The notes under the pieces: generated by a model
Seen by the model: only the letters and a program-made list of their open reading frames with translations
Databases searched by the model: none
What the model was told of the DNA's origin: nothing
Translations under genes and position numbers: made by a program
From: Sphagnum magellanicum
Taxonomy: Eukaryota > Streptophyta > Sphagnopsida > Sphagnales > Sphagnaceae
Length of the DNA stretch: 64,000 bases
NCBI GenBank assembly: GCA_021904315.1
Contig: CM038920.1
Location: 6,448,001 to 6,512,000 of the forward strand
Reading direction: 5' to 3'
In this document: in pieces, positions 1 to 64,000 of the stretch
Layout of the letters: each line of letters opens with the position of its first letter
Numbering within the stretch: position 1 is the first letter of the stretch

Positions 1-225
1 CACATTCTCATACTTAATTAGCAAGTTTGTGACTTGGTCTTTCTCCTTCTTGGCGAGCTGGTTCCCCATAACGAAAAGGTAGTTGGAAACACATGGAATG
101 GAGTTGGAAAGTGTGTTTGAAGAACTTGGTGTATTGGGTTCTCCACTATCCAATTGCGTAGATTCGTAGAAGGTTGTAATTGTTTCTCCAGAAGCTGATG
201 CACCTCCAGGTGTATTAGACACAAC
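1..225 (-). pseudogene. Linker and start of the reverse transcriptase region of the gypsy element
   Basis: After an in-frame TAA (226-228), the frame that carries the methyltransferase C-terminus continues open to the window edge. It encodes a Gly/Ser/Thr/Pro-rich linker and then NQLAKKEKDQVTNLLIKYEN, which resembles the short helical segment just upstream of the RT palm in Ty3/gypsy Pol (the LL.kY.dvF pattern). This is what places the methyltransferase upstream of RT in one polyprotein. The RT core itself lies outside the window, so the assignment rests on this short motif and its position. Confidence 0.6.
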
Positions 226-384
226 TTAAGTCAAATTACATGGTACCTCCTCCCCCCCAACACTGAGAGTGAAATGTAGAGTGTTGAAGATAGGCAAATG
301 TATTTGGTTGGGGTGCCATGTGGTTGCATCGCTAGAACTGCAAGTTAATTGAATCAGTGTTGGTGTTGTGTACATTTGAAAGAG

Positions 385-1740
385 TACACAAGTTACCAAC
401 AACCATGTAAGGGAGTTCAGGTCCATGCCTCTCCCTAGTAGAGCATTACGCTCCAATCTAGTCACCTTAGTGTGACTAGTAGTGCCAGCTTGGAACCCCA
501 TAGCCCTTTCTCTTTCTTCTGGGCTTGGTTCATCCCAAGTGGCTGAAGCATGACGATACACCAGGCCTGGCCCATCTCCTTGAAAGGCGTGTGTTCCTGG
601 GAAGGAGACAAAGGTGGGCCAAGCACCTCTTGGTTTTCCTATTATGTTCGCAGGAAACCAAGGAGGTTTTTCTTGCCTTGTAACTGGTTGGCAAGAACTT
701 TGATCATCCAATATGTGAGAAACCTGCAGGTTCGGGTCTCTGATAGTGTATTTCAGAGCTAGCTGCAAAACTAGAGTGGTGCCAAGTTGGTCCACCAATT
801 GCGCAGTCGGTGCGCATAGGAACCGCATTGTGCCGCATCAAGTAAGAGCGGCTCTCCAAGGTAATGCTTGACCAGTGTGTAGTGCTCCTGGACTTTCTCC
901 CTCTGATCAAGCTGAGAAGGAGTGTTCTTTATTACATAACCAAATGTAGGAGAAATGGATTAGACCCAGGTGATCAATCGTACCATGTCCATGAAAAGAC
1001 TAGATCTTGTGTCACTCAAGCCTTCTCTAAATCCAGCTGCTGAAAATCCTTGACACTCCCAACCTAAAATAATGAGGTCGACAAGGCCAAGTAATTCCAT
1101 ATGTTTCTTTTGAATTAGTTGTATGTTAGAGGGCAAAAATGTGAAACTAGCCTTCCATGTGGTGGTTGCGAATTGTTGTGGAAATCTTGTTGTGAACTCT
1201 CTCATTCTTGATGTCGTGACTTGCTTTGCAATAGGATCCATGTCTACATAAAAATACCTTCGAACCACCATCCCTGACTGTAGTAGGGCTTCGAGACCTG
1301 TACCAATACCACCAGAGAGCTCTAGTAATGTAATCCCTTCCTTAGGTGGTGTCCAGGTGATTAGCTGACGAAGTAATGGTTTAATTGGTTCGCCATGGCT
1401 CTCCATGCTCTTGAAACTAGACAAAGCTTTGACCAAAGGCTTGTGGGCTACTTTGAACCTTTGTAAAACCTCTGGTCCATGTTGAATGTCAATAAGAACC
1501 ACCCTCAAGCTTTCAATAGCTTGAGCGTAAGCTATCTCCTCCTCATTTCCCTCTATCCATTCGTGGCTAGCTTGTTGGATGTAGGAAATGGTGTGTGCTT
1601 CCTTGAACATACAATGGTGAGCCATAGGACTATGGTTCCCATGTAAATCAAGGGGTATGTATCCCAGGTGGTGGCCATCAATTTCCCAATCCACTCGGTA
1701 GTACGCACGTTCAAACCAGTTGTCAATTGTGAAACCTGGT
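385..1740 (-). pseudogene. C5-cytosine DNA methyltransferase domain embedded in gypsy gag-pol, between protease and RT
   Basis: Motif I is ELSGGIGTGLEALL (near 1290-1330), followed by the acidic YFYVDMDP strand. The catalytic motif IV is LIILGWECQGFSAAG, with the Cys codon at 1053-1055. After an in-frame TAA (960-962) the frame resumes with GYVIKNTPSQ (motif VI position) and CGSYAHRLRNWWTNL (motif VIII, with an RxR-like HRLR). After a frameshift near 770-820 come a target-recognition-like stretch, EPSPEERERAMGF (motif IX area) and ERNALLGRGMDLNSL (motif X, near 411-450). The order I-IV-VI-VIII-X is canonical, so this is not a DRM-type permuted enzyme. The family transfers methyl groups from S-adenosylmethionine to cytosine C5. 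About 110 residues of unknown role (YRVDWEIDGHHLGYIPLDLH and following) link it to the protease. This copy is broken by one stop, one frameshift and a further stop at 226-228. Confidence 0.85.
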
Positions 1741-2432
1741 GGAAACAGGGCCTCTTGCCCAATGAGCACATCATAACTTATGGCATTGGTGACTAAACAT
1801 CTGACCTATAAGCAAAGCTCCTGATCTGTACCTTCATTGAACTTAAGTGTAATCAAATCCGAACTTTCCCCAAGTACTTCCTCTACGCTCCCATTAATGG
1901 TGCGAATTTGCCACATAGATTTCCGTAGTTTGGAGTCAAGCATGCCCATCTTCTTGGCGAATTTAACTCCAAGAATCACTGGTTGGGCACCTGTGTCAAG
2001 AAGTACTACTCTGGGTGTATGTCCTCCCACTTGGATTGCTGACCCAGTATTGTCGACAATGGCAACTCCGGTGGCAATGGAAGTTCTCTCACTAGGCACC
2101 ACCTTTAGAAATGAGTGAGAGACTTTGTGGAGAGAATGGCTATCCACAACACCTTTGCTGAGTAACAAATCCACAAGTGAAGTGTTCTGAACTCCCTTCT
2201 GATATGTGAATGTAGAATTAGAATTAGCATGAGCTTGAAGCACCTCCCTATTGTCAGCATTGTGCTCCTTCTTCTTAACATTCTTGTTGGAATTACCCTT
2301 GGTAGGCAAAGCCTGAGTGGAAGGTTGAGGTGCCTTGGTTTTTGGTTGAGGGACAACGAAAGATGTTGGCAGATTTTGCCGTTGTAATCGGAGTTGCTTT
2401 CGCTCTGGAAACTTGGCAAAACAAACAGATTC
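1740..2432 (-). pseudogene. Retropepsin (aspartic protease) domain of the gypsy gag-pol
   Basis: This part continues the Gag frame. The active-site motif is VVLLDTGAQPVILG (about 2000-2050), where DTGA is the DTG/DSG triad of retroviral-type proteases. The second half ends with a YDVLIGQEAL segment, the usual closing motif of Ty3/gypsy proteases, just past a TAG at 1806-1808. The region between the knuckles and the protease is Lys/Asn/Ser-rich. In related elements the enzyme cleaves the polyprotein. Here the in-frame TAG probably inactivates it. The methyltransferase follows directly in the same frame. Confidence 0.82.
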
Positions 2433-3704
2433 CTAATGTCCCTCTTTCCCACAATAATCACAAAAGAGATCCTCGGAAGGGATGTTGCACTCACTAGCTT
2501 TGTGGGCAGGATTGCCACAGTAGTTACAAGAAGGTAGGATGAGTGTAGCCTAGTGCACCACTTTAGTCCTTGAAGAAGAATGTGATGATCTAGTTGGCGG
2601 AGCTGGTGTAGGTTGAGGCCTTGAACGTGATGGAGGCCTCATAGTACTAGCCTCATAGTGTGCATGAGCCAATTCCAACTTTTCGGAAATGTTGTACACA
2701 TCCAACAAAGTGTACGAGTTTCCAAATTTTGCAAAGACTCGTTGTAAAACTTGCGCGTGGAGCATTGGAATACCTTCCAACAAACGAAGATACCAGTGGG
2801 AAGCTTCCAAGTCGGTGATGCTCTAGGTATCCTCTTTGAGTTTGAGAAGCCTCCTGTAGAACATCTTGAGGGTTTCATCCTTTTGTCGAGAGAAGGTGGC
2901 AAGCTGTAGAATTTTTTCAGAACTTTTGACTGGAAATTCCAGCTCAAGAATTCGAAAGAATGCCCCCACTGGATCAGTAAAAGCTGGCACACCAGTTGTG
3001 GGAGGAATGTTTGTAGTAGCAGCAATGAGTTGTTGAGAAGAAAGGTTTACTAAGGTAGGTACCAGGTCTGGATTATTTGGCACAGTCCCGTGATGTGCAA
3101 TTGCAGCTTGCAATGCAGTTTGAAAGGCGGTGGCAATGGCTATGGCGTATGTTGGATTGGGAATCTGGGTGACACCCAAAATCCTCGCAAAATGTTGTTC
3201 GTAGACATCCAACGCCTCATAGTGCTCTTAACGAGCCAATTGTTTGAATGCAAACACCTCGGTGTAATTAGTGCCATACTTGAGTTCCAATTCACAAACC
3301 ACAATTGAAAAGGTTGCCTTGAACTCCCTCAAAGAAATAGTAACTGGCCTTCCACTGAAATTTTCAATTTTCCCAGATGAACTGCTCACCTCCATGGTGT
3401 ATATGGGTGCTGAAGTCATAGCTTGCAACGGAGTATATGGTGATGGTGCGAAAGTGGGTGCGGTAACAGGCATAGTCCATTGATGAGCCCCTCCAAATGG
3501 ACTCTAATGTACCCTTGATGTAGTGTAACCTAAGCCTGAATTCCTGGTAGGAGTTGTACTAGACAACGATGGTGCTGTAGACACTTGATGGTATCGTCGT
3601 GAAGCTCGTGAGCTTAAAAAACTCGGCTCAAAAGATTGTGTGTTACTTCGTAGCTAATACCTGGGCTCTGGCCGAATGGTAGTGCTCTCATCATCCGAGG
3701 ACAT
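2433..3704 (-). pseudogene. Gag region of the gypsy element with two CCHC zinc knuckles
   Basis: The frame starts at ATG 3704-3702 (MSSDDEST) and stays open except for TAG at 3654-3656, TAG at 3504-3506, TAA at 3228-3230, TAG at 2823-2825, TAG at 2550-2552 and TAG at 2433-2435. The middle part has the retrotransposon Gag pattern: a helical capsid-like segment with FSRQKDETLKMFYRRL, then SHWYLRLLEGIP, then a Pro/Ser/Arg-rich stretch. Two zinc knuckles follow, CNYCGNPAHKASEC and CDYCGKEGH.ESVC, both CX2CX4HX4C. The second is interrupted by the TAG at 2433-2435. Gag would form the particle and bind element RNA. The absence of frameshifts across 1.3 kb suggests the stops are point changes in a once-intact frame. 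Confidence 0.8.
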
Positions 3705-3949
3705 CGTGTTGTCCCATGCCCTAAAATGTTGTGATAGTACACAACATTAACTATAAAATTCTAACACAATGTATAATTTGAAGAATATAGTGCGTTGTTC
3801 TAAAGGCAGGACGACAAAAATAGCACGTAGGACATTAGGACGCAAGACGTAGGACATCAGGGCGCAGGATGGAGGATGTCAAGACGGCAGGACGAAAGTT
3901 CGTTGACAGAAGTCCGACAAACGAAAGTCCGACATTAGACGTGCAGAGC

Positions 3950-4420
3950 TTAGCCGCCGTTGCGGCGATGGCGGGCGGCAGCGTTGCACTGCAGTTCCTC
4001 ACAACGTAACGCTGCGACGATGGCCGGGCAACATGGAGCTATAGCGATGCAAGCTCACGCTGCTGCAGCTCGCGTCGCGACAGCGCTGCGGCGCTGTTGT
4101 AACACGCGTCGCGAGAGTGCTGCGACATTGTTTCTGCAACTTTCGTCGCAGCAGCGCTGCGATGTTATTACTGCAGCACCTATCGTGGGAGCGCAGCAAG
4201 CGTCGTAGCAACGCTGCTACAGCTCGCGTCGCTGTGGCATTGTTGCAGCAGGCGTTGCGGCAGCGCTACGGCACTGCTTCAACTCGCGTTGTTGCGATGC
4301 TACAGTAGGCGTCGTGGCAACGTTGCGGCGCTGTTGCAAGCTCGCAGCAACGACGGAGAGCAACACACTATGCAACGATGGCGAGTGGCAGTACTGCTCG
4401 CGGCAACGGCAGGCGGCCAT
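3950..4420. repeat. CpG-dense degenerate tandem repeats in the gypsy leader
   Basis: About 470 bp is packed with variants of CGCGTCGCGACAGCGCTG and GCAGCGCTGCGAT-like blocks, with a loose period of 30-40 bp. GC content and CpG density are far above the surrounding AT-rich DNA. It lies between the TATA box (4866) and the Gag ATG (3704), so it would be in the untranslated leader. Open frames seen here on both strands are Ala/Arg/Gln-rich by-products of the repeats. Confidence 0.7.
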
Positions 4421-4865
4421 AATTTTTGTTTTTTTTTACTTGATAGTTTCAAGAGAGCAAGAAAGAGGAAAGAGGCAGAGCTTTGAAACTTGTTTCCCCG
4501 CTCTGTTGGTTAGCATAACACAAGCTCCTTCTTGCAACGTCAACTCCTTTCAGCAGCAACAACAATAGCACCCTCCGGTAACCACAGCACGAGTAGCACC
4601 AGTAACACTAACAACACTAGCAGTAGCAACGATAACTTAAAAACACAATAACTTACAAGCAAAAGAAATCTGTGGCTTTCAACATGAAGCACAAAAAGTG
4701 CAGTTTTTCTAGAATTGAAATGCAAAGCAAGAAAGAAATGAAGTGTATGTAAACGGTGGCCATGCAATGGCTGTCGTGAACATCTAAAAATCCTAGCTTA
4801 TGATGGAGGAAAAACTCCTAACAAAGGAATTCTAGAAAAACTAAAAGGAGAAAGAAAGGGTTAGG

Positions 4866-4874
4866 CCTTTTATA
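4866..4874 (-). promoter_or_regulatory. TATA box of the gypsy 5' LTR
   Basis: The minus strand reads TATAAAAGG, a near-consensus plant TATA box, in GC-poor context upstream of the leader. Transcription would start near 4840 and run towards Gag, so the LTR U3 would lie right of this point. LTR ends were not identified. Confidence 0.55.
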
Positions 4875-4899
4875 TTGTGCCAACACTGAAACCCTAAGT

Positions 4900-6455
4900 A
4901 CCTAATAGTGTACAGTTGCCTAAAACCATACATCAACCCTAAAACCGCACATGGGCATGCCCGTAACTGGCCATCATGTATGAGGCCATGTATGTGCATG
5001 ACAATGGTTGCTTTGAAATGGTGGGTGTGCAAAAAGGTCAAAATGCAAGAAATCTAGTGGCAATGTTCAAATGGTGTATGAGTTCATGAATATGGGAAGT
5101 AGGTTTTATTGGATGTTCAAATTTCATGGAATTTTTTCTACTTGTAGTGCTTCATTTAATAACATCATGATGATAATCTATTTTAATCATCACATACATG
5201 CACCCTGAATGGACAAAGAAAGAGAAGTTGACAGTGGTCCAAAACATCCATTGGCAAGTGCAACATAATTAGAACAAGTTGCCACAAACATTGTTAGTCA
5301 CTAATACATGTTCATTTTGGGGTTCTTCCCAAAAAACATTGAGGAGGTTGGAAATTTGCATGGGTTAATAAAGGGGGTAGGGAAAATGAAAGAAACCCCA
5401 TAATGGGGATCACAAAGAATTTTTTCAGCCTTCCACACATTGGCAAAAGCAATTCCATGTTAAATTACATCCTATGGTTTCATGAGAGTGAGTTTTCTAA
5501 GACCACCAAGTTAATTTCTTATGAATCCTTTCAACAATTTTGAACTTCTAGTTTCTTGTGTGAATAGGGATGGAGTTTTTAAGAAAAAAACATCTATGCA
5601 AGAAAGGAGTTTATGTTCTTGGAGTACATTTTTTTTTAGGCCATAACATGGTACTATTTTGTATCTATAATATAGTATGGTTTACCATGGTACAAAATGG
5701 AATATTAGTTACACGAGTTGGAATAGCATTGATCGCCAAAACCATAATTATAACTTGATTGATTCAAAAAGACAAAAAGGCTTTGAAATTGATCTCAAGT
5801 AGCCATGACAAAATGTAGTAAAAAACAATTAATGTTATAAACCTATCACGAGACTAATGCAACATCTATTATCCGTTTAGTTATGTTTGAGTATGATCTC
5901 CCACCAATTTTGTTGGATAGTCATTGCTTCATTATTTGTTTTAGATTAATGAATTTTATGTCATTATAACATATTTTTTATTTTCTAATCAAACCCAAAA
6001 ATGATCATTGTTTTTTTAACCTATAACAATAATCATTTAATCACATAAATCACTAAGTAGTAACAAAAGGACATTAACATGCCATGGCATCATGAATTTT
6101 TTACTACAATGAATATGATAACTTGTTGATGTTTTGGGTAAAATATCTCATTATTCTTCAATTTGTGTTAATATATATTTGTGATGTGGAATTAATTAAT
6201 TGAAAATATCAATAACCTTTACAATTAATAACTAAATCTCCCATGATGATGACATAACATGTCATGTTATAATTTAAAGTGTTGCAACTATCAAACATCA
6301 TGATTCATGGGTGCAACAAAACATAATATATGTAACAATTAGATGAACAGTGCAACTCTAGGTCCTTAATAATCAAATAATAAACTAACACATGACACAT
6401 AAGAAAAGTTACAAAAACCAAAGATTTGTTATTGTGCCCAATATAATTACATGAT
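4900..6455. other. AT-rich spacer, nothing recognised
   Basis: Probably includes part of the gypsy LTR U3 at its left end. The rest is AT-rich with short chance open frames (for example 5570-5758) that have no recognisable motif or start context. Confidence 0.4.
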
Positions 6456-8544
6456 TTTTAAATTCACACCTTTTTTGGTTAAATTCACACCCTTTCTTCG
6501 TGCGTCTGATTATATGCAAATTAAATTTGAGTGTGTTTGCCCCACCCCCCTTAAAACAATACGCGTAACGCAATAGGAGATGGAGTTTGCGACACGGCAA
6601 GAGTTGATTGAAGATCTCAGCAACAATTATGAACAGGAAGGAGTGGTCTTCACCATCAAGACAAGCAAGGAGAAGCGAGTGGTCATGAAGTGTGACTGAG
6701 GCGAGGAGTACGTCAACATGCTGAACCTGACGAATGAAACCTGCCAAAGGGAGACGCACATGAGGCGAATTGGCTGTGAGTTTGAGATCATCTGCTCGTT
6801 GGTGAAGGGTGTCTGGACAATCCGTAAGATCTCAGGCAGCCACAACCACGAGCTTGGTGGCAACCTGGCAAGCCATGTGGTGAAACGCTGCTTAAGCGAA
6901 TTAAAAAAGGCTAAAGTGCGAACGTTCGGTGGGCAAGGTTTAGCGCCAAAGGACATTCTCTGCATCCTCCATAAGGAGTTTGCAAACATCCACTCAACAG
7001 CCAGGGAGATGTACAACGAGCTTGTTGCTGCTCGAGCGGAGGAGTTGAAAGGCCGCGGACCCATCGAAGCTCTGGTGGAGCTGATCTCTTGCTCTGATTA
7101 CTTCAACAAGGTGCGGCTGGTGGAAGGTGATGTTGACTGCATGTTTTTTATGCATCAGTCATTAGTCAGCATGTGCCAGATGTTCGGCATGGTCTTCCTT
7201 CTAGACTGCACGTATAAGACCAACAAGTTTGGCATGCCTCTGCTAAATGTGGTCGGCATCACGTCTACCTATGCGACGTTCAACGCTAGCTTTGCCTTCT
7301 TACACATAAAGAATGAGGAGGCGTACGCTTGGGTTCTGGAACAATTTTCCGAGGTCGTGACTCCAAAAGTCCTTTGCATGGACCGAGAATTGGCCCTAAT
7401 GAATAGGATTACACAAGTCTTCCCGGGCTGCCACAACATCTTCTAATGCTGGCACATCAACAAGAACATTCTTGCTAATTGCAAGACAGGCTTCTCCGAT
7501 GTTGAGTGGTAATAGTTTATGGAGCGATGGAATATCCTTGTCTGCAGCACGTTGGTCGAACTGTTTGATGTGGCTCTTAGTGTATTCAAGGAGACCTATT
7601 CGGGAACCCATCCAGCTGCTTAGCAATACGTTAACACGACGTGGATGCCTCACAAGGAGAGGTTTGTTGCTTGTTACATTGACGAGTTTCCCCACTTTGG
7701 TAGCATTAGTACTTCAAGGGTGGAAGGAAACCACGACGTTATCAAGTCGTATCTCTGTGTCAGCACTCTTCACCTCTTGACGCTAATGAAGCGGTTGGGT
7801 CTCATGTTGGCCAATCAACGCGTGGAACTGAATGTTGCGATTAAGAAGCAGAGGGTGCATAAGGCACATCGGTTCGGCCATAGCTACTTCAAGGACTTGA
7901 TCTACAAGGTTTCTAATTTCGTTATGGACAAGCTTCTACAACAACTTAAGCACGTTGAAAAGGGGGGACATGAAGAGCAACCATGCTCTACGCGATTCAC
8001 GAAATCGTGGGGGCTGCCCAGTCATCATTACATTTGCGGTTGTCTAGAAACCGAGACTCCGATTCTCCTACAAGACATTCATGAGCAGTGGCTGTTGGAC
8101 AGAAACCCCCTGATCCTTCCAAGTGTCAATGTAGCTGTGTCGCCACACAAACCGACATCACCACGAAGTTTATTCATGTAAACGATGATGGCTACCCTAC
8201 AACAAGTACTCGATAATGGGAATCCTCGAGCAGGCAGTTTGATTGCCCGCCTTAATTAGGTCCTGGATACGCCTAATGTTCAAGTTCAAGAGCCCTTGGC
8301 CGTGGTCAAGAAACGTGACAGACTTGTAAGCTCTAAGAACAAGACAAGCACGACTAGAGACAAGTCTCACTTTGAATACGTGGAAGGACGCAAATGTGGG
8401 GTCTATGGTTAATCAGGGCACAACTCGAGAACTTGCTCGCATAAGTAATTGAACTGATAAAGGAACATACTCTTAAAGTTTAATATGCATAAAATTGGAG
8501 GTGCGAAGGGTGTGAATTTAACCAAAAAAGGTGTGAATTTAAAA
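6456..8544 (+). mobile_element. MULE DNA transposon with short terminal inverted repeats
   Basis: The left end (6456-6495) and right end (8506-8544) are inverted copies over about 39 bp, beginning TTTTAAATTCACACC. A looser match continues inward to the ATATGC blocks. Each end contains AAATTCACACC twice, in direct orientation and about 20 bp apart. Inside is one degraded transposase gene on the plus strand. Element length is about 2.1 kb. I could not find a clean 9-bp target duplication next to the ends, so the outermost bases are uncertain by a few positions. Confidence 0.82.
6580..8450 (+). pseudogene. MULE transposase (MUDR/FAR1-like), disrupted
   Basis: The frame opens at ATG 6580, has a TGA at 6697-6699 (probably CGA, Arg, originally) and runs to TAA at 7444-7446. 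The N-terminal DNA-binding part ends in the IRKISGSHNHEL zinc-finger segment. The catalytic domain shows DCTYKTNKFGMPL (first Asp), MDRELALMNRI (second Asp), FLHIKNEEAYAWVL (Glu) and the CWHINKNI box right after the stop. A frame change follows, then 7645-8181 carries FVACYIDEFPHFGSISTSRV and the C-terminal helical part. Near 8394-8436 is a decayed zinc knuckle (KCGVYG.SGHNSRTC), where the second Cys has become Tyr. The enzyme would cut and paste the element by a DDE mechanism. With several stops and a frameshift it is not functional. Confidence 0.82.
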
Positions 8545-8660
8545 TTTTCCTATCATTATGACATTCATTACAAACTTACAATATTACAAAATTTTAATAA
8601 AGTCCATGCAAAAATTGTAAAACAATATGTTTGTGCAAAATCTATGGGCTTCAAAATCTA

Positions 8661-9481
8661 TGGGCTTCCCAAGTTCCTAGTTAGACCCAAGATGGGCTTA
8701 AGTTACTCAAATAATGGAATTATGAGGAACTCGGGGCATGCTCCTAACACTCAGCACTAGAAGGGATAGAGGGGCGTGCTAAAGCTCCAAGATGGGACTA
8801 TGAAGAGTGACAAGCTATTCACTTACTCGAACCTGCATCAAACCAACCAACCAACAAGTTGGTTAGTACACTTTCTAGAGGACCTTTAGTGCTAGGACAA
8901 GCCATGGGCAACTCTGGACTCACAAGACTCACCACGGCCTAGACTCGAGGGAAGCCACCACCTTCCCCCATATAGTATTCTTTGCGTCTCTCCATGGCAC
9001 CTACATTCGAATGGCTTTTTATCTCGAGATTCCGAAAGAGGAGTCCCAAAACTGTCCCAATTTGGACTCTCGGGACTTTGTGAGGTCATAACTCTTTGCT
9101 CAGACCTCCAATTAGGATGAGGTTTAAAGCAAACTTGTAGCTCTCCTCAAGAGCTTTTTAACGGTGTGTTACACTCCACCTACACGCACCGAGGTCAGGT
9201 CGATTCCCGACTTTTAGTGGTTAGGAGTCAAACTGTTAGTTTGATTCCTAGCCCTTCTTTTTGCCATAACCTGTGTTGCAAATGTCCAAATGGCCCATGT
9301 GAGCTCATTTTCAACATTTACACTTTGATAGTTTTCCAATGATATAAATAACACCCCAATGCGAGGTGTTTTGACCCCTGCAATCAAACTTTGAAGTTTT
9401 GGGAGTCCCGGAGGACTCCCAAGTCCCCATTTCGGGAATGTGAGTTTCATCCTCACACTCTTTCAAAGTAGGGTTGCGACA
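8661..9481 (-). mobile_element. Solo LTR copy C
   Basis: On the minus strand this begins TGTCGCAACCCTA and is homologous along its length to copies A, B and D. It shares the TATA-like ACTATATGGGGGAAG block and the hairpin at 8947-8969 (one mismatch in the stem). The other end is diverged and placed at TG 8661. The flanks TTCAAAATCTA (8650-8660) and TTCAAAATGTA (9482-9492) match at 10 of 11 bases. This is longer than the 5-bp duplications of copies A and B and may be partly chance in AT-rich DNA. No internal retrotransposon sequence is attached. Confidence 0.6.
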
Positions 9482-9492
9482 TTCAAAATGTA

Positions 9493-12410
9493 AAAATGGC
9501 ACAATTTTTTTTATTAAAAAATAAAATAAAATAAAATAATATATTATCTTTATATTATTCCCCTTTACATTTTAACTAAATTTGTGGAATTATCGTGATG
9601 TAAAAACTATGTAATTTTTGTGTATTAAGCATGACCATTCATTTTTGTCATTTTAAAAAAACGTTTTATTTGTTTGAATATTTTAGATATTGAGTATATA
9701 TATATATATTTCATATTAACCATATGAAAATAACATTTTGCATGAAATTTGTACGAACCCATGAAACTTAATAAGTTTGTGATGTTTGTCAAAAATAATT
9801 ATTCCTCATTGCATGATTAATAATAAATGTTTTCATTTCTAAGTGAAATATCAAATAAAACCTTGACGCATGCAACAAAACATAATTCATGCAACTATTA
9901 AATGATGGTTGCAAGTCATTAGTTATTTAATGGTAGATTCACACATGGCATCATAAATATTGCAAATGGAAATGTAGCTTAAACAACCCCTAGTTAGGCC
10001 TTAAGGTAGCCCTTATGTAACCCATAAATAGCCTAGGCAATCCTTAAGAAACCCCTAGGTAGGTCATTATGTAAATTAAGTAACATAGGAAACCCCTAAA
10101 CCAGGTCAAACCTATAACTAGGAGCCAAAAAAGGTGTTGGATATTAGACATAATCAGTCAAAATTAAACATTTTTTTTATTACCATTTAAAACCATAGTA
10201 ATCATGGCAATTTAGTCATTTTTCTCTCAAGTGAATGTCATGGAACTTAGAATAAATTCATTTAATCCAATTTTAAGTTTTGGTTCTAATTTAGGATGTT
10301 TGAAAATGTACACATATTATGTCAAAACAAATCAATTTTGCAAAGGATTATCAAAAGGACTCATATAATAAAAGAATTTTCATTGAAAAAATATAGATGA
10401 TAATGACATATTAGCCACACTCAAAAAACATTCATAACTTTTAAAATGTGGAATTCAAAAACTTTAAAAATTCAAACAATGTTTCAAAATTGTTTCAAAA
10501 TTTTAGAAATTGAAAAGTCCTTTACCATGTATAAATGGGTTATAACGTACATGTATTAAGAAAATTTATAAATTAGAGTATAGTAAAGCTAAAGAATGTG
10601 AAATTTTAATGTTTGGTGATGATTTAAAATTTTGATCATTTTTCAAGGTGAAACATTGAATCTATAAGGAATCTGCACACTTTCAGAATTTCATATTTTA
10701 TTCAATAATGACTAACAAAAAAAAGAGTGATGCATTAGGGAAAATTTAAATATTTTTTAGAACAAGTTATAAATTCATTCACATATAAAAGATATTTTTG
10801 GAAAAAGAGGATTCGTAATTATTTTCCAAAGTATTCCTTTTGGTTTTTAGTTACAGGTTTTGACCCAACCCCTTTAAGTAAGTTGTTATGTAGCATAAGT
10901 AACATTTAGATAGGTGTTTAAATAGCCTAGGTAGCCTAGGGTAGGTTGAATTTGTAGGTCACTTTGGTAGGTTTTTTAAAATGTTTATTAAAATGTAATT
11001 ACATTTTATGTTACATAAAAAAAGTTGATGCATTGTTAAGGACTTTGCCCCTTAATGTGGAAGTGAGAGCTTTAAATCTTTACTTTTGCAACTTATGTAC
11101 CTTATTCTAGTAAGTTAAGTAGTTTATGTGGTTGATATTGACTAAAATGTGTAGGCTATGGCACCTAATATCCTATTATAAGGCCATGTTCTTAGCCTAG
11201 GTGGCCTAGGGTATGTAAGCTATGTCACCTAACTTAGGTTATTTAATTTAAGTGGCCTAACTTACTTACCCTAGGTAGCATAGGTTAGGTTACATATCTT
11301 ATCTGGCCGAGGTTTTGACATGTAATCATATGACATATTTCCATTGTGGAATAGTGAATTGACCCAAACATAACATATTTATCAACCCCCAACATCCAAT
11401 AAAAAATTAACAAATAGATTTTACACCCAATTCATTGTTGGCCATTCGAGTCATAGTAGAACATGTGTGAATGGTGTTTTGACACATGTAACTTTTACAT
11501 GAAGGCATCTTTTTTAAGGAATGTCCACTTGCTTGGGTGGCTCCTTTGACTATGATTTTACCCAAAAGGCAAAGCTAATTTTTTGTTGGGTAGTATGTTT
11601 GTTCATCCTTTTTCAATTTCTTGTCCAGAGGTGGTGGAATGGAATTCAAAAGTTGTAACACCTAACATTGTCTTTGGGTGTAAATGTGCACACATGCTTG
11701 CTTTCATAAACTTTCATGATGATTAACATTACATGTTAATTCTCAAAAATCTAATGGCTGTTTTCATGATAATCTATTTTAACATTAATGTTTAAACACC
11801 AAGTGTGAATGATGTTTTAGTATCTTCAATTATGAAATGGGTTTTTTCAAACAACATCCCTCACTTATGAGTAAGACACAAGGAGGAGGCTTGGAGGAAA
11901 ACATTTTAAAACATATGAAATGAAACCTAGTGATAATGATAGTGATCTATTAGGTTTTTAAGTTTGAAGGCCCAAGAGTGAAAATGGTTTGACCTTAAGA
12001 ACATCTCTAGCGCAAATTTGGAAATTTACCTTATAAAACCCTAGTTGTTAAAGAGTTTGTAAATAAAACTACATTGCAAGAACTTTGTGCCCCACGGCAA
12101 ACATAAGGTAACCTTCTTATAGTTTTAGTTGCTTGTGTGCTTGTTTGTGTAGAAAAACATTATTGGTAGTAGTTGTTGTGTGAAGTTTTATGATTTGATT
12201 TGAAAATTACACAAAGAACATGAAAAACACATCTAGAACACGAAAACAAGCCAATCTACTAGGATTTTAAAAATGACATGTTTAGAAAAGAAAAACCATC
12301 AAGAAGGAGAAAAAATAATCATTGTTTGGCAAATGCACCCAAAATAATAAAAAAATAAAAAAGGAAAAATAAATGTTGCACAAACCTTGCTTGTGTTTGC
12401 ATTGCAAAGA
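9493..12410. other. AT-rich spacer with scattered CCTAGG motifs
   Basis: No gene was recognised. Two stretches (about 9990-10110 and 10870-11300) are rich in TAGCCTAGGTAGCC-like words, which look like fragments of an old tandem repeat. The rest is low-complexity AT-rich DNA. Confidence 0.4.
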
Positions 12411-13484
12411 TTAAAAAAAGGGGGCTGATCCTCCCACCCTGCCGATTTGCTTCTCCCACCCTCCCCCCCCCTATCTCGTCTCCTCCCTTTAATTCTCACC
12501 ACCTTCATCTCCGCCTTTCTAATTCCCCCCCATTAATGGCCTAAGTATTGGGCAATTACGAACGTCGTGTCCAGGCCTCCTACATTCCTTGCAAAGACAT
12601 GGGGCTTTGTTAATTGTCTCAAAGGCGCTTGGTTTCCGACACGTTGATGATATTGGCTGGTGGCTTGTGGCACGCGCGACGACAACAGCAACGAATGGGC
12701 GTCCGCGTACATGGGCAACGACAGGCTCGAGAATTTGTATTGCAGGTGTACCAACTTGTAGATCTAGTGCAAGCCACCACTGCTTGTGTACCGCATTGAT
12801 TGGTAGGCTCTGGTTTGTAGCACGCAGATCGTAGATTGTGGTCGTTGAAAGAAGTCCCATGACAGTCTCAAAGTGGGGGTCTAGTTGCGGACGGACTTTG
12901 CGCCTTGCATGCTCTTTGGCAATCATAAATTGAAGGTGGATCTTGATGAGAGCAACTGAAGAGACCTGTCGGACCACTTGTGAGGAGACGCAGGTATACA
13001 GTAAATATAGGGAAATAATACAGGAGGTCAAGGGAGGAGTCCAACGAAATTGGACTCAGAAAAGGAACTTCTCCACCTGACCTCTCTGACCCCCAACCTA
13101 GTCCATAACATAAGATTTGATCAAATGGAAGTAGGAAGCTCTACGCACCTGGTCATAGAACATGTCTGACTGAACATGATTGCACCGCTCCTTCTGTTGT
13201 GAGATGGTAATATCAATCTCTTGATACTGATCGGCGAGAAATTGCAGTACACGTTCGACCACAGTCATCATGTCACCAGTGCTAACCTACAGGCGCTGCT
13301 TCAACGCTGAGTGTGCGCCTTCCACACGTGATGAGGATGACGACTTGAAATGCGGCACTTTGTCAACATATGCGCCAACAAAGTATGTCTTGTACTCCAC
13401 CTAGGAAAGCACATACTGCACAACACGCGGCTGGGTACCCACCCACTCCATTTGAATCTGCACCAACTTCTCCTATAGCTCGTC

Positions 13485-14453
13485 TGTCGCAACCCTAGCT
13501 TTGGGCTCGCGACCAAGGCAAAGGGGGTTGCAATGTTATGGGCCAAAAGAGAGGAAGCTCGGGAGTCAAGGCAAAGGCATTGCAAGGGTGTGGGCCAAGA
13601 GGAAGCCAGGAAGTCACATCACATACTCCCGGGAGTGTTAGAAAGTGTGAGGGAGTGTGAGGGAGTGAACACTCACACTCCCAAGGCAACTCCCACTTTG
13701 GGAGATAGAATCCCGGTGGACTCCCAAAACTTCAGAGAGCGATTGCAGGGGTCAACCTCAATGTCTTGTGACGTTCTTTATATCATTGAAAAGCTCTTGA
13801 AGCGTAGATTTCTAAAATGAGCTCGCATTGCTCATTTGGACATCTGAAACACAAGTTATGGCCAAAGGAAGGGTCGGGAGTCGAATTGCCAGTTTGACTC
13901 CTGACCACAAAAAGTCCGGAATTGACCCGATTTACTTAGATGCAGGGGGCGTGTCACATATCTTTGGAAAGCTCTTGACGAGAGCTACAACTTTGCTTTA
14001 GACCGCATCGCGATCCGAGGTCTGCTCGCAAAATTATGGGGCTCCAAAGTCGCGGGAGTCCCATTTGGCGCGATTTCGGGACTCCCACTCCGGAGTCCCG
14101 GGAAAAATTTGGATGTAGGTTCCGTGGAGAGCTGTAGAGTATACTATAAGGGGGAAGGTGGTGGCTTCCCCCAAGTCCGGGCCGTGGTGAGTCTTGTGTG
14201 TCCGTGTTGCCCGTGGCTCGTCCTAGCACCAAGGGTGCTCCAACTATGCACTAACCACTTTGTGTGGGTTGTGTGCAGGCCCGTGTGAGTGAGTGAAGCT
14301 TGTCAACTCTTCCTAGTCCCATCCTGGAGCTCCAACACGCCCCTCTACCCCTCAAAATGTTGTGAGCTAGGGAACGTGCTCCAACTCCTCCTTCTTCGTT
14401 GTTTTCCTACTTGGGCTCACATTTGAGCCTTTTGAGGAGTTGGGAGTGCGTCA
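13485..14453 (+). mobile_element. Solo LTR copy A, nested in the MULE, target duplication TCGTC
   Basis: The element starts TGTCGCAACCC and ends GGGAGTGCGTCA, so it has TG...CA termini. TCGTC precedes it (13480-13484) and follows it (14454-14458), a perfect 5-bp target duplication. It contains a TATA-like CTATAAG (14144-14150), the conserved hairpin at 14150-14172 and many GGGAGTC/GACTCCC motifs. There is no PBS, polypurine tract or coding sequence, so it is a solo LTR left by recombination between two LTRs. Its length is 969 bp. Confidence 0.92.
14144..14172 (+). promoter_or_regulatory. TATA-like box plus hairpin conserved in the LTR family
   Basis: CTATAAG is followed directly by GGGGGAAG, a 7-base loop GTGGTGG and CTTCCCCC. 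The same block is present at 41971-41998, at 42890-42920 (minus) and, with one stem mismatch, at 8947-8975 (minus). It would sit at the start of the transcript and could be an RNA hairpin. Confidence 0.5.
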
Positions 14454-15621
14454 TCGTCCTCCGTGCCCGCTCGCATCACCCCTAAGAACAATGTCATGAA
14501 CGTCTGCCAGTCCTCCTCAGTGAAGCCTGTCCGGTGCTTCGCCATCACGTTCTTACAGATATGCCATCGGCAGAGCATCTCGTGGGCGACGGGAAAAGCA
14601 ATCTCGGTCGCTCGCATCAGTGCCAACTTGCGATCGATGACAATGGCGAGCGGCAGGTAGTTGCCCATAAAGCCTTTGTAGGTGTTTAATGCCCACTCAT
14701 AGTCCTTAATTGTCTCTGCACTAAGAAACGCAATGGCCGATGTGAAGGTCGCCCTAGTGTAAGCAAAGCTAATAATGTGAAGTAGGGGCATTTTGAACCT
14801 GTTCGTTTTGTAGGTGCAGTCCATGGTCAGGACCGTTCCAAAGCGACGAGCAAGTTGTATAGCCTTGGTGCTTGTGAAGGTGAGTCGTGTTAGGCGCCCG
14901 CTAGCATCAACAAAATGGGTGTTGGGTACATCCAGTTTGATCAAGGACGAGAGCAAAGCCTCCATTGGCGTCCGGCCATCAAGTTGTTCAATTCTGTGCC
15001 GCCTCTTCAAGTTGTATATGTCGCGCGCGATGACATCCTCGCCCAAAGGTTCCGAACGTATCAATGTCAGGATCTGAGCAGGCGCAACACCAGTGGCGGA
15101 CAAAGTGCGAACGCGTTCTTTTACGTCGTTGGTCATCTTGCGGTGAGACGGATGTGCAGCCTCATGAATCAGCGGTGGGTGGTTATGCTCTTCGCATTTC
15201 ACACGCAACGTCCAGCTCCCGATTCAATTACGACGGCCTTGCAGAAGAAAGGGGCAACCGGTCAGGACCGAGTTCGAAGGGCGCTGGCGTGTTTGCTCTG
15301 TTAGGCCATGGCGATCATCGCGTGTACCAGACTTGTCGCAGTGCAGCAATAGGACGCCCATCTTGTAATCGGACCGCTTGGTGGTGACGTTATAGAGATG
15401 AGCGACGGCATGCTGTCTGCACGCAGCCTTCAAGGCATCAACATCGTCGTAAGTGGCCTTGGGAGGGGGGTTCATGGCGTGGCGGTACAAGGAATGGGGG
15501 GGAATCAGAAAGGCGGAGACGGAGGTGGTGAGAATTAAAGGGAGGAGACGAGATAAGGGGGGGGGGGGGAGGGTGGGAGAAGCAAATCGGCAAGGTGGGA
15601 AGATCAGCCCCCTTCAAAAAA

Positions 15622-17145
15622 ATATGAAAAGAACTAGAAGTGCATCTTCACTAAGGTGTCAACTCTAAATCAACATAGTTTTTCTTTTTTTCTTTAAATT
15701 AATAAAAACACAACAGGATTTACCCAAAATAATAACAAAAGAGCAAACATAATATTATAAGCAATGAAGACAAACAAAACACAATAAAAAACATGAAGAA
15801 GGTAATGATCAAATGGATGCAAGGTGAATGAATTAAACTTGTAAAAATTATTTAACTTGATGGAATGAGGTTGATAATTTTGAATATCATGTTAGGTATG
15901 TTGGCATTATTATCTTTTCATTTGTTTCACCAAACAAAAATTTGCTTAAAAATGTCTTTAATGTCTAGACCATGTTTTCTTAAGAAAAAAAGGCCTTTTT
16001 CTACTTGTATGATTTTAAGATGTCACAAAAACATGAAAAATAAACACAAGAAGGCAAACACTTACAAAAATAAATCAAAGCAAAAAAATATTACAAATGA
16101 AAAACATTTACATTTGCTAAAGTGGGGTTCTTGGTGACAATGGCAAAAGGCATGTCATTGTTGGAATGGGGAAAAAAAATGATGAAGCCAACTCAAATTT
16201 GGTGATAGGGGACTTGCAATGGGCACCCCAAGGTCAAATCTTCCCTTTGATTGTTGTTATAAACTTGCTTAAGGTATTACAATGTAAATGTTTTAACACT
16301 TTAGATATTGAAATGGAATCCTCTAGGTGATGTCATTATGTGTTTAAATTGCGTAAAATAATGCCCCATTGGCACCTTACAAGGCTATTTTACTTCATTC
16401 ATATGTAGAAGGACTTTAACACAAAAGGTTTTATTGTCCATTGTGCAAGAATATACCCATGTGAAAAGGCTTTACATTGTAAAGTTCTTTTGTTTGTTTG
16501 TTTGTTTGTTTGTTAAAACACATCTTAGCAAAGGAAGGTATAATGCACTAATAATATTTGTGCACATTGTGCATTGCTTTTCAAAATTATGCATTATAAA
16601 ATTTAAAAGGAAAAATTCTTTGCTTTCATTTTGAAGATTATTAACTAGCTTAAACAACATTTAGGTAAATTACAATAAGAAATGAAAAAAAAATGACAAG
16701 TTGATCAACATGGTTTAATTTTTTGGCTAAACCATTACTTATCTATTATCAATGACAAAGGTGGTGGCATAATGTTAGCTCATCCTAAGGTGAAGGAAGT
16801 GAAAACATGGTAAAATTGTTCAACAATGTGTCATGTTCAGAACCCAAAATTGAAAATTCATTTATGAGTGATTTAGGGTGCATGACCTTGTTTGCTTACA
16901 TAAGTAAGCTCAAGGTACCTCAAATCCATTTACAAATGTGTTAATATGATTAGTAGGTGATTTGGCACAATTATGTACAATATGTAAACATTCTTTTAAG
17001 GAAATTGAATTATTTTATAAAACTTGTCATATTTCAATGGCCCAATGTTGGTCCATAACAACTCATCATATTTTAACAAGTTTTATTAGGTATACTACAA
17101 ATCTTATTTTTCTTGCATTTCTAAATGTTATTCATATTAAATAAC
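15622..17145. other. AT-rich spacer, nothing recognised
   Basis: Open frames here (for example 15865-16137 and 16434-16634) are Lys/Asn/Phe-rich and show no domain. A short (TTTG)n run lies near 16488-16510. The last 150 bp may include diverged sequence upstream of the helicase remnant that follows. Confidence 0.35.
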
Positions 17146-17770
17146 CCACACAAATAGAAATTGATTTTGTACTTTCATGTTGTTATCTTTTAGAAACAAA
17201 ATTTTGTTCACATGTTGATAATAATATTAGTATTCTATGTTCACATAAAGAAAATGTTGATGAGTATAATGATTTAGTTATACATAAAATATTTAATGCT
17301 AATGATATATTTGTTGTGACAATGGAAACTACTACTATAGGTATTAGAAATGCACAAACTTGGTTACATGATTCAAAATTTAATCATATTAAATATGTAG
17401 CTATCAAAACACTTGTAATGCTTATAGAAAATATAAATATTTCAAAAGGAGTTGTAAACGGAGCTATAACATCTTTGGATTTCAATAAAGATAAAATTAT
17501 TACAAGTATTACCATAAAAATTATCAACACAAATAGATTTATGACATTAAAAAGACAAACATTGCAACATAAATACACTTATGAAGCTTATTATTACAAA
17601 ACATCTTTTTCAATTGTATTAGCATGTGCAATTACGGGTCATAAAACACAAGGTGCAACAATTAAATCCAAAGTGATTATTCATATTAAAAATTCATTTT
17701 GCTCTAGGTCGTGCATATGTTATGTTATCAAGAGTTACTAATTGTTGAAATTTATTTATTCAAGGAGTTT
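17146..17770 (+). pseudogene. Helitron PIF1-like helicase C-terminus, fragment
   Basis: One frame is open from about 17146 to 17741. It reads LCSHKENVDEYNDLVIHKIF, then ISKGVVNGAITSL (the G.VNGA.G motif) and ends with SIVLACAITGHKTQGATIKS (the Y/A-ITgHKsQGaT helicase motif VI). A frameshift near 17700 moves the last conserved motif, GRAYVMLSRVTN, into another frame. These motifs belong to the helicase half of Helitron RepHel proteins. The Walker A and B parts and the Rep domain are missing. It belongs to a different helicase subgroup from the element at 57-62 kb, which has STIHYAQGLKLDHLTF at the same place. Confidence 0.72.
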
Positions 17771-17779
17771 TGAAACCTT

Positions 17780-20700
17780 TTAGATTTTAATTGTATTTAT
17801 CAATATCAGTTTATAAATACTCATAAATTTCAATTATATGAACATTATCATTTATGTTTAAATGCAATAAAATTTCATCATTTAAATCACAAAATTCAAA
17901 AGCATTTTTTTTATATTACAAAAAAGTTCATTTCCAATAAAAATGAAGTAATTTGAAATAAAAACCAAAAGGTGATACATCTTTTAAATTTTTTAAAAAT
18001 CCATATGTATTGAATAATTAATAATGATTTATTTTTCTTATAGGAAGTACAATTGAAAAGATGTTAAATAGTCTATTCTTCATAACAATCTACAACCAAC
18101 AAAATGGTACAAAAACACTGTCTATATTTGGAAAATATTTATTCATATTATAAGATTGACAATATAAATGAATTTATATAGATTAATATTATTATTTATT
18201 TCAAAATAAATTTATAATTAAAAAAATTCCTTAATGGGTTTTTTTAAATATATTTTTGTGCATTTCGTAATTGATAATGATTCATGTTTTTATTATGTAG
18301 GAAAATGTAGCTGATCTAGAATACATGGTTGATTACCTAGTTTTGTTAGCAATTTATAACCAACAAAATGATACTAAGGTGAAACTTCATATTTTGAACT
18401 ACATATGTTTTCAAATACAAGGTATCACCAAGTTTGGAAAATGCATTTTCTTAAGTTTCTCATTTTTTTTTTCACAATTTTTGATATTGTATAATGTTTT
18501 TTATTTATGACAAAATTTTGCATATGTGTGAGCTAGGTTTTGGTTGAGCGACTTATTACATAGGAGGAAATTAAGGGATTTCACCATAAACACAAAGGAA
18601 AGAGGTTGAGTTCACCAAGTTTAAACCGTTTTTTACTACAAGTGGCTACAAGGTAGGCTAGGAAGATTTTGACAAAAAATTACCTACATGTTTGTCTTAT
18701 AGCCAAACCTAGCTAAATCTTCTTGGGGATGGTTGCCAATGTGACTACATTACAAAATTGAAAAAAAAACCATTCATGTTGTGGTTTGTTTGATTTTCTT
18801 TAAAAGACCTTGGTTTTTTACTCATATTTTTACCTCAATACTATTGAAATTTATTCTTCATAAACTTTAGTTCCTTGTTGAGTCCTTCTACACCTTTTTT
18901 TTGTCGAATGCTTCTCTATATAACACTTGATAAAGTTTTCATCTTTGGTCAACTATGTAGCATCATAATCTAGACCATATCATATGGTTAATAAAATTTA
19001 TTTTAATCATAAACATGATAATAAATGTGTGGTTGAGAAAAAAAAAATATTGTTCAATAATATTTATGTTAATAAAAATATTATACAAATTCAAAATATG
19101 CAAAATATTAGTAAATTGTATTTTTAAAATCTTTTTTAGTTCAATATTCTCATGTCCTATGAGAAACATTTTGAAAACACTTTGCATCTATGTTTTTATT
19201 TTCACAAGCTTTTTCATTGTGGAAAGAACCCTTTGGGGCAAACGAGTTTTCCTTTTTTTACCCCAGGGGTGGTGACTTAATGGTAGAGCCTTTATAAAAT
19301 ATTAGGACCTAAAAATGTTATGAGTTTACACTAATGTTGAGTGATCATTTGCTTTAGAGGTTTAAAATTAGAGGTTTAGGTTTCAATTCCAAAAAATCTA
19401 TTTGGAACTAGGTTTCAATTATAGAACTAGAATTGAAACCATAATCAGGGTCCTCAAATTTCAAGATTACAAAATTAGAATTAGAACCAAATCTAAGTTT
19501 TAAAAAAAATCTAAAATCATCCAATTTTTTTATGGATGATTATGATGGAATCTAAAATTGTAATAATATAAAATATAGTCCTTTTGAAAATTTTGACAAT
19601 TTTTGATTCATTATTTTTTATGGGGATCAAAATATAAGGTAAAAAAGGATTAGGCCCTTTTTGTCCTATGTGGTACACCTTAAAGGATTTTCACCGCATG
19701 GAACTATTAATTTTGAACTAAATTACTTGGAATTGGAATTGGAATTGAAACTTTGTCTTATTTTTGGAATTGTAATCGGAATCAAATTTAGGTTTTTGAC
19801 TTTCAATAACTGAACCCAAAACCAAGTTCTTTTTTTATCGTTTTCGCATTAACTAGTTCCATTAAACCACAATTGAAAGTTTTTCGTAAAAATGAAGAGC
19901 TACCCAACACTAGTTTTGAACCTACTTAGTTATGGGTTTTGTTTTTCAAAAAGAAAGCACTGAATTTTTACTATGGTTTTAATTGTAAAAAATTAGACTA
20001 AATTAGCCAACCCATTTCTATACTTATTTATAACCAAAACTCGATTTAGTTTATATTTATAGAGAAGGCTTGGTTTTAATTTTTTTGGTTTGGCATGGTC
20101 AATTAAGTTTAGTTTGATTACTTTAATTTTTTTAAAAATCAATTGATGGTTTGCACGTTCATTTCATTTCATTTAAAACATTTTTTTATGAATTACACCT
20201 ACTTCGGATTTAAATTATCAAATTCCATGCAAGTAAGTTTCACAATCGAAAATATTAAAAAAATAACAAAATATGAAAATAGTCCAAATTTCAAATTTTG
20301 TTCACATTTTAAGCAATGATATTTCAGTTTTAAAAATTGTAAAGTTGAAGAAGAATAAAAATAATTATTTGATTATAATTTTCCATAAATAAAAATATTA
20401 TTATGGGTATTTTATTTAAAATATTATTTAAAATAAAAATTTTATACTTTTGAACATTTTAAAATTATTTGCAATGGGTAATGAACAGTGTTTTATTTTG
20501 GCGAAAATTCACTAAATTTCAACCTGAAAAATATAATTTCAACCTATGCAAAGGATTTTCCATGAAACAAATGGCCCAAATTTGCCAAAATTTGAATAAA
20601 ACATTTCTAGATCACCATATTTTTATGATAAGTTCCAATAGGTAGCCAAGAATATAAAAGGATCATGTTTCTTTTTTACTTTCATATTTAGTCTATAGCC

Positions 20701-21893
20701 AAATCTAGCTAAATCATCTTATGGATGATTGCCACTTTAGCTACATTAGAAAATTGGGAAAAAACCCCTGGTAATGAACCTTATTTATTAAAGAAATAAA
20801 TGTGGAACATTTTTTTTTCGAATCTTGATGCCCAAGTTTTTAGGTGTGTGCGTTGACACCTTTCCAAGGTGCTTGGGTATGAAAGAAAATAAGTATTTAA
20901 TGAAACAATAAAATTTTGGCAATCACAATAATGTGATTCTACTATTTGGAATGTAGTGAGGAAACATAGTCCATTAAAGTGGTTAATTACAATTCAAAGG
21001 CATCAAATGTTAATAGACCACCTAGGTGGATTGTGTTGATGTTGTTGTAAGAAATTTTTTCTATAAACATAACAAATAACTACAGTGAAAAGTTTTTGTG
21101 GTTGGAAGGGGCCATGAACTTTTGTTTTTTTCCCCCTAAAGTAGGATAAAAAATTGACCTTGCTTTCTTAGGCAATAATATTTTATTAAAAATTATTATA
21201 GAGTAACTTTAGTCCTAACATAATAGGTTGTGGGTTCTTATTCAATTTTTAAAAATATGGGACCCAATTTCTATTTATTTTACTAGTGTATGACTCAGTT
21301 TTGGTTTCAATTTTTAAATTAGGAATAGTTGTGGTTTTGATTTTAGATCCCCAAGTTTCAAGTTTCTGTCAGTTTCATGATCATCGATATTAGATAACTT
21401 CCAATTTTGCTTTCATTAATTCATAACATCAACATGCATAATGAAAAAAAGTAAAAAACTTAGTTATTTTTTCCCAATGTCAAAAAAAAAATTACATCTC
21501 ATTATTTGCAATTTATAATATACATAGAATTCAAATATCTTGAAGTGAATTGCAAAGGGTAATGAACCTTATTTATATTTTAAAATATAAATGTGGAACA
21601 CTTCCACTTGCAAATTGTGTCCTTTGAAATCAAAGGATGAAAGTTGGTGTTGAGCACATCTAGATATATCAAATCATGTATACAATTTTGAATATTTAAA
21701 TATGCATTTAATATAAAAAATTTATGAAATTGTTTTGGATTAATAGAAGGCTAATTATGAAAGGATATACAAATTATTTACATATTTAAGGAATTTAAGG
21801 ATTAGATGTTTAAGAGATCTAAGGATTATTGGTTTTTAAAAAATAGGGAAAATGAATTATTCAAAGAAATGTAAGTTATATTTCATGTAAATA

Positions 21894-21925
<32 letters not shown>

Positions 21926-24570
21926 TGTACAATGTAAATGAATATATATGTTTGTAAAAAATTTGAAAATGGGTTCTATTTTTTAATGTATATATATAAT
22001 TTTGTCAATAAGAAAAATGTGAATATTACAATATATATGAACATACATTGTAAATAAACATGAATAAAACGTGTTTATTCAAATCAAAAAACAAAATTTA
22101 TTTATAGAATTGCATGAACTAAATTAATGATAAATGAATTGAAAAAATTATATATATATTTTCATATTGGGTAACTAGAAGTTTGAAATTTTCATGTGTT
22201 TTAAGAGGGAACTAAAAGCTTTTGGGAACCTTCTAGAAAGTTTTTAGGATAATCTATTTTTAGATACATTGTATTGTAAATCTATATGTACATATGAATG
22301 TTCATGGTATCAAATTTCAAATTACTCTAAATTGCTTGATATTTTTTTAACATTTGTCAATTCAAGTGCAATGACAAATTAAATGGATGTTTTCATATAT
22401 AGATAAAAATTGCAAATATATAAATAATATTCAAATTATGCACTTTGAATAAATTTCATGTATTTTCTATCAATTAATTTGTAACAAAAATAAAGATCAA
22501 AATATTCATATGAAAATGGTCATAATAGTGCATGAAGCAAGAAGGATATAGGGTCATCAACAAATATTAATATATTGGCACCAATGTTAATCCCAATTGC
22601 AAACAAAAGAAGCCATACATAATGAATGATTCTATGTAAGTCTTCTATATATATCCACCCAAAGAGACCTTATATACAAAACTACATAACATTACTATGC
22701 AAAACAAAGTGGTTACTTAAGGAACTAAAACCTAATAGAAAATTGTTTGCTATCCACTCACCATCCATTCCTCATGGTGCACCAGTGCATGTGGCCTAGA
22801 GGATTGAAATTGATGGACACAAAACATATAATTGAATACCTCACCTCCTTTAGAATAGTGATTGCAATTTATGTGTTGCAAACTTTTGTATGCAGCCCTA
22901 CTACATCCCAAGCCCGGAATCCCCCATCCATTTGATCTTTGTAAACAAACACTCAAATTGTAAGTTTTTTACTCATTAGACAATTTCTTTTAAACACATA
23001 GAAAATCAACAAAAGAAATAGGGGTCCTATAAGGGGTGTTGAAAAAAATTGATCTTTTGCATCAAATAACATTTCATCCCCATCAATTGCCATTGAAAAT
23101 GTCTATTGAAATGTAAATAAAAAAGTGCATGAAGCAAAAATTGTCTACATCAAACCATGTCAAGCTTCAAAACTATTGCATTTCATATAAATATTGATAA
23201 TGTATATCAGTAAATACAAAGACAAATGTTGAAGAAGACTAACCTAAGTGCAAACAACCTATTCATGCAAATATGATAATATTGTCACAAAGCAGCAAGT
23301 TTAAGCCAATGAAAAAAGAAGAAAATAAGGTATGTTTCACTAGAAAGACAAAAGATTAACAACAAAACCCAAATCAAAATTATTTAGGCTTGGTATTAAT
23401 CTTCACATCAAAGCCACCAAAGAAAATCTAGGTAAAGTTGATTATATGCAAACATAATTATAAATTAAAGATGTTGTCATGTAGCATTCAAACCCAACTT
23501 GAATTTGGCACTAGTTCATAAATGGCTGCAAATATGGATGCCTAAATAGCTTTATAACATAACATGAAAGCACAAGAATTCAAAACAAAACAAACAAGTA
23601 TATGCAATGTTATGGATATGATAAATTGATTATAACATCTTACATTATAGCATTCAAGAAAAAAAAGTTCAATGCCACTCCCAAACTAGTAATATGTAAG
23701 ATCATGAATCTAGATAATAAAAAAATTATCTTCCAAGAATCATGAATTCACTACAAGGTGGTGCTCTGGATTTTTTTCAACATGTTTTTGATAAAACCTT
23801 TCCTATAGCACTTAACATTAAGTCATACAAACTCATGGCAACATGTGAGCAGCGTCTTTGCAAGTAAAGAACATTAATCCCAATGTAATGTTAATTATTT
23901 ATTTGGGGTTGTTTTGTTGTAGCTTTTTTGTTACATCTGTGTTAAGGATTAAGTTCACATACAACAACTATCTTACATGATTATTTATCAACACCTTGAC
24001 CAATAACAATAAATTCAATTTTCAAATATTGTTAAAAAATTTAAACCAAACATATATTAGACTTGAAATAAGTGCATTAAACACAAACTCATAAGGAATT
24101 GAAATAGTTGTTTGGCAAAATTCCAATAGTGGATTTATTTATTTTACACTACACCAAAATGTGTCCTAGTTCATTTTGAGTTTCATTAGATTTTAAATGA
24201 ATTTGAACATTTTTACCATGGTGAAACTAGTCAACCCCTTAATGAATAGGAACCAATTGTTACGGATAATGAATAGTCCATTAATACCCAGTGAAATAAA
24301 AATTTATCAAACCATTTCATTTGCTAGCTAATTAATTAGGCAGCATGGAAATAAATTAAGTTTAAATTATTTAATATTTAATGTAATATTTAATATTATC
24401 AATACTTTCATGATTTTTTAGCCTATGAATTATTGACACATGTCACTACCTATGCTAAGTTAAAAATCTAGCTTAAATACATAGGCCATGCAATCAACTT
24501 AAGTAGGCACCTACTTTAAGGATTTAAATAGGAGAATATTTGGTCAATTTATCACTATTGACCACAAACA
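17780..24570. other. Long AT-rich stretch with old dispersed repeats
   Basis: No gene was recognised. Repeats visible by eye include a pair around 18690-18775 and 20685-20770 (both with ATAGCCAAA.CTAGCTAAATC) and a pair around 20772-20812 and 21552-21602 (both with GTAATGAACCTTATTTAT). A (TG)n microsatellite lies at about 21895-21923. These look like decayed non-coding mobile elements. Confidence 0.4.
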
Positions 24571-24574
24571 CATC

Positions 24575-24645
24575 ATTTATGAGGTTTGATCCCTTGACCT
24601 TTAAGATGAAGGCAAACACCCCTACCATCAAACTATCACATTTGT
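24575..24645 (-). repeat. Possible tRNA-derived SINE head (A and B boxes)
   Basis: On the minus strand TAGTTTGATGGTAGGGG resembles a pol III A box. About 42 bases downstream GGGATCAAACC resembles a B box (GGTTCRANYCC), which is tRNA-like spacing. It does not fold as a good tRNA by eye, so it is more likely the head of an old SINE. No poly(A) or target duplication was defined. Confidence 0.3.
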
Positions 24646-24949
24646 TATAATAATGTGTTACATTGCATTCTATTTATCAAATACTTCATTTTAAACATTA
24701 CAAAAACATAAACTTTGAAAATTCATATTTCATTGAGATTTTGTCCAAATGAAATGATTAAACTTTAATTAAATTTTTTTTCAATAATATATTTAATTAC
24801 ATTTATTTCCTTTTGAAAGTGTAAAATCATTTGAACAATTTTTTTTTGAATATCATTATTCAATAACATTTCATGACCATTCTTTTGAAAAACAAATGTT
24901 TAATAAATGGATAAATTTTTTACTAATATAATAATATTACCTATGTTAG

Positions 24950-25720
24950 GCTATTTTCAGCTATTTTAGGGCTACTTTCCATTGTTTTAAGTTATTTCAC
25001 CTTACATTTTTTTACAGTTATTTATGGTTATTTATAAATTTTTGGTTATTTTGTGTTATTTTTGGCTATTATAGGCTATTTCATTTTAAGTTATTTATGG
25101 CTATTATAAAAAAAAATTGGTCATTTTAAGTTATTTTATCTTAGGCTATTTTCGGCTATGTGACATTATTGTTGGTTACTTTTGGCTATTGAAGGATATT
25201 TCACCTTATGCTATTATTCGCCATTCTAAATTATATTACCAAAGGTTATTTGTGGTTATTTTATTGGTGGTTATTGGTTTGGTGACTATTCTATAGGTGG
25301 TTATTAGTGGCTATTCTATTGATGGTTATTGGTGGCTATTCTATTAGTGGTTATTGGTGGCTATTCTATTAGTGGTTATTGGTGGCTATTTTATTGGTGG
25401 GTGTTGGTGGCTATTATATTGGTGGTTATTGGTGGCCATTCTATTGGTGGTTATTAGTGGCTATTGGTGGTTATTTTATTAATCGCTATTGTTGGCTATT
25501 ATATTGTAGGCCATTGGTGGTTATTAATGGCTATTTTATTAATGGTTATTCATGGTTATTCTATTGGTGATTATTTTTGGTTATTATAGGTTATATTATG
25601 ACTATTGGTGCCTATATTATTATTGGATATTCTAAATGATATTATCATAAGCTATTGGTAATTATTCTATTATAAGCTAATATTCTAAATTATTTTACCT
25701 TAAGTCATTATATTTTATTT
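24950..25720 (+). repeat. GGYTATT minisatellite
   Basis: Several dozen copies of GGCTATT or GGTTATT are arranged in larger units such as GGTTATTGGTGGCTATTC, clearest between 25240 and 25580. The plus strand is markedly G/T-rich and C-poor. The open frame inside it (25379-25570) is a by-product of the repeat. Confidence 0.8.
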
Positions 25721-28700
25721 TAAATTATTTTAAATTGTTTTATTTAGGATAAAATAACTTATAATAATATAAATTAAAATGACTTTGAATAACCTAAAGT
25801 ATAATTTGAAATAACTAAAATAACTTAAAATAATATAAACTATATCATCAAATAACATAAAATTTTTGAAACAACAACATAAAAATAAACTTATTTACCA
25901 TAGTAATTTATAATAGTGAATTATGTCAACTAATAATGAAACATGATGTTTACATAGTGATATTATAGTGAAAGAACTTTAACCAAGGTGAAATCACTGA
26001 AGTGTAATGAATTTATTTCACTTTTAAGGTCCCATAGTGATTTAGGCTAATGAACTACACCACACTTTTGTACTAGTGTTACTTATCAATCTTTGCATAT
26101 TTTACATATCACAATTTTCATGACATGTGCATCATATCATAATCAATTGACATTGATCATTTTAATATGTGTGTACAAATGACTTGAAGTGTTATACTAG
26201 AGGGGGTTCTAAAAACAATTGAAATATAGACCTTGCATGACACTATGTTATTGCATTTTGTCTACATTAATTTTATTGATTACAACTATAACTTGACAAA
26301 AGGCAGATGGTGGAACGAAAGAACTTGAAAGTTAACTCACAACTACTTTGAAAGCAAGCTAGTGTGCAATTATTTCATACATATAACACCTTGCACAAAG
26401 AGCTAGATAGAAAGTTCAATGCTACAAACACTACCATCATATAGTAATATGGCATGTCCATGTGTTTTTCTTATTGCTACATTTTGTCCAGATGTCATCA
26501 AGCCTTTTAATTCATATGTCAAGAATGAGATTGGTGTGCATAAGAAGCATTCTTGAGCTAGATATGAGCTTGTGTAGGTTTTTATGGTAAGGCCTAGTCT
26601 TCTTGGACATAAGGTCAAGATGATTCCTCCGTCCTTGGCATGGACTTGGGCTTCTTGGATAGGGTATGGACATGTCTAAGTCTTTTTGGTGAGGTCTCAT
26701 GCTTTTTGAACCTAGGGTCAAGCAATTGAGGCTTCTGAAGTGTGGGCTTGGGCTTCTTTAATTGAGGAGGGGTTTGTCCAAGTCTTTTGGTGAGATTTCA
26801 AACTTCTTGAACATGGGCTTGGGCTTTTTAAACATAGACTTGGACATTGTCCCCAAGCTCTTGGATAAGAGGATGGGCAACCATGAATCTCTTGAGCTCA
26901 AGAAGCTCATTGCTTCTTGGTAAGAGGCTATGTCAATTCTAGCACTTTACACTTGGGCCAGAACTTTCTAAACATATTATGCATCAAGGTGGCCCAAGCC
27001 TCTTAGGTATGGGCTTAAGCTTCTTGAACATTAACATGGGCTACCCCAGGTCCAATCAAAATTATAGCCTTATTCTAATAGTAAGCACGGCCTTCTTGGA
27101 CAAGGGCTTAGGCTCCTTGAGCACATGCCATTTTCAACACACTACCAAGTTAGGTCAAAGCTTTATAGTTAGATGAAAAACCCCAATATGGATGAAAACA
27201 TATGAAATATATTTTAAGAAATACATAAATACAATATATAAAATTGTGAACAACCCAAGGCCAAATATGCATAAATTTTTAGACCTAGGGCAAAATATGC
27301 ATGGAACTTTAAAACCCAAGGTCAATATTTGTGAACTTTAAGACCAAGGGCAAGTATTGCATGAATTGTTAGATCCTGGGTTGGTTGGGGTGGCTGAAAA
27401 ACCCTTATAGAACAACACGTTTGAAATCACCTAGCATATTTTATGTGTGCTCCTAAGATTCCAAATACTTAGATGAGATATTCCATTTTGATTGGACGAA
27501 AATCATGGGTCAAGGCTTGTAACAAGCATGGCCTGTTTTCTATTCCATACATGACACATACTGAGTTTTAAATGTAGTTATGTTGTGTCTTTTGGGTTGG
27601 CCCAGATGTCCTCTCAACCTAGCAATTCCGTTCTGTTGAAAAAAACTCTTCGAGTTTCTTTTGGGGGTGGAGGGAGAAGGTGCAGGTGTCCAATGATATA
27701 AAAAGTTGGTATAGCCATATTGGAAGTCCGGGCCAAATTAAGGGAATGCTTAAAAGCAGGCTGAAAAGGGCATGAATTGTTTGAAGTTGGTTCTTCCCAT
27801 TTGAGATTCAACTTATCTCTTCAATGATTTTGAGTTTTGTCCCAATGAATTTGTGAAACACAAATCAGTCATGTTTTTCTCAATTAGTTTTAAAATATGG
27901 ATGCAACTTGCAAACGCTAAATTCATCCTCTTGTGTAATGAACAAACCAAAAAACAATCCTATGCACTCAATGTTAGCAATAACTCCCCTGTATCTCACA
28001 TCAAAGAATGGAAGTTAGAAGACCTATGCCTAGCTTTTATCCATTGTCATTATTTTATATGTACATTGATTTTGTTGGCTCTCTTGATAGAGAAGAGTTT
28101 ATGCATTGGTGTAAGATTATCAACCATCACATTCAAGTATTAGTATAATCATCTCAAATGAGATGCTCATATGCAGTGTGGCCATTCAAGTAATTGGTAA
28201 AGGGTTTCCTTTGCATCAAGTTGGGTTGGATTGGGGTGGGCAGCAATATGGTTCATACTAGCGCTTCGACTATGTAGGCATTATGACCTAGACTATAGGG
28301 GGTATGAGTTAGACTCTACATACACTATGGCCTTAACTATAAACCATCTACAAATTAGAATGAGATATACCAACCTTATGTGCACATTATTGTATGATTT
28401 AGATTATCTATGGGGGGAGGACTATGACTACATATTGTTGGATTGTATACCTACCATGTAGTCTAAGCTGTTCTGAAGTTTAATTGACTGCAAAAACATG
28501 CATGGTTTTTCATAGTGTAGTTGCAGGGTTGCCTTACAACATATTATGCCAGTGGGCATTTTGAAAAACATAAGACCCACCAACATTTTTTTCCTTCTTC
28601 TTTAAAAACTCACAGCAGATCTTATGCCATGTAAAGCCCTTGGGAGTGGGCTTCACAGTAACCCGGTGTGCACTCAGCTCTGTCTCAAGGGCTGCTTATC

Positions 28701-29340
28701 CCATGAAGCCCACCTCCATCGGCTTTACCCTACACAAAGTATTCCATTTGGAGCAGTGATAAGAAAATGCAAGGTGTGTGCACTGTGAACAAGATACAAA
28801 CATGGGAGTGTTTCACCTACATATGAATAACTCCAATATGAAGTGATTTTGAACATTGATATGCACCACAAGGATAAAGTGCACGCTATGAATTTCATAA
28901 TATCTTTTGGCTGGTTCCAATTAGATTTTTTTCAGTTTGTGAGGAAATATCCTTTGGCCTAGCCAACCTCAATCTATCACTAACACAGTTGGTTGGTTAT
29001 ACAATTTATTTTTATCTAGGCATAATATGGGTATCCTTGCCCATGTGCATGTACATAGTGGTGGCTTCTCAAACCACACAATCTAGCATACGTATCCTTG
29101 GGCTTTAAAGCTTCCCACTAGCTAAATTAGCTCCAAACCAAAACTTTTCAACCCTAAACAACATAATCTAATTATGATTTCCATATCATTGTTATGGAGA
29201 ATGACAAATTATTCCAAAAAAATCATTGTAGATTTTTAAGGTAGGAAAAGTTGAGTTTTTAAATGAGATCTTAAAACTCAGATTGCCAGATTGGGGCTCT
29301 TGTATGTAAAGAGAACCCATGAGAAGAAAAAGTAAACATT
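25721..29340. other. Spacer with small tandem repeats and no recognised gene
   Basis: 26600-27180 contains repeated, diverged words around GGGCTTGGGCTTCTTGGACA. 27252-27383 has four copies of a unit of about 31 bp (CCAAGGCCAAATATGCAT-like). A segment near 28070-28115 resembles the copia LTR at 49985-50030 (both have TTGTTGGCTCT...ATAG.GAA..G...ATGCAT) and may be an LTR scrap. Open frames at 27853-28143 and 28231-28461 show no domain. Confidence 0.4.
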
Positions 29341-29342
29341 CT

Positions 29343-30784
29343 TTATGCATAGGCCTCTGGGTTGGCTTTCAATTCAGCACCAATCACTTTGCACACTTGG
29401 ATATACATCTGCTTGTGGCTTTGGGGAGGGCCTGCGTTACCAGCTGCAATGTATGTGACTGTCCAAACTGCATAGGTGCTGCCCTCAACAGCTCCAGGGC
29501 CAACCACTTTGATGGTCTTGAGATAAGGATAGCGGGGATCGCCTTTCAACAACGATACACCCATAGTCTTGGTTGCATCGTCAGAGAAGTCCAACCGCTC
29601 CCACACTTCTCCACCCATTGGGACAGCTGCACAGAGTCATATCATACATAAGGAAAACAACTGTGAAAATTGCATGTTCACCTACGAGGACCAACCATTT
29701 CTATGAATATAATGTAAATCATATATTTAATTATCAAGAATTCCAGGAAAAAACTAAATGGGTAGTGCAAGAAGCAATAGTATTTGGTTCGTTTATTTCT
29801 TAAGAAAATTCTGAGCAAAATATTTTGTTTTGAAAAACACATGGACATGGAATTTAGGTTTTATGAAAAAGGTATGTGAATCAAAGGCAATTTTCCATAC
29901 CAGGGCCAAACTTGACGATGCGGATGCCACCAGGTTTACCATAGTATTGTCCTGAGATGTTTGTCGCAGATTCAAAGACATCAGGCAAGTACTTGGGCAC
30001 GATGTTGTCCAAGTTGTGGACAGCCTTCCATACAGCATCCGGGGATGCATCAATAGTTTCGGTGTGGGTCAAAGTCTGTCTTGACTTAACTGCCTTCTCC
30101 AAAGTCTTTAACACCTTAACGACTCCCTCCTTCATGTGTTCAGGAGCGGGTGCATCTCCAACTGGTTCATATGTGCACGTCCAGGTTACCTCAGTGGAAG
30201 ATTTTCCACTGGCGACACACTTTATCACACTGGTAACATTGTTATAGCGAGGATCACCTCCGATAATTGTGAACCCGCTAGATTTGCTCTCCTCATCAAA
30301 AAAGTCCAAACGCTCTTTCCATTCACCAGCATGTGGGACAGCTATACAAGAGTCCAACCAAACATTCAAAACAAATGAATAACTGATTGTACATCCAGTG
30401 GGGAATCCTCAAAATCCAGTGGAAAACCTCCAAAGCATGTTACAATCCAAAAAGAATTCTACCAAAACAAAAAACAAAATGACTCTAGGAAGATCTTGTA
30501 TTTGGGTCGAGAGTCAAGAGTGGGTTGGAGTTAAGGGTTTAGTAACACCAAATTACACAATTCGAAACCAGAGGGTACTTAGGTATGTAGATTGTAATAC
30601 CGGGGCCTGGTTTGACGAGGCGAATGCTGCCTGGCTCGCCAGGAAACCCTTCAACGAAGGAGCTCTTGGTGAAGTACTCAGGCTCCAAGGCAGGGAGGAT
30701 TTCATCCAATTGTTTGCTAACCTCCCAAATGTCATCAGCTGAGACCTCGAGTACCACAGTGTGAGAAAGAGTGTGCTGAACCAT
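29343..30784 (-). CDS. Protein with two tandem Bet v 1 (PR-10/MLP-like) domains, three exons
   Basis: The exons are 30784-30601, 30341-29901 and 29626-29343 (909 bp, 302 residues). Both introns start GT and end AG. Both split a codon in phase 1 as G|CT at the same place in each domain (after KPGP and after KFGP), the usual PR-10 intron position. Domain 1 (about 1-148) begins MVQHTLSHTVVLEVSADDIW. Domain 2 (about 149-302) begins RQTLTHTETIDASPDAVWKA. Each has the gly-rich loop area (GFPGEPGSIRLV and YYGKPGGIRIVKF) and the ERLDFxD strand. Bet v 1 proteins are cytosolic and bind hydrophobic ligands such as hormones or flavonoids; a few are enzymes (norcoclaurine synthase type). The ligand here is unknown. 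The frames are intact, and codon use looks like a real gene. Confidence 0.88.
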
Positions 30785-30930
30785 GTTTGCTGAAATCACA
30801 AGAACAAAAAGTTCTGGAGCAAAACTTTATAGAGTTGTGAGCTCAAGAATCAGAGACGGAAAACCAAGAAGTTGATTAATACCGGCTATCTACCAGATTC
30901 TCACTTTTCTGAGAGGAAGAGCTGTGTGCA

Positions 30931-30975
<45 letters not shown>

Positions 30976-31055
30976 TAGCCTTGAGTGCAAGACACAAGCT
31001 CAATGCAAACTTGAGTGAGAAATATGGAAGAAGGAGAGCTCTTTAAATAACTTGC
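30785..31055 (-). promoter_or_regulatory. Upstream region of the tandem Bet v 1 gene
   Basis: A TATTTAAAG-type box lies at 31042-31050, and a second candidate CTATAAAG lies at about 30823-30830, only 40 bases before the ATG. Between them is a (CT)n(CA)n tract (30930-30974). With the distal box the 5' leader would be about 230 nt and would contain the CT/CA tract. TTTCAG just before the ATG could also be the acceptor of a leader intron. Confidence 0.45.
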
Positions 31056-31059
31056 GGAG

Positions 31060-32155
31060 TTCCATAAGGGAATTGGAATAGAACTCCCAACTGAACTCCA
31101 GTGCTTGAAAGTCAGCATGGTGACTTCAGAAGTTCAAAGTTGAATTCTTTAAAGTCCGGCTCACATACGTTGAAATATGTTTTCTTTGGAAGTTAGCTAA
31201 GAATGAAGGGGACGAAACAATTTCAGGTCAGCCAAGACTTATGTCCCCAAATCACTGACCCAGCCATCAGCCCAGGCCAAAAAAGGCGATGAACAGTTTT
31301 GAAAATAGAAATTTCATGCAGACAATGGGAAGGCTCAGCATGCACTCGTGACGATGGGCCCTGGTTTTTTCTTTCTGGGGGGCTGGGGGGAGTTGGTTTT
31401 TTTGTTTTTCATCCTTGTTCAATCTCTCCCCCTGCCATTGGCCTTGGCCAAAAAATGGTGACCAACAGTTTTGGAAACCAGAAATACATGCAACCAGTGG
31501 GTAGGCTGAAGCATGCACTCAAGGTGCCTTGATTTTATTTTATTTTTTTATTTTGGGTTGTGGGGGAGTGTGGACAGGATTTTTGTCATTTTTCCTTTAT
31601 TCCCAACATGTTCTTCTATGTTCCTGTCAAGTTCCCAATGTGTTCCCCAAGGGTGTTACCAATAGCACCTTGCTTTAATCCCATATGTTTTGCCCAAAGT
31701 CCTCCCCTTCTCACGAAGGGGGAGGCACTCCATCTTTTAATAGACTCTTCTATTTTGGGGGAGCCTCCACAGTTTCAACCTTTTTTTGCAATGGGCCAAT
31801 CAAAATAACTCATTGCAAAAACAAAGTTGGACTTAAGAAGCACCCCCAGCTAATAAATATCAATCACACTAAACGGTGGATCTCTGGGGGGTGGTTGCTA
31901 GATGACCAGTGCTGCAACCCCCCAGAACCATCCAGAAAAGACCAAGTACAACAAGAAGCAGGTCACGGAGCACAAGGCTTTCTTATTTTGAGCATGGGGT
32001 TGTTTATTCCAGGCACGCGCTATGGACTCTGTGGAAGTCAGGCATGTTTATAAAAACTCAAATACAAGAATATTCAAGTGCTTTCACACCCAATTTTAAG
32101 CTAAAATTTCAAGTTTTTGATTCCAAGTGCGTTTGGAAACAAAAACCCCTTTGCT
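31060..32155. other. Spacer between the Bet v 1 gene and the LINE
   Basis: Two similar blocks occur near 31262-31340 and 31430-31520 (both with CAGGCCAAAAAA/TTGGCCAAAAAATGG..GA.CAACAGTTTTGGAAA.C.GAAAT). This is a duplicated repeat of about 170 bp spacing. No gene was recognised. Confidence 0.35.
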
Positions 32156-32157
32156 CC

Positions 32158-32372
32158 AAATCAAAATTTACTCACATCCAAATATAAAACCTTGTGCCTG
32201 GAATTTTTTAAATCCCATACTTAGAACAAAAAATCATTTGCATCCCAATAAAAAACCTTGTGCCTGGAAAATAAAAAATCCATGCTTAGAATCAAAAATC
32301 GCTTACACCCAAATAAAAAACCTTGTGCCAGAGTAAAAAACCCCATGCTTAGAATCAAAAAACCCATGTTAG
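32158..32372 (+). repeat. 65-bp tandem repeat just upstream of LINE ORF1
   Basis: There are three full copies and one partial copy of a unit containing AAAACCTTGTGCCTGGAA and ATGCTTAGAATCAAAAA. Units are about 63-66 bp. The array stops where the ORF1 frame starts, as tandem promoter repeats do in the 5' untranslated region of some LINEs. Confidence 0.7.
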
Positions 32373-32385
32373 TGGTTTTGGGGAG

Positions 32386-33936
32386 GGGGAAAAAATTTAC
32401 TGGTACTAATGGAATATTTCTTGAGGAAAGCCATATGGCAAAACTATAACCCTTTTGGTATTCCATACATGTCCACTGGTCGCCGGACTTCAACGCCAGT
32501 GCACAAGGAGCGGAAGCGCTCCTAACGCACATAATCAAAGTGCAATTCCCGGATTTGCACGAACAATTCAGGAATGCAAAGGCCCTCACCATAATGGCCA
32601 GTAAGCTCGGAGAAATACTGGACATAGAAGCTGCGAACTCTTACATAAAGAGGCCGGCTGGCCCCATGGTCACGGTGGAGGTCCATGACATCTCCAGATT
32701 AGCAGGATTCATTAGAATCCCATCCATGTCTGAGGGCGCCGGCACCGCAAACACCATCAGGCAAAAGATCCTCTACTCTGGTTTACCAAACCAATGTAGG
32801 AAATGTCACAAGTTTAGGCATCATGCCAAAGATTGCAACACGAATTTAGTCAGGCCCCAGGAAGGCCCGGTGCATCTCAACCCCCCACGGAGAGCGAGCT
32901 TAGGGGGAGCTTCAGACCCGAGCGAAGCAGCCCAAAACTCTATCAGAACAACCAAGTCGAGGTCGTCCTCAAGCGCCCCACCCGAACTTTAGGAAATGAA
33001 AGGAGGTAAATTGAGAGAGGAAGCTCCGGCGGTAACGGGTCCCCCCTAGATCCCCTCACAACCATCAGGGCACGGCAACCCTGGCCTTGAGAGACCAGCG
33101 CAAGTAGTCAACTCAAGGAACCCGGAGAGCAAAGGGATGAGCGACCAAGAGATGCCCGATCTCCCAGAATCCGCAACTTGTTCCAAGACCAAGTCACATA
33201 CGGAGAAGGAGCAACGCTTAGTAGGCACTCTCTTGCCAAACAACAAGCCATCCTTCGGCTTCCCAGCTCGGGAAGGTCCCCAGAGGGCAACGAGGGAGGT
33301 AACTTCCAACCCTTTTGCCACCCCAGACAAAAAGGGCAAAGAGGCCCCGGGACCAAGCGTGCCCCCAAGTGAATCGATGGAAACCTGGGTCTTTCAGGGG
33401 AAGAAGAGGAACGCCCCAATTCGGGCTTCGCCAAAACAGGAACCACCTCACCCCCCCCCCTTCACACCCCCCAAAGGGACGTCACCCCAAGCGAAAAGAG
33501 AGGACTCTTGCACTCAGAAGTGCACCAATCCTATTTCACCTCCTTGTGAATCTCAGTCCCGGCTAACAAAGAGCCCTTTAAGGCTAGATTCTGGCCGGTC
33601 CTAACCAGAGAAAAGGACGTTCAAAGAGAAATGTTGATGCACTCCAAAATGCACACCTTGCCAAGCCTACCGCTAAGCATTAGATACTCAGGGCCAGCGG
33701 TTAAGCCCGAAGCAAAGTGGACTCCCAACACAGCATGGGCGGACCTCATTCACCGAATAGAGGTTGAGTTGGAAGAGCAGATTCTAAGATTCAAGCTCAA
33801 CATCAGCGAAAGACCTCAGTTGGAATGGTCCTGGCAAGAAGAGTTAAACAAGGGGGGGATGGAATGCACCATCCTCGTCTACATCCACACAGGAGTAAAA
33901 GGGGTGAGTGCTCAAAAAAGGAAATACCTTCATTAG
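32386..33936 (+). pseudogene. LINE ORF1: DUF4283-type region, CCHC zinc knuckle, Pro/Ser-rich tail
   Basis: The frame begins around 32386 (KFTGTNGIFLEESHMAKL), passes a TAA and continues HVHWSPDFNASAQGAEALLT. It then shows LGEILDIEAANSYIKRP and CRKCHKFRHHAKDC (32795-32836, CX2CX4HX4C). The tail to about 33604 is rich in Pro, Ser and Lys. 33631-33936 is in another frame and may be the ORF1 end. ORF1 proteins bind LINE RNA. The start codon is not certain. Confidence 0.7.
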
Positions 33937-34264
33937 AAAGCCCTGGAGCAAACTCCCAATCTGAACAATGAGGTAACGTTCGCCGCCTCAGCGCACAACC
34001 TTCTAATGAGGTAGGGCGCGGAAGATAATACCCGCCAAGCGCTCAGAAACAAATCGGCTAACATTCGTGCCTCCCCTCAGGCTGTTAGGAAAAAAAGGTT
34101 CACCAGGCTGGATATGACGATATTAATGAACCCGGAGATAAGCAGCATGGGCCCAGCCCAAGGCGAACACAAGGAAGAGTGCCGAAAAAGCAAGCCCGCG
34201 GACAACGACACCATCAGACCCTCAGGATCAATCAGCCAGCCGGCTGCCCGCAATCGGCTAACTT

Positions 34265-37200
34265 ATGTTTAAGAAGACCCTCACTATGGTTTCCCTCAAT
34301 GTCAGAGGCATGAGGGTCAAAAAGACCAAACCAAAACAAGTGAAGGCTTGGCTTTCATCGCTCCCAACCCCACCGCAACTCATTCTTCTCCAAGAGCACC
34401 ACCTCGGGAAAGTGGAAGCTCAAGACCTCGCTAGAGGGGTTGAGTTCTAGCAGGGAGAATCTTACTAGAATGAGGGTGTCCCAATGGGACGCTCCCAGAG
34501 AATCAGCGCCGGCATGGCGATACTCGTGGACAAAACGATCTCACCACTCATCACTGATCATGGCATACTAGTCGAGGGTCGCGCCCAATTTATCATGTTA
34601 CAACCTCCCGGGGAGGGATCGTTAACTATAATTAACATCTACGCATCTCTCCACTCCACCGACCGAGCCCAGCTATGGCAAAAGGTGAGCCAAGCAAACT
34701 TTAATGCTGACCATGTCATCCTCGGAGGGGACTTCAACCACCAAGAGGTCTTGGAATGCAGAGGCACCGCCGGACTAAAACAGATGAACAGGAGGGAGTC
34801 TTCCTCTTGGCATCTCATGATGCTCAAATATGGGTTGTCCGACACCTGGCGCCTAGACAGCCTTCGAAAGCTTTCCAAGAAAGAGTTCACCTTCGATAAC
34901 GGACGCCCGGGGGCATCCTCAGCAATGTCCAGGATCGATAAATTCTTGGTCTCCCAATCCGTGGAGGAGAGGGGAGGACGAATCGAAACAGCAGCCTTAG
35001 TAAAAAAACTTTCGGACCACTCCCCTCTTGTCATCTCGGTCTGGGGGAAACAACAGGAAGCGCCCGGGAATCGCATTTGCTTCTTCGACATCTCTTTCTT
35101 GAGCGAAAAAAGCAGGAGAAAAAAGTTGTGGGAAGCATGGGTCGGGAATCACCCCCCCCCCACCGCCCCCTCTCAAGACTTCGACTGGCCGGCCTAGCTG
35201 GAATCCGCCACCGACCGGGTAATGTCGTGCAACGCGCGCCTCTCAAAGACAAAAAGGTGAAATCAGGGTGCCTGCGTCAGAGCAAGCACCAAAAAGATTC
35301 AACTGGCTGAAGTCTAGCTTCAAAGGGACCCAGCGAACGTTGAGGTGTGGGGCATCCTTTCAGACGCACAAGGCAAGCTCACAGATGTCTTTCAAAATTC
35401 AGTGGAGCAAAACCAACATCTTTCCGCTTCCAGATGGCTAAGATACGGGGATACTTGCTCCAAGGCCTTCTTCGATTTTCACAACATAGGAAAAAAAAGG
35501 ACCCTCCTACGCGAGCTAGAAACCGAGGAGGGCATAGTCTCAGGTCAAAGCGACCTCGCCTTGTATGTCACAAGCTTTTATGCCAACCTATATTCCTCGG
35601 ACGCGCTGGCTCAAGGCATAGCGGAAACGCAAACGGTCTGTTGGAAGAGCGTCCCGGCCAAGGTCACGCAAGCTATGAACGAGAGGCTGACTAGAGACCT
35701 CTCCTTCAAGGATGTCACGGACGCCATCAAAGCCCTCCCCAAAGGGAAGGCTCCAGGGCACAACGGGGTGCCCATGGAATTCTTCCAAGAATTCAAAAAA
35801 GAGGTAGCGCCGATGCTGCTCCATGCCTTCTCGGCGATGTTCAGAGTCAGCGCGACCTCAGCCCACATCAACAAAGGTCTGATTACTCTCATCCCCAAAT
35901 CAGGGGACCGAGCCAGACTGAATAACTAGAGGCCCATTACCCTTTTGGGCAGCTTATATAAGGTTCTCGCAAAGACTCTCGCTCGCAGGATTCAAACGGA
36001 CCTCACGGAGATCATCAGGCCCAACCAAACGGGCTTCGTGGAGGGCCGGAGCATACTTGACAACGTGTTCATGGCTCAAGAAAGCCTAGGTTGGGCTGAA
36101 GAAAGCAACCAAGACCTGGTCCTTCTCCTTTTGGACTTCGAAAAAGCATTCAATAGAATCGAATGGGACTTTCTTTTCAAAGCCCTGGACAAACTGGGCT
36201 TTAGCCCCACCTGGGTCCATTGGGTTGCATCCCTATATTGGGATGCCACCTCCGCCATCAAAGTGAATGGGGTAGCCGGCCCTAATTTCCAACTCGCCAG
36301 GTCGGTAAGGCAAGGGTGCCCCTTAGCACCCTACTTATTCATTATAGTTACTGATGTTCTGGGGTACATGCTAGACGACCCCAAACATGGGGTCGAAGGC
36401 CTTTCCCTTCCCAAAGGTGGTCGGATCAGAACCAGACCTTCGCTGATGACATAGCCCTCTACCTGAAGGGCACCCCGGCCAACATGGACCGGGCACAAGA
36501 AGTCCTCAAGACCTTTTGCCGCGCGTCTAGAGCCATAGTCAACTAATGCAAATCGGCTGCCATCTGGGCCAACCAAAAAGAAAAGTCTTGGGAATGGGGG
36601 GAAGACGAAGGGTTAAAGTGGATCCCAAAAGGGAAAGGTACAAGGTACCTCGGGATTCAGGTCGGTTTCCATTTACCATCCGAGGCAAACTTTGACACGA
36701 TGATGCTCGCCTTCAAAGGCAAGCTCATCAATTGGAGCAGTAACAAGCTTTCGCTTGCAGGAAGAATCTCGGTGGCGAACCAGGTCTTACTCGCGTCTAT
36801 CTGGTACCTGGCCACATGTTGGAATCTAGATCCAAAAATGTGCAGCCAAGTCAGAGGGCTCATTAAGAACTTTATATGGGGGCACAAGGAGGCGCCTACA
36901 CGCGCCAAGGTAAGGTGGGACACCGTGGCGCTCCCAACCTCCCAAGGAGGCTTGGGCGTCACCGACCCCAAAGCCCAATCGGAGGCATTGTTGGCCAAAC
37001 TCTTCATAAGGGGCCTAGTGCCTGGCGGAGAGCCTTGAAAAGAGCTCGTGCGGCACAATGCCAACCAGACGAGGCTCCCAGTCCACGGCAAAGGCCCCTC
37101 AAACCCCGACCTAAATTGGCTCCTCGCCGCGCCCAAGCTCAAGAGGCTTAAATGCTCTATGTGGAAGAGCATCGTTGGAGCTTGGCTGAACGTGAGGCCC

Positions 37201-38433
37201 GGCCTAATCAAATCCGACCCGACCAACTCAGACGAAGTCCTCAGGCATCCCATCTTTGGTAACCCATCAATTCTCAACTCCAGAGGTTTCCCGCTAGGAG
37301 TGGGGGGCGTGAGTGAAGGCAATGCCTTTGCGCAATCCGGATGCTCCCGAGTCAAAAACATTTGGAACATTGCAACTAAAGATTGGAAAGGGTTAACGGA
37401 CTTGGGCATGAGCCATCATCCCTCAAACAGGCTGAACAGGGAAACGATCATGTCAAGTATCCCTTGGCGCCCAGACGAACATGAAGGCCACTTTCGCGTA
37501 GGCAACTGGATAACCAATCCAACACCCAGAAGGGGTAGCCCACTCGACTGGGTCTACCTTGTCCTCGAGCCAGCTGACGCAACTGCCTCAGTGCTTGAAT
37601 TTCAAAAGATCACGCCCGGAGGCCGCATCCAAGCGACGACCAATCAAACCATCAAAATCTCCACCGTCAAGCACCGCACAGTCAAAGTGCTCTCCCAAGA
37701 GAGACCCGGGGCAACTCTCAAGGTTGCTAAAGAGCCCCCAGCCCAAGGCAAGGCGCCTCTTCTATACTGGATCTTCGATGCAGGTTTCATACTCGATCTA
37801 CCTTGGGACCCTAGAAAATGACACTGGCAATCAAGCTTGCCCCTGGGCGATGCCCCTTTCTACGGGTACACTGCCAAGAGGGGCTACAATAACATTCGCA
37901 AATCAAACCTCACGTCCGGCATGATGTCCTTCCTTCAAGATCTCAACCTCAGAAACACCTCTACCACTCAAATGACGGCCAGACTCTGGCATAACGCACG
38001 CCCACGGAAGGTGGGCACGCTCATCTGGCTGGTTCTCAACAAAGGCCTCCCGGTTGGGTCCTAGCTCCAACAAATAGGCCTTCCCTCTCAATGCAAAGTG
38101 TGCGATTCTAACACAGAGGAAAACCCTTGACATTGCCTCCTGGATTGCCCAATGGCGCAACGCGCCTGGGAAGCCTTCAAAAGAATCTAGACAGAATGGT
38201 GGGCGCCTCAAGATCTGGAAATCACCTGGCCCTTCGCGCTGCTCGGCGAAGCAACAATCGAGCAAGAGGATGACCCCCCGGGACTCCTCGCATACCACAC
38301 CGGCGGCTTCACCTACCCCAAACAGGCTTTAGACATCCTGCGTAGCTTCATTGTTTATTGTCTTTGGACTGAGAGATGTAGAAAACACTTTGATGACAAT
38401 TACTCCCTCAAAGCGGTTCTCACCCAGGTGTGA
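34265..38433 (+). pseudogene. LINE ORF2: endonuclease, reverse transcriptase, zf-RVT
   Basis: The endonuclease (34286-35045) has MVSLNVRGM (Asn), LILLQEHH (Glu), HVILGGDFN (Asp/Asn), SRIDKFLVS and SDHSPLVIS (His). The RT (35650-36460) has GKAPGHNGVP, LLDFEKAFNRIEWDFL, RQGCPLAPYLF and the catalytic FADD (36439-36450), which lies one frame away because of a small deletion just upstream. TRYLGIQVG and the SLAGRISVANQVL region follow. The C-terminal zf-RVT is at about 37985-38180 (CKVCDSN...HCLLDCP). The stops I traced include 34448, 34466, 35195, 35315, 35927, 38062 and 38188, all TAG preceded by C. The enzyme would nick target DNA and copy LINE RNA into it. Confidence 0.88.
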
Positions 38434-38940
38434 GCTCTACCGACATGGCCATGGCTAGTAGTCTCAATATTTAAAGATTGGGTTAGGAATATGTGAGTGT
38501 GGTGAAGTTATTAGGGGGGTTTAACAACTTTGTGTTAGAATAGGGGTTGATGAGTGTGCACAAGGTGTGAGGGGGGGGTTTAGTTGTCTGAAATACGATA
38601 TTAGTTGGGTTAGTTCCTTTCTGCAGCAAAGAGTTGATAAACCATAGTTTTGGAACCTTACTAGCGGAAGTACGGATGAGAAATCTCTAGAAGGCAGGGG
38701 AAAGAAAAACAAACACCAGAGTTCATGTTGTGCGACAAAACATTGGTCTAGTATTAGTAATTGGCAAGTAGCAAGAACGCTGGGAATTTATCAAGTAGGG
38801 TGAAGGGGTTAGTGAAAGGCCCAATAGAGCTAGAGCAATCTTCAACCCATAAGAGCGAAGGATTGATTCAAATCAGCTTAATGATTAAATAGACGATGTG
38901 ATAGTGTGCCAATGATAATAGGAGTTTCTTGAGGACTGAA
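38434..38940. other. Spacer after the LINE, nothing recognised
   Basis: G-rich plus-strand words (TTAGGGGGGTTTAAC, GTGAGGGGGGGGTTTAG) recur near 38509 and 38567. No gene or known repeat was recognised. Confidence 0.35.
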
Positions 38941-39013
38941 ATGTTTATTTAGATTATGAGCAAGCTCAACAAGGAGCTACAAGTACATGTCAAGTCCTAA
39001 GCTACGCTTTAGC

Positions 39014-39436
39014 TCATAACTGTAGGAAGTCTAGAATGCGTCGAATGGTACGAACTAGGTAGTCCGCTTTGCTGTTAGGAGGTAGTCGACGAATTGGACC
39101 GCGCAACCAACGATAGTGTCCAACGCTGGGAACTGAAGACCAAGCGAAGATAAAAGTGTCTTCGATTTCATAACAACCTTCGTAGACAGTTTCGGGTTCG
39201 TCACCAGAAGCGGGGTCAACTTGTAATAAGATCACCAGGGTGCGGGAGTTTGGCGAAATACGATAGTACCAAGCTCGAGGGGGTTCAACTTCGAGACGAG
39301 CGCGCACTTCGCGAGGTTCGGGTTCTTCATCGCGAGGACGCTGCGTTAGGGTTAAATCTAAAGATGACTCCGAAGGCGATTCTGCATCCGCTTGTGCGGC
39401 TTGGGGCCCGTAGGATGTGACCGTGCGCAACGCCAT
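39014..39436 (-). CDS. CpG-rich orphan gene, 140-residue protein of unknown function
   Basis: The frame from ATG 39436 to TGA... the stop at 39014 is intact. A longer frame starts at 39469, but 39436 (MALRTVTSYGPQAAQ) sits better after the TATA. A CTATAAAT box is at 39526-39533, and an AATAAA signal is at 38944-38949, about 65 bases past the stop. The protein has an acidic, Pro/Ser/Glu-rich N-terminal third and a compact C-terminal part with RAWYYRISPNSRTLVILLQV and GHYRWLRGPIRRLPPN. There is no signal peptide or membrane segment. CpG is well preserved, unlike the surrounding elements, which suggests a recent or unmethylated sequence. I do not recognise the family. A small gene, a viral or transposon accessory protein, or a chance frame are all possible. 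Confidence 0.5.
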   Translation of the reverse strand: MALRTVTSYGPQAAQADAESPSESSLDLTLTQRPRDEEPEPREVRARLEVEPPRAWYYRISPNSRTLVILLQVDPASGDEPETVYEGCYEIEDTFIFAWSSVPSVGHYRWLRGPIRRLPPNSKADYLVRTIRRILDFLQL

Positions 39437-39525
39437 ACTTTCAAGGAAGAGAGGAAAGATCTTCAACAAAATCGAATTGACAATGGAGGTGGGGTGGACT
39501 TATGACATCAAGTTTTACGGTCATG

Positions 39526-39533
39526 ATTTATAG
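39526..39533 (-). promoter_or_regulatory. TATA box of the orphan gene
   Basis: CTATAAAT lies on the minus strand 90 bases upstream of ATG 39436. Transcription start would be near 39500. Confidence 0.4.
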
Positions 39534-39667
39534 GCCGAGGAAAGAAAGAGGAGGTGTAAATGATGGCCTAGGACCATGGTAAAGTAAAAATTTAAGGTCA
39601 AAGGATAAAAAATAAAATAAAATGAAGGTTCAAATAAAGTTGCTCAAGGGGAAGTGGGAATAGGTAG

Positions 39668-39880
39668 CAAGGAACCTTCTTCTTCTCCTCCCATTGACCA
39701 CCAAGCAAGGGATCTTCATTGACCACCAAACAAGGAACCTTCTTCTTCTCCTCCCATTGACCACCAAGCAAGGAACCTTCTTCTTCTCCTCCCATTGACC
39801 ACCAAGCAAGGAACCTTCTTCTTCTCCTCCCATTGACCACCAAGCAAGGGATCTTCATTGACCACCAAGCATGGGATCCT
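39668..39880. repeat. 38-bp minisatellite with shorter variant units
   Basis: Four copies of a 38-bp unit (starting GGAACCTTCTTCTTCTCC and ending in CCACCAAGCAA) are mixed with about 24-bp shortened units (GGGATCTTCATTGACCACC). The minus-strand frame 39598-39972 is a translation of the array (repeated GGQWEEKKKVPCLVV). I do not count it as a gene. Confidence 0.85.
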
Positions 39881-40111
39881 CCCTCCTCCCTTCTCCTTCT
39901 CTTTAAAAGGCGGCTCGGATGATTGGGGGGTCTCTCTTTGCCTTGGAGAATTTCCTTGAATACTTGTTTCACAAGTTTTTTGAAGGGAAATGGGGATGAA
40001 ACTTAGGAGAGGGAAGAAGGAAAGGAGTGGAGGGAAGATCTTGTAATAGTTTTAAGGAATGGGGGTGAGGAATGATGAGGTTGGAAGGTTAGAATTTAGA
40101 GAAACTTCACA

Positions 40112-40470
40112 AAAAATCTCTCGGGTTTCATAGTATAACTTCCTAGTTATTTAACTACAGAGCCTAAGATTTGGTAGGTAGATGCGGCTTGTTGTTAGCT
40201 TTCCAGAGAGCTATAGCAAGCTAGATTTGGACAATGTATGTGGGAGAAACAATTCTCCAAGTGACTGGGGGTCTGCAGTCGAGTTGGACCAATTTCCTTT
40301 ACAAAACCCTCTCGGGTTTTGTAGCATAACTTCCTAGTTATTTAGCTGCAGATCTTGATATTTGGTGGGAAGGTGTGCTTAGTGGTTAGCTTTCCAAAGA
40401 GCTAAAGCAAGCGAGATTTGGACAACCTATGTGTTAGAAACAATAGTTCAAAGGCTTGCTGGTTGTAGCC
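40112..40470. repeat. Tandem duplication of about 190 bp
   Basis: Copy 1 starts near 40112 and copy 2 near 40302. Both contain CTCTCGGGTTT, ATAACTTCCTAGTTATTTA, GTTAGCTTTCCA.AGAGCTA and GATTTGGACAA. The copies differ by substitutions and small indels. Confidence 0.75.
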
Positions 40471-40738
40471 AAGTTTAAGAAGGTGTTGAGTCCATAAGTG
40501 TTCATTAAAAGGGGTGACAATTTGATACAAGGTTCTAGGATTTGGAATGTGTGAATCTAAATAACAAATCTATCAATGTTGAATTGTGAATGATGCTTGG
40601 AAGGCAAAATAATTAACTTCATCTACGAACGCAACCTAATAACTAGACATACATTCGCATTCGTCCTTCATCGGTAGCATTTGTGCTTTCAAGCATAGTC
40701 ACCTTGTAGAACCGGAGGTAGAGGGACAAAAGTTGCCT

Positions 40739-41040
40739 CACACCAGGCCTGGGTGGCCACCGTTGAGGTCGGTATGGCCTCTTGGAAGGCCATTAGATCT
40801 CACCGGCCCACCAAGGACCCGGACATTCAAGCTCGCATCGAGTTAGACTTCATAAATGAGTGGCTTCATATGAACATTCTGGGGATGGATAATGCCACCA
40901 TTCGGTGGCATTTCCTTCCCCCCCTATATTTCCTTCCTTTATCTAATGATTAATGGGGCTACTACCTCCCTCCCCGCATGGGATCTCTCACATACATGTC
41001 CATTGGTCTCTCCTAGCCTTTGGCCTAGTATACCATAGGC
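40739..41040 (+). pseudogene. Possible LINE ORF1 fragment
   Basis: The frame 40753-40953 and the following bases resemble the N-terminal part of a LINE ORF1. The sequence ACATACATGTCCATTGGTC near 40991 parallels ATACATGTCCACTGGTCGCC at 32465 in the LINE above, at the IHVHWS position. The fragment is short and the match partial. Confidence 0.3.
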
Positions 41041-41289
41041 ATGTGGTCTTGAAGTCTTGACTTTGCAATTGTCGGACTGGTAATTGTTTTGGGATGTTTG
41101 TGTTGTGAAGAAAAACATGAAACTGGAGGGTGAGATCACTACATTTGGCTAAGAAAAAAGACAAAACCATGCCTCTATTTTTTCTTCTTCTTGGAAATTG
41201 TATTGTTTTCTTGTTGGGTGTAAAATAAAGGTGAAGTATATGATGTCCATCACTTGCTTTCAACTTTGCTTTGCTTTGTTGGGCCCTGC

Positions 41290-42279
41290 TGTCGCAACCC
41301 TAGCTTTGGGCTCGTGACCAAGGCTAAGGGGGTTGCAAGGTTGTGAGCCAAGAGGAAGGAAGCCCGGGAGTCAAAGCAAAGGCATTGCAAGAGTGCGGGC
41401 CAAGAGGAAGCCCGGGAGTTAAGGCAAAAGGAAGCCCAGGAGTCACATCACATACTCCCGGGAGTGTTAGAAAGTGTGAGGGAATGAGCCCTCACACTCT
41501 CAAGGCAACTCCCACTTTGGGAGATGGAGTCCCGGTGGACGCCCGAAACTTCAAAGAGCGATTGCAGGGGTCAAACCTCAATGGTTTGTGGCGTTATTTA
41601 TAACATTGGAAAGCTCTTGGAGCTTAGATGTCTAAAATGGGCTCGCATTGCTCATTTGAACATCTGAAACACAAGTTATGGCCAAAAGAAGGGCCGGGAG
41701 TCGAATTGCTAGTTTGACTCCTGACCACAAAAAGTCCGGAATCGACCTCTTCCTGATGTCCGATTCGGGAGTACAACACGGCGTTGGAAAGCTCTTGACG
41801 AGAGCTACAACTTTGCTTTAGACCGCATCGCAATCGGAGGTTTGCTCGCAATGTTATGGGGCTCCAAAGTCCCGGGAGTCCCATTTGGCGCGATTTCGGG
41901 ACTCCCACTTGGGAGTCCCGGGAAAAATAGCCATTTGGATGTGGGCTCCGTGGAGAGTCACAGAGTATACTATAAGGGGGAAGGTGGTGGCTTCCCCCAA
42001 GTCCGGGCCGTGGTGAGTCTTGTGTGTCTGTGTTGCCCGTGGCTTGTCCTAGCACCAAGGGTGCTCTAACTTTGCACTAACCACTTTGTGTGGGTTGTGT
42101 GCAGGCCCGTGTGAGTGACTAAAGCTTGTCAACTCTTCCTACTCCCATCCCGAAGCTCCAACACGCCCCTCTACCCCTCAAAGTATTGTCAGCTAGGGAG
42201 CATGCTTCGACTCCTCCTTTTCCGCTGCTTTCTACTTGGGCTCACATTTGAGCCCCTTTAAGGAGTTAGGAGTGCGTCA
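41290..42279 (+). mobile_element. Solo LTR copy B, target duplication CCTGC
   Basis: It starts TGTCGCAACCC and ends GGAGTGCGTCA. CCTGC precedes (41285-41289) and follows (42280-42284), a perfect 5-bp duplication. It is closely related to copy A along its 990 bp, including the TATA-like TATAAGGGGG and the hairpin at 41976-41998. No internal region remains. Confidence 0.92.
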
Positions 42280-42602
42280 CCTGCCCCCACAGGGACAGGG
42301 ACTATTGCATTGGATCCAACTTTTGGAAGTTTTACCTTATTAGAATTGATTTCACATTAAGTAAACTAGTTTCTTTGGTGAAATTGTTTAGATTGTCTAC
42401 ATTGGAACGGAGATTTTTGGGTGTTTAGAGTGTGAACATAATAAGTAGATGTACAACATCTTATCTATTGGTGGGGCTAGCATGTTTGTGATGCCTTGTT
42501 TTGTTTGCTCCTCTTTCATCCGTTGACTCATGTTTGGTTTTGTCATGTCATGTCACAAAGTCGTTCTCACATGATACATATGCCCCTTCTCACCAAATTT
42601 GT

Positions 42603-43425
42603 TGACGCACTCCCAAGTCACGGGGTGAAACCCACTTGAGGGTTTCACAAAGTCAAGTTGCGAAAAGTTGAGACTTGGTAGCATGCTCCCGACTTCCAAC
42701 TCTAAAAAGGGGTAGAGGGTTGAGTTAGGAGCCCAAGGATTAGACTAGGAAGAGGGACTAGCTTAGCTCGTGTGAATCTGCATCCAAAAAAACCAACCAA
42801 ATCGAGTTAGTTTAGTATTCGGGACACCCTTGGGTGTTGGGACTTGCCACGGGCACTTGGACACACAAGACTCACCACGGCCCGAACTCGGGGGAAGCCA
42901 CCACCTTCCCCCATATAGTATTCTCTGCGGCTGGTCGTGGAGGCTACATCCGAATGGCACATTTTGTTGGGACTCCCAAAATGGAGTCCCGAAACTGTCC
43001 CGGCTAGACTCCCGGAACTTTGAACGGCCATAGCTCCTCGCCCCGAACTCGGATCGGGTCGAGTCCTAAACCAAAGTCGTAGTTCTCGTCGAAAGATTTC
43101 CAACGCCGTGTCGCACTCCCCAAGGCGACGTCGGGAAAAGGTCGATTCCCGACTTTTAGTGGTCGGGAGTCAAACTGCTAGTTTGACTCTCGACCCTTCT
43201 TTTGCCCATAACTTGGGCTGTAGATGTCCGAATGGCCTATGCGAGGCCATTTTCGATATTTGCGTTTCAAGACCTTTCCAATGACACCAAGAACACCCCA
43301 ATGCAAGGTGTTTTGGGCCTTGCTGTCGAGCTCTAAACATTCGGGAGTCCCGGAGGACTCCAAACCTCCAACTTTTCCAAGTGTTGGGCTTCACCCCCAC
43401 ACTTGGCCAAAGTGGGGTTGCAACA
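42603..43425 (-). mobile_element. Solo LTR copy D
   Basis: On the minus strand it starts TGTTGCAACCCCA and ends GGGAGTGCGTCA, with TG...CA ends. The hairpin at 42890-42912 is perfect and adjoins ATACTATATGGGGG. The flanking pentamers are TTTGT (42598-42602) and TTCAT (43426-43430). They differ by two transitions, so the duplication is at best decayed. At 823 bp it is shorter than copies A and B and more diverged. Confidence 0.8.
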
Positions 43426-43429
43426 TTCA

Positions 43430-44480
43430 TCTTGTCATGACCTAAACAAATTTGGGATGTACATTGATCAAAGTGTACATAGTTGACTTATTAACTATTT
43501 GCAAAATTAAATCTCCCACATTACATATATTAAAAGATGTCGTGACGTGAAGCATCATTTTATCCATATGTCCCATCATCCATCCATCTGTCCGTCCGAT
43601 CATGATCTATTTAATATCATCATACTACAAATTTCTATTATTCATATCTATATATATATATATACCATTTGAAACCATAGACTTTGGATAAATCCAAGGA
43701 ACAAATTAAATTAATCAATTTTGAGTATATGTAAAAAAGGAAAATAATGTTCTTTGGGAAGTAGTGTAAGTATCGCACACCCTTTCGCCACAAATAGAGC
43801 CCGTAAAAAGCTTTGGCTTTTGCATTGGGCAAGACTCAGAATTGCACTAAAAAGCTGACATTGTTTTTGTGTTATTGATGTGAGCCAGGATGAGGCTGTC
43901 AGTGGAGAGATATTTGGATAAGTTTGACCCACTTTCTATGGTCACACCATGAGGAGTGTTTTGTGTAAACAAGGGGGAAACTGATCTTAACAAAGTGAGT
44001 TTGAAGTAAAAGAAAACAAACAGTTTAACTAACAAGCAGGGCAACAAATACACCAAAAAAAAGAAGCCTTGCAGAAGTGTTGTTTTCTGAACCTCCAAGA
44101 GCAAATGTGTGATTATCTCTCCCTTTCTTTAGTTCTTTGTTGGAATTTAAAGCATTGCTATGATGTGTGTGTGGGTCTAATTTTGGGTGGCTTTCATGTG
44201 ATACAAACGGTGGATGATCTGGCTTTTGAATGTGCACCAGTTGCAATCATGGACCAAATAGCACTTTTCCTCAATGTGAGCCAACCGACATAAAAAATAG
44301 AGAAAGAGAAAATGAAAAAGAGACATAAACCCTAAACCCATTTTGGGTTTCAATTGTGTCTGGCACTATTATTTTATTGTGATCCGATGTTCTATCGATG
44401 GTGCCATTTTCCTTTATGGCTTGGTCAAACCTTTTCTGTGAAAATCATTTTTTCTATGCCTTTCTTACTATGTGTTTTAC
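43430..44480. other. AT-rich spacer, nothing recognised
   Basis: Contains a short (TA)n run near 43649-43662 and chance open frames on both strands. No domain was seen. Confidence 0.35.
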
Positions 44481-44481
44481 A

Positions 44482-44813
44482 GGAAGCAAGGGAGGGTTTA
44501 AGGGAGGCAATGGCTAAAGATGTGGTCACTTTCAATGTTAAACTACTTGCATCTCACAATGATAAAAGTTTTGAAAAACATGGTCATATTCCAGCAATTC
44601 CAAACTTAAACCACCACCTGCTACTTTCAACACCTTCTTTGTTTGCAGAAATGCCAATGCTACTGAAGATGACATCCCAAGGAGGTACTTGGGTCTTCTA
44701 GAAGAAGATCAATTTTTTACGGTATCATGAATACAATGTTTCACGTCCGATTGTAGAAAATGAGGATGGTGACACATTACAAAATGACACTACAACTTTC
44801 GAAACTCTTTCCT
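44482..44813 (+). pseudogene. Two exon-like segments of an unrecognised protein gene
   Basis: A segment preceded by TTTTACAG (44482-44581) reads EAREGLREAMAKDVVTFN. A second, preceded by TTTGTTTGCAG (44650-44813), reads NATEDDIPRRYLGLLEEDQF. After a one-base slip in a T run it continues RYHEYNVSRPIVENEDGDTL, up to a GTACAT donor-like site. The composition is protein-like and differs from the AT-rich noise around it. I do not recognise the family. It is probably a decayed gene fragment. Confidence 0.35.
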
Positions 44814-44814
44814 T

Positions 44815-47800
44815 AGGTACATTTTGTTGTCCAATTTTCAAAACCTAAAATCCATAACCCAAAATCCTAAACCCTAAAAATTGAGAATCATGGTTCAATA
44901 TCAGAACTGGGTATTTTACTTTGTGATAATTGTGGTTATATATTGGAACCAAGTATTTGATTTTTTGAAAATTGTGGTCATCGTCCCTAAAAATTGCCTT
45001 GATACCCAACAGGGGTTTGGTGGAATTGCTAATAACTGCCCAACCTTGGTCTATTTCCTCTAACGGGGCGGAGAAAGAGTGGAATATAAACACGGCACAT
45101 CAAAAAATAATATATATTAGCGTTGTAAATTTTTTTATATTTTTATTTTGGGGTTTTTGGACTTAGGTACACTCATCTTGTCTCTTTCTCAACAACTGAA
45201 AGAGTTGGGTTGGGTTTTTTTTTTTTTAAATTTTTATTTAGAATATTGGAATTTTTCAATGTTTTTTACATTGCCATAATTTTTTATTATAGTTCAATGG
45301 ATGCCAAAATGACCAACCGTTAAGCACACTTTTATTAGATATTGGCAATTTCAAGGCTTGGATTTGCCATAATAATAATGGCAATGGATGTCAGTTGCCA
45401 TTTTAGCACACAAACTTAATAGATATATTGGTAATTGCAATGATCAGATTGCCCAGAAAAACAATTTTGCCAATAATAATAATATGCTGGATGCCAAAGG
45501 TATTATTATGATACATGTGAAAGTTGGCTGCACCAGAAACCCTAACCATTATGAACAAGGAGGGGGTCCGGATACTGGAACTTATCAACATTCAAAAACA
45601 AAGAAATAATTTTCAATAGATTGATACCTACTAAATAAGTAACTTACTACTTACTTACAAGTTGAACAACGTTGGGGTATATTTGCCATCTCTAGTCTAT
45701 TCCCATGGTCCGCTGTATGTTACTATCTCACGGGTCACAAGCAGTGCAAACATCAAGATTTTCAGTCGCCAGGGTCCCGACGGATACATGTGAAATGTCG
45801 TATATAAAAAGGTTTTAGAAATGTAGTTTGTAATTGTAATTTTGTAATATGTACCGTCAAATACACACACACATGTGCATTAGGCACGGGGTTCAAACTA
45901 GTGCAGTATAAAACACAATGGGCGTTGTGTTTGAAAAATGAATACAAACTTGTTGGGAACAAGCAAAGATAACATGTTTTTAAAAACAACTAGAATTTTT
46001 TAACACTGTCCATATATACACACACAATGTTATAATATTAATGTTAATGTATTAATATTTAGAGGTTCTTGAATAGGTTTGTGTTTAGGTGTGAAGAAAG
46101 AATTGTTATGGACAATGAAATTGTTGGATTTGGTGCTCTGAATTTTGATTCATAGTTATCTTGAATGAACTTTTAATTCATGTGTAATAGTTATTTACAA
46201 ACAAGGTTCTTCTCATGCACTTTGTTTTACCAAACAAATACCACCATACATGATCATGTGGAACTTATTCTTATAAAATGGGACCAACTAATAACTTAGC
46301 ATCCATAAAATGACTATCCCAAGCATGCATGTTCCAACCACATGACCTAAAGGGTGCTTATATGAATCTCTAAAAAACTTTCTAAAATTTTGGCCTTCAA
46401 ATAATTTTCAAAAATGACCAGCTATTTTGTACTTGACCATTCCATGGTATTTCAATATCCTAGGGTGAATCTGCACAAATTGAAATTAAACCAAAATTCA
46501 ATGAAGATGAACAAAAGTTAAGACTTCTTGGTAGAAACCACTTTTCACTAAATGACCCGTCATTCCCAAACCAAGAGGATTTACGAAAGTACCTTGTGCA
46601 AATATCACACCGTTAGGTGTTCACTAGTTAATACAATGGACCAAAATCAAGAATGATGCAAGAAATTCGTGAGCACCAAAACTTAAGGGGTTCCTTGTGC
46701 TAAAGGGGTTCTGTGGGGGGTATAGTGTGCACACATTATTACCTCAGGTGCATTTTGGTTCTGCTAGGGTCTACTAAAATTGATGATGATGATAGCGGAA
46801 ACTCATGATCACCAACCATGACTTAAGGATTCATTATGGGTATCAGTACATGATGTTAATAAGTCATTTCAAGACCCATTAGACAGTTGCTACAATGTAC
46901 ATCAAAAACCATGAATTTGTGATATTAAGTTGTTGCCACCCAAACTTGATGTAGGTAGTCCTTGTGACAAGTAAATTTCTTTGATTTTGGCCAAAAGGGC
47001 TCTTGGATGAAAAATTATGTTTTACAAGGTTCCCTCTAGATACACTGCAAAATTTCTGGCAGATCATTGCATGAAAAGATAATCATTCACATCACCACCA
47101 AGGTTTTTTTTTTCATTGTTGTGAAGTGAGTGGATTGGTGAATCTTCCAGAAGAAATCTTAGCCAAATTTGGGTACAAGTCAAAGAGGAGTCAGAACATT
47201 AGAAAATATTACGATTCCTTGTAATGTGTTTGGTGGCATGTTAAAACTTGTTATCTAAATACGGTGATTCTAGTTGTGTTTTTTTTTTTTTCAAAATATG
47301 GCAACTTTGTAGGATTCACACTGCCATTTTTTTTTTCACCAAGTGATGAAATTTTGCTTAAAAAAAGTGCTAACCAACATGGGCGAACGTATGTGAATAC
47401 TTCTTCCTTTCATGTCTTTTTTAGACAATTTTACTATATTAAGGTTCATATTCTAAAATTATTTTCACTTAATTCATCAACCACAAATAATAAAAAAAGT
47501 GTGAAAACAATTAGAAAGGTAAGCCCATATTCCATTCATTGTTTTTTTTTAAAATTCGTGTTGTAGATGGGTTGTGACCATTGAAAAGAGGGATTAGCCA
47601 AATTTGGCTATAGGTTAGAGAGGAAAGTAGAAAAGTATAAAAATCCAATTACATGTTGGCGACATGCTAGAACATTTTGTCTACAATATGGCAATATAGG
47701 CCATTTTTTAAAAAAAAAAAAAAACCTTTATACCATTTGCAACCACTTTTTCTTTATCATTGGGATGCAATTGCCCCGAAAAACATTGATCCCATAATAT

Positions 47801-48950
47801 TGATCTCATTTTTTTTTTAATTGTTACATTTTGGTTTGCACAATTGATTAAAAACATCATTGAATGATAGAGTTGGACTATTTGTATGAACACATCAAGC
47901 CTGCCAAACCTTAATTTCCACTTTGCTATTTGAAAGTGTTACCATATTCACATTATGTTCCATGAGGCATGAACTTCAAAGCACAATGTTAAGAATGAAA
48001 AACATATATACCTAAGTAACTCATCGCATAACCACAAGCTACTTTGGAAGCTTAGGAACTTTCTAAATGAGTGTAAGGAATGTGAAATAAACATTCATAA
48101 ATCGGCATAAAATCATTGCCAAAATTCAAAACATTACATTGCAAATGTAATGGAAGACACGCATGCATTAGAAGGAATATGTCCTTTGTAACCAATAAAT
48201 TTATGGGTACAAATTCTAAATGACTATATGTATGACTTTAGTCATAAACTATTATTTTGAATCTTATGTGCAAAAAGTCATAATCATGTATTAATGTGGT
48301 ATGTGATTAGTAAATGATAAAGTGGTAACAAGATGGAAGGTGTCAGCTTTCATCATTTTTATTTCATCTATATGGCATCCATGATTGATGACAATGTGAC
48401 ATGGACATCCAATTATCATAACAATGATTAAAAAATGAATACAAATCATTTGATATAAATATAGACAACCCTACCCCCCCCCACCTACCTATATGCCTAC
48501 CTATTTATCTACCCACGCACCCAACTGTCAGCCTACTTACTTACTTACCTCTCATCAATTAGGTTGTTACCTCCTATCTATCAACCTACCTACTTACTAG
48601 TTTTAGGTGAATAAAAAACTTTTAATTGCAAAATGTTGCTTATAACTAAAAAATAATCATAAACACCAATCGTAAATTTGAGTTTTTCTTCTAGTGAAAC
48701 CATTCATTATGTTGTTCTATGTGGACAATCTTCTAATTATAAAAAACCACACCAAAAATATTCATTGGTTGAAAAACCAACTATTTTCCTAATTTGAAAT
48801 GACGAAATTTGAACTTTCCTAATTTGAAATGACTAAGTTATTTTTAAGTGTAGGGTTTTTTTTTTTATCAACATGCATATTTATGTGCCAACATGCATAT
48901 GTTGCAAACATTCTTGACAAATTTCAAATAATGGTTATAACCTAGTGGCC
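44815..48950. other. AT-rich spacer with minor repeats
   Basis: A direct repeat pair lies near 47155-47340 and 47575-47720 (both with TAGCCAAATTTGG.TA.A.GT.A.AGAGGA). A CCTA-rich tract lies near 48475-48600. No gene was recognised in roughly 4 kb. Confidence 0.35.
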
Positions 48951-49833
48951 ATAGCCCTTTCAAAGAATGCCAAGTTTGGAAAGGATGAACAAGGGGAGGA
49001 TGTTAATTTGACCTTATGTGACTGAATTATCAACAAGTTGATTTGCATCACCAATAGTCATTTTGATCTCATGTATAACATAGTGGGGATATTTAATAGA
49101 TACATGAACATGCCCAAAAAGACACATTTAGTGAAGGGTCATCATATTTTGAAGTATCTTAAAAATACTCAAGATTATGATATACTTTATTAATATTGGG
49201 ATGAAAATGAGTTTGAAGGGTTTACCAAGGCAAACTAGGTTGGTGATAATGATGAAAAGAAATCTATTTTTTGCTGTTTATTCAAGCTTGGAAGGAGCAT
49301 CATAATTTGGAGTTACAAAAAACAACTAATTGTTGCATTCAACTCAACTAAGGTAAAATATCAAGCAACATTTGAAGGTGTTTAAGAGACAATGTGGCTA
49401 AGAGTGTTCCTTATGCAATTTAATGTGTTTCAACCAAGTAGTTCAATATATGTTGACAACCAAAGTTGCATGAAGACTGCAAAAAACTTGATCTATCACA
49501 TGTTTGCACCAAACATATTGAAATGCATTACCATTACATTACAAAAAAATTATTTCAAGAAAGATTAAATTAAATTATGCAGCCACAAATGTTCAAATAA
49601 TTGACATTTTAACAAAAAATTTAAGCCAAAATATTTTTTTGTATTTTAGAAAAAAACTAGGAGTTTAAAACCTCTCTAAACTTAAGTAGGCCAAATGGAT
49701 AAGAGAATTAATGAAACTACCTCCTATCCAATGAAGGAAGATCACAAGGCTACCATTAAGACACGCATGTATTCACCAATATTCTACCAAGGTTCAAGTA
49801 GGATCAAAAAATATTTATGAAAGTAAGGGAAGG
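48950..49833 (+). mobile_element. Ty1/copia retrotransposon remnant: RNase H end and polypurine tract
   Basis: The translation from about 49030 follows the copia RNase H region: IFNRYMNMPKKTHLVKGHHI, LKYLKNTQDYDILY, GFTKAN.VGDNDEKKSIF, IIWSYKKQLIVAF, ATFEGV.ETMWLRVFL and SSSIYVDNQSCMKTAKN. Acidic residues of the active site are partly kept (YVDNQS). Stops and lost residues show it is inactive. A purine-rich tract GAAAGTAAGGGAAGG (49819-49833) is followed at once by TGTTAGTATT, the expected polypurine tract and LTR start. Confidence 0.78.
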
Positions 49834-50700
49834 TGTTAGTATTTTATTCTCAAGAGTTCATTTGAAAGATCTTATTTTAGGTGTTTAACCTTTAGGAGTT
49901 ACATGCAATTAAAGTAACCACATGAATATTTGTTAATCAACTTTTGGTTTCTAGGATTATTGGTTGTATATAGATTAGTGTATGTTTGTTGGCTCTACCC
50001 ATAGGGAAAAGACTATGCATCTGTGCAGGATTTGGACTTGGGGATAAAATTTTTGCTCACTCATTGGCCAATGTGGAAATGACAAATGTTCACAAAATAA
50101 AAAATTCCCATGCATGTAATTTTCCATGTTTGGGTGGATGTAACCTTAAGTACATTAGGTTTTCAAGTAATTGAACATTATAGGTTTTGATAACCATCAA
50201 AAAAGTTGAAAGGATTCTCTTCTTCAACGAAGTTTTTTACTATTGGAATTACAACTTTAATTGGATTCATCATCCAACAATGTTACTGTTGTTACTCTTC
50301 CTACTCCACCACTATTATATCATGCATGGACCTCTTCTATCCTCTCCACCTTCACCTTTGTCCTCTCCAAGATCCTTTCTTCTGTTTGGCTTTTCGAAGC
50401 TACAAAAGTCTACAACAACTTGGAAAAACTTTCAAAGAATCTAGGTTGTGCATTTGCAGTCTTCCTCCTCCTAAGCTCAACCTGGACAAGAACCACAACC
50501 TTACTTTCATATGTTTGTGATATGTATCTCTTTGGATTCAAGCTCTTTGTGCAAAGAAGGAGATATTGCATATGTTATGACTATCAAATCTCATTCATTG
50601 TTGTGAAAGAATTTGGTCCTATTCATGTTTTCTGCATGATAATTCTTTCATTTTTATCCATGTTAGGTTACTACTACCTACTGCATTTTTAGTTTTCTTT
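49834..50700 (+). mobile_element. Copia 3' LTR, right end undefined
   Basis: It starts TGTTAGTATT directly after the polypurine tract. A TATA-like GTATATAG is near 49965. The 3' boundary (CA plus target duplication) could not be set because the 5' LTR is absent. The overlapping open frames 50187-50692 lie in this putative LTR and have no domain. Confidence 0.5.
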
Positions 50701-51674
50701 TGGTCTGATGTATTGTTGTTGATCTAATGAGATGTTGGTTGGTATAAATTGTTGTGAATTCAAATAGGATTACTCTTTTGTTGTTGTGCATTTAGTGATT
50801 CGGCCCTATCCATAATTGCTTCAAAACAGCAACAACTTCCAAAGATAATCCATTGATTATTTTTCCAATAACTTGAATTCACAACTTATACACAAAAAAG
50901 GGTATTTCTCGATTCACAGCATGGCTTCAATAGCACTAACCAAGTACAATCTCACTACTACTACAATTGAAGTTATTTCATGATCTAAGTTCATTGATGG
51001 GTATGTGCAAGGTTTGTTTTTGTTCCAAGCATAATAAACATAAAATGGTGTGTGGGTGTTTTCCCAAACTTGAAGATAATGAGATTGATTTGAAGAAAAA
51101 CAACAAATTCATATTTTTTGTTAATACAACTAGTTTTAGGGTTTAAGTTTTGGAAGCAAAATTTTGTTAGAATTTGGAGTAGTGATGGGTTGGGGGAAGG
51201 ATTTTAAGAAAATGGCTTTTTTAAGTGGAGTAAATAATTGTACCATGGACAGACAATGAGATTTTTAGTGCCTTTAGATGCAAAACAAGCAGCCACAAAG
51301 AGGTCTTTGTTGGAGGGCTGACAAGATTCCAATATGGTGGGGTGAAACCAACCCTTATGTATCATCATCATCATCATGATGCAACCATTAATTCTTTTAG
51401 TGGTGAAGGTCAAGGATTGAAGAGAGCTTGGTGTGGGAACTCCAAAATTCAATAGCATGGTGTAGCAATGAAGGTCTTGAAAAGCCTCAAAGAAAAAAAT
51501 TAGGTCAGAATCCCCTTTTCAAACCCTAATCTTTGTGTCTTCTTGCATAACTGTCTATAATATTTTTGGTAAATATCTTTGAATATGGGCAATGTAAAAG
51601 TCATGTGAGTTGTGTCCTTCATTACCTTGAGGTGGAAAAATACATGTTTTTGATGATAGGTCCCAATTCCATTA

Positions 51675-52668
51675 ATGTGGGGACTTTTATTAGCCACGGT
51701 GAAACCATATCTTATTAAAAACCCAACAACAATGATTGCTTTGGATTTCATCCGCACACATGTTCATGGACCTCTTTGCTATGGTCATTTTGCGTTTCGC
51801 ACATTAGGGGTAAGAATAATATAGGTTTTAGGGTTTATGATACATATGGTCTTTTGTATGGAAAACTCAAGACATTCACATTTGTTTTGTAGGACTAAAT
51901 ACTACATTGAAACACCAACAAGTCAATGGATGTGGGATAGATTCCATGTCACAAGTGTTTTTTGATTTGGGTTACGAGGTTCAAAATGAACTTTGGTTTC
52001 CAACTAAGAAGGTATGGGCCCTATGGTTCTCACCACCCAAGCATTTGCTTGATATGGAGAGTAATGAAGCTAATGGGCCATTGCCACACATCTTTATCTT
52101 TGAGCTCATTGTGAATGAGTTTAGCCTTGTAGCCCAGGAACTGCAACTTTTTTCCATGAGAGAAAGCAAACCTCCTTTGGATAATCACAAAGACCATTGA
52201 TATGTTTTTCCTTAGGAATGAATATTGGTTGAACTTTGAGTTGTGGCTATTACATGAGATTATCCACAAATACACTAATAGTTCCACCCCACTTGCAAAA
52301 CATGTTGCTACTGCCAACATCCTCAATTCATTCACATGGCCCACACCTCAATTGATTGACTACCAGACTCTTGCCAAGTGAAAACCTCATGAACCCTAAA
52401 TGATTTTTGGCTATTTTTCATACTACTTGCATTTGGCAGCTAGGATATTGTGACTGAGGATTTATTTATTATATGGGCTGAATGTGAACTTGTTAAGTGT
52501 GATATAGAAAATGTGAATATGTTGCATGGATGTTGGTGAATGGTTATGCACTCAACCACACAATTGTGTCAATGCATTGGCTAGGGTTTCTACACAAGAC
52601 TAGGAAGTTAATTGAATTCTTTCAAGAAAATGGTATTAGACTCAACAATGAAGGAGGCATTTTCAAAG
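51675..52668 (+). pseudogene. DUF1338-family gene (2-oxoadipate dioxygenase/decarboxylase-like), decayed and partial
   Basis: Exon-like pieces match the plant DUF1338 protein in order. 51675-51809 has KNPTTMIALDFIR and CYGHFAFRTLG, then a GTAAG donor. 51923-52142 has VNGCGIDSMSQVFFDLGYE, LWFPTKKVWALWFSPP and NGPLPHIFIFELIV. 52259-52379 has IHKYTNSS and FTWPTPQLIDYQTLAK. 52508-52668 has EYVAWMLVNGYALNHTIVSM and LIEFFQENGIRLNNEGG, then a GTAAT donor. Both metal-ligand His positions (GHFAFRT and ALNH) are kept. The family includes bacterial HglS and plant FLO7-type plastid proteins acting on 2-oxoadipate in lysine breakdown. The N-terminus and the last exons are missing. Splice sites are imperfect and 52143-52258 has no clean intron, so I call it a pseudogene. 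Confidence 0.72.
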
Positions 52669-52669
52669 G

Positions 52670-54780
52670 TAATTCACTCATATTACTTTCCTAAGTTGAA
52701 AAACATAAATGTTATTGCAACACTGGTGATCACACTACGTAAGAGATGACATCATCAATTTAACACTTTTAATTGTTTTTTTTTTTGTGGGGGAAGGATG
52801 ATTTGCATCTATGTGAATTCCTAGGACCTCAACTTTAAGTCAAAATGCCCACCTCTTTTTGATAGCACAACTAGGTGTATGACCCCTTTGCTACACATTT
52901 AATCCATGCTTTGAGTTGTGCTCTATGTAGGTTACTAACTTCTAACAAATCTTATTATGTATGTATTTATGTCAACAACTGTTCAAAAGTGGTCCCTATA
53001 TTGTCTTGATTTTCTGTTCTTACTTTCAAGATTCTCTTGGCCTCGTTTTTGCTTGTTGGTAATGATGAAACCCTATGGCCCAACTTGGATGTGGTAAAAA
53101 TTGGTCAGACAATCATTTTTCTTTTGAAGATTTTGAATTTTGTGGTATCCAGATACATTAATATATGATGACTCAATCAAAATTCTAGTGTTAAAATTCA
53201 TGAAGCCTATCAACTTATATGTCCAATAACCCATATATGAATATATTCTAGCTTTACTCTAGTTTCGAAGGTTCAAAGCAAATAGTAACCTTGTGGGGAT
53301 GTTTGTGTGAGCGAATTGAATTATAATGTTCTCTGCCCATATGCACAACATGTTTGGATCAGACATTTCAATTTTCAATTTTCAAGCATTTTAGTTTTCA
53401 ACATTCAAACATTTTAGTTTTCAATTTTTAATATTTAAACTTTTCAATTTTCAATTTTCAATATTCAAATATTTCAATTTTCAATATTCAAACATTTCAA
53501 TTTTCAAATTTTCAATTTTCAAAATTTCAAATTCCAAACGTTCAAATAAAGATTTCAAATTTCAAATTTTCTTATTACGTTGTCATATATCCATGGCAAT
53601 TTGGTTTCTATCTTCAAATTACTTGTCATCTTGGTTCCTGGTTTGGTTGGATTTCTTTTAAAAGTTTAATTTCAAAATTGTATAACTTGAGGGTTTTTTT
53701 TGTTTATCTATTGTTCTTTGATCTCTTCACACTTGATCCCAGTATGCATACATTACACACATAGGTTGAAGAGACATTACTAATCACTAACCCAATTAGG
53801 AAAATTGATGAACATTTATATGTTTTTAAAATTTTGGTTAATCTTTAATTTGAATTATTTTTAATACCTGATTATGTGTCAAATGTAGCCCTTGCCCCCT
53901 ATTTCTCTATATCCATGCAACCATTTAATGCATCTTTAATTAGTTGTAATTAGTTGTTAGGTTAAGCCTAAGTTACTACTAATTTAAAATATTTTAAGGT
54001 TTAAGCACAAGTGGCAAGGAACCTTAAAAATTGTACCCAAAAGTCAATCTAGATCTAAACCTTAATCCATTATAAACCTAGATGTAGTTGTGAACTTATG
54101 TAAATGTTAACTCTGATCCATTAAATAGCCTTAGATTTAATACAAACCTAACTTGAATCTAAACCCTAATCTTCTACACCTCATCACACCTATTATGAAA
54201 GTGATGAGTTTTTATGGTTGCTATATAATGTTATTTGGTTTTGTTCCTAAAACATTTTCTTTTAACATCTTATCTTGTCTTCTTTATAGTTTGCAAGTTT
54301 TGTGACATTTGAAGCACTTGATTTGAGCCATATTTCTAGTTTTTTTCCATTTGTTCACTTGTTTCAAATTTATTCTATCAATTGATGAAATCATTTTAAG
54401 GGTTTTTGTTTGTACTTTAACACACCACAGATCTATAAATGTTCCATAATTACATTGGATTTTTGTTTTATAAAGTTTTTTGTTTGCAATTTCTTGTGTA
54501 TATTACATTGCAAAATATAAGCAGATTTTTTCTTTGCCACATATTTGTAAGTGTTCCATAACTACCTTGGGTTTTAGTTTCATAAAGGAATTAGTTTTCA
54601 GTCTCTTGTGTATATTACAATGTAGAATACAAGCAATTTTTTTATTTGTTGTGCATATTATAGTGTGTAGTGTATAAGCAATTTATTTTGTTTATAATCA
54701 TGTTGTTTTTTGGAAGTTTTTTAATTGTGTTGTATGGCTCAACTAGTACCTAGCCTAAGCAAAAAAAGAACTACACCTAT
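52670..54780. other. AT-rich spacer with a TTTCAA simple repeat
   Basis: 53365-53560 is a low-complexity array of TTTCAATTTTCAA and TATTCAAACA words. I looked for further DUF1338 exons downstream of 52668 and saw none. Confidence 0.4.
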
Positions 54781-54792
54781 GAATGTTGAAGC

Positions 54793-55850
54793 GTGCAGCA
54801 GAACATGTTTGGTCCTTATTTTGAAGGTTATATTATCAGTAGGTATGGGTTCACAGATGTTCCTAGAAGTGGGTTTAAATATATCCATTATGATTTAGCA
54901 CATCCAATTGGATACTTGACAATAGTTCTTACTATAAGGTCCAACTTTGTTTATACCTTTTCCACTCGCTTGAATGTTTGGTCCTTCATACAAGTGTTTA
55001 ATTTTGGGGTCACTTTCAAAAACATGTTTGAGAGAGGAGATTGGAATTTTTTATTAAGAGTTGGGGCTATTACTATTATTGAATAGATAAACCTTTTTCT
55101 TGTTTGCTTGCATTTTGTCCTTACACATTTTGTCCATGCTTTCATGCAAAAGGCAAATTTGGAATTAAACACCATGGAATTAGTGGTCACTAAGATATAT
55201 GGTTGATCTCCCAAGGCTTTTATCCTAGTGGTTATAGTCAAGTTGGTCTATAATGATGCACATGCATTGTCATTTGATCTTGAATTCTATACATAATACA
55301 TGTAGTTGGTTAAGTTGTACAATAATGGTAGCCTTGCAACAATGTTGGTCAAAAACATTGGAAGCTCTTGGTTTGGTGAACAATAATTGGTAATTAACTA
55401 TGCTACCATCTTTGTGACTCTTGCTCCTAATGCTACAACTATTAGAAGGTTGACTGTAGTCCACAACAAGAGGACAAAAGGACAAGATTTCATAACAAAC
55501 TTTGAAGTATGTTAAAATTTGAATCGTTTGTGTTTTGAAAATTTTCTTATTTGGAAATAAAAATAATGAAATGAATTATGGATGTTGATTCCATGGATTT
55601 TAATGTTGTGATTATAGGTTGCACGGGGACATTAATAATCCTAATTAGTGCAGCTTGCTTTGAGAACATTTGTGAGAAATGTCATTTCCCATATCTCACA
55701 AATAGAAATGTTAATTACTATTGCTAGGTTTGTAAGTGTATGGCTTTTGTTCAATCTTAGTTTCACATTGCTTACAAAATCAACCAGGTTAGTAGTAGGA
55801 ATTTGATTGCACATTGTGTGACCCATGGATTGAGCCATTGCTTGGACACA
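54793..55850 (+). pseudogene. RPA1-like single-strand DNA-binding protein remnant
   Basis: The frame 54793-55086 ends FGVTFKNMFERGDWNFLLRV, an OB-fold-like stretch. 55100-55505 carries further protein-like sequence (KAFILVVIVKLVYNDAHALS, YATIFVTLAPNATTIRRLTV) with a few stops. A GTATGT donor (55506) and a TTATAG acceptor (55617) outline an intron. Downstream, ISAACFENICEKCHFPYLTN and NVNYYC.VCKCMAFVQS form a CX4C...CX2C zinc ribbon like that of RPA1 DNA-binding domain C. RPA1 genes are often carried by plant Helitrons. It lies 1.1 kb upstream of, and on the same strand as, the Helentron that follows. It is broken by several stops. Other OB-fold or zinc-ribbon proteins cannot be excluded. Confidence 0.5.
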
Positions 55851-55859
55851 ACTTCATCA

Positions 55860-56980
55860 ATCCTAAAGATTTCAAATCAAAACAAGGTTTTTTCCTTTGC
55901 CTATTTAAAGAAAAAAAACTTGAAAGCAAGTTTGTTTTAAGTCCCACATTAGACTGCAAGGTTGTTATAGTTTAAAAATAGATAGAATTGGGAAAAGTGT
56001 AGGAGTAACAAAGGAACAAGAAAAAAATTCCAAAGGCAAAAGTGTAAAGGCAAAAGAAGAAGTTTGTAGTTCAAATTAGTATGTACAAATGATAGTTTAA
56101 TTAAAGGATCACATTTTGTAATGTCACTTGTATAGTTTAATATATATATATATTTTTTGTGGACAAGAACTTACTATAGATATTTTGTATATACATAATA
56201 TACTGATTTTTGAAAACTTACAACTTGAACTTGCAATTTAAATTTCAATATGTATTTAAATTAAAACTTATTTTGAAGTTGTAACTTTGTCTGAACTTTC
56301 AATTTTTTGTTGATTGAATCAAAGCTTGGATTCAAGAACTTGTTTTTGTAAAACTTGCAACTTGATTTGAAAATTAGACCCTATCATTGATAATGAAAAT
56401 TCAAAGTATTAATATTTTCAAATATCAAAATATCATAATTTTTTTGAAAAGTTGGGAAAAATAATCTAAATTCTAAAGATAATATTTAAAATGTTTAGGC
56501 AACATTAAAAGACAAAAATTGAATTAAAATTGGAAAAATATTCTCCACATAAAAATAAATAAATACATAAATTACAAGAATCAAAAATAAAATATTATAA
56601 AAATATATTTTAAAATAAAATATTAAAATTTATTTGACAAACATAAAATAAAAATAAAAATATCTTAAAATTTAAGTGAATATTTTAATAATTTGAAGTA
56701 GATTTTAAAAATTGATCTCAAAAATTAATTGTAATTGAAAAAATTAGGTGGATTAGAAAAAATAAAATGAAATTAAGTAAACTTTCAACTGATTTTTTTT
56801 TCTGGAAAATTACATTGATTTCAATTCTCATTTGGTTTTATATCAATTTTCAAAGACAAATTTCACTTAGTTTTCAAAACTCAAAGTTAAAGAATCGAAT
56901 TGAAATTTGAAAATAACACATCATGAACATAAATATTAAATTAGCCAAACACGGTTTATAACAAGTTCAAAATTTTGAAT
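55860..56980. other. AT-rich spacer before the OTU segment
   Basis: Very AT-rich, with a (TA)n run near 56140. No coding motif was recognised. It may be the 5' untranslated or terminal part of the Helentron. Confidence 0.35.
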
Positions 56981-56984
56981 ATAA

Positions 56985-57385
56985 AATAGGAGATTGTTTA
57001 TTTGATTCAATAGCATATTTATTAAATTATTCAATAAGTTCAGAATTAATCCAAAAAAGTAGCATGTGCTATTTACAAAAATGTTAAATAATTGGTACAC
57101 CTTTAACATTGGAATGTCATCAATGTGAATTAAATCCATAATTTTTGCATGATTGCTTCATGGAGAAATAGTGGATGAAGTTATTTATATACAAAAAATG
57201 TCATTACTTGCTTTGAATGGAGGATTGTGGGGCAATTTCATTGCGATATATTGGATATCAGAATATTTACAACATTTAATTCACATTTGGACAAAAATAG
57301 CTATTGAATTATGGTGAAGATAGGAAATGAAAATGCGAGCCATGCTTTAAAGTTATTATATGCAAACAACCATTTTGAACCTATT
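56985..57385 (+). pseudogene. OTU cysteine protease domain of the Helentron
   Basis: IGDCLFDSIAYLLNYSISSE (near 56991-57050) is the OTU catalytic motif with Asp and Cys. About 150 bases on, ALNGGLWGNFIAIYWISEYL and NASHALKLLYANNHFEPI match the C-terminal OTU half, including the catalytic His in NHFEPI. Frames change between the two halves. OTU domains remove ubiquitin in cellular proteins. Their role in Helentrons is unknown. Confidence 0.65.
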
Positions 57386-58099
57386 ATAACATGTGACCGT
57401 ATGATAAAATTTTCAAATATTCACACCTATGCTACATACGACACTAAATTAAAAACTCATAATATCAATAATGAAAATAATGAGGTTCAACATAAATGAA
57501 AAAGGTTTAATTGGAATTTTAAATTAAATAAAAATTTGTTAGAAATAATAAAAATCCATCCTGAATGGTTACCACAAGAAATTGCATTAGTTTTTATTTT
57601 TTTTAAAAACAATATTTAGGTTTAAACACATCACAAACTAAATGCCATATTAAGCATCTTAAATGCATATCCTAGGAAAATAATGATCATAAAATTCATT
57701 TTTTTCAACAAAAAAAAAATCCCTAAAAATATAATGAATTTTCTTCCAAATGTTTCATTTAATTCACCATTTGTTCCACCTACTATTCAACATGTGGGAT
57801 TAGAAAAAATGTCAAAACAAATTAAAATTGACACGAATGAAATGTGATGTGAAATGTGATAATATTGTTAAAGACAATCATACCAATTTAACAAATAATA
57901 ATTCTTCAAATCTTATTTTAATTAAAGAAAAAATAAATTCAATTAAAAACATACAAAATAATAACAATATTAAAGATAATGTCATTGGTCCTACAAGTAA
58001 AAATAATCCACATCATGTTTTGAATTAAATAATAATAATAATAATGAACTGAAAATAGATGATATGCATATTATCAATAATAGAAAAAATATTCAAGAC

Positions 58100-59085
58100 A
58101 TTGTTAAACATGCTTGTTATTGTTGTCAAAGGTTTTTTTTTTAATTTCAAATTTATTTTGCATCAAAATCATATATAAAAAAACTTCTTGAATACAAGAC
58201 ATCAAAATAAATTATCGTATTTTAATTTGTAAATCTTGTCAAAGAAAAATTGATCTACAAAAACCTTTAGATCTAACATTACAATATCATATTATGAATA
58301 ACAAACCAAACATGAAATATGTTTTAACACTTAATAAAATAAAAAAACATATAATTGCACCGCATTTTGCATTTGCACAAATATTTCAATTACAAGGTTA
58401 TGAACAATATGGAATGTGTGGAAACATTGTGAATGTTCCAATAAATTTAAATTTAAAGCAAAACATATTACCAAGAATGCCATATGATGATTCTTCAATT
58501 GCTATATTTTTAAAAAGAAAATTAAAATACAAGTCAATATATATGTTAGGTTACATTCATCCTAACATAGTTATGAAAACATTATAAAAACTTTGTGAAA
58601 CTCCATTATACATAGATGCAAATGTTTTAATAAAATCAAATTAGCAAGGTTTGGTTGAACTTGCAAATGCAAGTGAAAAATATACGATAAAAATGATTTA
58701 TGAAATTTTTGATTCTAATCATTTTGAAACATTTGAAAAAATTATGGAAAAAGATAATATAGATACATTAGTGGAAAACATTTTAAACTTTGAACATATA
58801 ATTGATGACAATCAAGATTCAATAACCGTTGTTTTGGGAGAAGGATTTCAACCCCTTGGATTATTTTGTGACATTCATTCAAAAAATAATAATTTCCCAA
58901 CATTAATTTTTGGTCATCCAAGACCTTCTCAATGTTCATATCAAAAAATTGCACAAGCAAAACTAACAAATGTTCATAGAAAATTTGCATACCATATAAT
59001 TAATATATATTTTATAACAATTAAAATTTTATTACATTTCATATTTTTTTTTCTTAGATTTGTATTTGGAAAGAAAATCTATTAG
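58100..59085 (+). pseudogene. DUF6570/Helitron N-terminal region
   Basis: The segment opens with ACYCCQRFFF, a Cys-rich motif. The frame 58294-58587 then gives NKPNMKYVLTLNKIKKHIIA, FQLQGYEQYGMCGNIVNVP and LPRMPYDDSSIAIFLKRKL, the standard DUF6570 block of Helentron proteins. 58651-59085 continues in another frame with HPRPSQCSYQKIAQAKLTN. It comes directly before the Rep domain. Confidence 0.75.
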
Positions 59086-59149
59086 GTCATGTTTTCATGG
59101 CTAATGATGTGTTAAATAATGTTAATTTAGATTAATGACTGAAATTTGA

Positions 59150-60240
59150 TTTAAAATACAAAAAAAATAGGATGTATACGAACATCTCCAAATTATTTAG
59201 ATCGTTTTTGCAAAGATATTTTTGTAATGATTAGATAGTTAAAACCTCCAACTTTTTTTTGTAAAATTCACCATGGGTGTTAACAATTGGCCCACAATAA
59301 TAGAAACATTCAAAGAATTGAATGACCAACATGTTACTGAAAATGAAATTAAAAAAAATGATATCTTATTAAATGTTAGAGAACTTGTCAAAAATGATCT
59401 TATGATGTGTACGTTATTATCAACATAGGATGAATAGTTTTTGAAAACTTTTTAATGTATTATTTGGTGAAACTCAAGATTATTTTTTGTTATTGAATTT
59501 CAAAGTGAAGGATTAGCTCATGATCATGGATTATTGTGGGTTCAAAGTGCTCTTCAATTTGGCATTTCATCAAATGAAACAATTGAAAATTTTATTGATA
59601 AATATATAACAACTGATCAAACATTTTTTCCAATTGAAATACATAGTGCACAAATATATCAACATATATGAACTTGTCAAAAAAAAATCTGACCAATTTA
59701 CCAATTTCAATATCCTAAACTTCTAATGAAATCCACTACAAATATATTGCCATTAGATGAACATGATTGCGTTCCAAAATTTTATGAAATTACAAATAAT
59801 ATTTTTTTAAAAACTTGTTGATATGGGATTAGGTGTAGATATTTCTTTGAAAAATTTCTTATAGGTTTAAATGTAAATGAAAAAAATTACATTTTTGCAT
59901 TATGATCCACTTTTCAAAAACCAGAATTATTTTTGAAACATAGAGTAAATGATATATGAACAAATGTTTTTAACATACATGCAACACCTATATGGGAAGC
60001 AAATACAAATGTGTATTACATTTTAGATCCATATTCTATTGTAGCTTATTACACTTCTTATTTAACAAAAGTAAACAAATATGTTACACAAAAAATGCAA
60101 TCCATGTTAAGGAAATGTAAACATGAACAATATGAAGCATTGAAACAAATAAAAAAATTAGGAAATACATTTCTAAATGCACAACAAATGTCTATTCAAC
60201 AAGTAATGCACATATCATTATCAAATCCATTTTATCACTA
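59150..60240 (+). pseudogene. Helentron Rep (HUH endonuclease) domain
   Basis: GCIRTSPNYLDRFCKDIFVM and NWPTIIETFKELNDQHVTEN belong to the Helitron-like N domain. FQSEGLAHDHGLLWVQSALQ (near 59500) contains the HUH motif (HDH). TCQKK and QYPKLLMKST follow. The frame 60011-60241 has YSIVAYYTSYLTKVNKYVTQ, where the tyrosine motif (YYTSYLTK) lies, then NAQQMSIQQVMHISLSNPF. The Rep would nick and rejoin single strands in rolling-circle transposition. Multiple stops and frame changes are present. Confidence 0.75.
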
Positions 60241-60659
60241 AACAAGATCATTTCAATTCATAAATACATGTAATGAACATGAAAGAACTTTTGTGTTGTC
60301 GCCACAAAAAATATTACACAATTTAACCCCTACATGAACAAACATACAATGTAAATCATTAGTTTATAAATATAAATAACAACATCATAGTTTGGAAAAT
60401 ATTTCTTTACAAAATTTATTATTAATTATGACACTAAAACATGTAAAAAACATGGACATGATAAAATTATCTGTTGGATTCCATTCAGTCTTCATAAGGA
60501 CCCAAAAAATCATTATAAAACATTTTTTTTCCATCATTTTTGCAAATTAAAAATTGATTTAATAATTATACGTATGGAAACATGTTTACATGGGAAAAAA
60601 AATGAAATTGAAAATATAATAAACAAATTTGTATACAAATTTAATAAAAATAATAAGTA

Positions 60660-62213
60660 TGGTGATGAATGGGATCATTTTCAAAAACAAGTAATATATA
60701 AAAATGAATGAAATAAATGGGTTTAGGGTTTCATTCACCTAAAAAAAATGTTCAAAAAATAATTTGATAATGCATGTTTGTCACCAAGTTGATGAATGTG
60801 TTCCATATGAAAAAAATGCATCACAAATGAAAGAATTTAATGATAAAAAAGAATTATTGTGGATGAATTTTATACAAGAAAAACAAAAATCCAACAAAAC
60901 CATTACATGTTTTTTTTTAAAAAGGTGCAAGAATAGGAAAAATGTATACATTAATGTGTATCATATAAAACATGTTACAATATTATAGAATAAAAATTAT
61001 AGACGTCGACCCTTTAAAACCAAAAGTGATGAAATTAACATACACAATAATTTTTAAAAAAATATTAATGGTATGATAATACATTTTGCATTTACAATAC
61101 CATTAAATAAATTTTTAATGAACTCAAAGCATGAAATATGATGAAAAACATGGCACGTTAATAAAACCATATAATCAACTTCAATTAATAGTGATAGATG
61201 AATTTTTTTAACAAATAATAAAATGTTAACATTTATTGATTGTAGATTACATGTAATTAAACAAGTTCATAATCAATTCATGGGTGGTCTTGATACTATA
61301 ATGACAGCAGACCCTTACCAAGCTCCATTAGTTTGAGATTCATGGATTTTCAAATCTAAAACCAACCTTTGGCATGAAAATATAAAATGTTACAAATTAA
61401 AACAAGTAATGAGACAAAATGATATAAATTTCATTAACATTTTGAATAGGTTTTAAACAACAACACAAACATTTGAAAACATTAATTTCATAAATAAAAT
61501 TGTTTTAAAACACCACCTATGAACAACACCTTACCATATTTGTTACACAAATGATAAAATAACAATAATGTATTTCATACAAAACCTAGTCAAACATTTA
61601 AATTCTTAACTCAAGATATCCATTCTAACACATGTCCTTCTCATTTCAAATTATCAACTATTCCAAGTCAACCAAACAGTTTCCATCATGAATTGTTGTT
61701 TAAAAAAACATGTTAGTAGAATTATGTGTAGGAAATTATGACACATTAGATGGTCTTGTAAATGGTGCAGATGGAACATTCAAAGATTTCACACAAACTT
61801 TTTCAACATCATTTATATGGACAAAATTTTATAATTCCAAAATTGGAAACAAAATGAGAAACAAAAATTTGCACATTTATGAACAATTCCTCATAATCAT
61901 TACAGAATGGACACATATTGAAAAGAAAACTACAGAAATACAAATGGGTAATGACCCTTCCCACATTATCACAAGAATTCAATTCCCTATACAACTAGTA
62001 ATGGCAAGTACCATACACTATGCACAAGGTTTAAAACTTGATCATTTAACATTTGGTCCAACAACTGTAACAAAACATGGTTTAACATATACACCATTAT
62101 CTCATATTTGCTTTAAAGAACATTTATATTTGTTTTCCCCATTAACTAACAAAACTTTCCAAGTGTATACACTTGTTCAAGAAGAAATGCATCGACTTAG
62201 AACAACTACATAA
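60660..62213 (+). pseudogene. Helentron PIF1-type helicase domain
   Basis: DEWDHFQKQVIYKNE marks the start. FIDCRLHVIKQVHNQFMGGL and TIMTADPYQAPLV (the GD.YQ.pPV motif III; G changed to A) and CYKLKQVMRQNDINFINILN follow. The last frame (61710-62213) is clean: LVELCVGNYDTLDGLVNGAD, RIQFPIQLVMASTIHYAQGL and HGLTYTPLSH. I could not recognise a Walker A motif, so the first part is badly decayed or lost. The helicase would unwind the donor strand during rolling-circle transfer. Confidence 0.75.
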
Positions 62214-62219
62214 TATGAA

Positions 62220-62760
62220 TTAACACTCATTTCTCTCAAATCTTATCACACAAAATTTGTCATCATAAAATCCCTCAACACTTGTCCTTTAACATTACAT
62301 TTCCAAAAAATTCTTGCAAATCAAAATTTATCAACATCTCACATACTTTGTTTTAAAAAAATGAAAACACAAAATATTCACACAAACCAAGAAGCATACA
62401 ATGTTATATCACAAAATTTAACATTTTATCATTTTATGACCAACATGGAACAATCATGTTTTATGATAATATAATGGTTTTATCACAAACAACTTCAACA
62501 ACAAATTTAGGTGTTGAATTCATCATTACATCATTTAACAAAAATATGTGAGAAGCTTTATATATAATCACAGTTTACAAACCCCCAAAAATGAAAATCA
62601 TATATTTTAATTCAATTTTGGAACCATATTAAAGACATGCTTAAATATTATCCAATTATTTTAATTGGAGATTTCAATATAGACATGCTACTTTGAATTA
62701 GATAACACATAATTGATTTTTTTGGTCATCCTTACATAACATTGTAAGAAAAGCTTAAAA
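62220..62760 (+). pseudogene. C-terminal apurinic-like endonuclease of the Helentron
   Basis: ELTLISLKSYHTKFVIIKSL and HILCFKKMKTQNIHTNQEAY follow the helicase. In the family the second block carries the catalytic Glu of LCFQETKT, which is lost here. EALYIITVYKPPKMKI and YYPIILIGDFNIDML (near 62650-62692) match the endonuclease core (GDFN). The rest of the domain, with the DH pair, is absent. Such endonucleases are known in Helentrons and are thought to come from non-LTR elements. Confidence 0.7.
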
Positions 62761-62769
62761 TTTGGGTTT

Positions 62770-63575
62770 GAAGCTAAATTCATGTTAACTACCCCCCCCA
62801 CACACACATATATTCTAGGCTAGCACAACTTGCCAACTTGGATTCCACATCATCGCTAATGCTACTTAACATTACATATGTGAATGCACCTCAAAAATAT
62901 AAAATTACACTAAATTACCAACCATTTAGCACTAAATGTGAATGATATTTAACTAATTTAACATCCATTTAGCACTAAGTGTGAATGATGCTTAACAATC
63001 TTAAATAACTCTTCCCACTCTTGGGCCCTCAAACTTCATCCTCATGCTTAATGTAAATGTAAAACATTCTCATATTTAAACCTAGCACTTAGAGTGATCG
63101 TTCAATAGCCATGCACCCTAATGGGGCTAGCCAATTTTGGCAAAAGTGTTGCCAACTAATCAAAAAGTAGGAAATTAACAATAGTTAAATATGGATGACA
63201 TGGATGGATGAAAAGATGCAATTGTAACTTTTGTGTGCATGAATGAAACAAAAATCCAATAAAAGATCGATGACCAAAACCGTCCTGGGGAGACAAAAAG
63301 GAAAGGCAAGAAAAAGGCCAAAAGATGCACAACCTGAAGAGCCCAAAGAAAGGGATAGAACTAGTCTCTCTCATGGTAGGAAGGTATTTCACTCACAGCC
63401 CCTCTAATGTCCCTAACATGCAAATCATGAGATTTAATAGTAATGGGAGGTTTAGAACAAACATTGCTTGCCAAAGCAATCTTCCTCTTTATAGTAGAGC
63501 TTAAAGCACGTTGAAAAACAATACTAACACACTACCTGAAAAATTGAATGCAAAGGAATGGATGAAAGCTTGTAA
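62770..63575. other. AT-rich spacer, nothing recognised
   Basis: A short (CA)n tract lies near 62793-62806, and a pair of TTAGCACTAA.TGTGAATGAT repeats lies near 62927 and 62970. The open frame 63156-63392 (minus) has no domain. Confidence 0.35.
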
Positions 63576-63579
63576 TTCA

Positions 63580-63957
63580 CACCAATGTTGACCAGTTATT
63601 GCTGGGAGAGTTATTTTAAACAAACCACATAAATTATCAATAACAATTTTTTGATTATAAGGTAGGTTATCAAAATTTGTGGGTAATAACCATTGATAAT
63701 GCTTTAGGATAGATTATCAAATAACCAGTTGACAACCATCTATTATCCTACAATTATTAGCCAATTATTGTTTTTAAAAAATTAATTCTGATGTTTAAAG
63801 ATTGATAATCTACCTGGATGACGATCGGGTCATCCAGGTAGGTTATTAGATTTTGAAATTTCAATACCGTGCGGTTATATAAAAAAGAACCGACTGGTAG
63901 GTTATCAATAAATTTCATGATAACCGGTACAAATCTCAATAACCGGCCAACACTGGT
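63580..63957. mobile_element. Small inverted-repeat element (MITE), hAT-like ends
   Basis: The left end ACCAATGTTGACCAGTTATT (from 63580) and the inverted right end ACCAGTGTTGGCCGGTTATT (to 63957) match at 16 of 20 bases. Inside is a strong hairpin with 13-bp perfect arms (CTACCTGGATGAC, a 6-base loop, GTCATCCAGGTAG; 63810-63841) and repeated GGTAGGTTAT words. CAGTGTTGG-type ends are usual for hAT elements, but I found no 8-bp target duplication. It has no coding capacity. Confidence 0.55.
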
Positions 63958-64000
63958 TGACGCATCCTGAGAGTCGGAGTTCTTTGCCGCGCACGGATTC

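Follow-up and report, generated by a model that had tools for sequence, protein, structure and literature searches.

A DNMT3-type cytosine methyltransferase domain within the polyprotein of a Ty3/gypsy retrotransposon family of bryophytes

The minus strand at the left end (3704-1) of the 64-kb stretch of Sphagnum DNA that we analyzed, hereafter the window, contains the 5' part of a Ty3/gypsy element that encodes a C5 DNA methyltransferase (MTase), which confirms an observation made earlier from the sequence letters alone (the original prediction). Comparison with relatives supports the view that an MTase between protease and reverse transcriptase (RT) is a regular part of this multi-copy family, and we hold with high confidence that this is a Ty3/gypsy family with a family-wide DNMT3 domain. 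The window copy itself is dead.

Three-frame minus-strand translation of positions 1-5000, together with motif positions, gave the domain order Gag, two CCHC knuckles, protease, spacer, C5 MTase and pre-RT linker (Table 1), and translation, motifs and Pfam bear out the order originally described, including the position of the catalytic Cys codon. Gag starts at about 3395, possibly at 3704, and upstream of it lies a possible LTR or leader. Both a Gag with CCHC knuckles and a retropepsin, which are marks of Ty3/gypsy elements, were found in the window by their motifs, the protease (ORF 1806-2309) scoring 27 bits against PF13975, just below the curated cut-off of 28.2. A Ty3-type RT and RNase H were found in the relative P0122, which is 94% identical over the shared 257 residues and has Ty3 RT as its best PDB match, and an integrase follows RNase H in the relative L081. 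The left window edge corresponds to P0122 residue 424, and the RVT_1 domain of P0122 starts at residue 502; RT and integrase are absent from the window because the element is cut by this edge, with RT lying beyond it. The spacer between protease and MTase is conserved, since the matches to P0125 (Calypogeia, 56%) and P0142 (Marchantia, 32%) run continuously from protease through spacer to MTase. A search for a primer-binding site of the tRNA-Met type, allowing up to 2 mismatches, found none in L081 or in the window, where the left end of the element is cut. Rfam and tRNA scans of the 64-kb window gave no matches.

Table 1. Parts of the element at the left end of the window, with the evidence for each.
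Feature	Position	Strand	Evidence
Decayed Ty3/gypsy element truncated on the left, from Gag to pre-RT linker	1..3704	-	frame reading; relatives mapped by tblastn
Gag with two CCHC zinc knuckles	2421..3395	-	P0123 residues 1-390 = 3395-2226 at 75% (tblastn); knuckle pattern
Zinc knuckle 1	2487-2528	-	CCHC pattern
Zinc knuckle 2, interrupted by internal stop	2421-2462	-	CCHC pattern
Junction: internal deletion, P0123 residues 391-663 without counterpart	2207..2226	-	tblastn with P0123: 1-390, then 664-1141
Retropepsin-like protease, LDTGAQ at 1983-2000	1866..2036	-	PF13975, residues 92-148 of ORF 1806-2309, E 7e-6
DNMT3-type C5 methyltransferase domain	364..1334	-	PF00145, P0122 mapping, motif scan, stops
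MTase motif I	1305-1325	-	motif scan
MTase motif IV, WECQ, Cys codon 1053-1055	1050-1061	-	motif scan
MTase motif VI, KNTPS	915-929	-	motif scan
MTase motif VIII	801-824	-	motif scan
MTase motif X	415-435	-	motif scan
Pre-RT linker, stop at 228, ends before RT	1..363	-	P0122 residues 168-424 = 771-1 at 94%

Several other features were seen in the window. Upstream of Gag, within about 4057-4280, there is an imperfect GC-rich repeat (4057-4134 vs 4211-4280, 70.5%), possibly part of a leader or LTR. Pieces of a MULE transposase (PF10551) lie at 6718-7446 on the plus strand, with a weak FAR1 match, and at 14417-15208 on the minus strand. LINE-like remains on the plus strand (34484-36454) comprise an endonuclease (34484-35197) and an RVT_1 domain (35945-36454). 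A Bet v 1/polyketide cyclase-like ORF on the minus strand (29881-30369) is possibly a piece of a host gene, and two pairs of dispersed repeats were found (13484-14453 vs 41289-42279, 86%; 8736-9485 vs 42681-43429, 73%).

The element had been described as lying, from 3704 to about 800, in one frame broken only by single stops. This holds for frame -3 from 3704 to 774, where there are eight stops, six of them from 3395 down, but the description overlooked a frameshift near 772 inside the MTase domain (tblastn mapping), about 270 codons missing between Gag and protease relative to P0123, and a Lys in motif VI, which reads ENTPS in P0122 and P0123 and KNTPS here (Glu to Lys). Frame -2 (771-1) contains one more stop, which makes seven stops in all below position 3395, and the MTase domain is also interrupted by the stop at 962. 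No active enzyme can have come from a copy this damaged, and the suggestion that the window copy methylated DNA finds no support. Five of the seven stops (2825, 2435, 1808, 962 and 228) stand where a relative (P0122, P0123 or P0124) has Gln, a pattern that C-to-T change would give. The observed/expected ratio of CpG is 0.35 in 1-3400; two further stretches of transposon DNA have 0.75 and 0.76, and 40-64 kb has 0.34; because the last is equally low, the low CpG of the element is suggestive and not specific to it.

We found 377 proteins homologous to the MTase ORF of the window. Among the best 120 of these, identity reached 98% and two proteins have a named organism: one is from Sphagnum troendelagicum (83% identity over 61% of the query) and the other from Calypogeia fissa (63%). 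Ten matches came from a search of longer proteins, including P0122, with MTase, RT and RNase H in a single ORF, P0123, with Gag, CCHC, protease and MTase to before motif X in a frame open over 1214 residues, and P0125, a protease-MTase protein of Calypogeia. A profile search, which scored the 7995 candidates sharing most words, returned 104 proteins; seven are from Marchantia polymorpha (P0142, P0153, P0157, P0161, P0163, P0166 and P0182), and the others with names are from Calypogeia (P0147), Riccia (P0206), Sphagnum troendelagicum (P0167), S. fallax (P0222) and S. jensenii (P0227). The plant carriers named among the matches listed are all bryophytes, belonging to Sphagnum, Calypogeia, Marchantia and Riccia. 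These matches on their own would point to a moss, most likely a Sphagnum, as host of the window copy. Calypogeia and Sphagnum each have two branches, one of the window type and one of a Marchantia-like type with a Pro-Cys catalytic motif (P0147 and P0167, respectively). Window-type members are P0125 and P0078 in Calypogeia, both with Glu-Cys, and P0108 in Sphagnum, which ends before motif IV and is placed by identity alone. One protein, P0134, is filed under a bacterial metagenome-assembled genome (MAG; Obscuribacterales), probably as eukaryotic contamination. Viral contigs gave no confirmed match with P0063 and 126 confirmed stretches with A1, with best-segment identities of 22-51% among the best 80 of the 126. 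Genome contigs gave no loci with P0121 and 37 with A1, of which only L081 matched nearly the whole domain, at 40%.

Judged by sequence and by modeled fold, the MTase of the window element is closest to DNMT3 and is of DNMT3 type. Of two structure models, the first (pLDDT 56.7) was kept out of the fold searches; the second had a pLDDT of 83.6. The PF00145 check that the original prediction had proposed gave a match for ORF 960-1769 (E 3.5e-9). The motifs run I-IV-VI-VIII-X and are unrearranged, unlike those of DRM. A DRM or bacterial-type MTase is less likely by motif order and similarity ranking. No DNMT1, CMT or DNMT5 chain occurred among the 60 sequences listed in that ranking, a result still compatible with distant kinship.

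The MTase occupies two positions in pol. It follows the protease in window-type elements, Marchantia elements and L081, and it precedes the integrase zinc domain in P0128, P0129, P0130, P0144 and P0162, in two of which (P0128 and P0144) RNase H comes ahead of it. In P0128 it was detected by homology and by the A1 profile, not by Pfam, and in P0198 Pfam shows the MTase only, the start being read as the end of RNase H. Trees of the MTase were built without plant host DNMT3 sequences; the first had 67 rows (65 proteins, the window piece and DNMT3A), P0222 and P0023 being left out of the 67 proteins that span the MTase, and the second omitted P0198 and DNMT3A. Eight rows of the second position (RH-MT-INT) fell on one side of a branch with support of 96/64 in the first tree and 100/100 in the second; P0154, P0173 and P0178 belong here by the tree alone, as Pfam scans show MTase only or nothing in them. 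Eight window-type rows fell on one side of a branch with 100/100 in both trees. The two positions thus fall in separate tree groups, which may reflect two captures or one MTase that moved. Identities for the pairs P0122-P0157, P0122-P0128 and P0157-P0128 were 48%, 40% and 34% in RT, and 36%, 35% and 33% in the MTase.

L081 is a locus of 9285 bp filed in a cyanobacterial MAG (Synechococcales), probably as eukaryotic contamination, and the same 127 bases stand at both of its ends, as is seen in circular assemblies. Its first ORF encodes a CCHC knuckle, protease and MTase, and after a single TAG the same frame encodes RT, RNase H, integrase and a PHD finger; P0122 aligns with it in one match that spans MTase and RT. 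The TAG stands directly after the MTase and is followed by CAA TCA (UAG CAA UCA, 3489-3497), a hexamer expected by chance about once in 512. In SIRE1 of soybean and in tobamoviruses, UAG followed by CAR YYA stands between two in-frame coding parts. This is the read-through context of tobacco mosaic virus and SIRE1; the L081 stop, which lies between MTase and RT, fits it and is by this analogy a possible leaky stop. The last ten residues of the first ORF of L081, GGMNALSATK, are also the C-terminus of P0133, P0136 and P0138, and on megabase contigs P0142 (Marchantia) and P0147 (Calypogeia) terminate 74 and 76 residues beyond the MTase. Against a general stop, the window-type P0122 is continuous into RT; the same is true of four gene models (P0157, P0166, P0206 and P0222), and the annotator may have spliced some of these across a stop. 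A PHD finger after the integrase was seen in L081 (within 3504-6635), P0130 and P0144, the last also having a PTM/DIR17-like Tudor domain. In chromoviruses, which are likewise Ty3/gypsy elements, a domain that reads chromatin stands at the integrase end; the domain at that end in L081, P0130 and P0144 is a PHD finger, and these three carry an MTase as well.

We then asked what the domain does for the element. The window holds a decayed, truncated copy of a family with a DNMT3-type MTase between protease and RT, and such elements are present in mosses and liverworts. The explanation that we consider somewhat better than balanced is that the enzyme methylates the element's own cDNA. This function, suggested by the place of the domain in the polyprotein and by the proposal of de Mendoza et al., stands at about an even chance. 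The MTase would be made as part of the polyprotein; in Pro-Cys relatives it would belong to the Gag-side product, and read-through of the leaky stop would yield RT. It would enter the particle and methylate the double-stranded cDNA around the time of integration, so that new copies would arrive with a host-like mark. The host would keep old copies methylated, and these would decay by C-to-T change.

It is also conceivable, but unlikely, that host chromatin, at or near insertion sites or in trans, is the main target of the MTase in place of the element's cDNA, which would limit harm or steer silencing. PHD fingers read histone tails, and those after the integrase of L081, P0130 and P0144 could bring the complex to chromatin. 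Two points argue against such a role: in the window's branch, from which no integrase was recovered, there is no sign of a PHD finger, and the MTase shares its particle polyprotein with protease and RT. Effects at the insertion site are also discussed in the available part of de Mendoza et al. (2018, PMC5890265).

The unusual WECQ context remarked on in the original prediction is real and common to the family. Pro-Cys is the catalytic motif of the DNMT3 family and of most relatives; the window and its branch have Glu-Cys. With 10 of the 67 tree rows unscorable and DNMT3A set to Pro by hand, Glu-Cys was found in 13 of 57 rows, namely the seven scorable window-type rows (window included) and six of the eight RH-MT-INT rows, which requires at least three changes on the tree. 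Window-type copies keep the Glu in 54 of 59 rows. To our knowledge, this exchange is rare elsewhere. Recurrence and retention of the Glu would suit a domain with lost or altered catalysis that binds nucleic acid or modifies RNA within the particle. However, 57 of 59 window-type rows and all 10 A1 rows retain the catalytic Cys, and the fold is close to that of the DNA-acting DNMT3, so we regard this as quite improbable. Three observations speak for function: not only the Cys but also the EN pair and motif VIII are the same throughout the 10 A1 rows, the window-type consensus is identical with all seven distant elements in 51 of 324 columns, and the frames or gene models that contain the MTase are open over 1214 to 1451 residues (P0123, P0126, P0127 and P0142). 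Against function, at the protein level, the invariant columns were no better conserved than others within window-type copies (0.882 vs 0.869, p 0.21; 109 rows, 22 invariant vs 126 other columns, all with at least 15 rows), and no selection is therefore visible within these copies.

A defense of the host cell by the domain against viruses with DNA genomes (Morozov et al.) is a published speculation on transposon-borne methylases (PMC6338049, in its available part), but it is without direct support and by the same reasoning land plants should have lost the domain, which bryophytes retain, so it seems very improbable. That a single host gene fragment was inserted into one element copy, one of the outcomes that the original prediction had named as fatal to it, has practically nothing to recommend it, as no supporting point was found and the 377 homologues and the same domain order in moss and liverwort elements rule it out. 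Overall, the interpretation offered originally is partly supported.

Retrotransposon-borne C5 MTases have been published from dinoflagellates and a charophyte, as the original prediction stated. The available part of de Mendoza et al. (2018, PMC5890265) describes Dnmt3 in Gypsy elements of Klebsormidium and DIRS elements of Symbiodinium, with a Ka/Ks below 0.2 for Klebsormidium; the DIRS enzymes gave CG methylation in yeast, and the Klebsormidium gypsy enzyme showed no yeast activity, a result that its authors called inconclusive. KnitGypsy-Dnmt3 of Klebsormidium nitens resembles the element described here in having an unrearranged Dnmt3 domain in an LTR Gypsy polyprotein of a streptophyte, and the window family likewise has a Dnmt3 domain in a multi-copy Gypsy polyprotein. 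It differs in its charophyte host, and the likeness is one of published description; the part of PMC5890265 available does not mention a Glu-Cys motif, a second MTase position or a leaky stop. No protein named Klebsormidium was among the family matches listed. SymbioDIRS-Dnmt3 and SymbioLINE-Dnmt of Symbiodinium are, as far as that text goes, also retrotransposon-borne cytosine methyltransferases, but are DIRS and LINE elements of dinoflagellates, not Ty3/gypsy. Host DNMT3 of non-flowering plants shares the DNMT3-type catalytic domain but, according to the accessible text of Yaari et al. (2019, PMC6453930), has a C-terminal DUF3444, which was not found in the element proteins scanned.

No well-described land-plant case was found in the open-access literature, the scope of our search, in agreement with the original prediction, and the available parts of PMC11244446, PMC6453930, PMC10952607 and PMC8566409 mention none. 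A 2025 paper, in the part available, cites streptophytes and dinoflagellates for such elements (PMC12344493). An opinion paper, in its accessible text, states that they are absent from land plants (PMC6338049), which their presence in bryophytes contradicts. New relative to the literature found are the presence in land plants, the two MTase positions, the Glu-Cys motif and the stop context of L081.

Hosts silence such elements by cytosine methylation, so the retention of a de novo methyltransferase by an element presents a paradox. The enzyme belongs to a type with which plants keep their own transposons silent. Marchantia annotations already contain such genes, and element-borne copies may inflate DNMT3 gene counts in bryophyte annotations. 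As several bryophyte genera including the laboratory plant Marchantia carry the domain, the question is open to genetics and methylome work. We tentatively propose, as a reading somewhat short of probable, a Ty3/gypsy lineage with a core DNMT3 MTase in mosses, liverworts and other relatives, placed at two positions in pol, which in the Pro-Cys branch would be made at Gag-like abundance by means of the leaky stop and in the window's branch would work with Glu-Cys. If this is true, the lineage would have carried a capacity for de novo methylation through early land plants.
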